A DNA stretch of 41,923 bases, taken from IMG/VR virus record IMGVR_UViG_3300025645_000151, positions 1-41,923 of that record; one strand, 5' to 3'. Below the pieces are notes generated by a model, which was not told the DNA's origin, made no database searches, and saw only the letters and a list, made by a program, of their open reading frames with translations. A program made the translations under genes and the position numbers. This DNA is from a virus. This document shows positions 1 to 41,923 of the stretch, piece by piece; the first letter of the stretch is position 1; each line of letters begins with the position of its first letter.

Positions 1-1
1 T

Positions 2-760
2 GAGCAAGTTGATGAACTCACGGTAAAAACCTTAAGATCGTACATCAGCAAGGCACAGAAGGACAACACCCAGCGTGTCACTCGAATGGCAGACAAACCA
101 GATCATATGCCTGCGGACAAGGATGAGATGCGTAAGTTACGAAAGCGACAAAAGGGTGTGGTAAATGCGAAGACTGATATCGCCATGCGTAGGATTGCCG
201 GTAAAGATTACAGAAAGCGTATGGGTGAAGATGTCGAACTCGATGAACTCAAGATGCCTAAAGGTGGACTAGAAAAAGGCACATTCAAGAACCCTGCTCT
301 CATGCTCAAACTTCTCACCACAGGTGGCAAGGGAAAGCGTAAGAGAAAGGTAGAAGAAGAGAAGAAGGATAAGATCAAGGTCAAACTCGATCCCAAGAAG
401 AAGATTGGTTATGAGGTACGATCCGTTGGACCAGGCGGCAAGACTACCGTCACCAAGCGTAGAGATATGCCTGGTCAGGAGGACGTAGGAGAAGCGTCTG
501 CTGCGTGGCAGCGTAAAGAGGGGAAGAACAAGGAGGGTGGACTCAACGCAGCAGGGAGAGCATCCTACGAGCGTGAGAACCCCGGTAGCGATCTCAAAGC
601 ACCCGTCTCCGCAGAGCAAGCGAAGAAGAGCAAGGGTGGTAAGGCAGCAAAGAGACGCAAGTCGTTCTGTGCTAGAATGGGTGGAATGCCTGGTGCAATG
701 AAGGACGAAAAGGGTAGACCAACTCGTAAGGCATTAGCCCTTCGTAAGTGGGACTGCTGA
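2..760 (+). CDS. Basic phage protein with C-terminal KSFCARM motif (5' partial)
   Basis: The reading frame is open from base 2 through the first internal ATG at 86, so the true start lies upstream of the window. The visible upstream part reads VDELTVKTLRSYISKAQKD, a helical segment of a kind I associate with marine phage head-region proteins. The protein is extremely rich in Lys and Arg. It ends with a compact motif (KSFCARMGG, then MKDEKGRPTRKAL and LRKWDC) that recurs as a small C-terminal module of unknown function in marine phage proteins. The stop at 758-760 abuts the stop of the convergent minus gene. A role in the head or in DNA packaging is only a guess from the base composition of the protein. 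I am confident that it is coding but not of its function. Confidence 0.75.
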   Translation, partial: EQVDELTVKTLRSYISKAQKDNTQRVTRMADKPDHMPADKDEMRKLRKRQKGVVNAKTDIAMRRIAGKDYRKRMGEDVELDELKMPKGGLEKGTFKNPALMLKLLTTGGKGKRKRKVEEEKKDKIKVKLDPKKKIGYEVRSVGPGGKTTVTKRRDMPGQEDVGEASAAWQRKEGKNKEGGLNAAGRASYERENPGSDLKAPVSAEQAKKSKGGKAAKRRKSFCARMGGMPGAMKDEKGRPTRKALALRKWDC

Positions 761-2059
761 TTAAGGCTGAAAACCAATCTTATCAGATCCGCTTGCTAAT
801 CCATTTTTGGTTCTAATCTTCAATGCGTCTTCTTCGTCGAACTGTGTGCTACCTTTAATATCCCACTCAGGAACACCATTTGAGTTCTGTTTATAGACAA
901 CATAGTAGACTTGATTTTTAATAGAGTCTGTAAATATTTTAGTTACTGGACAAGCACCTGTTGTTTTAGTTTCTTCTTCAATTATCTTTTCACAGGCATA
1001 ATTAATGGCTGTGCTTGCCACCGCTCCAGATTTTACTGTTTTATGGTTTTCTTTTATTGCCCTTTGTATTGTTTCATTAGTATCAATGAACGTAGTCCAT
1101 AACTTTTGATCGTAGTTTTTCTTTTTATTAACAAAATCAGCAACTGCTTTGGTAGTGATGCCTGGATATTTTCTTTTTAGATTACTTTTTTTACTCATTA
1201 AATATCCGACTCCAGCAACACCTCCTGTAGCAATTGGATTATCGTCTAATACTCTTAGTAAGCCATACTGTATAGTTTTCGACCATTTTCTCTTAACAGT
1301 AGTTTGTCTGTTTATCAAATCTAAAACATCTTGTGGTTTTACAACATTCGTCGAACCTGGCTTTGCTTTTGCCGATATAACAATTTGACGCTCATTTGCT
1401 CCTGAACCACTATAAACAGCATAATCCATCAACGGATAGTTTGGTAGATCTGGGAACCAAGACTTAGCATTTCTTGATATATCATATTTTATATTACAAC
1501 ATTTTTTTAGAAGATCAAATGCGACTATTGCCATTGGACCAATCACTTCTGAAAAATCAGTTTTTACCGCGTTCACAAATGAAGTTTGTTTTTTAACTTC
1601 GTTATATGCTTCTGCTAACTCAGTATCAGAAATGTAGTCTCCTTGACTGTGGTATAATACGAGAAGATCTAGATATTCTTTTTGTGCAGGATTTAAATCA
1701 TCCCTGCTTTCTATAGATTTACGGAGAGTATCTTGTAACTTATCGATTGTATACTTAGGGCCTTCTTTAATATTAAATGCTTGTGGCTTAAGGCTTGCTT
1801 GTGATGATTTAGCACTACCAGGCTTTACCATATCATCTAAATTTATTCTGACGGATTTACCATCAAACTTAACTAATGCTCTGAGTTCGTATTTACCCTC
1901 ATTGATAAATGTTACCTTATCGCCTTTTTTGAATTTACCTATGCTTTTCTGACCTGTTGCATCATACATTGTGGCATTATCTTTTTTGACTGTCGTGTCA
2001 ATAGACTTATGCTGCTTGTATTTGTCATTCCAGTTCGCAATACCTCTTCGTCCAGCCAT
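761..2059 (-). CDS. Conserved-looking phage protein of unknown function, 432 aa
   Basis: This long minus-strand ORF has a good ribosome site (GGAG, eight bases before ATG 2059) and a perfect TATAAATA late box on the same strand at 2084-2091, so it is probably made late. The N-terminal part (about residues 40-85) alternates charged and hydrophobic residues (KFKKGDKVTFI, then LRALVKFDGKSVRINL) like a small beta-barrel of SH3 type. A central block (about 195-250) contains FPDLPNYPLMDYAVY and then QIVISAKAK; the D-x(n)-S-x-K spacing faintly recalls a restriction-like nuclease core. There is no signal peptide or clear membrane segment. I do not recognise the family. The nuclease idea is weak. Confidence 0.7.
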   Translation of the reverse strand: MAGRRGIANWNDKYKQHKSIDTTVKKDNATMYDATGQKSIGKFKKGDKVTFINEGKYELRALVKFDGKSVRINLDDMVKPGSAKSSQASLKPQAFNIKEGPKYTIDKLQDTLRKSIESRDDLNPAQKEYLDLLVLYHSQGDYISDTELAEAYNEVKKQTSFVNAVKTDFSEVIGPMAIVAFDLLKKCCNIKYDISRNAKSWFPDLPNYPLMDYAVYSGSGANERQIVISAKAKPGSTNVVKPQDVLDLINRQTTVKRKWSKTIQYGLLRVLDDNPIATGGVAGVGYLMSKKSNLKRKYPGITTKAVADFVNKKKNYDQKLWTTFIDTNETIQRAIKENHKTVKSGAVASTAINYACEKIIEEETKTTGACPVTKIFTDSIKNQVYYVVYKQNSNGVPEWDIKGSTQFDEEDALKIRTKNGLASGSDKIGFQP

Positions 2060-2080
2060 GGGTAATCTCCAAAGTTCTAC

Positions 2081-2108
2081 TTGTATTTATACGGAGAGGT
2101 GCTATACT
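2081..2108 (+). promoter_or_regulatory. Candidate sigma70-like promoter for the tRNA
   Basis: TTGTAT at 2081-2086 and TATACT at 2103-2108 are separated by 16 bases, the same spacer as the two stronger promoters at 7097 and 12554. Transcription would begin just before the tRNA at 2121. The -35 match is only partial. Confidence 0.45.
2084..2091 (-). promoter_or_regulatory. T4-type late promoter box (TATAAATA) for the 432-aa gene
   Basis: The plus strand reads TATTTATA, so the minus strand carries an exact TATAAATA, the consensus late -10 box used by T4-like phages with gp55 and gp33. It lies 25 bases upstream of the minus-strand ATG at 2059. It falls inside the promoter region proposed for the plus-strand tRNA, so the two promoters physically overlap. 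Confidence 0.65.
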
Positions 2109-2120
2109 ATAGCAACAAAC

Positions 2121-2204
2121 GCCGAGGTGGCGGAATTGGCATACGCAGCAGACTTAAAATCTGCCGTCCTTATGGACATACGGGTTCGAGTCCCGTCCTC
2201 GGTA
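2121..2204 (+). tRNA. tRNA-Leu (UAA anticodon)
   Basis: This is an 84-base class II tRNA. The acceptor stem pairs GCCGAGG with CCTCGGT, with a G-U pair at position 1-72. The anticodon stem GCAGA/TCTGC carries the loop CTTAAAA, giving anticodon UAA. A long variable arm (GTCCTTATGGAC) is typical of leucine tRNAs. The T arm contains GGTTCGAGTCC. The discriminator base is A and CCA is not encoded, so host enzymes must add it. It would read UUA, and by wobble UUG, leucine codons. It sits between a plus promoter and a late promoter. Confidence 0.95.
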
Positions 2205-2209
2205 TTGAT

Positions 2210-2217
2210 TATAAATA
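2210..2217 (+). promoter_or_regulatory. T4-type late promoter box (TATAAATA)
   Basis: An exact TATAAATA lies six bases after the tRNA and 17 bases before ATG 2235. By T4 precedent it would be read late by host RNA polymerase carrying a gp55-like sigma and a gp33-like co-activator. It would drive the plus-strand genes that follow: the small protein, the protease/dockerin protein and the holin-like gene. Confidence 0.65.
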
Positions 2218-2234
2218 GTGGTGGAGGAACCACT

Positions 2235-2438
2235 ATGAATACTCGCAAAGAGAACGAAGGAAGAAAAACTAAAAAAGAAGCAACCCATTACTGGCCAACT
2301 CGACTTCGAGTCGATGGTAAGGCTGTGTGGATTTTACTCACCGATGCAGAGGTTCATAGGGCTGCAAAGCGAGCAGAAAATAATCCAGAAGATGTTCCTG
2401 GCTTATGGACAAGAATCCGACTTGTATTTGGACTTTGA
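2235..2438 (+). CDS. Small hypothetical phage protein, 67 aa
   Basis: The start at ATG 2235 is preceded by GGAGG with suitable spacing and lies 17 bases after a late-promoter box. An earlier in-frame ATG at 1971 would run the frame backwards through the tRNA and is therefore rejected. The protein is basic at its N terminus (RKENEGRKTKKE), then has YWPTRLRVDGKAVWILLTDAE, suggesting a small DNA- or protein-binding fold. It has no recognised family. It is followed 15 bases later by the 1059-residue gene and is probably co-transcribed with it. Confidence 0.6.
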   Translation: MNTRKENEGRKTKKEATHYWPTRLRVDGKAVWILLTDAEVHRAAKRAENNPEDVPGLWTRIRLVFGL

Positions 2439-2453
2439 CTAAAGGAGACATCA

Positions 2454-5400
2454 ATGAGACTACAGTACACATACGAAGAGAGCGACTGCTACGAATACGA
2501 TCCACCCGCAACCTTTATTAATGGTGCGCCTCCAACACGAACTGAAGGTATTCCAGTTGGTTGGAAAAAAGGATCCTTTGCAGAACAAGACGGACTAGAT
2601 CTTTCCTCTTTCAATGTTCGCAACCGCCGATATAACAACAAAGCAGGTAACACTAACCTAGACGATATCAACAACTGGAACAGTGGTTACTGGGCAACAG
2701 TTTTGATTACACCCAAGCACGCGATCGGTTGTCGTCACTACTGGAGAACGGTTCCAACACAAGAACGCAAGCAGCGTTTTATGGGCAAGAGTGGTAAGAT
2801 GTATTACCCCGAGTGGGAATCAACTACCGAGTTTAATGGTGATCGTATTCTCATTACATTCAAAGAAGAACTGCCTGATGATGTCACTCCTATCGAGGGA
2901 TGTGATGTCGGTTATGTGCCAGTCGGAAGTAAGATCTACCAGTTGACCAATCAGGGTATGCTTCACTATATGTACACCAAGGGTGGTAAGGTTGCAACTT
3001 GGGGTAGTGGACCAACTCGCGTCTATGACTTTGAGTACGAAGTTGATCCTGTTATGGGCGAACGCGAAGCAATCTGGAGCGGTGACTCTGGTACTCCTAC
3101 ATTCGTCAAGGACGAACAGAACGGCAAACTATACTGGCTTGGAAACAAGTGGGGTGGTTTCCCATTCTCACGAGAGAGTAACTCAACAATGGAAATCGTT
3201 GAACACCTCAAGGGATTAACCAGCGACGATCGTCCTACTGGTTATGATTGGAAGATCGCACAACTCAGTGGTGGAGAAATGGATTATAATAATGATGGTG
3301 TAATCGACTCTGCCGATTTGGGTCATGTTCTTGCTGCATTCGGTATGGATGCAAAGGGATATTATGAACAGTTCGACCTCAACGATGATGGTAAGGTTGA
3401 TTCTGGTGATATGGGTAAGATTTTTGCTAAGTGGGGCGTAACTGCCGACATGGTAACTTTCGATCCAGATAATCCACCACCACCAATTCAAGACGAAGAG
3501 AAGAAAATCGTTCTGACACCTGGCACTGGTTTTGATGCATTCTTCGCAAGTGACTTTGATACTCCTGCTAGGTTTGGTCAATCTATTGCCGCCGCAGAAT
3601 ATATTCAATCACAGGATGTTGATGGTAATCCCATCAAATCGAATGATGATACTTTCGCAGCAGACTCACACCCGACTCTTGCTCTCGGACAACCAAACAT
3701 TTTTACCACAGATAAAGATTGTGATATTGATGTTTATACTTTTCATGGGTCAGGAATCAAAGAAGTTCTAGTTTCTGCTGATGGAGGCGAAGAAATAAAT
3801 GCGATTCTTGTTCCAGACGAAACAACCGATGGTTATGGCGGCCACTACAAAATACCAATAACAAAAGAAGGTATTGGTGCTGGTAAGAATACAGAACTTC
3901 GTATCACTGCTGTTCCAGAAAATGGATATACCAGAACTGTACAGATGTTCCTTTCCTATACCGAAGGAGAAAATCGTGTCAAGGTTGATTCATCTGTTAC
4001 GATCGCCGATGGTATTGGACTCGTAAATAAGTTATTCGATGAAACGAAGAGAAATATTCTGGAACTAACTGAAAGTGCAGAATATGAACTCGGAAGTGAT
4101 GCAACTTTACTTCGTGACTTTGGCTGGATTGAAGTAGAAGCACCAGAAGGTATCGAAGCAGTCATTGATGTTTCTTATGGTAGTGTAAACTACGGCAAGA
4201 GGCCCAAGGTTCATCAGGTAAAATGGAACAACATAGTTTTCCGTTCTATGGTGAAGTTAAACGATCCTCTTGCTCTTACACGAGGTAATGGTGGATTCTA
4301 TCTAGAAGACACTCCTCGAACCACTCGTTGGTGGTTAGATGGCTGTAGAACTGAAAGTAACTGGTTCTCTCAAACTATAGACGGAACTCCTATGTGGGAA
4401 CTCACAGATGATGATGAGAATATTCCGAACGGAGCAAACATCTTCCGTAATGTTTACAATCAGCAGATTTACTACACCAACTGTTTTGATTCTGAAACCT
4501 ACTATGGTTATGGTAATGCTAGACTTGTAAACAACTGTGTTCTTGATCGAAACTACATGGACGCATTGACAAATGTCAAGGCAGTTATCAATAGTAAATC
4601 AACTCGCAAGTTGAATCCTCGGGCAAAATCACGACACGCAGATCACTTCCAGCAGTTTGCGGGAAGGGCCAACGATTTCGTCAACAACCAAGGCGAAGAG
4701 TTTGTTGTTGCTCCCGTGATGAACAGACTTCTTTACGGATATGAAGGTCATGACGAGTATCAATATGTTCAGCAGTTTGGATTCTTCGGCACTGGTAAAG
4801 AATACTACTGCGACATTGCACATGTTAAATCGAAGTGGACTGGTGTAATGTCTACTGCGGGTATCGCTCAGATCGGAATCCGTTATGATCATATTCTAAA
4901 CATTGGTCTTATCAGTGAAAACGGCGGATTAATATATCGAAGTGACGGAAAGCAATATGGTCCTTGTTTAATCAAGGATATAAACATGCAGTCATTGAGC
5001 AATGGAACCATCAGTCCTCTGAATCAACCTACAGGTGTAACCGAGTTTCGTGAAGCAGGTGAGATTTCACCACCCATGACTTATAGTGGAATCCCAACAG
5101 ACGATAGTAACCTAATCACTAAGTTTTCTTGGTTTGTTCCACCCAAAGCACTTGGACCCGAAACTGAAATCGGAAATATGTATATCAAGGACGGTGTTGG
5201 CGAAGGTTCTCTTTGGTTGGGAACTAAAGCAAAGTCATGGACTGGCATTATGACTCCAGACTCTGAAGGTGAAGAGATTCATCTTGCAGAGGTATTTGGA
5301 TTGGATGCAGATAGTTGGAACGAAAGATCGAGATTTGCATACACATACTCACCGAAAAGTATTTTGACGGGTATGACACTCACATGCTTCCCAACAAGAG

Positions 5401-5633
5401 AAGCAGGAGAAGAGTTTATTGCCTCTGCTGGTGAACAAGGTTGGTGGTTGAAGATCACCACTGATAAGGGGTTTGCATACTCGAAATCACCTCTTAATCT
5501 CAGAGCAGGTGACTCGAAACTTGTGAGTGTTCCAAATCTCAGTTCCGGGAGTCTGGGCGGTGATTGGTTAAATATAGAAGAAATGGTTGAATCAACAACT
5601 GGAATTCTTTTTGAATTAAAGACAATGAACTAA
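2454..5633 (+). CDS. Trypsin-like protease with dockerin-type repeats and large C-terminal region, 1059 aa
   Basis: Residues about 75-255 look like a chymotrypsin-fold serine protease: ITPKHAIGCRHYW supplies a candidate His95, FNGDRILITF a candidate Asp130, and WSGDSGTPTF the Ser212 nucleophile. Residues about 277-328 contain two calcium-loop motifs, DYNNDGVIDSADLG and DLNDDGKVDSGDMG, each followed by a hydrophobic helix: a type I dockerin arrangement. A proline-rich linker follows (NPPPPIQDE). The remaining 700 residues contain strand-rich stretches with NNCVLDRNYMDAL and RHADHFQQFAG, reminiscent of right-handed beta-helix proteins. There is no signal peptide. The ribosome site is AAAGGAG before ATG 2454. 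A virion surface or self-processing role is inferred; a plain tail-spike remains possible. Confidence 0.7.
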   Translation: MRLQYTYEESDCYEYDPPATFINGAPPTRTEGIPVGWKKGSFAEQDGLDLSSFNVRNRRYNNKAGNTNLDDINNWNSGYWATVLITPKHAIGCRHYWRTVPTQERKQRFMGKSGKMYYPEWESTTEFNGDRILITFKEELPDDVTPIEGCDVGYVPVGSKIYQLTNQGMLHYMYTKGGKVATWGSGPTRVYDFEYEVDPVMGEREAIWSGDSGTPTFVKDEQNGKLYWLGNKWGGFPFSRESNSTMEIVEHLKGLTSDDRPTGYDWKIAQLSGGEMDYNNDGVIDSADLGHVLAAFGMDAKGYYEQFDLNDDGKVDSGDMGKIFAKWGVTADMVTFDPDNPPPPIQDEEKKIVLTPGTGFDAFFASDFDTPARFGQSIAAAEYIQSQDVDGNPIKSNDDTFAADSHPTLALGQPNIFTTDKDCDIDVYTFHGSGIKEVLVSADGGEEINAILVPDETTDGYGGHYKIPITKEGIGAGKNTELRITAVPENGYTRTVQMFLSYTEGENRVKVDSSVTIADGIGLVNKLFDETKRNILELTESAEYELGSDATLLRDFGWIEVEAPEGIEAVIDVSYGSVNYGKRPKVHQVKWNNIVFRSMVKLNDPLALTRGNGGFYLEDTPRTTRWWLDGCRTESNWFSQTIDGTPMWELTDDDENIPNGANIFRNVYNQQIYYTNCFDSETYYGYGNARLVNNCVLDRNYMDALTNVKAVINSKSTRKLNPRAKSRHADHFQQFAGRANDFVNNQGEEFVVAPVMNRLLYGYEGHDEYQYVQQFGFFGTGKEYYCDIAHVKSKWTGVMSTAGIAQIGIRYDHILNIGLISENGGLIYRSDGKQYGPCLIKDINMQSLSNGTISPLNQPTGVTEFREAGEISPPMTYSGIPTDDSNLITKFSWFVPPKALGPETEIGNMYIKDGVGEGSLWLGTKAKSWTGIMTPDSEGEEIHLAEVFGLDADSWNERSRFAYTYSPKSILTGMTLTCFPTREAGEEFIASAGEQGWWLKITTDKGFAYSKSPLNLRAGDSKLVSVPNLSSGSLGGDWLNIEEMVESTTGILFELKTMN

Positions 5634-5657
5634 ATAGAAAGGTAAAAGGAGATTATT

Positions 5658-5930
5658 ATGGCTACAGTAAAGACAACAACGGATCCAAAGCCAGGTGTGA
5701 AGTCCACCGAGTTTTGGGCAGCAATTGGAATTGGTGGACTTCCACTACTTGAAGGCACGGGTTGGTTTAAGAACTGGCCCATCACAGAAGGCGGAGAGAT
5801 CGCCATGTGGAGTGTAGCAGGTGCAGTGATGTGCAGTTACATTTGGAGTCGAGCATGGGTAAAGGTATCAACGAAGGGAGCAGCAGATGATATTGAGATC
5901 ATTAACGCTAGCAGCCGTACTGGCAAGTAA
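5658..5930 (+). CDS. Holin-like small membrane protein, 90 aa
   Basis: The protein has a short polar N terminus and then KSTEFWAAIGIGGLPLLEG (about residues 15-34) and EIAMWSVAGAVMCSYIWSRAW (about 47-67), two hydrophobic segments separated by a short turn, with a charged tail. The KSTEFW opening, two helices and SRxW end resemble small phage holins that permeabilise the inner membrane at lysis. AAGGAG precedes ATG 5658 with good spacing. The next gene starts inside its last 44 bases. No endolysin is adjacent; the nearest wall hydrolase is the SleB-like gene on the minus strand at 9105. Holin is the best guess, but another small membrane protein cannot be excluded. Confidence 0.55.
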   Translation: MATVKTTTDPKPGVKSTEFWAAIGIGGLPLLEGTGWFKNWPITEGGEIAMWSVAGAVMCSYIWSRAWVKVSTKGAADDIEIINASSRTGK

Positions 5931-6717
5931 TAGTGCTTTCGCACAGGACATCGATTGTCCTCCACGAATGCCTAAACCAACTACAACGACCAGACTCCCT
6001 CAGTTGAGTGACGAAGGTGTAGAATCTATTCTCACCATTTCTGAAGGTGATGTAGGAGATCGACAGGTAGTTGCAGTTTATGAACGACCAATGGGTGATT
6101 ATGTTGGACCGTTTGGTCTAGACGGTACAGTCGAATGGACGAACAGCACTTCAGTTGCTCGTACCATGAGCATTCGTCTTACCGTTCAACTCAGTGATGG
6201 TATCATTCCTATTATTCCAGAACAGTATTCTGGTTTAGTTTGTTGGGAAGCCAGCACAAAGAGAATCATTACCGTCGTGAGTCAGCGTGTAGAAGCAGGC
6301 GAAAATATCGAAGTCCCAGTTATATGGGACATCGTAACTCGTCTCGAAGGACAACTCGCAGACTTTAATGGTGATGGTTGGGTCGATGAACTTGATCAGA
6401 CACTCTTGATTGGCGCACTCGGAACCGACAATCCTCTGTACGATCTAAACAAAGATGGTGTAGTGGACATGTTGGACATGGAACTTCTATTCCAAGCCAT
6501 CTCGGATTCTTGGAACGATCAGATCGAGGCTGCGAACGGTGGGGGTGATGTTGACCCCACCGATCCACCTGATCCCCCAATCGAGATCACTGAGGACTTC
6601 AACCCTCTATGGGAGTCTGCTGATCACATTCTACTCTTGACTATGAACGAGACTCCGAACGACAATGCCCGAGGAGGGCATTTTATCGTCCCAAAAGCGG
6701 AGTGGCGGTTGATCTAG
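5887..6717 (+). CDS. Secreted dockerin-containing protein, 276 aa (zero-frame product)
   Basis: The N terminus (MILRSLTLAAVLASNSAFAQ) is a textbook signal peptide with likely cleavage after AFA. Residues about 35-150 look like a beta-sandwich. Residues 159-209 hold two calcium-loop motifs, DFNGDGWVDELDQ and DLNKDGVVDMLDM, each followed by a helix: a type I dockerin pair. A Pro/Asp-rich linker (DPTDPPDPP) follows. AAGGGAG precedes ATG 5887, and the start overlaps the holin-like gene by 44 bases, suggesting coupled translation. The zero frame ends at 6717, but a C CCA AAA heptamer at 6690-6696 would carry ribosomes into the next ORF and give a protein of about 400 residues. Export across the host membrane is inferred from the signal peptide. 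Confidence 0.7.
   Translation: MILRSLTLAAVLASNSAFAQDIDCPPRMPKPTTTTRLPQLSDEGVESILTISEGDVGDRQVVAVYERPMGDYVGPFGLDGTVEWTNSTSVARTMSIRLTVQLSDGIIPIIPEQYSGLVCWEASTKRIITVVSQRVEAGENIEVPVIWDIVTRLEGQLADFNGDGWVDELDQTLLIGALGTDNPLYDLNKDGVVDMLDMELLFQAISDSWNDQIEAANGGGDVDPTDPPDPPIEITEDFNPLWESADHILLLTMNETPNDNARGGHFIVPKAEWRLI
6690..6696 (+). other. Candidate -1 frameshift heptamer (C CCA AAA)
   Basis: In the frame of the secreted dockerin gene the codons are GTC CCA AAA GCG, so bases 6690-6696 form C CCA AAA, which fits X XXY YYZ. Slipping back one base continues as AGC GGA GTG GCG GTT, which is the frame of the ORF ending at 7100. That ORF has no ATG until near its end and no ribosome site at its GTG. A real indel in the genome or an assembly error would look the same. 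Confidence 0.4.
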
Positions 6718-7100
6718 TCAAGGGTGATTTCGGTGTCGCAGATGACACTGGATCAGGAGGACCAGCCGCCATTTCAGCATCTACTTATGGATATCAATCT
6801 GTTAATCTATCTGATGGTGAAGTGACTGTTGATGAATGGGTTGCAGCAAACCCGAATGCAAAATGGGTCGTTGAGATCTACCGTGATGGAGAAATCATTC
6901 ACCAGTTGGCAACAGACTCTGCCAACGTTACGGGGTATGCTCAAATCCAACAGCCAGATGGCAGTAAGCAGTACGGCAATGGAGTCTGGTGGGCAGCGGT
7001 GATAAAGCCTGAAGATTTTCAGGTAGGAGATGTGTGGAAAGTTTACGGGTGGAATGATATGGGGGAAAATATTTCTGCCTATCCACCCGACAGGACTTGA
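6702..7100 (+). CDS. C-terminal extension of the secreted dockerin protein, or separate 132-aa protein
   Basis: The frame is open upstream of the GTG at 6702 and contains only one methionine, near its end, so an independent start is doubtful; the closest GGAGG is some 27 bases away. The sequence (VEIYRDGEIIHQLATDSA, then GVWWAAVIKPEDFQVGD) looks like a beta-sandwich. It is most simply read as the second half of the preceding secreted protein, reached by a -1 shift at 6690-6696. The stop TGA (7098-7100) lies inside the -35 box of the next promoter. No family is recognised. Confidence 0.55.
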   Translation: MAVDLVKGDFGVADDTGSGGPAAISASTYGYQSVNLSDGEVTVDEWVAANPNAKWVVEIYRDGEIIHQLATDSANVTGYAQIQQPDGSKQYGNGVWWAAVIKPEDFQVGDVWKVYGWNDMGENISAYPPDRT

Positions 7101-7124
7101 CAAAGATCGTAGATGTGGTATAAT
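7097..7124 (+). promoter_or_regulatory. Consensus sigma70-type promoter of the small-gene operon
   Basis: A perfect TTGACA (7097-7102), a 16-base spacer and a perfect TATAAT (7119-7124) preceded by GTGG make this one of the two strongest promoters in the window. The match to host-type consensus suggests early transcription by unmodified host polymerase. The expected start point is at or beside 7131, which is the ATG of the first gene. Confidence 0.8.
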
Positions 7125-7130
7125 TTGTGC

Positions 7131-7319
7131 ATGAACAAGAAGCGACATCTCGATCAGTTCGATTTGGAAGCGGAGAAAGAGGGGGGTGCCATTCGTCAAC
7201 ACGGTGGCATCCCCACTTCTCGCTTAGGTAAAGGCATCACCAAGCAGCGTAAGATGCACGCTCGCGGTGAATGTATTCAGACTACTCGTATCATCAAAAG
7301 AGGAAAATGGCTCGTATGA
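7131..7319 (+). CDS. Small hypothetical protein, 62 aa, possibly translated from a leaderless mRNA
   Basis: The protein is small, polar and basic (MNKKRHLDQFDLEAEKEGG, later TSRLGKGITKQRKMHARGE), with no recognised domain. The ATG at 7131 lies six bases after the -10 box, about where transcription should begin, and there is no ribosome site in front, so the message may be leaderless. An in-frame ATG at 7113 lies inside the promoter and could only be used from upstream transcripts. The last four bases overlap the next start as ATGA. It is first in a chain of overlapping small genes reaching 9104. Confidence 0.55.
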   Translation: MNKKRHLDQFDLEAEKEGGAIRQHGGIPTSRLGKGITKQRKMHARGECIQTTRIIKRGKWLV

Positions 7320-7597
7320 CTGACAAGACTATGGTAAAAGTTCTGCCCCGTATGGTAGAAGAATGGATTGGTATGGAAGACATTTGTTTTATTACTGGTA
7401 AGATCATCGGCAAGAATGATCGGGCCCGATGGACCGACGAGTTTGATGGTTGGATTTCTGAACGAGGACAGGAGATCGTCGAAGCAGACGCCCGTGGTCC
7501 TGCTCCTGATCCAGAGTCTCTGATCATTTTCGCAGAGTGGTATGCAAAAGACGAAGCAAACGCCGCGAACGACGAGTGGAGGCAAGGATACCGATGA
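7316..7597 (+). CDS. Small acidic hypothetical protein, 93 aa
   Basis: I chose ATG 7316 because it forms an ATGA overlap with the preceding stop, the arrangement also seen at 7594 and 7851; ATG 7307 is possible, but its AGAGG is too close. The protein contains MVEEWIGMEDICFITGKIIG, then ARWTDEFDGWISERGQEIVEA and a Trp/Asp-rich end. The CFITGK segment is not enough to call a nucleotide-binding site. There is no membrane segment and no recognised family. Its position in the operon suggests an early accessory function. Confidence 0.6.
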   Translation: MTDKTMVKVLPRMVEEWIGMEDICFITGKIIGKNDRARWTDEFDGWISERGQEIVEADARGPAPDPESLIIFAEWYAKDEANAANDEWRQGYR

Positions 7598-7854
7598 GAG
7601 CATTTAGTACACTAGAACTTCTGGTTTGCATTGCGTTGATTTCAATTATGATTTCACTGACTCTGTTCTTTCGATGGGATGATACCAAGAAGGAACTGGA
7701 CGACCAACAAGAGATTCAACAGGCAACAACTGAACTGTGGTTGGTTCGCATCGAAGATCCTACTCAACCAGTCTTTTGGACTTGGGAAGATAGCGAAGGT
7801 GTTCTTTGGATGCTGTCTCGTAAGGATAACAAGGTGAGGAAGGTGGGTCCATGA
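7594..7854 (+). CDS. Type IV prepilin-like protein, 86 aa
   Basis: The N terminus, MRAFSTLELLVCIALISIM, matches the class III (type IV prepilin) signal: a very short basic leader, then F at +1, the key Glu at +5 and a hydrophobic helix of about 20 residues. The residue before the cleavage point is Ala rather than the usual Gly. After the helix come a coiled-coil-like stretch (TKKELDDQQEIQQATTELW) and a short globular end, so it is closer to a minor pseudopilin than to a major pilin. ATG 7594 overlaps the preceding stop (ATGA) and has AGG upstream. It may insert in the host inner membrane or enter the host pilus/type II machinery; both are inferences. A generic one-helix membrane protein is the alternative. 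Confidence 0.65.
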   Translation: MRAFSTLELLVCIALISIMISLTLFFRWDDTKKELDDQQEIQQATTELWLVRIEDPTQPVFWTWEDSEGVLWMLSRKDNKVRKVGP

Positions 7855-8060
7855 AAGAGGTTCATGATTTCGAGGGACCATATCAGATTCACAATACTCA
7901 CGACGGACACACTTTGGTTTTCGTCAAGGGAATCTACGAGGCATTTGATTTTCAGAGTGATCGACTCACGAATATCATTGAAGGCAAAATCAGTGCGTTG
8001 AACACTGAACTGCTGAAATGGAACGCACTTAAAACTTCAAGAATGGAAGATAATGTTTGA
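7851..8060 (+). CDS. Small hypothetical protein, 69 aa
   Basis: The start forms an ATGA overlap with the prepilin-like gene, and the end overlaps the next start by eight bases. The sequence (MKEVHDFEGPYQIHNTHDGH, then FVKGIYEAFDFQSDRLTNII) is soluble and mixed alpha/beta, with a helical C-terminal half. No family is recognised. Tight coupling to the prepilin-like and membrane-protein genes suggests that the three work together, but nothing in the sequence proves it. Confidence 0.55.
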   Translation: MKEVHDFEGPYQIHNTHDGHTLVFVKGIYEAFDFQSDRLTNIIEGKISALNTELLKWNALKTSRMEDNV

Positions 8061-8307
8061 ACAACAGTACGCAATGACTATGCTTTTGATTATGACCGTG
8101 ACCAATGTCTTTCTTGGTATTGCAATGGTCGCAGGATTTATCCCGATTGAATACGGAATGTCGCTTGCTTTCTTTGCAATGTGTGGTATAATCTGGAAGT
8201 GCAAGGTGGATCTCATGGGCAATGTTCGCCTCTGGGAGAACCCGAAGCAGTATCGAGAACGTATGGATAATCGAATTCTCCGTGGAAGGTTTGAAGAGGA
8301 TAAGTGA
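8053..8307 (+). CDS. Small two-helix membrane protein, 84 aa
   Basis: Residues about 7-26 (AMTMLLIMTVTNVFLGIAMV) and 28-47 (FIPIEYGMSLAFFAMCGIIW) are two hydrophobic segments, followed by a charged tail (NPKQYRERMDNRILRGRFEE). It therefore probably sits in the inner membrane with a basic cytoplasmic tail. The start overlaps the previous gene. A promoter-like element lies inside the gene at 8165-8192. It follows the prepilin-like gene by two places, so a joint role at the host envelope, for example superinfection exclusion, is conceivable but unproven. Confidence 0.55.
   Translation: MFEQQYAMTMLLIMTVTNVFLGIAMVAGFIPIEYGMSLAFFAMCGIIWKCKVDLMGNVRLWENPKQYRERMDNRILRGRFEEDK
8165..8192 (+). promoter_or_regulatory. 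Candidate internal promoter ahead of the zinc-finger and SET genes
   Basis: TTGCTT (8165-8170) and a perfect TATAAT (8187-8192) are 16 bases apart, and the -10 box is preceded by TGTGG exactly as at 7119. It lies inside the membrane-protein gene and would give extra transcription of the zinc-finger and SET genes. Confidence 0.45.
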
Positions 8308-8312
8308 TATAT

Positions 8313-8522
8313 ATGAACTGTCTTGACTGTAATAACGAAATTCCTGCTGCTCGCATCGAAGCGATCGGCGAAACTGACTACTGCGTGAACTGTGCAGACA
8401 AGCACGCGGCGCCCGTTGTAGCACGAATGATCTACTCGCATAAAACTGCGGGTGAAGTCTTTATCGCCAAGGGCAAAGAGAACGTCCGACGACTCAACCG
8501 AGAGTATTCTCGGGCACGGTAA
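8313..8522 (+). CDS. DksA/TraR-type C4 zinc-finger protein, 69 aa
   Basis: The protein starts MNCLDCNNEIPAARIEAIGE and continues TDYCVNC, giving C3-x2-C6-x17-C24-x2-C27. That spacing and the IPAARIEA segment are those of the DksA/TraR zinc finger, whose members bind RNA polymerase near its secondary channel and retune promoter choice. The N-terminal coiled coil of DksA and TraR is absent; instead a basic helical tail follows (AKGKENVRRLNREYSRAR). Thus only the zinc module is certain and polymerase binding is inferred. ATG 8313 is preferred to GTG 8304. It lies between a membrane protein and a SET protein, a context that suits host takeover. Confidence 0.7.
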   Translation: MNCLDCNNEIPAARIEAIGETDYCVNCADKHAAPVVARMIYSHKTAGEVFIAKGKENVRRLNREYSRAR

Positions 8523-8546
8523 TATATACTTTAAAGGATATTCATC

Positions 8547-9104
8547 ATGAAAGAAGAACTAAAGATTTCAACTAAGGTTGCTGTTCGTCAATCTAATCTA
8601 CACCGCTACGGTCTATTCGCAAAGGAAGCGATCGAAAAGGGTGAGGTTATTGAAGAGACGATCTTCGTCCGCACCACCCATAGGTCGCAGAACGAGAACC
8701 GTGACCCCGCCCTTCACCACTATTCCTACGGCATCAACTGCAACTGTGAGAAGTGTCAGAAGGAAGGCATTAACTTTGCTATTCCGTTTGGTTATTGTCA
8801 GTTTACCAACCACTCTCTAGAACCCAACGCCGTTCTAGTTCACGACTACACCGAGTCCGTTACTGCTCTAACTGCCCTTGATGATATCAAGGAAGGTGAC
8901 GAGATCCTTATGAACTACGGTGAAGGATTCCAGAACTGGTTAGATAAGGTTAATGAGATTCAAGAAAACATGAAGTTGGCTAACTCAGAACAAACTAAAA
9001 AGTTTGAAGAGGGACCACTCAAGTTTAGACCAAGGTCAGTAGAAGAAGCCGCTGTTGATCGAGGTATCAATAAAACTATTGAGGCCGCAAACGAAGAAGA
9101 GTGA
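8547..9104 (+). CDS. SET-domain protein, probable lysine methyltransferase, 185 aa
   Basis: Residues about 18-35 (LHRYGLFAKEAIEKGEVI) match the start of a SET domain, 88-94 (NHSLEPN) the cofactor/active-site NHS-x2-PN signature, and 110-125 (ALDDIKEGDEILMNYG) the closing motif with its tyrosine. A Cys cluster (NCNCEKCQKE, residues 64-73) lies between. SET enzymes transfer a methyl group from S-adenosylmethionine to protein lysines; the target here is unknown. AAAGGA precedes ATG 8547. A polar tail of about 55 residues follows the domain. It ends exactly where the convergent minus gene ends: the two stops share TGATCA. Confidence 0.85.
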   Translation: MKEELKISTKVAVRQSNLHRYGLFAKEAIEKGEVIEETIFVRTTHRSQNENRDPALHHYSYGINCNCEKCQKEGINFAIPFGYCQFTNHSLEPNAVLVHDYTESVTALTALDDIKEGDEILMNYGEGFQNWLDKVNEIQENMKLANSEQTKKFEEGPLKFRPRSVEEAAVDRGINKTIEAANEEE

Positions 9105-10541
9105 TCAAGCGGGAACGACGGGAGTATCGTCTGGCTCAACATCCTCACCACCGCCAGGTTTCTTTCCTAACTCATCACATGGTTTAGGCACTATATCGCA
9201 TTTGTAAAAAACGTTTCCACAAGAACCACATTTTTTATTTGTGACCTTGGTACAGTGACCTGCTTGAACATTACAGTCCATCCACCCCGGAACGGCTCCG
9301 TCTCTAAAGAAGTAGTTCGCCCCTCCTGTTGGATCTTCCATACCACGATAGTTTGAGTGACCAATTTGATTACAGATCTTTTCTGCTGATTTTATACATC
9401 TTTTTTCTAAAGAATTATCTGTGGTCTTGCAGAAACATTCATTGAATTTTTTTGCTCCCCATCCACCAGAAAATCTATTACGCAATCTTGCCATATCACA
9501 ATAACTGTCTTCATCTCTTCCGGTGCCGTCATCTGGTGGGATTGCTCCGCCTGGAACTCTATCTCTTCTTCGATTCCATATGACCCATGCGTTACATATT
9601 TGACATTGATCGTCATTGCACTCAGCCTCTGCATAGACAAGACACTTACAACACTCCATGTCTCTCTTTAACCAGTCTTTAAATGGTTTTCCAGTCATAG
9701 GAGTCGGCATTGGTCCGTAGATGGGCGGTTCACAATCCCCTCCTAAGGCACCTGTTGTTACATAAAGAACAGGTTCATAAGAAGAAGATTCTGATACAGG
9801 AGGCTCTTCTCCATAAACAGAAACAATAACCTGCTCTTCAGAGGCATCTTCTTGAACTACTTGTTCTGTTACATCAATACATTCAATACCATTTTGAGTA
9901 TAGATGCTTTCTACTGTATATCGACTATTATTCTTACTGGTCTTTGCAAACTCTAAGACAGAGCCAGGTACAACACCCAAGTGACTGATAGACTGACTTG
10001 GAAGTAGGTTTAAGATTTTACTGATTGAAGTGGAGTCTTCATTCGTTTGAGTTTTAGTCCACTGGGGTAGATCGATGAAGTATCTACCATCAAACACAGA
10101 AGCAGTTGTTGATGTTATAGTAGTGCCTTTAGTCGCCACTAAGATTTTCTTTGAAACATCAACAGTTGAGATCGTGTAGGTGTCTGCGAAATTGGTTAGT
10201 GGAACACCAGTAACTTCATTGATAAAATTGCAGGTGGACTCAATACCACCATCTAGTGTTAGCGTAGCACCAGCACTAAGTCCTCGGAAGAAGCCATCAA
10301 AGATTGATGCTTCATCTCCAGTGACCTGCGAGTAGTCAAACATTACAGTTTGTCTATCAGGCTTTACAACTACACTAGGACGCAAAGAGAAACGAGTCTT
10401 CTTTTCATCTAAAAGAAAGTCAGTATTCGATGAGGCAAAGTATAGTCCATATACAGTTGCACTATTTTGTCGAATCAGATTATCACTCGTCTCTACTGCT
10501 TTTTTATTTGCAGTAGAAGTTCTCTTTGGTCTTCTTATCAT
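9105..10541 (-). CDS. Structural protein fused to a SleB-type cell-wall hydrolase domain, 478 aa
   Basis: Residues 1-240 are strand-rich and resemble a virion domain (RFSLRPSVVV, FFRGLSAGATLTLDGG). After a Pro/Ser-rich linker, residues about 297-450 read like a SleB/Hydrolase_2 wall hydrolase: LVYAEAECNDDQC with candidate catalytic Glu305, then NAWVIWNRR, later MEDPTGGANYFF, PGW and GNVFYKC, in the order seen in that family. SleB enzymes cut peptidoglycan glycan strands. The domain has many extra cysteines, suggesting disulphides or metal. The gene starts one base after the stop of the minus-strand repeat protein, so they form an operon. A virion-carried enzyme that opens the wall on entry is the best reading; an endolysin is the alternative. 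Confidence 0.65.
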   Translation of the reverse strand: MIRRPKRTSTANKKAVETSDNLIRQNSATVYGLYFASSNTDFLLDEKKTRFSLRPSVVVKPDRQTVMFDYSQVTGDEASIFDGFFRGLSAGATLTLDGGIESTCNFINEVTGVPLTNFADTYTISTVDVSKKILVATKGTTITSTTASVFDGRYFIDLPQWTKTQTNEDSTSISKILNLLPSQSISHLGVVPGSVLEFAKTSKNNSRYTVESIYTQNGIECIDVTEQVVQEDASEEQVIVSVYGEEPPVSESSSYEPVLYVTTGALGGDCEPPIYGPMPTPMTGKPFKDWLKRDMECCKCLVYAEAECNDDQCQICNAWVIWNRRRDRVPGGAIPPDDGTGRDEDSYCDMARLRNRFSGGWGAKKFNECFCKTTDNSLEKRCIKSAEKICNQIGHSNYRGMEDPTGGANYFFRDGAVPGWMDCNVQAGHCTKVTNKKCGSCGNVFYKCDIVPKPCDELGKKPGGGEDVEPDDTPVVPA

Positions 10542-10542
10542 A

Positions 10543-12021
10543 TCAAGAACCTATTACATGGATTGTAGATGATCTGGAATCTGTGCGAACAAAGATCTTG
10601 GATGGATCTAAGATGCTTATGAATAACTCTTCGCCAGGAAGAAGGGGGAAACCATTACTTGTGCTATTCACAAGAGAAGTTGCACCCACAAAAATACTTC
10701 CTATATTACTAGAAGAAGATTTAATCGTCACACCATTTTGTAGTGTTGCTGAAGCAAGAGGTTTACCAGCACCAGAAACCTTAACAGTGGCAACATAAAT
10801 CTGACTAGGAGGAGTAACTCGATCCATACTAGTCTTCACTAGTTTATCGTTTCCTACTGTTACTACAGAATCAGAGAGTGTCGTTAGTGAAGTGTTTGCG
10901 GTGTCTACCTTAGCACCAACTCCAGATACAGTGTTGTTGAGAGTGCCAATCTTTTGATTGGCTTGTGTAATCTGAGCGGCAGTAGTGGCACCGTGAGTCA
11001 CTAGATCACCGACCACTGTAACTTGATCAGAGGCAGTTAGATCACGAATATCAAGATCGGTGGCAGAGACGACAACCGAGTCTCCCGCACCTTCTCCTTG
11101 GACCGTTACAGGGACCATTCCTGCTCTACCCTCGACTGCTAGGGTGGTTCCAGCGGTGTTAGAGACCCCGATATCGCTTGCTACATTGACTGAGAACGTA
11201 ACTCCAGTGACACTATCGAACGCGACCTTCAGAGCGTCTCCAGAGACTCCTAGAGCGGTCCCTGCTGCGTAGAGATCGACTGGGAGGGTCGTACCTCCAG
11301 CAGAGTTATATACCGCTACAGAGTCCGTTCCTGCTGCGAGATCCCGTATGTCAAGATCAGTTGCAATGGCAGTAACGGTTCCAGTGACTCCCACGTTAGA
11401 GGCAGTAGTACCAACCACAGTGACAACATCAGTGGCAGTTAAGTTACGAATATCAAGATCAGTGGCAGATACGGAAACTGCCATTCCACCAGAGATTCCT
11501 TGAACAGCCACATAATCAGATAGAGTAGATCCTGTGTAGCCTATTGTTCCGCCAGTTAGGTTGCGAATATCAAGATCAGTGGCAGACACAGCGAGTGCTT
11601 GTCCACCAGAGATACCCTGTACCGCTCCAGTAACTTCTACGGCAGAGTATACTGCTGGATTACCAGCAGAACCAATAACACCTGTAGCACCCGAAGTTCC
11701 CGTTACGCCACCAGCAACGATTACCTTGAGGTATGCTGCGGTGCTTCCGTAAACAGCCATCGAGTTACCGATGTTGAATGTTCCCTTGACTTTCAACTCA
11801 CCATCTTCTATAATAGATGCAGTTGATCCTCCGGAGTATCCAGAGAACAACTGAACAGGCATAGGATTGTTATTTGATACGCGAGTTGAAGTGGTGGTGT
11901 CACCAAATACGGGTTTGATGATTTGAACTTGTGCGTCTGCACTAACACCGAACCCGTCATCTGTAGCCATATTATATGTGGCACCTGAAGGTCCGCTAGC
12001 GACGATAATGTTATCAGCCAT
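10543..12021 (-). CDS. Repeat-containing phage structural protein, 492 aa
   Basis: The protein is rich in Ala, Gly, Ser, Thr and Val and carries four copies of a T-D-L-D-I-R-(N/D)-L unit, three of them preceded by VSA and two by VQGISGG. This is characteristic of elongated beta-structured virion proteins. A helical stretch (AAQITQANQKIGTLNNTVSG) near residue 350 may be a trimerising coil. The C-terminal part is another beta domain. GGAG precedes ATG 12021. It lies directly upstream of the SleB-fusion gene, so the two may assemble on the same structure. Tail fibre, head decoration and neck fibre are all possible; the sequence does not decide. Confidence 0.65.
   Translation of the reverse strand: MADNIIVASGPSGATYNMATDDGFGVSADAQVQIIKPVFGDTTTSTRVSNNNPMPVQLFSGYSGGSTASIIEDGELKVKGTFNIGNSMAVYGSTAAYLKVIVAGGVTGTSGATGVIGSAGNPAVYSAVEVTGAVQGISGGQALAVSATDLDIRNLTGGTIGYTGSTLSDYVAVQGISGGMAVSVSATDLDIRNLTATDVVTVVGTTASNVGVTGTVTAIATDLDIRDLAAGTDSVAVYNSAGGTTLPVDLYAAGTALGVSGDALKVAFDSVTGVTFSVNVASDIGVSNTAGTTLAVEGRAGMVPVTVQGEGAGDSVVVSATDLDIRDLTASDQVTVVGDLVTHGATTAAQITQANQKIGTLNNTVSGVGAKVDTANTSLTTLSDSVVTVGNDKLVKTSMDRVTPPSQIYVATVKVSGAGKPLASATLQNGVTIKSSSSNIGSIFVGATSLVNSTSNGFPLLPGEELFISILDPSKIFVRTDSRSSTIHVIGS
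11035..11592 (-). repeat. Four coding repeats of the TDLDIR unit
   Basis: On the plus strand, near-identical copies of a segment containing atatcaagatc(a/g)gt(g/t)gc occur at about 11047, 11347, 11449 and 11568. Each encodes A-T-D-L-D-I-R on the minus strand. The copies are close at the DNA level, consistent with recent internal duplication or gene conversion. Confidence 0.65.
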
Positions 12022-12034
12022 GATCTACTCCGAT

Positions 12035-12063
12035 ATGATATTCTGATCTTTAATATATATAAT
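12035..12063 (+). promoter_or_regulatory. Weak candidate promoter ahead of the gp33-like gene
   Basis: TATAAT at 12058-12063 is preceded at 17 bases by ATGATA (four of six matches to TTGACA). It lies in the short divergent region between the minus repeat gene and the gp33-like gene. The region is AT-rich, so a chance match is quite possible. Confidence 0.3.
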
Positions 12064-12090
12064 AGTAACCAACACCCAAAAGGATTCGTA

Positions 12091-12309
12091 ATGATTGAAG
12101 ATATAAACTTCCCACATGAGATTGAAACTTATGTGAAGGAAAATGGTGGAACCTACGTTGAGGCTGTATTGAGTATTTGCGAAGAATACGATATTGATCC
12201 CGTATTCGTTGCAAAGACTCTTACAAAGCCTATTATCGAGAAGTTGGAAATCGAAGGCAGAGATCTCAATATCTTGCCTCAACTAACCTCAGCAAAACTC
12301 CCAATTTAA
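12091..12309 (+). CDS. 33: gp33-like late-transcription co-activator, 72 aa
   Basis: The pattern EAVLSICEEYDIDPVFVAKTL, then PIIEKLEIEGRDLNILPQ and a KLP ending resembles the small gp33 proteins of marine T4-like phages. gp33 bridges the gp55 late sigma factor, RNA polymerase and the gp45 sliding clamp to activate late promoters; exact TATAAATA boxes are present in this window. It is shorter than T4 gp33 (112 residues), as in marine relatives. AAAGGA precedes ATG 12091. In T4, gene 33 also lies close to gene 32, which follows here after one small gene. The call rests on remembered family features and neighbourhood. Confidence 0.65.
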   Translation: MIEDINFPHEIETYVKENGGTYVEAVLSICEEYDIDPVFVAKTLTKPIIEKLEIEGRDLNILPQLTSAKLPI

Positions 12310-12313
12310 TGAC

Positions 12314-12553
12314 ATGAACCAGCACACATTCTCTGGATGGAAAAATAAGAATAGACGACAAGGCTATAAAAAGTCATTCAAGATAATCAAGGATGATAAA
12401 TTTTATAGTGATGTAGAAAAAGTCATGAAGAAAAGAGATCTTACTCGCAGTAAGGCTATAGAGGTAGTAGAAGGCTGGAGAATGAAAGATCAACAGAGTA
12501 AAGATTATAGGCAAAATGGTAAGAAAAGAAAGAAAAATAAAATACAACCTTAG
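12314..12553 (+). CDS. Small basic hypothetical protein, 79 aa
   Basis: The protein is dominated by Lys and Arg (KNKNRRQGYKKSFKIIKDDK at the start, KKRKKNK at the end) with one predicted helical segment (DVEKVMKKRDLTRSKAIEVV). This suggests a nucleic-acid-binding protein. In T4 the neighbour of gene 33 is dsbA, a small DNA-binding protein near late promoters; position would allow that, but I see no sequence proof. It starts four bases after the gp33-like stop with a weak ribosome site, suggesting coupling. Its stop codon is directly followed by the gene 32 promoter. Confidence 0.55.
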   Translation: MNQHTFSGWKNKNRRQGYKKSFKIIKDDKFYSDVEKVMKKRDLTRSKAIEVVEGWRMKDQQSKDYRQNGKKRKKNKIQP

Positions 12554-12581
12554 TTGACAAATGACTTTTGGGTGGTATAAT
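12554..12581 (+). promoter_or_regulatory. Consensus promoter of gene 32
   Basis: A perfect TTGACA (12554-12559), a 16-base spacer ending GGTGG and a perfect TATAAT (12576-12581) start on the base after the upstream stop codon. Transcription should begin near 12588, giving a leader of about 68 bases before the gene 32 ATG. Confidence 0.8.
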
Positions 12582-12596
12582 AAATCTAACATTCGT

Positions 12597-12640
12597 GCAA
12601 GGTAGTTCCTTGCGTAACTCAGGCTAGGGTAGATCCCTAG
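12597..12640 (+). promoter_or_regulatory. Twin-hairpin leader of gene 32, candidate autoregulatory operator
   Basis: Two perfect six-base-pair hairpins with five-base loops stand in tandem: GCAAGG-TAGTT-CCTTGC (12597-12613) and CTAGGG-TAGAT-CCCTAG (12624-12640). The ribosome site AAAGGAA follows at 12644-12650. T4 gp32 represses its own translation by binding a structured leader and the adjacent single strand. These hairpins could play that nucleating role here; this is inferred. Confidence 0.55.
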
Positions 12641-12655
12641 AGAAAGGAAAAGCAT

Positions 12656-13534
12656 ATGGGCTTTTCAGACATGAAGAAGAGAAGCGGAGATGTATCTGCT
12701 CTCTCGGACAAGATGGAAAAGATGAATGACAAGAAGTCTTACAAGGATGACCGCTACTGGCGTCCTGAACTAGACAAGTCGAGTAATGGTTATGCCGTTA
12801 TTCGATTCCTCCCCGCTCCTGGCGATGAGGAACTCCCGTTCGCTCGTCTTTACACTCACGGATTTCAGGGTAAGGGTGGTTGGTTCATTGAGAACTGTCC
12901 CACCACTATCGGTGGCAAGTGTCCACTCTGTGAGGTAAACAACGATCTTTGGAACAGCGGACTTGAATCTGATAAGGATATTGCTCGACAGCGTAAGCGT
13001 CGTCTCTCCTACATCAGTAACATTCTTGTGGTGAGCGATCCCAGCAACCCACAGAATGAGGGTAAGGTCTTCCTCTACAAGTATGGTAAGAAGATCTTTG
13101 ACAAGATTCAGGAATCTATGAAGCCTGAATTTGCAGACGAAACTCCAGTCGATCCCTTCGACTTCTGGAAGGGTGCCAACTTCAAACTCAAGGTTCGTAA
13201 GGTTGCTGGTTACATCAACTACGACAAGAGTGAGTTCGAGGCACAGTCTGCTCTGTTTGATGGTGATGATACTCGTCTTGAGGATCTGTGGAAGTCTGAA
13301 TACTCTCTTACTGAGATTATTGCTCCCGATCAGTTCAAGTCTTACGAGGAACTCAAGGCGCGTCTCAACGACGTTCTCGGTAACGACATTCGTTCTACTC
13401 AGGATGATGCTGTTACTGAAACCGCAGAGACTAGTGAGCCTGAGGTCACTACTGCTCCCGCAGCCGCTCCCACTGCTGAGACTGAAGAGGACGCCTTGTC
13501 CTTCTTCAACAAACTCGCAGCAGATGACGAGTGA
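12656..13534 (+). CDS. 32: Single-stranded DNA-binding protein gp32
   Basis: The length (292 residues) is close to T4 gp32 (301). A basic N-terminal arm (MKKRSGDVSALSDKMEKM) for cooperative self-binding is followed by YWRPELDKSSNGYAVIRFLP, a hallmark of the family core. The zinc site is visible as H68, C81, C89 and C92 (YTHGF, ENCP, KCPLCEVN). The C-terminal part is Glu/Ala-rich and ends FFNKLAADDE, the acidic tail that recruits replication partners. gp32 coats single-stranded DNA in replication, recombination and repair. It has its own strong promoter, a hairpin leader and a terminator, so it is an independent transcription unit. Confidence 0.95.
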   Translation: MGFSDMKKRSGDVSALSDKMEKMNDKKSYKDDRYWRPELDKSSNGYAVIRFLPAPGDEELPFARLYTHGFQGKGGWFIENCPTTIGGKCPLCEVNNDLWNSGLESDKDIARQRKRRLSYISNILVVSDPSNPQNEGKVFLYKYGKKIFDKIQESMKPEFADETPVDPFDFWKGANFKLKVRKVAGYINYDKSEFEAQSALFDGDDTRLEDLWKSEYSLTEIIAPDQFKSYEELKARLNDVLGNDIRSTQDDAVTETAETSEPEVTTAPAAAPTAETEEDALSFFNKLAADDE

Positions 13535-13554
13535 AAAACAGGAGAGGGATGATC

Positions 13555-13583
13555 AGGGGAGTGGCTTCGGTCACTCCCCTTTT
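13555..13583 (+). terminator. Rho-independent terminator after gene 32
   Basis: The stem GGGGAGTGGC pairs with GTCACTCCCC around a UUCG tetraloop, with one G-U pair, and is followed by TTTT. It begins 20 bases after the gp32 stop and sits between the convergent gp32 and tape-measure genes. On the minus strand no T run follows, so it is mainly a plus-strand terminator. Confidence 0.9.
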
Positions 13584-13586
13584 CTA

Positions 13587-16058
13587 TTATCCAAACCTAG
13601 CAGCAGAGAATCTAGATCCACGGTTTACCATTTGAGATGCCATGAATGATGCTTCCTCTTGTGACATTGATACGCTACTAAATGTGTTGTTATTATTAGT
13701 AGTTGATGTAGATGATGGAGCAACTATGTTTGTATTACCATCGGAACCAGATGAGGACATACCTGCTTCATTTCTAGTCGAGCGATCAATCTGACTGGAG
13801 GTGTTCATCGATAGATCTCGTCTTCCTGCTATCCCTTCACCACCAGCAGATCCATTAGAACTACTTAATGATTCACTTATTCTACTCGCTGCTTCCGCCG
13901 TTGCTGGATTGAAAGTTGCTGTAGCGGTATAACCATCACCTGTTGGTTTTACATCTGTAACAACACCTGGCGGGAGAGTGCTTACTCCCATTTTAGACTT
14001 AAGATCCTCTCTGGCTCTGAAACTGGCTTTGCGTTGTGCTGCTATATCCTGACTACTGGACGATGTTCTAGGTGTAGCACTTCCCGTACCTACCATTGGT
14101 CCTGTTTGTGGTGTTGTGGATAGGTTGGAAACATCACCCGAAGACATCATACTTTGTTCATTCGTATTTGGTGATAACTCAGAACTATTGACATTTGCTG
14201 GAGTTATAGATGGAGTTTCTTCTTCGTCTAGGCCAATGATACTACCGAGAACGGGAATCTTTTCTAGCACATTATACACATTTTCTCCACCGACCCAACC
14301 AGCAAGACTACTACCAATATAGTCGCCAAGATATCCACCAGCGAAGGATCCCGCGAGGGTTCCTACTATGGGGACGGGAATCAAAGTACCAAGTGCCGCT
14401 CCTCCTAATGATCCCAAAGCCATACCCAATGCTGCACCTAGAGATTTACCTATCGCTTCTTTTTTCTCTTTAACAGATAGAGATGGATCATTTTTGATAG
14501 TATTAATATCAATAAGAGAAATCAATCCTGAGATAGCAGGACCAATGATTGGTAGTTTTTTACCAATAGCCTTTAGTATTGGTCCTGCTTGCTTTTTAAG
14601 TGCCTTCATCGCAGGTCCAGTTGCTAGATTCTTTGCGGCAGAAATTCCACTACCGACGACATTCTTTGCAGCAGAGAATCCACGACCAACAAAATCTTTT
14701 CCTGTTTTAATCGCACCCTTTGCTCGATCAAACATTCTACCAAAGAACCCTCTTGGTTTCGGTGCTGTGGTAGGCGCTGGGGGAGGAGGTGCCGGCGCAC
14801 CACCTGGCATTGGAGGAGGAGTTGAGGGTGTGCGTGGAGGTGTGACTGAAGGTGTGGGTGTTTTACCCTTACCAAAACCCAAAACACTCTTGACTTTTTC
14901 CTTGATAAAGCCGCTGATGCCCAGGCCGCCGGTGAGGCTGATTCCTAATGCTCCCATAACATTACTAAAGATGGTTCCTATTATTCCACCATCACCATCT
15001 CCACCTTCTCCATCTCCACCAATATCTGGGAGATCTAGACTTCCACCAAGTCCAGCCGAAGCAAGACTTGCAGCCCTTTCACCTTCTAGTTTATTCTCTC
15101 GTTCTTTTGCTTTATCACCACTTTTAACAGAGACAGATTGTGCTATAGTTGTTAGAGATTCAGTTTGAGTTTCCTCTTGCTTATCTTCTAGTTTTTCTTC
15201 TCTTTGTTTCGATTTATCAATCTTGAGACTATCTTCTATGTTGGATAGTGATTTCGTTTGTAACTTTAGTTCTTTCTCGATGACATTTAAAGAGAGACCA
15301 GATGCAGATGAAGGTACAGGCGAAGAACTAGATGCTACACCGCCACTTACAGGACTGACTTCTGGACTATCATTAGATGAAACCAAAGAGGGCGTACTTA
15401 TACCAAGACCAGAGAGTCCTGTTGACTTAGCCTCAAATCCTGCTGCTTGAAGTTGTTCACCAATAGCATTCTGTATAGCCTCATCTGGAGCCCCGCCGGC
15501 GAGTTGATCTAGCAACAACAAAAGTTCTTCTTTTGTTGTAATACCCATTTGAATCAGGGTATCAATCAGAACTTCTGATATATTATCATCACCCTTGTAT
15601 GAGTTTTTTACGGACTGTATTAACTTAGCATATCCTACAGGGTTTTCTTTTTCAGATTCTCTTATTATTTTTAGAAAGTTTTTTCTTTTATTCTGTAGTT
15701 CTTCGTATGCTTTCTTTTGTAGGTTTCTTCTTCTGAAGAACTTAACAACACCTGCGCCTGGTAAATTGCCTGCGATTTCAGCACCTTTTTCTTTGGCAGT
15801 ACCAACGACAACCGAAGTTAAACCTTCTGGTTTTTCTGCACCAAATTCTGTAGCAGCACTTCTAGATTGAACCCCAGTTTTCTTTAGATCTTTAAGACTC
15901 TGTTTATTCAGGTTTTTATTAGCAATACTAGAACCAGTTCTCTGGTCTCTTTGACGTTCCTTAATGAACTTCTGCATCAACTTCTGTGTACGCAGAATTT
16001 CTTTTTCTCGCTTGATTTCTTCAGCAGTTTTAGGTTTTTGTTGTGGTGTCTGTGCCAT
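13587..16058 (-). CDS. Tape-measure-type tail protein (gp29-like), 823 aa
   Basis: The N-terminal third is highly charged and helical (EEIKREKEILRTQKLMQKFI, KKAYEELQNKRKNFLKIIRE), as in tape-measure proteins. A Ser-rich linker and a proline-rich hinge (about residue 415) lead to a hydrophobic, Gly/Ala-rich core (GAALGMALGSLGGAALGTLI) that could insert into the host membrane. The C-terminal part is Ser/Thr/Asn-rich. Tape measures set tail length and aid DNA entry; at the usual 0.15 nm per residue this one would span roughly 120 nm. It follows the frameshift-linked chaperone pair, the conserved order in many phages. AAAGG precedes ATG 16058. T4 gp29 is 590 residues. Confidence 0.75.
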   Translation of the reverse strand: MAQTPQQKPKTAEEIKREKEILRTQKLMQKFIKERQRDQRTGSSIANKNLNKQSLKDLKKTGVQSRSAATEFGAEKPEGLTSVVVGTAKEKGAEIAGNLPGAGVVKFFRRRNLQKKAYEELQNKRKNFLKIIRESEKENPVGYAKLIQSVKNSYKGDDNISEVLIDTLIQMGITTKEELLLLLDQLAGGAPDEAIQNAIGEQLQAAGFEAKSTGLSGLGISTPSLVSSNDSPEVSPVSGGVASSSSPVPSSASGLSLNVIEKELKLQTKSLSNIEDSLKIDKSKQREEKLEDKQEETQTESLTTIAQSVSVKSGDKAKERENKLEGERAASLASAGLGGSLDLPDIGGDGEGGDGDGGIIGTIFSNVMGALGISLTGGLGISGFIKEKVKSVLGFGKGKTPTPSVTPPRTPSTPPPMPGGAPAPPPPAPTTAPKPRGFFGRMFDRAKGAIKTGKDFVGRGFSAAKNVVGSGISAAKNLATGPAMKALKKQAGPILKAIGKKLPIIGPAISGLISLIDINTIKNDPSLSVKEKKEAIGKSLGAALGMALGSLGGAALGTLIPVPIVGTLAGSFAGGYLGDYIGSSLAGWVGGENVYNVLEKIPVLGSIIGLDEEETPSITPANVNSSELSPNTNEQSMMSSGDVSNLSTTPQTGPMVGTGSATPRTSSSSQDIAAQRKASFRAREDLKSKMGVSTLPPGVVTDVKPTGDGYTATATFNPATAEAASRISESLSSSNGSAGGEGIAGRRDLSMNTSSQIDRSTRNEAGMSSSGSDGNTNIVAPSSTSTTNNNNTFSSVSMSQEEASFMASQMVNRGSRFSAARFG

Positions 16059-16060
16059 GT

Positions 16061-16228
16061 TTACCTTTTGTTTTTTGCTTTAATCTTTTCTTCTTCTTTC
16101 AACCAAGCCTGTAACTGATAAATATAGACATCTCTTTCCCACGGTATCCATTTCATTATGTCGTCGTATGAATACTTATAATGGTGCATTAGTTGAAACA
16201 CCAATTTCATGAACCCCTCTAGATTCAT
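16061..16228 (-). CDS. Small chaperone partner (T-like) overlapping the gp26-like gene, 55 aa
   Basis: This ORF starts at ATG 16228 in an ATGA overlap with the preceding stop and ends just before the tape-measure gene. It encodes a compact helical protein with YKYSYDDIMKWIPWERDVYI and a Lys/Glu-rich end (WLKEEEKIKAKNKR). That shape is typical of the T part of tail-assembly chaperones and of small baseplate-hub assembly proteins. Its frame is exactly -1 relative to the upstream gene and is reached by a slip at the T TTT TTC heptamer, so it may exist mainly as a C-terminal extension. No ribosome site is obvious at either ATG (16228 or 16210), which favours coupling or frameshifting. Confidence 0.7.
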   Translation of the reverse strand: MNLEGFMKLVFQLMHHYKYSYDDIMKWIPWERDVYIYQLQAWLKEEEKIKAKNKR

Positions 16229-16935
16229 GTGGGAGACACTAAACCGAAAAAATCATTTAACCCACTGATTTCTATTTTATTGCCATCTACTTCTAATGCG
16301 TGATGTAGTTGAGGTGATTTTTCGGCGTATTTAAGTAATGCCGCAAACTGAGTTTCTGTCATGCTCTCTACAAACTCTACCATCTCTTTATGTGAGAGAT
16401 CTGTGCCGCTAAGAGACTCTTCTTTGATAGTCACTGTGTCTATCATCGACGCTACCATCTTGATGTAAGTATCTTGGTCTTTATTCCAAATTTTTATTTC
16501 ATTTTTGATGACATCATTTAGAGTGAGTTCTCTTAACTTTATAGTGATATTTTCTGTTACACTAAAAGTATTTTTCTTTGGTCCCGTTCTCTTTGGTGCT
16601 TTTATTGTGCGAAGATCTAGATTTACAGGCTTTTTACTTGAGCCATCACTATAGATTAGTTCTAGATTCTCACCAACAGAACGTTCTCGTAGTTTAACAA
16701 AAAGATATTCTGCTTCACCTAAAGATATATTGTCTAGATTCAAATTATCAAAACAAGCAATCAGAATATTTTTGATCGCCCTTATGATATCCAGTTCATT
16801 TCCTTCTTCTGATACTAAGAGTAGATTCTTTTCTTCTTTAACCAGAAAAGGTCTAAAAGATAAATTATCCTCGACTGACGGAACTTTTATACTATAATCA
16901 GGCAGTTCTGACCTTAACATTTCAACTAACTTCAT
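16225..16935 (-). CDS. gp26-like baseplate/tail assembly protein (G-like chaperone), 236 aa
   Basis: Residues about 20-45 (VEDNLSFRPFLVKEEKNLLL) carry the FRPFLVKEEK motif of the T4 base-plate protein family that includes gp26. The rest is helical and acidic, with segments such as EAEYLFVKLRERSVGE and HKEMVEFVESMTETQFAALL. T4 gp26 is a baseplate hub assembly factor of similar size. In this phage it lies directly before a tape-measure gene and overlaps a small ORF, the exact position of the G and GT chaperones of other tailed phages. It therefore probably helps fold or load the tape measure. AAAGGA precedes ATG 16935. Confidence 0.75.
   Translation of the reverse strand: MKLVEMLRSELPDYSIKVPSVEDNLSFRPFLVKEEKNLLLVSEEGNELDIIRAIKNILIACFDNLNLDNISLGEAEYLFVKLRERSVGENLELIYSDGSSKKPVNLDLRTIKAPKRTGPKKNTFSVTENITIKLRELTLNDVIKNEIKIWNKDQDTYIKMVASMIDTVTIKEESLSGTDLSHKEMVEFVESMTETQFAALLKYAEKSPQLHHALEVDGNKIEISGLNDFFGLVSPT
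16246..16252 (-). other. -1 frameshift heptamer T TTT TTC at the end of the gp26-like gene
   Basis: Reading the minus strand, codons GAT TTT TTC form T TTT TTC in the correct phase for X XXY YYZ slippage, six codons before the stop. A -1 slip continues CGG TTT AGT GTC TCC CAC ATG, exactly the frame of the 55-residue ORF. An inverted repeat CATGAA/TTCATG with a ten-base loop lies about 16 bases downstream and could act as a stimulatory hairpin. Confidence 0.65.
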
Positions 16936-16948
16936 TTACCAAATCCTT

Positions 16949-17485
16949 TCATATTATTTCACCATTTATAAACAAATCAAAGTCACGGAACGAGAATGAC
17001 ACATTTCCTGTTTGATATGAGTTGGTTGATGCCATATCAAGTTCAAGCCCATTTATCGATACAGGGAAAACATCTTTTAATTTATAGGTCGTTACACTTG
17101 TCTCGTCTCGACTACTATAGTTTATTTCAATACTACCAACAAAATCATTATAATATCCTGCTCTATCTTCACCGAATATTATCTGATTACTCCATCTTTG
17201 AATGTATTCGTGGACGTTTTGTTGGTACATGTAAGATAGTTCAAAATCACCACTAAACACTTTAGCATATGGAACGTTGTAAACAGGGCCCCATAGAGTT
17301 TTTTCGTCTGTTGCTATTCTTTTGGTTGGAGTAGTGCAACTCAACGCATGAAAATCACCAGCGCCACTGGACAATATTCCTACGGCTGATGGACCAATAA
17401 GACTAATATCAAAAGTATATTTGTCGAAAATCTCTCTAGGAGTTTTCGTAGTAGACTTAACTTTGTTAAAACCTGCTTGTGACAT
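16949..17485 (-). CDS. Tail-tube-fold protein (gp19/gp54 type), 178 aa
   Basis: The size, strand content and features match T4-like tail tube proteins. These include an early DISLIGPSAVGI segment, WGPVYNVPYAKVFSGDFELSY, YIQRWSNQIIF with a following Tyr-rich loop, and a late V-x-F-S-F-x-F strand (NVSFSFRDFDLFI). Proteins of this fold form the tail tube (gp19, 163 residues) or the tube-initiating ring on the baseplate (gp54, 320 residues). The position next to tape-measure and baseplate genes, away from any sheath gene, favours a baseplate-proximal tube or initiator role. GGAG precedes ATG 17485, and a short gap separates it from gp4 upstream. Confidence 0.65.
   Translation of the reverse strand: MSQAGFNKVKSTTKTPREIFDKYTFDISLIGPSAVGILSSGAGDFHALSCTTPTKRIATDEKTLWGPVYNVPYAKVFSGDFELSYMYQQNVHEYIQRWSNQIIFGEDRAGYYNDFVGSIEINYSSRDETSVTTYKLKDVFPVSINGLELDMASTNSYQTGNVSFSFRDFDLFINGEII
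16963..16970 (-). promoter_or_regulatory. Possible late box (TATAAATG) ahead of the gp26-like gene
   Basis: The minus strand has TATAAATG, one mismatch from TATAAATA, about 27 bases before ATG 16935. This is the same spacing as the exact box at 2084-2091. It lies in the last codons of the tube-like gene. Chance occurrence in AT-rich DNA is quite possible. Confidence 0.3.
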
Positions 17486-17510
17486 CAGTTTTCTCCGTAG
17501 TATATATGCC

Positions 17511-17948
17511 CTACTTGGAGAAAATATCCAGTTCTGTGATTACAATAAACTCCCAATCCTTCTTCTCGCAGTATTCTTTTGCTGCTTTCCATTTAGCCAT
17601 ATTTGTTTCGTAGGTCATACACTCGCGGAGGTAGTTCCTAGTCTTCTTTTTAGGTTGCTTTGGTGGTTTGGTTTGCTTCTCTGGTTTCACTTCTACTACG
17701 AGGGTTTTCACTTCTCCGTTTTCATCTGCCTTTTCAACGATAAAGTCTGGATAGTATTTATGATTCTTCCTATCGACAGGAGAGTAGTATGGAACGTATA
17801 GTTCTTCAGAACCCCAACGAATGATTTTTGTGTTTTCATCTAGGAACCTACAAACTCTACGTTCCCACAAAGAACGGCAGATTATATTGTTTGGGTTACC
17901 TATATACTTTTGAGGATTTTGTGGTGAGTATTTTGTTTTATATGCCAT
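17511..17948 (-). CDS. 4: Head completion protein gp4
   Basis: The protein begins MAYKTKYSPQNPQKYIGNPN, followed by SLWERRVCRFLDEN and SEELYVPYYSPVDRKNHKYY, the standard layout of gp4 in T4-like phages. YYPDFIVE and, later, VVEVKPEKQ give the D and E-x-K pair of a PD-(D/E)xK nuclease fold. The length (145 residues) is close to T4 gp4 (150). gp4 is needed to finish packaged heads before tail joining. I chose ATG 17948 because family members begin at MAYK; an upstream ATG at 17990 would add 14 unrelated residues and overlap the divergent plus-strand gene. Confidence 0.85.
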   Translation of the reverse strand: MAYKTKYSPQNPQKYIGNPNNIICRSLWERRVCRFLDENTKIIRWGSEELYVPYYSPVDRKNHKYYPDFIVEKADENGEVKTLVVEVKPEKQTKPPKQPKKKTRNYLRECMTYETNMAKWKAAKEYCEKKDWEFIVITELDIFSK

Positions 17949-17971
17949 ACTAGTATCTATAGGGAAAGTAA

Positions 17972-18679
17972 ATGTCTTACAGTTATCCATCTAATATAGA
18001 ACTTTCAGGTGAACCTTTTCTGGTTATCAATGCCAGGGAATATGCTAGTGCTTTTCAGGTATCGGAAGGCAAGCGAAATCCTGAAATAGAGAGTTATAAA
18101 ATAATCATCCCACAAAATATACAATCTGATGACAACTTTACATATGAACAAACTAGTGTTTTGGGTGCTGCGGCAGTAGCAGAACTGAGTGAAACATTTG
18201 GTAACTTATTGGCTCTTGGAGGGAGGATGCTTGAAGGGTTATCCAGTACTGCAACCAATAATACGTCAAGAGCCCTCGGTGGTTCTATCAACCCCAAAGA
18301 AGAACTTCTATTCAAAACACCTGAGTTGAGAACACATTCATTTACATTTAACATGTTTGCAAGAAGTGAACAAGAAGCAACAGTCATAGCAGAGATCATA
18401 AAAAGTCTTCGAGAAAAGGCTTATCCAACGTTCTATGGTTTGGGGACGGGAAAGTCCTTCTTTGCGTTTCCGCATGAGTTTGAAGTATATCAAGGCTTCG
18501 GAGTTGATAATGCTTTTCCTAAAATTGACGCTGCGTTCTTAACTAGTATATCGACGAACTATGCAGGAAGTGGAAGAGTTTCCTTGACTCCTGATAACTA
18601 CTACCAAGCAATAGAACTGACTCTCACATTCCAAGATATTAGAATCCATACATCAGAAGATATAAATGGTGTTCTCTGA
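17972..18679 (+). CDS. Baseplate tail-tube cap/junction protein (gp48/gp54-like), 235 aa
   Basis: The segment PELRTHSFTFNMFARSEQEA, then IAEIIKSLREKAYPTF, is characteristic of gp48/gp54-type proteins, in which a tube-like beta domain caps the baseplate and starts tail-tube growth. A middle Ala/Gly-rich stretch separates this from a polar N-terminal part. The C terminus again has tube-type strands (FPKIDAAFLTSISTNYAG, then LTLTFQDIRIH). AGGGAAAG precedes ATG 17972. It opens the long plus-strand tail operon, diverges from gp4 with a 23-base gap, and is followed by gp53. Confidence 0.75.
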   Translation: MSYSYPSNIELSGEPFLVINAREYASAFQVSEGKRNPEIESYKIIIPQNIQSDDNFTYEQTSVLGAAAVAELSETFGNLLALGGRMLEGLSSTATNNTSRALGGSINPKEELLFKTPELRTHSFTFNMFARSEQEATVIAEIIKSLREKAYPTFYGLGTGKSFFAFPHEFEVYQGFGVDNAFPKIDAAFLTSISTNYAGSGRVSLTPDNYYQAIELTLTFQDIRIHTSEDINGVL

Positions 18680-18689
18680 GGTAGCATAA

Positions 18690-19628
18690 ATGTTTAATTC
18701 AAGTTTTCCAACAACCACATATACATTTTATCCAAATGGCATAAATGGACCCAGTGCTGATGTCAGAGAAGTAGTTGACATGATGAGGCGCGTTAGATTT
18801 TTAGACAACTTTGGTTCCGTCAGGAACTACAAGTCATATACGGTTAAGACAGGAGAAACACCAGAGGTTGTTTCTACTAAGTTATATGGATCTCCCGACT
18901 GGTATTGGTTGATTATGTTGTTTAATGATCTAACTGATCCGTTTAGAGATTGGCCCAGAAGTGGTTTTGATCAGACTATACCTGCCGTAACAGAAGATAC
19001 AGTTCATTATCTTCCTGGCGGAACAGGTTCGTTTGAAACACTAAATCCATATGATGTTGGTGATCAAATAGTTCGTGTAACCGATTCAGGTGACTATGAT
19101 GAAGATAATCCTTTCTCCTCGGTTATCACTAGAATACGACCCAACTTTTTTGGTATTGATTTAAACATTCCTGCCTCTAGTGGAGTTAGACTAAAGGTAG
19201 GAGATAAGTTTGGTGTAAACAACAATGGTAGTATTGAACATGTAAACACAGTCACTCGTCTAGAAAATCCAATCACAACGGTAGAAAAGTTTGAGGATCG
19301 TTCGGGTGGTGAAGTGCCTCCTTTCGCTTGGAGAAGTGATTTTAGTGTTCTTCTTGATCCTACCGCAGAAGGTGCGCCTTCGAGTGCTTTAAGAACTACT
19401 TTAATATATGAGTGGATTGAGGGAACTGAGGTATTTCAAGAATTCTCACGCTCTGTTACCTATCAGTTTGAGGATAGGTCTGATTCATTAAGAACAATAA
19501 AAGTCTTTCCTGATAATCTTAAAAATGAAGCACTTACTTTAATGACTTCCCTAATTAGTCAAAAGCCATCTGGTGGAAGAACATCAGTAATCCGTTCAGC
19601 AAATCAAAGTAATTTATCGTTATTGTAA
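18690..19628 (+). CDS. 53: Baseplate wedge protein gp53
   Basis: Residues about 25-90 (MMRRVRFLDNFGSVRNYKSY, then TPEVVSTKLYGSPDWYWLIM, LFNDLTDPFRDWP) match the N-terminal half of gp53, including the LysM-like YTVKTGETPEVVS segment. gp53 joins neighbouring wedges into the hexagonal baseplate. The protein is 312 residues against 196 in T4; the extra C-terminal region is strand-rich and ends with a polar tail. GAGG precedes ATG 18690, ten bases after the gp48/54-like stop. Confidence 0.85.
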   Translation: MFNSSFPTTTYTFYPNGINGPSADVREVVDMMRRVRFLDNFGSVRNYKSYTVKTGETPEVVSTKLYGSPDWYWLIMLFNDLTDPFRDWPRSGFDQTIPAVTEDTVHYLPGGTGSFETLNPYDVGDQIVRVTDSGDYDEDNPFSSVITRIRPNFFGIDLNIPASSGVRLKVGDKFGVNNNGSIEHVNTVTRLENPITTVEKFEDRSGGEVPPFAWRSDFSVLLDPTAEGAPSSALRTTLIYEWIEGTEVFQEFSRSVTYQFEDRSDSLRTIKVFPDNLKNEALTLMTSLISQKPSGGRTSVIRSANQSNLSLL

Positions 19629-19640
19629 TCTGGAGTTTTC

Positions 19641-22600
19641 ATGTTAGATCAATCTGCATTTATAGGTGGTGTATCTCAAGTAGAAATAACAACAGATGAT
19701 TTTGAAACATCTGTTGTTGTTGATTTGAATTTAGACTTTGAAGGTCTAGATTTTACTGAAGATATATTCAGCACTTCTATGTCTGGTAGAATTATACTTA
19801 ACAATACCTCTGGTTGGGATGGTACGTTAAAGGGTGTTCAGGGAACAGAATGGATTACACTTTCATTTAGTCCAAAAACCAATAAAAACGGTGAACAAGA
19901 ATTTAAGGGTAGTACTCAACGATTTAAAGTATATAAGGTAAATCAATCAACGGATAGGGTAAACAGATTTACATCCTATATTTTTTACTTTACTACATAT
20001 CAGTTTCTTGTGGATTCTTTAAAGTTTGAAGGTCACTTAAGTAACAAACATATTGGACCAATTTCTACAGAATCAGAATCGGGATCTTTAACAAACCAAG
20101 ACTATGGATTGGTGAATAAGATTTTTGATGTTGCAGGATTTGAACTTGATATTAGTCGAGAAAATACAAATCCCATTGATATAGAATCTACTGGCAACTG
20201 GATCAACTATATCCCATCTTATCTTGATGATAGAAATACTCCTGAATCTACAAGAAGAGGATATTATTTAAACAGAGATGTAGCGGGAATAAACAACAAC
20301 GATGAAAATCAAGATGCTAGACCGAAGAAGGTTTTTGAACTACTAGGTGAACTAGCAGAAAATGCTGTCTCTAAGGAAAACCCAAATGCAGCAAACTTCT
20401 TTGTGTGGCATGATCTTCGCGGATGGCATTTTAGATCAATCGATAGTTATCTCAGAGATAGAAATGAAGAAGTTGATAAAGTTTATACTTATGATATTTC
20501 AAACCCAAATGGAACTGGTGAAGAAACAAGAATTATCGAACTCAATAGTATACAACAAGTTGATTTTATGGACTTGTTAAATAAACAGGCTCTGTCGTCT
20601 AAGGTTGTTTACTACGAGTTGAATCCAGATAATGAGTTTGCGTCTTACTACGCAACACTTCCTGCCAATCTAGGAGGACTTCAAAAAGTCATTGGACCAA
20701 ATGGACTAGACAGTTCACTAGGAAACACTGCTATTGAAACTCAGGCAATCATTGAAGGTTCTATAGAATATGATTACTTGAAAGATAAAGACAAATGGAA
20801 CAGTGTCGAAACTTATCCCTTAATTCGTTCAAGTGAAAAACAGTTTTCAAAATACACTCAACCTAGTTTTCTTGAAGTTCCTCCCGTGTATATGCAGCAA
20901 GGTATAGGAAACTCTAGTTGGTATAACTCAAGTTCCTATGATTTAGATAATACTTGGTATGGTTGGTATAACTCAAGTTACAGAACCGTGAACTCTTTTT
21001 ATCAAACAAATCCAGATGATTTCTTTAGGACAAAGTTTGCAAGACAGATGGATCTACCTGGCGATAAGTTCAGAGTTGTTCATGATAATATCAAGATGCC
21101 TATCATAGATTCTCTCAAGGAATATTATGATGCTGCAATACAGCGTTTGTATTACGAACATAATTTTGTAATCGACAGTGGATTAAACTCACTAGAAACG
21201 GGAGAGGGTACATTAGGTAGAGGCATAGGACAAGGGTTCTGTGAATATTGTAGTAGTAGGGATGAAATGCTCGACCTATATGGATCGCAAACTAGTAGTG
21301 CAGAAAGGAATGCGATTGAAAACTGGGTAAGTGAAAATTCTGAAACTGACAATCCACAAGTTCTGGTAGATCGTATTATACTGGGTGAAGCAAGACCAGA
21401 TAGTCTAGTTCCAGTTTTAGAGGGATTGAATCCAGAGTTTTATGCTAAGTTCGGCACATACATTCCTTGTACAAAATTTGGTACAGATTTTCGATATACT
21501 TTATTCAGTAGTGGTTATGATGATCAGGCCGATATTTTTCCACCAGAAATAGAAGTTGATAACGTACCGAGACTCTCTCCAGAATATATTGGTCAATCAT
21601 ATCCACGTTGTGAAAATCAAGAACCCTTGCTTCCTTACAATGGCGATCCAGTAGATTGTGAAACACTAAAACAAAAATGGAACAACATACCATCTGAATG
21701 TGGCTTGATTACTCAGTACCTTGGAAAAGAATATTGTTCTCCTGCGATTAGAGGTAAGTTTGGAGATCCAATCAACTTCTATAATAATATGTTTTGGAAT
21801 AGTTATTGGCTGAATCCACGTTTTGGTATTCCAAACACAAGAACCTTAACTAGATTCTTTGGTGACTATTGGGGATATAGTAGACGATTTGGTGGATATG
21901 GTAAACAGTTCTTTGAGACTAATATGTTTATCAAAGATTTCAGGACAACTGAAGTTCGTCCCAGTAATAGTGAAGTTATTCCACTCAATTATAGTTCGTA
22001 TGCCTATAACACTTTTTGGTTCTATAACTATGATTATTATGATGGTGGAATAAGTGACCTATACAGTAATACCGAACTTGTTCCTTCCCATTATATTTTT
22101 GCACCAAATTCAAGTCTTGAAGTTACCGAAGTGGTTAATATTCCTAGTAGTTTTGTAAACGCAAAAGGTGAGACAATCCAAGTAGAAGTTGGGCCTGGAT
22201 CAACTAGAACCTTCGAGAGAAGTATAGATGTTTCATATCAAAATAATCCCGAGTATTCGATGCTTAAGACTTGTGCTATTCCTAGATTATGTGGACATGT
22301 GGATGTTGCGGAAGAAACTCTTGATATTCCATATGTGAGTAAAGTCAAACTAGAAAAACCTGAGATCGGAGCAGGGGCGTTTATTGGTTTTGATTTAGTG
22401 GATATACAAGTAGATACTGTCTCTGTTACCTGGCCTGCCTTATATGGTAGAGGTAATCCATATGCATACTCTGCCATAAGTACACTCCCACCCACACTAA
22501 GTGAAGATGGTGTAACAGAGTTTCTTCGTCAGTTCTCTGCTGGTTTGGTTGCTCAGTTTGGTGATGATGATTACTTCAACTCATATTATTGGGGTTATTG

Positions 22601-23156
22601 GTATAATCGAGGTGAGTTTAATCAACCCGTCGCGGCCACTAGTGAACAACTTTACAACAGTTATACTCAAGGTAACTACTATCCTAACGATAAACTAGGG
22701 TTGACAGACGGTAGTAATCCAATATGGAACGCCAAAGATTGGCAAAATTTCCTAGACTGCAATGGTACTTGTGTTGGACTAGACAATGCTGTAACTGACA
22801 CAAGTAGGTCTGTTGAGTATGCTAAGTATTGTTCATACGCTTGGAATAGATATTGGTCAACACCTAAAGAACAACCGTTATATAGAAGGGCTCAAGTTGC
22901 TCTGATTCAATCTCAAGAAATTGAAATAGTAGTTCCAAACGACATGGATATGTCAATCGGAAAACTTGTTCGTGTTGATACTGGTAGATCTCCAGATACG
23001 ATTGATGATAATCTACTAGGAAAAGTTGATAAATCAGATCCACTTGCAGGTAAATATTTAGTTACAGGTATTCGCAGAGTGTTCGATAGAGATAACTCTA
23101 GTATGATGAGAGTAAGATTAAATAGAGATAGTTTACCCTACGATCCATCAGAATAA
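19641..23156 (+). CDS. Baseplate hub protein, gp27-like with very large internal insertion, 1171 aa
   Basis: The N terminus (EDIFSTSMSGRIILNNTSGW, GVQGTEWITLSF) and the C terminus (IGKLVRVDTG, DPLAGKYLVTGIRRVFDRDN, MMRVRLNRDSLP) have the shape of hub proteins of the gp27/gpD type, which form the central trimer on which the tube and wedges assemble. T4 gp27 has 391 residues. Here a central block of several hundred residues is unusually rich in Tyr, Asn, Trp and Ser (WYNSSSYDLDNTWYGWYNSS) and in Cys (FCEYC, YPRCENQ, ECGLITQYLGKEYC). GGAG precedes ATG 19641. No gp5-type spike/lysozyme gene is adjacent. Confidence 0.65.
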   Translation: MLDQSAFIGGVSQVEITTDDFETSVVVDLNLDFEGLDFTEDIFSTSMSGRIILNNTSGWDGTLKGVQGTEWITLSFSPKTNKNGEQEFKGSTQRFKVYKVNQSTDRVNRFTSYIFYFTTYQFLVDSLKFEGHLSNKHIGPISTESESGSLTNQDYGLVNKIFDVAGFELDISRENTNPIDIESTGNWINYIPSYLDDRNTPESTRRGYYLNRDVAGINNNDENQDARPKKVFELLGELAENAVSKENPNAANFFVWHDLRGWHFRSIDSYLRDRNEEVDKVYTYDISNPNGTGEETRIIELNSIQQVDFMDLLNKQALSSKVVYYELNPDNEFASYYATLPANLGGLQKVIGPNGLDSSLGNTAIETQAIIEGSIEYDYLKDKDKWNSVETYPLIRSSEKQFSKYTQPSFLEVPPVYMQQGIGNSSWYNSSSYDLDNTWYGWYNSSYRTVNSFYQTNPDDFFRTKFARQMDLPGDKFRVVHDNIKMPIIDSLKEYYDAAIQRLYYEHNFVIDSGLNSLETGEGTLGRGIGQGFCEYCSSRDEMLDLYGSQTSSAERNAIENWVSENSETDNPQVLVDRIILGEARPDSLVPVLEGLNPEFYAKFGTYIPCTKFGTDFRYTLFSSGYDDQADIFPPEIEVDNVPRLSPEYIGQSYPRCENQEPLLPYNGDPVDCETLKQKWNNIPSECGLITQYLGKEYCSPAIRGKFGDPINFYNNMFWNSYWLNPRFGIPNTRTLTRFFGDYWGYSRRFGGYGKQFFETNMFIKDFRTTEVRPSNSEVIPLNYSSYAYNTFWFYNYDYYDGGISDLYSNTELVPSHYIFAPNSSLEVTEVVNIPSSFVNAKGETIQVEVGPGSTRTFERSIDVSYQNNPEYSMLKTCAIPRLCGHVDVAEETLDIPYVSKVKLEKPEIGAGAFIGFDLVDIQVDTVSVTWPALYGRGNPYAYSAISTLPPTLSEDGVTEFLRQFSAGLVAQFGDDDYFNSYYWGYWYNRGEFNQPVAATSEQLYNSYTQGNYYPNDKLGLTDGSNPIWNAKDWQNFLDCNGTCVGLDNAVTDTSRSVEYAKYCSYAWNRYWSTPKEQPLYRRAQVALIQSQEIEIVVPNDMDMSIGKLVRVDTGRSPDTIDDNLLGKVDKSDPLAGKYLVTGIRRVFDRDNSSMMRVRLNRDSLPYDPSE

Positions 23157-23171
23157 AGGCATACATAAGAT

Positions 23172-23558
23172 ATGGCTAAAACAGATAAGTTTAGATATTC
23201 CGATCTCGATTTTAACTTCGCTCAATCCACGACTAAGGATGTTGCTCGAAAGTTCGATAACAATGCAATCAAGCAGTCGTTAAGGAATGTGGTCCTTACT
23301 AACTTCTATGAAAGACCTTTTCGTCCATCGCTTGGTGCCAATCTTGTTGCTAAACTTTTCGATCAACCATCGCCTGGTATTGTTTCCGAAGTTCAATCTG
23401 ATGTAAGAAGAGCAATCGTGACATTTGAACCCCGAGTTAACTTGATAAATGTTTTGGCTGAATATAATGATATAAATCAAGAACTAAAGGTACAAGTAGA
23501 ATATAGTTTTTTAGATGAAGATGATGTACTAGACATAACCATAGAAAGAGTAAGATAA
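23172..23558 (+). CDS. 25: Baseplate wedge protein gp25
   Basis: The length (128 residues) matches T4 gp25 (132). The core LRNVVLTNFYERPFRPSLGA with the following LFDQPSP and DVRRAIVTFEPRV is the signature of the gp25/W family, whose EPR motif forms part of the wedge core bundle that nucleates sheath assembly. The stop overlaps the gp6 start (TAATG), indicating translational coupling. Confidence 0.95.
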   Translation: MAKTDKFRYSDLDFNFAQSTTKDVARKFDNNAIKQSLRNVVLTNFYERPFRPSLGANLVAKLFDQPSPGIVSEVQSDVRRAIVTFEPRVNLINVLAEYNDINQELKVQVEYSFLDEDDVLDITIERVR

Positions 23559-25279
23559 TGCCCGATTCATATATCAATCTTAGTAAAACAGATTTTAATC
23601 AAGTGAGAACCTCTCTTACTGATTTTATTAAAACTAAAGATGAGTTTAGTGATTATGATTTCAATGGATCTGCTCTATCTACTTTAATAGATCTGTTGGC
23701 ATATAATACAACTTTCTTTTCTACCTATACAAACTTTCTAGCCAATGAAAGTTTTATAGATTCAGCACAAAAGAGAGACTCTCTGGTATCATTAGCAAGA
23801 CTTGTTGGTTACACACCAAGATCCAGAATCGCTTCTAGAGCCGAACTAAATGTAACAATGAGTAGTGGTAGTGGAATCGAAGCAGGCCGAGTATTTTCTG
23901 GTGGAGATACTGGATATGATTTCATAACGATAGAAGATCAACGTTTCGGATCATCCACGGGTAATATAATTGTATATCAAAATCTCTCTGAAAACAGATC
24001 AGTATCTACAACTTACTTTAATGGGAGTGTCACAGTACCTGAGACTGCCGATATATCTTCCCTAAAAGTAACAGTTGGTGGTAGAGAATTTACGAAGGCA
24101 GATAGAATCTCAGTTCTATCTGCCTCTTCTGAAGTTTTCTTTGTTGATCCTATTTACTCTGGAGCATATGAAGTTTCCTTTGGTGATGGCACCTATGGAG
24201 TGAAAGTTCCAGAAGACTCTAACGTCGTGGTGTCATACTTAACTCCCAACGGAGTTGATAATGCAAATGGTGAAAGAAGTTTCACACCACTGAATGGAGA
24301 TGGACAACCTAGCATTACAGTCAATGAAGTAGTAAGTCCTTCATACGGAGGTGCAGAAAGAGAAGACAGTGAAAGCATTAGAAGAAATGCTCCATCATAC
24401 TTCCAAGCACAGAACAGAGCAGTTACAGCAGAGGATGCCGAGATTGTGTTCAAGGTAGAAAACCCCGAAGTCTTTGATGCCACTGCATGGGGTGGTGAGG
24501 ATAATAATCCTCCTCAATATGGTCGTTTGTATCTTGCATGTGTAAAAGATGCTGCTGGTCTCACATTTACACAAAGTGAACTTTCAGTGTTTGCTGCTAA
24601 ACTACAAGAGAAAACTGTTGTTGGCATTCTTCCTGAGTTTGTGCAACCAACTTGTTATGACTTAGATATTCTTAGTGGAGAGATTATATACGATAGAGTA
24701 GTAAATATAGATGGATCTGGTTTGAACACTATAGTTCAAACGAAGATTTCTGACTTTGATCCTGCATGTGGATTTAGAGAAGTCTTTCCATATTCAACTG
24801 TTGTTTCACAACTTGTAGAAGAAAATAAAGCAATAAGATCTGTAGAGTTTAATGTACAAATGTCATCAACCTTTAAGGCTGAAGATTATCCTAACGATGA
24901 TGCTTTAAATAGAAATCTATATATCTCCTTCGTTAATAATATTGTAAAAAATAGCATCGAAGGTAAGTTTCAGTTAATCAACGACTCCGTTAGATTTGGT
25001 GATGCTGATGAAAATATAGGATATATTGATGATGACGGAAACGGATTTTTAAGATTTTACATACTAGAAAATAATGTAAGAAAATATATCAACTATAGAA
25101 TCGGAACTGTAAATTATCTAAAGGGTGACATTAGTATATTCGGTCTAACAGATTGGGATGCTGGGATTAGAGATTCTGATCTTATAATCAGAGCAAATCC
25201 TAAAAGTAATTCAGTTAAATCAAGCAAACAAGCAACCTTTAGAATAGGTAAAGTAGATAATCTGGATGTCAATGTATGA
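23558..25279 (+). CDS. 6: Baseplate wedge protein gp6 (J-like)
   Basis: The N-terminal helical region (YDFNGSALSTLIDLLAYNTT, FLANESFIDSAQKRDSLVSL, ARLVGYTPRS) is the standard start of gp6/baseplate J proteins. Later GGAEREDSESIRRNAPSYFQ and AVTAEDAEIVF are also typical. gp6 dimers form the inner ring of the baseplate that clamps the wedges and drives sheath contraction. The length (573) is close to T4 gp6 (660). It overlaps gp25 at its start and the next gene by ATGA at its end. Confidence 0.95.
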   Translation: MPDSYINLSKTDFNQVRTSLTDFIKTKDEFSDYDFNGSALSTLIDLLAYNTTFFSTYTNFLANESFIDSAQKRDSLVSLARLVGYTPRSRIASRAELNVTMSSGSGIEAGRVFSGGDTGYDFITIEDQRFGSSTGNIIVYQNLSENRSVSTTYFNGSVTVPETADISSLKVTVGGREFTKADRISVLSASSEVFFVDPIYSGAYEVSFGDGTYGVKVPEDSNVVVSYLTPNGVDNANGERSFTPLNGDGQPSITVNEVVSPSYGGAEREDSESIRRNAPSYFQAQNRAVTAEDAEIVFKVENPEVFDATAWGGEDNNPPQYGRLYLACVKDAAGLTFTQSELSVFAAKLQEKTVVGILPEFVQPTCYDLDILSGEIIYDRVVNIDGSGLNTIVQTKISDFDPACGFREVFPYSTVVSQLVEENKAIRSVEFNVQMSSTFKAEDYPNDDALNRNLYISFVNNIVKNSIEGKFQLINDSVRFGDADENIGYIDDDGNGFLRFYILENNVRKYINYRIGTVNYLKGDISIFGLTDWDAGIRDSDLIIRANPKSNSVKSSKQATFRIGKVDNLDVNV

Positions 25280-26589
25280 TTACAACTACAAACCAACAGG
25301 CTAGTGTTTTTGAAGAAAACAAAGCACAGGTGGCATTTGACCGTCAGACAGAAAGAACTTCTTCTGCCCCTGATGTTATTACTCCAAGGTTTCCTTTCTA
25401 TGTTCGTGATAGACTTCCTGTTCATATTCTAGAAAACCATGAACTGTATGTTAAGTTCATTGAATCCTACTTTGAATGGCTAGGTATTAGCAACAACATC
25501 AATCAGATTCCTTATCTGATGGATCTTAAAAATATACCGAGTAATCTTTTGATTCATCATAAAGAACTATTCGCTAGTCTCTTTCCAGAAACCTCAGTTA
25601 GAAATACATCAGAAGAAGAAGACAACGGACAAATCATTTATAACTGGCGTGATCCTGATAACTCACTAGTGGATATTAGACGTTTTTTATCTTTCATTCG
25701 TCAGTTCTACTTAACCAAAGGAACCGAAGAGTCAACTAGATTTCTGCTCTCATCTTTGTTTGGTATTAATGCAGGATCTATTGATTTCGATTATCCTAAA
25801 GTTCAACTCTGTATATTATCTGACTCTATCTGGGTTCCAAACCTTGACGGGGATACTGATACATTAGGCAATCTATACAATGGATACTGGGCAGATAGTC
25901 GAACAACACTAAGTGGTGGTGTTAGACTTCAAGATGAATACTTTCAACAGTTCTCATATTCAGTCACAGCCATAACGCCTTTAGAAAACATTGCAGATGG
26001 TAATATAGATGAAGACTATGAGTTTACAACAAAACCAATAAAAGATATAACTCACCCCGCAGGGTTTAAACTTTTCAACAATGTTGGACCTGATTCTTAT
26101 CGTCCTGCTCCGCCAGGACCGATTGATACTGGTTATTCAGAATCACCTTTGATTGGACATTACTTAGCGTATAGATTTGATACTACTCTAAACGGAAGAG
26201 AGCCTTTCCCTGCTTTGTGTAATTTAGTTGATTTGTTCCCTTGTGGTTTCAATCCATATACAACCAATCCATTAAACGGCTCAGTAAACTGCTTTACCCC
26301 TGCACACAATCCAAATGGGTTTCCGATTGGTTATACTTATGGTGCGGCCGCTGAAGCGGCGGGTTACACTTACACAGCAGATACATACAATACAGCAGAA
26401 GATAGAGGATATACGTTTTGGGTAGTATATAATCACCCTGCTTCTTGGGTTGAGGATATTCCGTTAGGTTCTCAGTTTGGTGATATGAGGTTAGGTAATT
26501 TAGTTGATCTCACACCAGATGCTGCTAAGGGATATAATGTTTCACCCAATGATCCAGTCGAGGACGTTAGCACTTGTACGTTAGCATAA
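25276..26589 (+). CDS. Baseplate wedge-region protein, gp7-like by position, 437 aa
   Basis: The start forms an ATGA overlap with gp6. Residues about 35-70 (FPFYVRDRLPVHILENHELY, VKFIESYFEWLGI) and 115-150 (VDIRRFLSFIRQFYLTKGTE, ESTRFLLSSLF) are the recurrent helical motifs of large baseplate wedge proteins in marine T4-like phages. The remainder is loop-rich with many Pro, Tyr and Asn residues. In T4, gp7 (1032 residues) follows gp6 and bridges the wedge; this protein is less than half that size, so it may be a reduced equivalent or a distinct protein in the same slot. Confidence 0.6.
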   Translation: MITTTNQQASVFEENKAQVAFDRQTERTSSAPDVITPRFPFYVRDRLPVHILENHELYVKFIESYFEWLGISNNINQIPYLMDLKNIPSNLLIHHKELFASLFPETSVRNTSEEEDNGQIIYNWRDPDNSLVDIRRFLSFIRQFYLTKGTEESTRFLLSSLFGINAGSIDFDYPKVQLCILSDSIWVPNLDGDTDTLGNLYNGYWADSRTTLSGGVRLQDEYFQQFSYSVTAITPLENIADGNIDEDYEFTTKPIKDITHPAGFKLFNNVGPDSYRPAPPGPIDTGYSESPLIGHYLAYRFDTTLNGREPFPALCNLVDLFPCGFNPYTTNPLNGSVNCFTPAHNPNGFPIGYTYGAAAEAAGYTYTADTYNTAEDRGYTFWVVYNHPASWVEDIPLGSQFGDMRLGNLVDLTPDAAKGYNVSPNDPVEDVSTCTLA

Positions 26590-26600
26590 GAGGAATATAA

Positions 26601-28154
26601 ATGGCATCAGTTAATAATACAAACATATCCAACAGAACTATTGAAAATACAAGTTCTATAAAGTTTCGTAACTTGATTGCGAAGAATGCTATAGATAATC
26701 TATTACAGCAAAATCAAGTGTTTTTCTTTGCTGCACATGCGGGTTTCACAGGATCATCTGGAGCCTCTGCTGATTCTTCATTTCAAGATGAGATCACATA
26801 TGAAAACATTACTATTCTAGAAAGAGTTACTCCTAACGATGTGGCTATGTGTGTTCCTCGCATTGACTGGACAAGTGGAACAGTATATGATCCGTTTAAC
26901 CCATACAAAAACGACTATGAGTACACAGTAGACTTCGATGGTGTAATTACTTATCTAAATAAACCTTATGTATTGAACTCTGAGTTCGACGTATATGTTT
27001 GTATCAAGAACAGTTCGACTGGTTTAGATAGAGATAAAGTAGGATCAACAGTAGAACCAAAAGGACGAGGGACTGAATCATTCGTAACAGCAGATGGGTA
27101 TACTTGGAAATACCTATACTCGATCGTAGATCAACTATTTAAATTCCTGACAACTACTTGGCTTCCGGTTCCTACTCCAACGACCGAACCAACTACGGGA
27201 ATCAACAGTGCCAAATACAGACAATACCAAGTTCAACTTGCTAGTGACCAAACTAAAGGACAGATCAATGATGTCGATATTAATATCGGCAACAGTAACG
27301 TTTACTTCGATTCAGAACCAACCGCAACTGTGATTGGACAGGGTACTGGTGCTAAGATAAACATTGGAACTGCATTTGATCCAGTAAAGGGCTATAAGTT
27401 AACTGGGTATAGTATTCCAGCAGGCGGAAATGGCTATATTGGTGGTGCTGTGAAACTAGACATTTCTCCAAACAGTAACTCAGATATCACGAGTAAATCT
27501 GATCTAGAATCTCTAATCACACCACAGGCATCTTTTGGTGGAGCAGACCTAGATATTGGCAGTGATGCGACCATTGCATTACAAGCAAGAACTCTAATGT
27601 TTGTTGGTACTATGAGCCAGTCTGACGACACAATCGGATCATTTCCTGATGGAACTGTGATGGGGTCATTTGGTTTGATTGCCAATCCAGTCTACGCAAC
27701 AGGAGACAACGCAGGGAAAGTTGTTGGTGATGAACTAGGCAAAGGAACGGATACAAAACTAAACATTCGACAGGCAGCAAAAGTTCAAATCAAAGACAAC
27801 AGCGGCACTGGATTTGAATTCACAACTGCCAAAGCAATCGCGGATTCTCGATTACCTACTAATGGAAAAGTTTCTTTTCTGACTTCAGATACAGACGCAA
27901 CCACCGTTGACCTAAGACCATTTAACTACACAGGGCCTGGAACAAGTAATAGAGCAGATCTCTTTATTACAGGACAGAAAACATTACCAGTTGCAGGAGA
28001 AACAGTGCGATCTGGGAGCGATGATTTTGAGGTTGAGCAGGTATTCCCCTCGGAAGTTCAAGTAGGCTCAGGGAATATATTATACATAATACAGAACATT
28101 TTCACCATTCTAAAAGAGACAAAATATATTGTGAAATTCTTCATCCCACTATGA
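26601..28154 (+). CDS. 8: Baseplate wedge protein gp8-like, 517 aa
   Basis: The N terminus (SSIKFRNLIAKNAIDNLLQQ, VFFFAAHAGF) and the block RIDWTSGTVYDPFNPYKND, VYVCIKNSSTG and FVTADGYTWKYLYSIVD follow gp8 of T4-like phages, an outer wedge component that forms dimers. T4 gp8 has 334 residues; the C-terminal extension here is Gly/Asp-rich and strand-rich and may be a surface-exposed addition. GAGGAA precedes ATG 26601. Genes on both sides are other wedge components, spaced by about ten bases. Confidence 0.8.
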   Translation: MASVNNTNISNRTIENTSSIKFRNLIAKNAIDNLLQQNQVFFFAAHAGFTGSSGASADSSFQDEITYENITILERVTPNDVAMCVPRIDWTSGTVYDPFNPYKNDYEYTVDFDGVITYLNKPYVLNSEFDVYVCIKNSSTGLDRDKVGSTVEPKGRGTESFVTADGYTWKYLYSIVDQLFKFLTTTWLPVPTPTTEPTTGINSAKYRQYQVQLASDQTKGQINDVDINIGNSNVYFDSEPTATVIGQGTGAKINIGTAFDPVKGYKLTGYSIPAGGNGYIGGAVKLDISPNSNSDITSKSDLESLITPQASFGGADLDIGSDATIALQARTLMFVGTMSQSDDTIGSFPDGTVMGSFGLIANPVYATGDNAGKVVGDELGKGTDTKLNIRQAAKVQIKDNSGTGFEFTTAKAIADSRLPTNGKVSFLTSDTDATTVDLRPFNYTGPGTSNRADLFITGQKTLPVAGETVRSGSDDFEVEQVFPSEVQVGSGNILYIIQNIFTILKETKYIVKFFIPL

Positions 28155-28165
28155 TAGGAGTATAA

Positions 28166-28969
28166 ATGGCCTTTACAAATACATCTTGGAACTTTTCTAT
28201 GTTTGGAGCCGGTTCTGGTTATGGTGATGACTGGAATCCTAAATCCAATCATATTTCTATTGGATTTATTCCAGGCTATGCTCTACAATCCAGAGAACTT
28301 TTAGAACTACAAACTATTCAATCATACCAAACGTCTACAACAAATAGATGTTTGTTTCATCACGGACAACCTCGTATCGATTTAGAAAGAGAAGATATTG
28401 GGGATCCAACAAAATCTCCCGTGGTGCTTGCAGAGAATGGCAGAAATCTTAGAGTTTACAGAAATGCTGAGTTCTTTACTAACTTTACTACTACTGCCGC
28501 AGATCGGTCTTGGATTCCTACTGGATTTTGGATAACATTCCCACCATATTTAAACGTTGCGTCTCAACTTATGAAGACTGCTATGGAAGAAACTATTCCA
28601 GACACTATGGCAGTTGGGGATTATCTTGGATTTAATGTATTAATAAGAATAGTTACTGGAGACGGAACAGAGTTTGATCAGTTTGGAAATAAATATTTAT
28701 TCACAGATCCAGCCGTAGGAGTTCAAAACTCGAATGCTATTGGAGCAGGGCGACTAGTTTATGAAATAGTAAATCAGAGTAGAAATCCCGATAATCCACA
28801 AGCATTGGTCCGTCAACCAGCGAGTATAGGAAAAAACCCTGAAATAAGACCAGATAACAGTGGCGGGGGGTTATATACTGGTCTCTTTGTTCCTATTATC
28901 AAAAAAGAAACAGAAGGTTATAACTTCGCCTTTGGTGATGAAACAGTAGTAGTACAAACAGAAGCATAG
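28166..28969 (+). CDS. Baseplate/tail protein with DUF4815-like N terminus, 267 aa
   Basis: Residues about 30-65 (HISIGFIPGYALQSRELLEL, QTIQSYQTSTTNRCLFHHG) follow the F-x-PG-x-A-x-Q-x-REL-x-x-LQ pattern of phage baseplate-attached proteins often labelled DUF4815. The remainder is strand- and loop-rich (RSWIPTGFWITFPPYLNVAS, GRLVYEIVNQSRNP). Such proteins usually connect wedge components to fibres. The position between gp8-like and gp10-like genes fits this. GGAG precedes ATG 28166. I cannot match it to a specific T4 gene. Confidence 0.6.
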   Translation: MAFTNTSWNFSMFGAGSGYGDDWNPKSNHISIGFIPGYALQSRELLELQTIQSYQTSTTNRCLFHHGQPRIDLEREDIGDPTKSPVVLAENGRNLRVYRNAEFFTNFTTTAADRSWIPTGFWITFPPYLNVASQLMKTAMEETIPDTMAVGDYLGFNVLIRIVTGDGTEFDQFGNKYLFTDPAVGVQNSNAIGAGRLVYEIVNQSRNPDNPQALVRQPASIGKNPEIRPDNSGGGLYTGLFVPIIKKETEGYNFAFGDETVVVQTEA

Positions 28970-28984
28970 TCTAGGAAATACTAA

Positions 28985-31720
28985 ATGTCCGATATAACAA
29001 AAAATGATTCACAAATTTCAGAAGTGTCACTTGGTGATACAATCAATGATTGGCGTACTCTTACGAACGATCAGATTATTGCTAAGTTGAACCTAATGAG
29101 AGTTTATGATATTAATGGCGGCACTGGTCTTTCTGTAACTGGTGGTTTCGCCGGCGGAGGAAGTGGTGGTACATATGAAATGGAAATCTCCGATACGATT
29201 GGTAAAGGTATTACCATCGGTGGTGATCTTGTTGTCACTGGTAATGTTAGTTTTTCTACGGCTGGTGAAGTCTCCTTTCCAAACGGACTTGTAAATGTAA
29301 ATGGTGATGATAGTCCAGTCGCAGGTTATGCCACTGGTGGTATTGTTGTAGGATCATATACTGGGCCCGACTTCAACACAGGAACAACTGCTCCATTCTT
29401 ACTGAACCTTGGTGGTGCTTGGTTTACTAACCAAGACTTAAAGATGATTGGTGGAGGAACACTCGCTAATGCCTCAATGCAGCAGATTCTTTTCGGAGAG
29501 GCAAACGGAAAGACTCTTGCGTTTAAACAGAACGTAACAGATCTGATAATCGGCAATGGTCACACTCTAGATACAATCCCTGTAGGATCAACTCTTTCTG
29601 GTGAGATCGCTAGAATCAGATCCTACGATGGTCGAGTTGATATCCTTAGAGGTGTGAACAAGAGAAGAGTGTCAGGTGTATCGCACGACTTCCAGTTTGG
29701 TAATGTAGTCAGGGCATCTAGTGCCGATGCAAATGGATTTACCTTGGCGTTCGGTGGTGGGGGATCTACTTTAGCAGAAGCAGTTGGTATGATTTCTAGG
29801 GACAACGGAGACTCTGACTTTGAAGTTACGTTTAATGGTGAGGTCGAAGGAGACTTCACAACAGTTTCTGGTGGAGTCCTCTCTGTTGGGTGTCCATACT
29901 TCCTTTCTCCTTTGAGTAAAGGATTTATTACAACGGTAGAACCAAACACGCCTGGACACGTTTCAAAACCTGTCCTCATTGGTCTATCAGCAGACAGAGG
30001 TTTGTTTGTAAACTACAGAGGTCAGGAAGTAAATTCATTCGCCGGCGGAGGTGGTGGCGGTGGTGCTACTGGTAACGGTCGATCTATTAGAATACCTAAA
30101 CCTAGTGGATTTGCTGTTGGTGATCTTGTAGGAATAAACGATAGCGGAACTTACATCAAGTTAACTACGGCAAATAACGCATTACAACATATATCAAGAA
30201 CACTGGGTCTTGTAGTTAATGATTCCGAAATGTTACTACATGGTGTCACAGAACCAACAGACACATTTGACTTGGCAACAAATATTAGAGTGTTTGATTC
30301 TGATGGTGATCCATTGTATTATGGTGGATATGAGACTGGTCAGTTGTCACAAAGACCTGAAGTTTTTCCATCGACTCCACTTGCTATGCGTCTTGGAGCA
30401 TCTAATCAGATCTACTTCTTCAACACAAGGCCAGGTCAGGGTTATAGTAATCCAAGTCAGGGAGCATTAGACAATGTTTTACAAGATCCAGATGCCTTTA
30501 CTGCGGAAGAAGTTAAAGGTGGTATAAACGGGGCTCAAGTAGGAGGTGGGGGACTTGCTGGTTCTAATACTGTAGGTCAAGGAATCAAAAATCTACTAGT
30601 CAATGGTGGTTTTGATATTTGGCAAAGAGGTGTTGGTGTAGATTCTACACATACAGGAACCGCAGACACTTACTTCGCTGACAGATGGTATAGAAACAAA
30701 CGACTAACTTCTCCTGTTGGTAAGGACATAGCAGAGATTGAGCGTGGTGTATTCTCCGAGGGTCAAACTGATGTTGGAGGTAATCCAGAATATTATGCCA
30801 GAGTGAGGGCAAACTTTGCGCCAGGTGCAGGCGAAACCGCAGTTGACGGTGGTGATTTTATCTCTTGGAATAACGTGATTGAAGATGCGAATACCCTAGC
30901 AGGACAACCTGCTGTTGTCTCCTTTTATGCTAAAGGTGCAACTGGAGTCACAGGATTCCTTGCAGTTGAATACACTCAGTATTGGGAAGGAACTACAGGA
31001 GGAACCTCAAGTAACCAGATTCTACCTCTAGTTTACTTGGATGGTGAATATAAATGGACAAGATACTCAATGAAATTTGCCCCTGTCATCGGACCAACAG
31101 CATCAGGTCTAATAAACAGAGATGAGAGTTGGGCACAACTATCCATTTTCCCATATAGGTTCCGAGGTATGTCTGGTAATACAGGTGCTGCTGATGTTCT
31201 CTATGCAGGAGAGGTTTCTCTTGCCAAGGTTCAAATGGAGTCTGGTTTTATAGTCACCGATCCTTCGATAGTTGATATAGATCAAGAGTTGAGAAGGTGT
31301 AAGAGATTCTATCAGACTTCATACAAGGTTACTGATTATGTCGGAAAGTCAACTATGCTATCAACATCTTCACCGGATGAATCAACACCAAGTATTAGCA
31401 TGATTAGTGGTTCATCTAGGTCACTAGTTCGGATTCCCGTCGAACTAAGAAAGGTTCCAACTAGTGTGAAGATATATTCACCAAAGGGAACTTCAAATAT
31501 GGCATTTAATCTTAGTGCTGGTAGAGAGTTAGATAAAACTTCAGGAACTAGAGGTTATAACAATCAGGCTCGTTCATGGGAAAGTCGTGCCTCAGTTTTT
31601 GGAACTTCTAGTTCAACAACAGGTTTTGGTTTCAACTCGCTATTCGGGTGGGTGTTCGGAGATGTGGTGGCTTTCCACTATGTTCTAAATTCAGAGTTCA
31701 ATACAGGAGTCAATGAATGA
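28985..31720 (+). CDS. Short-fibre/gp10-like baseplate protein with carbohydrate-binding-type C terminus, 911 aa
   Basis: The N terminus (GDTINDWRTLTNDQIIAKLN) is a common attachment segment of marine phage fibre proteins. Gly-rich beta repeats follow, with two Gly runs (AGGGSGG near 60, AGGGGGGGATGNG near 355). From about residue 535 the sequence IKNLLVNGGFDIWQRGVGV, TYFADRWYRNK, then FYAKGATGV and KWTRYSMKFAP matches the NGGFDIWQRG/ADRW module found at the end of many phage fibres, a jelly-roll type ligand-binding domain. It probably contacts the host surface. The stop overlaps the next start as ATGA. Confidence 0.7.
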   Translation: MSDITKNDSQISEVSLGDTINDWRTLTNDQIIAKLNLMRVYDINGGTGLSVTGGFAGGGSGGTYEMEISDTIGKGITIGGDLVVTGNVSFSTAGEVSFPNGLVNVNGDDSPVAGYATGGIVVGSYTGPDFNTGTTAPFLLNLGGAWFTNQDLKMIGGGTLANASMQQILFGEANGKTLAFKQNVTDLIIGNGHTLDTIPVGSTLSGEIARIRSYDGRVDILRGVNKRRVSGVSHDFQFGNVVRASSADANGFTLAFGGGGSTLAEAVGMISRDNGDSDFEVTFNGEVEGDFTTVSGGVLSVGCPYFLSPLSKGFITTVEPNTPGHVSKPVLIGLSADRGLFVNYRGQEVNSFAGGGGGGGATGNGRSIRIPKPSGFAVGDLVGINDSGTYIKLTTANNALQHISRTLGLVVNDSEMLLHGVTEPTDTFDLATNIRVFDSDGDPLYYGGYETGQLSQRPEVFPSTPLAMRLGASNQIYFFNTRPGQGYSNPSQGALDNVLQDPDAFTAEEVKGGINGAQVGGGGLAGSNTVGQGIKNLLVNGGFDIWQRGVGVDSTHTGTADTYFADRWYRNKRLTSPVGKDIAEIERGVFSEGQTDVGGNPEYYARVRANFAPGAGETAVDGGDFISWNNVIEDANTLAGQPAVVSFYAKGATGVTGFLAVEYTQYWEGTTGGTSSNQILPLVYLDGEYKWTRYSMKFAPVIGPTASGLINRDESWAQLSIFPYRFRGMSGNTGAADVLYAGEVSLAKVQMESGFIVTDPSIVDIDQELRRCKRFYQTSYKVTDYVGKSTMLSTSSPDESTPSISMISGSSRSLVRIPVELRKVPTSVKIYSPKGTSNMAFNLSAGRELDKTSGTRGYNNQARSWESRASVFGTSSSTTGFGFNSLFGWVFGDVVAFHYVLNSEFNTGVNE

Positions 31721-33012
31721 CTTGTAATTCATCTAGTTCAAATATTTCAGGAACTCCTATTGCTGGAGAGGTAACTCAGGTTGGATCACAACTTAAAGTT
31801 GATGTGGTTCAGGCTAGTCACGGTTTTACATCAGGTAATGTAATCAGATTTGATGTTGATTCAAATGGTTACACACTAGCACAAGCAGATAGTCCAGCAA
31901 ACGCAGAGGTATGTGGTGTTGTTGCTGAGGGATCTGTCTCTACTAATATCTTTGGCTACGTTATGGCTGGTGATATTATAATGAACACCTTTGCGGAAAC
32001 AGGTGCGATTGCTGGTTCTACTGCGGCAGAAGTTTTCTTCCTTAGTTCCGTAACCGCAGGTGTGATGGACAGCACCCCACCAAACGACGCAGGATCCGTT
32101 CTGAAGACAGTTGTGGTTCGTCTCCCATCTGTGAGCATTAATGGTGTAACACAAGATAAAGGTATTGTTAAAAACTATGTGGGTAACTATCTAGGGGGAG
32201 ATACTGCTGTTTATATGAGCGGAGTTAACCCAGTTGGATCTATCCATGCCTTTGCTGGAGATGCAACCAAAGTTCCGACTGGATGGGCTTTATGTAATGG
32301 AAGTCCAATCAGTGCATCATCATATCCAGATTTTGCTTCAACGATTAACAAACTATATGGATTCCGTGATAGTATTACATTTACATCAACAGAGCCTCCT
32401 CAATGTGATACTGTAGAACTAGGTAATATAGTGGCAACTGTAATAGAAAGTGGAAACAATAGACTTCTTGTTGAATACACATCCTTCCGAACATCACAAA
32501 ATATCGATGGTGTTCGTGGTGAAAATGGTCAAGCGTCATTTACAGAAACTTCTTTAACTCCTGTTGGATTTCAGGCAGGCGATAAAGTTAGATGTATTTC
32601 TAGAGGAACTTTTGTTGAGGTAACTGTTGATACAGTAACTCTTGACTCTGTTCTTACACCCGATCTCCGAAATAAGTTTATAATGGGAGCAACGGGAGAC
32701 TTAACTAACAGTGGCTTGAATAAGCAAGGTGGTTCAGAAAAGATAGAGATGAATCTCATATCAAATCAAGATACAAATATAAACTTTGGAATCTCAGAGA
32801 CAACCGAGAGTGGTTTGACTTCCATTGAAAACTTGCCTCCTTATGTTACGACAAACTGGATCATTCGTCTTGGTGATTCGAGTTATACTTCATTCCTAAA
32901 TCAACTCAGTCTCAAGACCCTTTCTCTTACAGACCTACCTACTTCAGATCCAGCCGTAGCAGGATCTTTGTATGCAGGTGTGGATGGAATAGTCAAAGTA
33001 TCAGCAGGATGA
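31717..33012 (+). CDS. Tail collar domain fibre protein, 431 aa
   Basis: After a beta-rich N-terminal region, residues about 168-215 (NPVGSIHAFAGDATKVPTGW, ALCNGSPISASSYPDF) are a clear phage tail collar domain, the module found in gp12-type short fibres and many other fibres. Further on, DLRNKFIMGATGDLTNSG and the following GGSEKIEM are the usual partner of this domain. It would form a trimeric fibre on the baseplate. The start forms an ATGA overlap with the gp10-like gene, and the next fibre gene begins four bases after its stop. Confidence 0.85.
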   Translation: MTCNSSSSNISGTPIAGEVTQVGSQLKVDVVQASHGFTSGNVIRFDVDSNGYTLAQADSPANAEVCGVVAEGSVSTNIFGYVMAGDIIMNTFAETGAIAGSTAAEVFFLSSVTAGVMDSTPPNDAGSVLKTVVVRLPSVSINGVTQDKGIVKNYVGNYLGGDTAVYMSGVNPVGSIHAFAGDATKVPTGWALCNGSPISASSYPDFASTINKLYGFRDSITFTSTEPPQCDTVELGNIVATVIESGNNRLLVEYTSFRTSQNIDGVRGENGQASFTETSLTPVGFQAGDKVRCISRGTFVEVTVDTVTLDSVLTPDLRNKFIMGATGDLTNSGLNKQGGSEKIEMNLISNQDTNINFGISETTESGLTSIENLPPYVTTNWIIRLGDSSYTSFLNQLSLKTLSLTDLPTSDPAVAGSLYAGVDGIVKVSAG

Positions 33013-33015
33013 TAA

Positions 33016-34179
33016 ATGTCAAATAGTGTAATCGGTTATAATATAGGTGAGATTGGTCCCACCGGACCCACTGGTGGCACAGGACCAAATGGAGAAACAG
33101 GGCCCACAGGCAACACTGGCTCTATTGGTGTTACTGGAGCGAGTGGTTATACTATTGACAACATCACGATTGCTGATTTCAATGATACTGGAACTTACCA
33201 GGCAAGAACAACATACACTAATGATGATATTATCACCGTTGATCTTGAAATCTCAACTACAATAGATTGTCTAAATCCAAGAAGATTAGGGCCTCAAGGT
33301 GAAGTTGTCTTTGAGGTTTATTCTGAAACAACAGGCCCACATGAACCACTTACTTTTACTGGTGATTGTGAAGATAATAAAATATATCTAAAAACTATTG
33401 CAGGAACTGGTGGGTTTGTAGTAACCCAGACGGACGACGAAATCATCGTTCGATATACTGGTAGTGGAACTATTCCTGTTCCAGTTAGTGGAGCAACTGG
33501 ACAGATTGCCTACATGGGTGGATCTGGTGGAAACAGTGCAGAAGCAACTCCACTAGTTCGAGGTGCAACAGGTTTTGAGTATAATCCAGAAACTCAAAAC
33601 ATTAAGGCAATCTCTCGTAGTTACAATGAGGTTGGATATCGTTTCGGTCTTACTGAGGTTAGTGGTGGATCGATTGTAAATGGAACAAGAACAATAGAGT
33701 TTAATGTAAATCCAGGCCTTCATCTTGGTAGTTCAACAATACAAAGCGACCCATATGGTTCGTCTGCTGGTTGGGGGAATGTTTGGGTCATTGATGCTAA
33801 CCAACTTTATCGAGATGAAACAGGAAACACAGATGGGGACTTGGGTACAAAGGCTCCTTTTGTTAAGTTCAATGATATCACGCCACTGACCGCCGAGTTC
33901 AAGGATTACTTTGGTGGCGACAATACAAACAGAGCATCTGCCTTTACTCTAATAGTAAAGGGTGGTGACTTCACACGAAGAGATGATGGAGCAACCTTGG
34001 ATGGTGATACTTTCCCACCCAACTGGATTTTCCCATACAACGAAAGACCAGTTCTCACGAACGCAACTGACATATATCAGTTTGTTTCTTATGGACAGAA
34101 AAACGATAACGGCATTATTTGGTACGGAAGTCCTTTGAAATCCAATCCAAATGTAGATATATTCTTTACTACATACTAG
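33016..34179 (+). CDS. Collagen-like tail fibre protein, 387 aa
   Basis: Residues about 11-46 are Gly-x-y triplets (IGPTGPTGGTGPNGETGPTG), which fold as a short collagen-like triple helix and hold a trimer together. A beta-rich body follows (GSGTIPVPVSGATGQIAYMG) and a C-terminal domain with YERPVLTNATDIYQFVSYGQ-like strands, here reading NERPVLTNATDIYQ. The last domain resembles the one that precedes the cysteine modules in the next gene, but this protein has no cysteine modules. It is first of three consecutive genes with a collagen-like N terminus, probably paralogues. Confidence 0.75.
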   Translation: MSNSVIGYNIGEIGPTGPTGGTGPNGETGPTGNTGSIGVTGASGYTIDNITIADFNDTGTYQARTTYTNDDIITVDLEISTTIDCLNPRRLGPQGEVVFEVYSETTGPHEPLTFTGDCEDNKIYLKTIAGTGGFVVTQTDDEIIVRYTGSGTIPVPVSGATGQIAYMGGSGGNSAEATPLVRGATGFEYNPETQNIKAISRSYNEVGYRFGLTEVSGGSIVNGTRTIEFNVNPGLHLGSSTIQSDPYGSSAGWGNVWVIDANQLYRDETGNTDGDLGTKAPFVKFNDITPLTAEFKDYFGGDNTNRASAFTLIVKGGDFTRRDDGATLDGDTFPPNWIFPYNERPVLTNATDIYQFVSYGQKNDNGIIWYGSPLKSNPNVDIFFTTY

Positions 34180-34200
34180 GTAAAAAATCAGGACTTTAAT

Positions 34201-37200
34201 ATGGCCAACTCTTCCATCTCTACATTAATGGGTCCAACAGGACCAAAGGGACCAACAGCACCAGATGGTTCTGTTGGAACTACAGGAAACACTGGAAATA
34301 CTGGATCGACTGGACCAACTGGGGCAACTGGTTCTGGTATCAGTGCTGATGCTGGTCTTACAAACTGCAACCAAAGATTACTAGTAAATCTTGATGGAGA
34401 GTATTTTGTCATTGGTCCTATCGCGGGAGCAACTGCTTCTTCTAATGGTGGAGTTGGTGGTGTAATATGTGATAGTTGTTCTGCTGGATTAGAGTGTCCT
34501 TCTGGGGGTGTTGGAGGACAAGGTAGTTATTGTTGTTGTGGAACATGTATTCCAGTGGGAGATCCTTGTTTACCTGACCTTGGCTCTCCTTGTAATCCTA
34601 GACTTGACATTGATGTTGTTGGAACGGGTGCTAGTATTCTGAGAGGAATCAGCGGACCCACTGCCTACTTTAAATCAATAGTTACAGATGACCCAGATAT
34701 TACAATCGAAGAACTCACAACTCCTGCTGGATTAAAAATCTCTGCACCTGAAGGATCGGGTCAGCAGTCACAGATTGTTGGTGGTACAGGAGAACTACTC
34801 TATTATGGAGGAGACAACTATATTGTTGGTGCCACTGGAACATTCTTCAAAGAGTCAAATGGACTAAGTGCAGAATCAGATTCTCTTCATGCCATTCTAG
34901 GTGACTTTAAGGAACTAGTAAAACGTCACGATCCTGTCGCGGGTGGATCTGTTACGCTAGACACTAACGAAGCAAACACTCATTATATTGTAGGTAAAGA
35001 AAACTTTAGGATTACTTCTGGAACTGCAAATACAAATGCTTCTTTGTCTGCTCTTAGTGCTGACGGTGTTACATATGGTGAGTCTGTTAACCTAACAATG
35101 ATCATCAAGAATGGTGGATTGTCTAGTCAAGGAAATCCATTTAACACTAACCTCAATCCATTCAAGTTCTATAGGACTCCATCTCTAACAACTTCTGGAA
35201 CTGACATTGTAAACTGTATCTCTTTCGATAAGGGGGTAAGTTGGCAATGTTTTGTTGCGGGACTAGATTATGGTGTAACTTTTGGAACCCGTGATAATGA
35301 AGTACGAATAGGTGCATGTTGTGAAGATGGAGATTGTAGAGACTATGTTTTCGGTAACGAATGTGAAGGAACTTTTTTCAATAGAACCACTTGTTTCTCT
35401 GAACCATGTGCTGAAGAGTTTGGTGCCTGTTGTGTAAACAACACTTGTTACAACTTCTCTAGAGAAAAATGTGCAACAGTTGGAGGACAGTTCTTCTTAA
35501 ACACGGCATGTGGAACATTTACATGTCCTGATCCTTGTGCAAATGTTGGTTGTTGTTGTGTTGATGGTGTACCTTATAGTACAGATCAAGAAACTTGTAA
35601 CGAACTTGGTGGAACCTTTGTAAGTGACACTCCATGTCCTACCGAGGAAGACGCACCAGATCCATGCGTAGAGTTTACTAAAGGTGCTTGCTGTTTAACA
35701 GATGAGTGTATAGGCGGAAAACTACCAGAAGAATGCCGACAAGACGGCGGTATTCACATGGGTGCTGGAACCACTTGTGGTAATGTAGATTGTTGTGCAG
35801 GACAATCTATTCCCCTTGGAATCTGTTGTACAGAAAATGGGTGTTCTCCCTCATATCCCGTAAGAAAAATAGAATGTAGTGGTACATGGGTTGCAGGAGC
35901 AACTGGTTGTGATATATGTGCTGATTCTATTCAATGTGACTGTAATACAACTAATACACCAACCTTTAAGAAATGGAGACTTTGGGTTGATGGAATCACA
36001 GGAAGTAATTCCGACTTTGATCTTAAACTTCTACCTCTCATTGATACGAATTTTGTATCTGGACCAACTGGTTGTGATAGAATGTCTGATGGTTATCACA
36101 ACACATACTTTGAGCGTTATGATGATCAAGGATTAGAATATAATCCAGACAGAGAAGCAATGCCTTGGGCCAAATCTTTCAATACAGAAGGAATGGCAGC
36201 AGAACTGTTTAGATATATTCCAAGTGCTTCTGAGATGGCGTATCTGGTTTACACAAATAAACTATACAATAACGTATTATTCAATGTTACAGACGAAAAT
36301 CCGCAATATTGGACATCAACCAGATCTGAGGGAAATAAGTTCTTTACAATAAACGAAAGTGGATTCTCTCAGGTTATCACAATGACTAGTTCCACAGATG
36401 TTGGAAGAGCATTAGCAGTCTATAGAGAACTACTACCAGACGATGCCACAAGCGATGAATATGTTATTGGTCAAGTTGTAAATGGTGCCAGATATGCAGG
36501 AATATTTGCCACCAACTGTTCATTGAACTTATCAGATTATCTCGATCGAACATCTCCTCCTACTTATTCATGTGCCAGTCCACTAGATTTTGGCTACTGC
36601 TGTACGAATGATTTACAGGATTGTTCAATCCAGAATGAATACGATTGTATTGATCTTGGGGGCGTATATCAAAATGATAATCCTTCAGCAGATTGTGCTG
36701 TAAGTAGTCCATGTGAAGAACCAGAACCACCAGTATTAGAAAAGAACAACTGTGCTAGAGCAGGAGTTCTTTCTTATGCAGTAAATGAAACTGCTTGTGC
36801 CAACGGTCTTGCCGAGCAGATGTATTACTACGCGGGAGACATCGATACAACAACGGGGGAGCCAGTCGGTGCATACGATCCTCTAGGTTTTGCTTTGCCT
36901 GACTTTAATATAAGTCCAACCACCGTTCAGAATGGTGGACCTTTAACACAAGGATATTGTGTTGGTCACAACAAGGTAACTACATGTGAAACTGATGTTA
37001 ACGTCTTGTCACCAAACGTCATTGCTGCTGGAACACTTAAAGCATATTGTAATGAACTTAAGATATACGGTGTTGATTACGAATGTAACGATGATAGTGT
37101 TTGTGAGGGTGTCAGTCAGTATGATCAAACTATTGATGATTGTTTCTTTACTCACACTACTGGTTTGTGTGGAAAGGGACTCAGTGAAGATTTTATAGTT

Positions 37201-40035
37201 CGTCTGAATGATAACCCAGAATCAACATGTGAACAAACAGAATGGCCTGAAGATAACTACTTCCCATGTGGAGGAAGTCCAGATTGTAATGAAAATATTA
37301 AAGTTTGGCCAGGAACAGCAACTAGTTGGCCAAACGCTACACCAACAGATACATTTAAACCTGTCTTTTCTTGTGAACCTTGTTTGAACTCTTTCTGTGC
37401 TTACCAAATGAGTATTGGTGACAACACGGCAGAAGCATTAAAGTGGTGTAAGCGTGGTGGTGCGTGGGATGAAAATGCCGCTCTTCTTTACGAAGCATAC
37501 TTCGATGAGGTTTATGCGGGAGAATGTAGTAATCATAATCCATTCTGTGGTAATGATGTTCGGTGGGAAGATGTTGAAGGCCAAGTACAAAACTTTGGTA
37601 GATTCAATCCACAAGATGTACAAAACTTTAAAGACTCTTCTAACGAATGCAGAACTAGAATCGAGAACACACGAAACGAAGTTCCAAACTGTGAGGAGAA
37701 CATCACCGGTGATTTTAAGGATCTTCTTTATGCGAACTTTAGAGATAAAGTAGAACATCCAAACTTATTGAATGATAGTGATGATAGTGATCCCACAACA
37801 CCCAATAAGAGACAGGTGCCTGGTGGTTTGGCGTTTAGTTTCGTTCCAGTTCTATGTCCCCTCACTGGTTCATGTATAGCAGGTCAACGGGATTTACCTT
37901 CTACTATTGGTAGTAGTAACGACACCGCAAGATACACCGCATTGATTTATGGTATTGATAATCCAAATAATCCAAATGAATCACTAGTTGGTAGCACAAA
38001 TAATCTTGGTCTTTGTTACAGCGGGAACTGTGATAATAATTTGCCCGTTAGAACAGGATCCAGAGAAGACAGAGTTGAAACCACAATCAGACTCAACAAG
38101 GGTGTAGGAAATAACAACAACCAGTTGTATGGATTGATTGTTACTGATTGTCAAAACAGAGTCTTATGTCGTGAAGGTGATACACGAACGGCATGTTCTG
38201 TTTGTGGAACACCTAGCGTTATAGAACCATTTGATCCACCCACTGTAGGATGTTATAACTGTCAGACAGGTAGTTGTGTAGATCGTTTAGTTTGCAATCT
38301 AGGAGAAACTTTAGGTCCAGACTGTTCAGAACAACCACAAGAAAGTCTTTGTCCTATCGGACAGTGTTGTTCTGACGATGGTTGTGAGCCGTTGAGATTA
38401 TTTGAATGCAGAAACAAGGGCGGGACTTGGACACAACCAGATGTCATCTGTGAGTCTCTTGCTTGTGAATGTGGTAGAGAGCCCTTGGGTAACTGTTGCA
38501 CACCAGTCGGGAACGGTCAAAATGAACATTCATATACATGTGAAAAGAAGTGCTCCGGCGGAGGTGTGTGGAGCGGTCCGGCAGACGAAGACACGGAATC
38601 ATGTCCCCCCGATGAGCCTGTTGGATGTTGTTTTCAAATCATAGATAATGGAAACCAAAGTTATAGAACAGAGCAAAATCCAACCACCCAGGCTATGTGT
38701 CAACTAAGTGGTCGAATCGATGGAAACCTCATTATTTATGGAACATGGTTTATTGGTGATTGTGCTGTTCCAACTGGTCGTTTGTGTGATGAAAGTGCCT
38801 GTGAAATCGTAGAGATCAACGATTCTCGTGTTGTTATCCCCTCTGGAGGAACTTTTATTATTAATGAAGAAGAGTTTGCTCAAGGAGAAAGTTGTGTTTC
38901 AAGCCCATGCGAACAACCGCAAGAGTTTACATGTTGTGTGGGAATACCTCTAGGTCCAAATAGGAATGGTACATTCAGTACAGAAAATGCACAGTATGAT
39001 TGTTCAGATGCCGTGCTTATTGGAGAAGAGGGTTTTTGTTTAACCTCTACTGTGAACGGACCACAAAATACTTCGGCGGCCGCGGGTAGTGATAATACAG
39101 TAACGACCACATCATGTGATGTTGATGCAACTTGTATGAATCAGGAAGGCTGGGGATACTGCTGTCATAGACCAGATTCGGCTGGACCTCCAATATGTCA
39201 ATATAATATCGGTAGGTTTTATTGTGAATCTACACTGAATGGTACATGGGGTGCGAGAGAGACTGTATGTGAAACATGTGTAGATCGTCCAGAACCAACC
39301 TTAGTGAAGTGCTGTTTTCCTACGTTCCTTGGTGAAACTAGATGTGTACATGTAGAACAAGGTAACTGTAATGGTAACTATCTACTTAATACTTGTGGTA
39401 TTACGGGAGTGATTGTTGATGGTCCTCAATCACCACAAGAAACTGGCGAAGCACCTGAAGGGTCCGTAGAGTGTACAGATTGTGCTAATACTGAATCATG
39501 TTGTTTCTGTGGCCAGTGTAGTTCCGCCACGATCACGCCGTTCACCTGTCTGGAGAGTGCTGGAGGCGGTCCATTTGAATGTCCTGATGCAAACACATTT
39601 GTAGGATTTGATGAAGATAGTTTCAGTCTATTCCCAGATTCGGGTACATGTAAACCAGATGTTAAAATACTTTTATGTACAGGAGATGGAACAAGATGTG
39701 CGATTCCCTTTGACGACATCACAGACTTGTACACAGAGAATGGTGGGTGTAATGATGATCCTGATGAAAATAAATGTTGTCAAGACGTAACAGCAGACTT
39801 TATTCAGGGACTCGATCCGCCTCGATTCAGAACCGTTCAACTTAGTACGTTGTTCTCTGGGAGTCCAAACGTCTTGCAGTCTGATAACCAGTTTTACATT
39901 CGTACTTCAAACTGTGATGGAATACATGATCAGCCGATCGGAAGTGTATTTACTTATAACGGCGACGGTATTGGATGTCTGGATAACCAGCAGCCTATTG
40001 GTGAAGAGGTAGACTGCGGCACGATACCTGTATAA
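34201..40035 (+). CDS. Giant cysteine-module fibre protein with collagen-like N terminus, 1944 aa
   Basis: Residues about 10-45 are Gly-x-y triplets (MGPTGPKGPTAPDGSVGTTG). A beta domain follows to about residue 370, ending near FDKGVSWQCFVAG. From residue 371, modules of the form G-x-CC-x(3-4)-C-x(7-10)-C-x-x-x-GG-x(6-12)-C-x(3)-C repeat: clearly at about 371, 408, 450, 495, 540, 798, 1387 and 1430, with looser copies to about 1790. Between them, residues about 580-780 hold FRYIPSASEMAYLV, PQYWTSTRSEGNKFF and GRALAVYREL, a DUF1566-like C-type-lectin fold pattern. The disulphide-rich modules suggest a rigid extracellular stalk, and the lectin-like part may bind a receptor. The start follows TCAGGA. 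There is no signal peptide, as expected for a virion protein. Confidence 0.75.
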   Translation: MANSSISTLMGPTGPKGPTAPDGSVGTTGNTGNTGSTGPTGATGSGISADAGLTNCNQRLLVNLDGEYFVIGPIAGATASSNGGVGGVICDSCSAGLECPSGGVGGQGSYCCCGTCIPVGDPCLPDLGSPCNPRLDIDVVGTGASILRGISGPTAYFKSIVTDDPDITIEELTTPAGLKISAPEGSGQQSQIVGGTGELLYYGGDNYIVGATGTFFKESNGLSAESDSLHAILGDFKELVKRHDPVAGGSVTLDTNEANTHYIVGKENFRITSGTANTNASLSALSADGVTYGESVNLTMIIKNGGLSSQGNPFNTNLNPFKFYRTPSLTTSGTDIVNCISFDKGVSWQCFVAGLDYGVTFGTRDNEVRIGACCEDGDCRDYVFGNECEGTFFNRTTCFSEPCAEEFGACCVNNTCYNFSREKCATVGGQFFLNTACGTFTCPDPCANVGCCCVDGVPYSTDQETCNELGGTFVSDTPCPTEEDAPDPCVEFTKGACCLTDECIGGKLPEECRQDGGIHMGAGTTCGNVDCCAGQSIPLGICCTENGCSPSYPVRKIECSGTWVAGATGCDICADSIQCDCNTTNTPTFKKWRLWVDGITGSNSDFDLKLLPLIDTNFVSGPTGCDRMSDGYHNTYFERYDDQGLEYNPDREAMPWAKSFNTEGMAAELFRYIPSASEMAYLVYTNKLYNNVLFNVTDENPQYWTSTRSEGNKFFTINESGFSQVITMTSSTDVGRALAVYRELLPDDATSDEYVIGQVVNGARYAGIFATNCSLNLSDYLDRTSPPTYSCASPLDFGYCCTNDLQDCSIQNEYDCIDLGGVYQNDNPSADCAVSSPCEEPEPPVLEKNNCARAGVLSYAVNETACANGLAEQMYYYAGDIDTTTGEPVGAYDPLGFALPDFNISPTTVQNGGPLTQGYCVGHNKVTTCETDVNVLSPNVIAAGTLKAYCNELKIYGVDYECNDDSVCEGVSQYDQTIDDCFFTHTTGLCGKGLSEDFIVRLNDNPESTCEQTEWPEDNYFPCGGSPDCNENIKVWPGTATSWPNATPTDTFKPVFSCEPCLNSFCAYQMSIGDNTAEALKWCKRGGAWDENAALLYEAYFDEVYAGECSNHNPFCGNDVRWEDVEGQVQNFGRFNPQDVQNFKDSSNECRTRIENTRNEVPNCEENITGDFKDLLYANFRDKVEHPNLLNDSDDSDPTTPNKRQVPGGLAFSFVPVLCPLTGSCIAGQRDLPSTIGSSNDTARYTALIYGIDNPNNPNESLVGSTNNLGLCYSGNCDNNLPVRTGSREDRVETTIRLNKGVGNNNNQLYGLIVTDCQNRVLCREGDTRTACSVCGTPSVIEPFDPPTVGCYNCQTGSCVDRLVCNLGETLGPDCSEQPQESLCPIGQCCSDDGCEPLRLFECRNKGGTWTQPDVICESLACECGREPLGNCCTPVGNGQNEHSYTCEKKCSGGGVWSGPADEDTESCPPDEPVGCCFQIIDNGNQSYRTEQNPTTQAMCQLSGRIDGNLIIYGTWFIGDCAVPTGRLCDESACEIVEINDSRVVIPSGGTFIINEEEFAQGESCVSSPCEQPQEFTCCVGIPLGPNRNGTFSTENAQYDCSDAVLIGEEGFCLTSTVNGPQNTSAAAGSDNTVTTTSCDVDATCMNQEGWGYCCHRPDSAGPPICQYNIGRFYCESTLNGTWGARETVCETCVDRPEPTLVKCCFPTFLGETRCVHVEQGNCNGNYLLNTCGITGVIVDGPQSPQETGEAPEGSVECTDCANTESCCFCGQCSSATITPFTCLESAGGGPFECPDANTFVGFDEDSFSLFPDSGTCKPDVKILLCTGDGTRCAIPFDDITDLYTENGGCNDDPDENKCCQDVTADFIQGLDPPRFRTVQLSTLFSGSPNVLQSDNQFYIRTSNCDGIHDQPIGSVFTYNGDGIGCLDNQQPIGEEVDCGTIPV
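35311..39570 (+). repeat. Array of G-x-CC cysteine modules
   Basis: About twelve modules that start with G-(A/C/I/Y/Q/N)-C-C and carry six or more cysteines are spread through the giant fibre gene. Copies are well diverged in DNA sequence, so this is an old protein repeat and not a recent DNA duplication. A further copy (GSCCNNLNC) begins at the end of the following gene at about 41869. Confidence 0.7.
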
Positions 40036-40060
40036 CAGATATACATAACTAGAGGATTAT

Positions 40061-41923
40061 ATGGCATATAGTACATTTCAATCAGTAACAGGACCAACTG
40101 GACCCGAAGGTGTAAAGGCCGTCGGAGTTATTGGTGTTGATGGAAATACAGGTCCAACTGGTGATACCGGACCAAACTCACCACACTTGATTGAATATGA
40201 ATATCCATATAATAATAATCAAGGAAAAGCAAAATTAGTTTTTTCGGATTTGAGTTTTGTAGTTATTGATGCCGTAACAGGGCCGAATGCTTTCCCCACA
40301 CGAGAACAGGATCGTCCCACAAATCAAAGAACTACAGATGGTTTGGGTTCTTATATTGGACTAACCGCTGGAGCAGAAAACATTGGATCCTCTGGGAGAG
40401 TTTTCGTTAGTCAATCTGACGGGCCTGGAACAGGAACAACTTTTCAGTTTAGAGGACTGACTGCTGGTGGTGATCTTCAACTTTATGTAACAGACACAGA
40501 GATTTATATTGGCGGTACAGGTGGTATCACAAGTGGTTATGTAGATCGTGGAGCGACTGGAGAGTTCTTACACCTAGATCCTCGTTGGAAAGCACAAGGT
40601 GGATATGGTACATTTTTCGGCGCATCAGGTGATAATACAGGAACAGGCGATTCTATTAAAGTTAAGTTCCGTAACGTAATCGATGAGGTTACTGATGAGT
40701 TTGACTCTGCCTTTTGTGGAAAAGTGTTTAAGGTAGGAGAACTTGGCAATGATAATCTAAGAGAGTATATTTTAGATGTATCCTCCATATGTCGATACGT
40801 TGATGGTGATGGTATCACATACGGAAATCTGTGTATAAGTGTCACAACAGAAAATCAAGAAGATCGTATTGTTTTACTAAGAACAAAACATCCAAATACA
40901 ACTATAACAGAGAAACTTAAATATCCTTTATGGGGTGCGACAGAGATTAACTTTGACGATCCTCTTTCGGGAACTGTATCTTTCTCTGATGAAGGATATG
41001 GTGATGAGGAAACTAGACGAGATATTGTTAACTTCAATACTCCATACATCAACGCATCAGAAGGATATTTTTCTGGTGATGGTTTTGAGTCTAATGTCCA
41101 CCCACAAACTTGGAACGTAGCAGATTCAGGCGATCCGATTCCTTGTCCATCTGATTCTGATACTGATCAAGGTCAACACCCAACCATAATCTATGATAGT
41201 GGATGTAGATCCAACGATGATTTCATAGGAGCAAAGTTCAGAGGCAAAGATTTCTGCACTGCTGGTCCACTTAAGATTGCAGGATATACTGCCGCATCTT
41301 ATTGTTTACGAATCACCCAAGACATGTTCGAGTCTGAGAATACTTTAGATCCTTGGTATGGTAAGATTCGTATGGTTGTTATGCCTTCTTGTGGTGAAGA
41401 TCAAGTCGATCTAAAGCCTGAGTATGGATTTCAGATTGGTTGTAAATCTGTTTGTGGTTGTGACCATACTGAAACTCAGTGTTGTACTAATACATGTGGT
41501 TCTGCAACAACTTCAATAGAAACAGTTACGGGTAGAATAAATCTAGATATCACAAATACCAACTTCTTTCAGGTGCAAGCACCTTTCCAGATCGCAGGTA
41601 TTACTTGGTCATACGAGCAACGTCCTGGCCTTTCACTCGCCGCAGATGACGGTCTTGATTATGCTGAAATGAAAAACATCACCATAGTCGTAGAAGGCGG
41701 ACCAGAAAATATAGCATTCCCTGATAATGTTTTCTTCGCAGGAAAACCAACTTTCACTAGTGGTATTGATATTGTAAACTTAGCATCTATTGATAATGGT
41801 GAAACTTGGTATGCAACAATGACTGGTTATGGGTGGGATGTTGATGTATTCAAGACTAGTAACTTGGGTTCTTGTTGTAATAACTTGAACTGCGTTGATT
41901 TTGTAAGTGAAGAATATTGTGAT
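40061..41923 (+). CDS. Third collagen-like fibre protein, 3' partial (at least 621 aa)
   Basis: From ATG 40061 (GAGG upstream) the frame stays open to the end of the window. Residues about 10-40 contain TGPTGPEG, GVDGNTGPTGDTGPN, a short collagen-like segment. A long beta-rich body follows, with a small Cys cluster at about 465-485 (CKSVCGCDHTETQCCTNTC). Near the end SIDNGETWYATMTGYGWDVD corresponds to the FDKGVSWQCF segment of the previous fibre and is followed by GSCCNNLNC, the start of a cysteine module. The protein therefore probably continues into a similar cysteine-module array beyond the window. Confidence 0.8.
   Translation, partial: MAYSTFQSVTGPTGPEGVKAVGVIGVDGNTGPTGDTGPNSPHLIEYEYPYNNNQGKAKLVFSDLSFVVIDAVTGPNAFPTREQDRPTNQRTTDGLGSYIGLTAGAENIGSSGRVFVSQSDGPGTGTTFQFRGLTAGGDLQLYVTDTEIYIGGTGGITSGYVDRGATGEFLHLDPRWKAQGGYGTFFGASGDNTGTGDSIKVKFRNVIDEVTDEFDSAFCGKVFKVGELGNDNLREYILDVSSICRYVDGDGITYGNLCISVTTENQEDRIVLLRTKHPNTTITEKLKYPLWGATEINFDDPLSGTVSFSDEGYGDEETRRDIVNFNTPYINASEGYFSGDGFESNVHPQTWNVADSGDPIPCPSDSDTDQGQHPTIIYDSGCRSNDDFIGAKFRGKDFCTAGPLKIAGYTAASYCLRITQDMFESENTLDPWYGKIRMVVMPSCGEDQVDLKPEYGFQIGCKSVCGCDHTETQCCTNTCGSATTSIETVTGRINLDITNTNFFQVQAPFQIAGITWSYEQRPGLSLAADDGLDYAEMKNITIVVEGGPENIAFPDNVFFAGKPTFTSGIDIVNLASIDNGETWYATMTGYGWDVDVFKTSNLGSCCNNLNCVDFVSEEYCD

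Follow-up and report, generated by a model that had tools for sequence, protein, structure and literature searches.

The window analysed here, a viral record of 41,923 bases (IMGVR_UViG_3300025645_000151), carries on its minus strand a gp26-like gene that sits between a tube/gp54-like gene and an open reading frame (ORF) of 823 aa, the latter tape-measure-like by position, size and relatives' annotations alone. The features of the region are:

16949–17485, minus strand: upstream gene, tail-tube/gp54-like (phrog_45 tail tube, E 2.4e-16)
16225–16935, minus strand: gp26-like gene, whose zero-frame product of 236 aa is the proposed short chaperone form, TAC-N (PF12322, phrog_150)
16246–16252, minus strand: slippery heptamer T TTT TTC in the −1 slip phase (X XXY YYZ), of a motif class found in 99 of 101 clustered loci
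16061–16246, minus strand: −1-frame extension after the slip, 61 residues and TAA, a gp51-like C-terminal domain that would complete the proposed long form, TAC-NC (phrog_634; alignment of 38 sequences)
16208–16229, minus strand: hairpin CATGAATCT-AGAG-GGGTTCATG, a candidate stimulator (9 bp, G-U pairs counted; −9.7 kcal/mol when 40 nt are folded)
16061–16228, minus strand: ORF of 55 aa, whose ATG at 16228 overlaps the gp26 stop as ATGA (ORF list)
13587–16058, minus strand: next gene, 823 aa, likely a tape measure protein (position, size, relatives' annotations)

The gp26-like gene is a member of the T4 gp26 family: it matches PF12322 with an E-value of 3.4e-44 and 151.6 bits, against a curated cut-off of 24.5, and phrog_150 ("baseplate hub") with an E-value of 6.5e-46. 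Its last codons read GAT TTT TTC GGT TTA GTG TCT CCC ACA TGA, the stop lying at 16227–16225. An earlier, sequence-only reading of this DNA had placed T TTT TTC in the slipping phase six codons before the stop, and reading the codons confirms it: the heptamer occupies 16252–16246 and is separated from the stop by six sense codons. That reading had also held that a −1 slip enters the frame of the overlapping 55-residue ORF and that this ORF ends just before the next gene. Both points agree with what we found, as no stop interrupts the −1 frame between the heptamer and a TAA at 16063–16061 and the next ORF starts at 16058. This is the layout expected of the G/GT type, in which a phase-correct heptamer stands shortly before the stop of the first ORF and the −1 frame runs open into the second. 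The predicted fusion has 230 + 61 = 291 aa.

With an E-value of 5.5e-17, the 55-aa part of the extension matches phrog_634, "baseplate hub assembly catalyst"; Pfam and NCBIfam gave no match for the extension. T4 gp51 carries a gp26-like N-terminal domain and a phrog_634 C-terminus in one frame. The small ORF of the window holds the C-terminal segment only, and the gp51 architecture is attained in the window solely via the −1 fusion. The 55-aa ORF is probably not an independent gene. The window gp26 lacks two Cys pairs (CxxC-like) that are found in many relatives; in the alignment they are also missing from two related loci, L005 and L006, and a zinc-ribbon-like site seems to have been lost in the clade of these three sequences.

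HTVC008M and Cr30 have an annotated tape measure gene close behind the gp51-like ORF, a single ORF separating the two. The 823-aa ORF of the window matched no Pfam or NCBIfam model, and a local stretch of it resembles an 868-aa ORF of Syn1 (E 1e-12); its position, its size and the annotations of its relatives make it a likely tape measure gene. Elsewhere in the window, an ORF of 492 aa (10543–12021, minus strand) contains repeated "SATDLDIR"-type units and perhaps encodes a fibre or decoration protein.

Conservation of the heptamer and the −1 frame

The sequence-only reading had proposed an alignment of related phages, asking whether heptamer and overlap are conserved, and had named as evidence against itself any relatives that lack the heptamer and carry an independently started small gene. 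Loci were picked by likeness to the window gp26 (48 by protein, the best 80 of 592 relatives by a profile of 18, and named phages); they are a smaller part of the 589 phage records that carry a gp26 match. This gave 138 sequences, i.e. 137 loci and the window. T4 (L131; no match) and a locus cut before the stop (L011) were dropped, leaving 136, and removal of three with a cut −1 frame left 133, which clustered at 85% nucleotide identity into 101.

TTTTTTN at the same place, together with a −1 frame open into a gp51-like segment, was found in 99 of the 101 clustered loci, so the relatives sampled do not show the pattern that had been named as contrary evidence; in T4-type phages the extension is carried fused in a full-length gp51. 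The two remaining loci, left out of the later counts of 99, are L038, which has G TTT TTT in place of TTTTTTN and keeps the −1 frame, and Salmonella phage STP4-a (L137), a T4-type phage with gp25 downstream. The heptamer starts 7–25 nt before the gp26 stop, and its last base is C in 75 loci, A in 12, T in 11 and G in one. Seven loci (L041, L042, L043, L045, L046, L047 and L048) have eight consecutive T's, the eighth of which opens the zero-frame stop codon (TTT TTT TGA or TAA); a pause on that codon may assist slipping there.

Elsewhere within the same 99 gp26 ORFs, TTTTTTN is found 12 times in 22,460 codon positions. The amino acids at the site and the codon usage of gp26 together predict T TTT TTN in 0.43 of the loci on average; the 99 were selected for having the motif and are kin, their counts are not independent events, and we claim no probability for this comparison of codon choice. 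Among the 24 window ORFs taken as genes, a phase-correct XXXYYYZ stands at 61 of 12,123 codon positions and TTTTTTN at four. One of these four is a T TTT TTA about 50 nt before the stop of a gp25-like gene (23172–23558, plus strand), probably a chance occurrence. The heptamer by itself is mildly unusual; its conservation together with the −1 frame far exceeds chance.

The same family in T4-type phages

We compared the locus with 13 T4-type phages, several of them close kin (T4, STP4-a, CC31, ESh27, KP179, PWKp18, VR25, PS2, Mokit, 4S, G37-3, phiAS4 and ABTNLPp2). In T4 and STP4-a, gp26 consists of PF12322 only, and gp51 of a PF12322 domain followed by a phrog_634 C-terminus. The T4-type gp51 adjoins gp26 on the opposite strand; its C-terminus was seen in 11 of the 13 phages, and for CC31 and ABTNLPp2 gp51 is taken from the annotation. 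A profile built from the fused proteins aligns to gp51 in one stretch that runs through the junction (profile positions 145–281 in T4), the diverged first half of gp51 staying unaligned. The same profile aligns to T4 gp26 up to Phe-Phe-x-Leu, which is the slip point. Hence T4 gp26 and the window protein are of one family with the same Phe-Phe-x-Leu end point, and T4 gp51 and the window fusion both join a gp26-like domain to the same C-terminal segment. The difference is that the 13 T4-type phages have the two forms as two divergent genes with no heptamer in gp26, whereas the window has one locus with a heptamer.

An in-phase TTTTTTN was found nowhere in the gp26 of any of the 13. Phe-Phe is kept in nine of them, and the first Phe is TTC in all nine. 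Close to their ends, the gp26 genes of STP4-a and ABTNLPp2 carry an in-phase A AAG GGG, with the −1 frame closed at that point. Vibrio phage nt-1, a member of the Straboviridae, has the frameshift layout. A scan for relatives of T4 gp26 returned six IMG/VR loci. In a tree of 36 rows, which is unrooted, has long branches and leaves out CC31 and ABTNLPp2, frameshift gp26, T4-type gp26 and T4-type gp51 are each set apart by a branch (with weak support for T4-type gp26, 84/50). This unrooted tree is consistent with a single switch between the two layouts.

RNA structure downstream of the slip site

A hairpin-capable repeat about 16 bases past the heptamer had been pointed out before; it is present and longer than stated, with 9 bp at 16229–16208. 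The hairpin starts 16 nt after the heptamer, further than the usual slip-to-structure spacing of 5–9 nt, and its stem contains the ATG of the 55-aa ORF. The best fold of L005 keeps this hairpin, and L006 folds a different one.

Across the 99 loci, folding z-scores against shuffled copies average −1.28 and −1.48 for the stretches 5–55 and 5–75 nt after the heptamer, compared with 0.09 upstream and −0.15 further down in control stretches. A fixed-place 10-bp stem 5 nt past the heptamer forms at least 8 of its 10 pairs in 24 of the 99 loci, and sliding it by 1–6 nt gives at most 7. This stem is absent in the other 75, and no single downstream structure common to all 99 was found. In one clade of 23 loci, picked by a peptide motif that was chosen after the stem had been seen and therefore not blindly, the 10-bp stem has 95.7% of its cells paired, against at most 50.9% when slid. 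The covariation score of this clade lies above all 500 shuffles, and its number of pairs with two-sided change (2) was matched by 212 of the 500. A hairpin stimulator is thus likely in part of the family; the hairpin of the window is a candidate at a greater distance.

We also considered a Shine-Dalgarno-like stimulator upstream, as GG stands at −11/−10 in 99% of the loci. These bases belong to a Gly codon that follows a mostly Glu codon, and the Gly is also present, by eye, in all 13 T4-type gp26 ends, which have no heptamer. Protein constraint can thus explain the GG, and the reading as a stimulator is weakened.

Predicted fold of the gp26-like protein

An AlphaFold2 model of the window gp26, built from a 53-row alignment, has a pLDDT of 91.6. 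For residues 1–97 of the model the best solved structures are 3fgx (Z 7.2), the HK97 tail assembly chaperone 2ob9 (Z 6.8) and YqbN, 3klu (Z 6.8), followed by the next at Z 2.4; the guide value for such comparisons is Z 8, and these scores of 6.8–7.2 fall below it. We take 3fgx and 3klu to have the same chaperone fold as the HK97 protein. Among solved structures, the modelled N-terminal domain thus comes closest to the HK97 chaperone and the two chains resembling it, a likeness that is suggestive. Foldseek gave no match to the gp26 model in the PDB under an E-value of 0.001 and 62 matches under 0.001 among predicted viral proteins, many of them named baseplate hub subunit. By sequence, no convincing solved relative was found for the gp26 profile (best E 0.24) or for T4 gp51 (best E 1.3). 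The model of the extension consists of four helices (pLDDT 77). The tie between gp26 and the G/GT system that the sequence-only reading had drawn gains support from the T4 gp51 architecture and from this middling fold match.

Possible alternatives: separate start, slippage of transcription or a hub factor

The 55-aa ORF could be a separate gene, translated by coupling through the ATGA overlap, with the T run incidental. The overlap is there in the window, and an ATG occurs within the first 18 codons from the slip in 70 of the 99 loci. Public records also treat it as a gene of its own: ten phages of this layout (Syn1, S-H9-2, S-8S56, S-CRM01, HTVC008M, Vibrio nt-1, Vibrio Bakedbeans, Caulobacter Cr30, Rhizobium P10VF and Pseudomonas pf16) are all annotated with two coding sequences, the second starting with ATG in nine and with TTG in one, and none with the two joined. 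All ten have T TTT TTN at the place where the window has it and the second coding sequence in the −1 frame, some of these sequences being begun at an internal ATG; in Syn1 (L049, 3037–3168) and HTVC008M (L050, 3723–3860) the annotated gp51 cuts off conserved residues in this way. The ATG codons of the 70 loci lie at many differing positions; 29 loci have none within the 18 codons, 20 have no ATG, GTG or TTG, and the position of the window's ATG reads ATA in L006, whose gp26 is 48% identical. Heptamer and overlap are thus conserved and the extension has no conserved start. The heptamer is kept beyond what the amino acids need, and the residues that precede any ATG are conserved, the peptides in the alignment of 38 sequences being alike from the slip onwards (FFRxxLSHxxLExYY...). 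For the 29 loci that lack an ATG, nearest-neighbour differences in the stretch past the zero-frame stop number 64, 41 and 151 at −1-frame codon positions 1, 2 and 3, reciprocal neighbours being counted twice; by this periodicity the −1 frame is under coding constraint before any ATG. By eye, no Shine-Dalgarno sequence precedes 16228, where the ATG is enclosed in the hairpin stem, and T4 bears the same segment as a fusion. We therefore consider a separate gene very unlikely. Reinitiation could add a short free product in nt-1, Cr30, P10VF and S-CRM01, where the annotated ATG and the gp26 stop have one base in common.

A fusion might also be made without any ribosomal shift if RNA polymerase slipped on the T run and added a base to some of the mRNAs. 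The signal is indeed a pure T run, and it has seven or more T's in 11 of the 99 loci, e.g. eight in L041. Slippage of this kind usually needs 8–9 T's, longer than six, and in 88 of the 99 loci the run is of exactly six T's followed by C, A or G, with the X XXY YYZ phase kept. We judge it very unlikely as well, because the runs are so regularly of six. Of another kind is the possibility that both gp26-derived products act in hub assembly and have no chaperone role on the tape measure, so that the likeness to G/GT lies in expression only. T4 work, as passages of PMC3004832 describe it, does put gp26 and gp51 in hub assembly. On the other side stand the place of the locus ahead of the likely tape measure gene, the pair of a short and a C-terminally extended form, the N-terminal fold nearest to the HK97 chaperone, and identification as chaperones in those parts of the published work that we cite below. 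Such a restricted role seems rather unlikely, though a good deal less so than either of the other two alternatives.

Discussion

The sequences argue strongly for a single tail assembly chaperone locus that would be expressed in two lengths by programmed −1 frameshifting, which is very probably the best explanation. Such a frameshift was the main proposal of the sequence-only reading, and it is supported by the conservation of the heptamer in 99 of 101 loci, the constraint on the −1 frame, the lack of a conserved start and the existence of T4 gp51 as an in-frame counterpart. Most ribosomes would read the gp26-like gene to its TGA and make the protein of 236 aa. A minority would slip back by one base at T TTT TTC, where the Phe tRNAs of the P and A sites would pair anew with TTT-TTT, and would pass the gp26 stop in the −1 frame to make the gp26-gp51 fusion of 291 aa. 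By analogy with lambda gpG and gpGT, the short form would coat the tape measure protein, the C-terminal domain of the fusion may recruit tube subunits or hub parts, and neither form would stay in the virion. That slipping occurs, the rate or ratio at which it does so, the chaperone role and the binding partners are what we infer here.

Frameshifted chaperones are as a kind already known from lambda G/GT and from many other phages with long tails. The slip site of lambda is G GGA AAG, and that of the window T TTT TTC. The window locus further differs from gpG/gpGT in that its N-terminal part, of the gp26 family PF12322, has an additional C-terminal portion, its extension is of 61 residues and its upstream gene is gp54-like. 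In the lambda model, as set out in passages of PMC5009743, the short form lies on the tape measure and the extra domain of the long form brings tube subunits; the same passages call the G-T frameshift widely conserved "except T4". Some T4-like phages have a short gene and a longer fusion gene, according to a passage of PMC10885494. An excerpt of PMC12846349 credits poly-T slip signals in T4-like phages to Vladimirov, Gautam and Davidson (2022, Virology 566:9-15). It also describes, for Pseudomonas phage Adele and the Vandenendeviridae and Andersonviridae, a −1 shift at GTTTTT, a poly-T motif close to where the gene for the short chaperone ends, with an extension that, as here, is not annotated as part of that gene; these are families other than that of the window, and the likeness is one of description. 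Judging from these excerpts, the gp26/gp51 link is very likely already in print. The sequence-only reading was thus right that frameshifted tail chaperones are established, but its remark that a gp26 homologue as zero-frame partner is not commonly described has to be amended, as this is partly reported for T4 relatives in passages of PMC10885494 and PMC12846349. A limited literature search found no paper tying a ribosomal frameshift to cyanophage gp51, or to tail assembly or the tape measure of Pelagibacter phages. New here are this phage, the evidence from start codons and constraint, the hairpin of one clade and the contrast of TTT with TTC, some of which may be in Vladimirov et al. 2022.

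We lean slightly towards frameshifting being ancestral for the gp26/gp51 chaperone in the T4 superfamily at large, including cyanophages, a pelagiphage and Caulobacter, Rhizobium, Pseudomonas and Vibrio phages, one of them a member of the Straboviridae. The T4-type lineage would have switched once to two genes, its gp26 often keeping Phe-Phe as a non-slipping TTC-TTY, and at least one frameshifting clade would have its own RNA hairpin stimulator. One homologous locus would reach a short and a long chaperone by two routes, frameshifting or two genes, with a codon difference between them that can be tested. Frameshifting also explains a small ORF that is annotated as a separate and, in some records, truncated gene, and whose real product is probably a fusion. 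The findings support a reading in which T4 gp26 and gp51 correspond to lambda G and GT. If frameshifting is indeed ancestral and the T4-type lineage switched, the essential "hub assembly catalyst" gp51 of T4 would be a long chaperone of the GT type.
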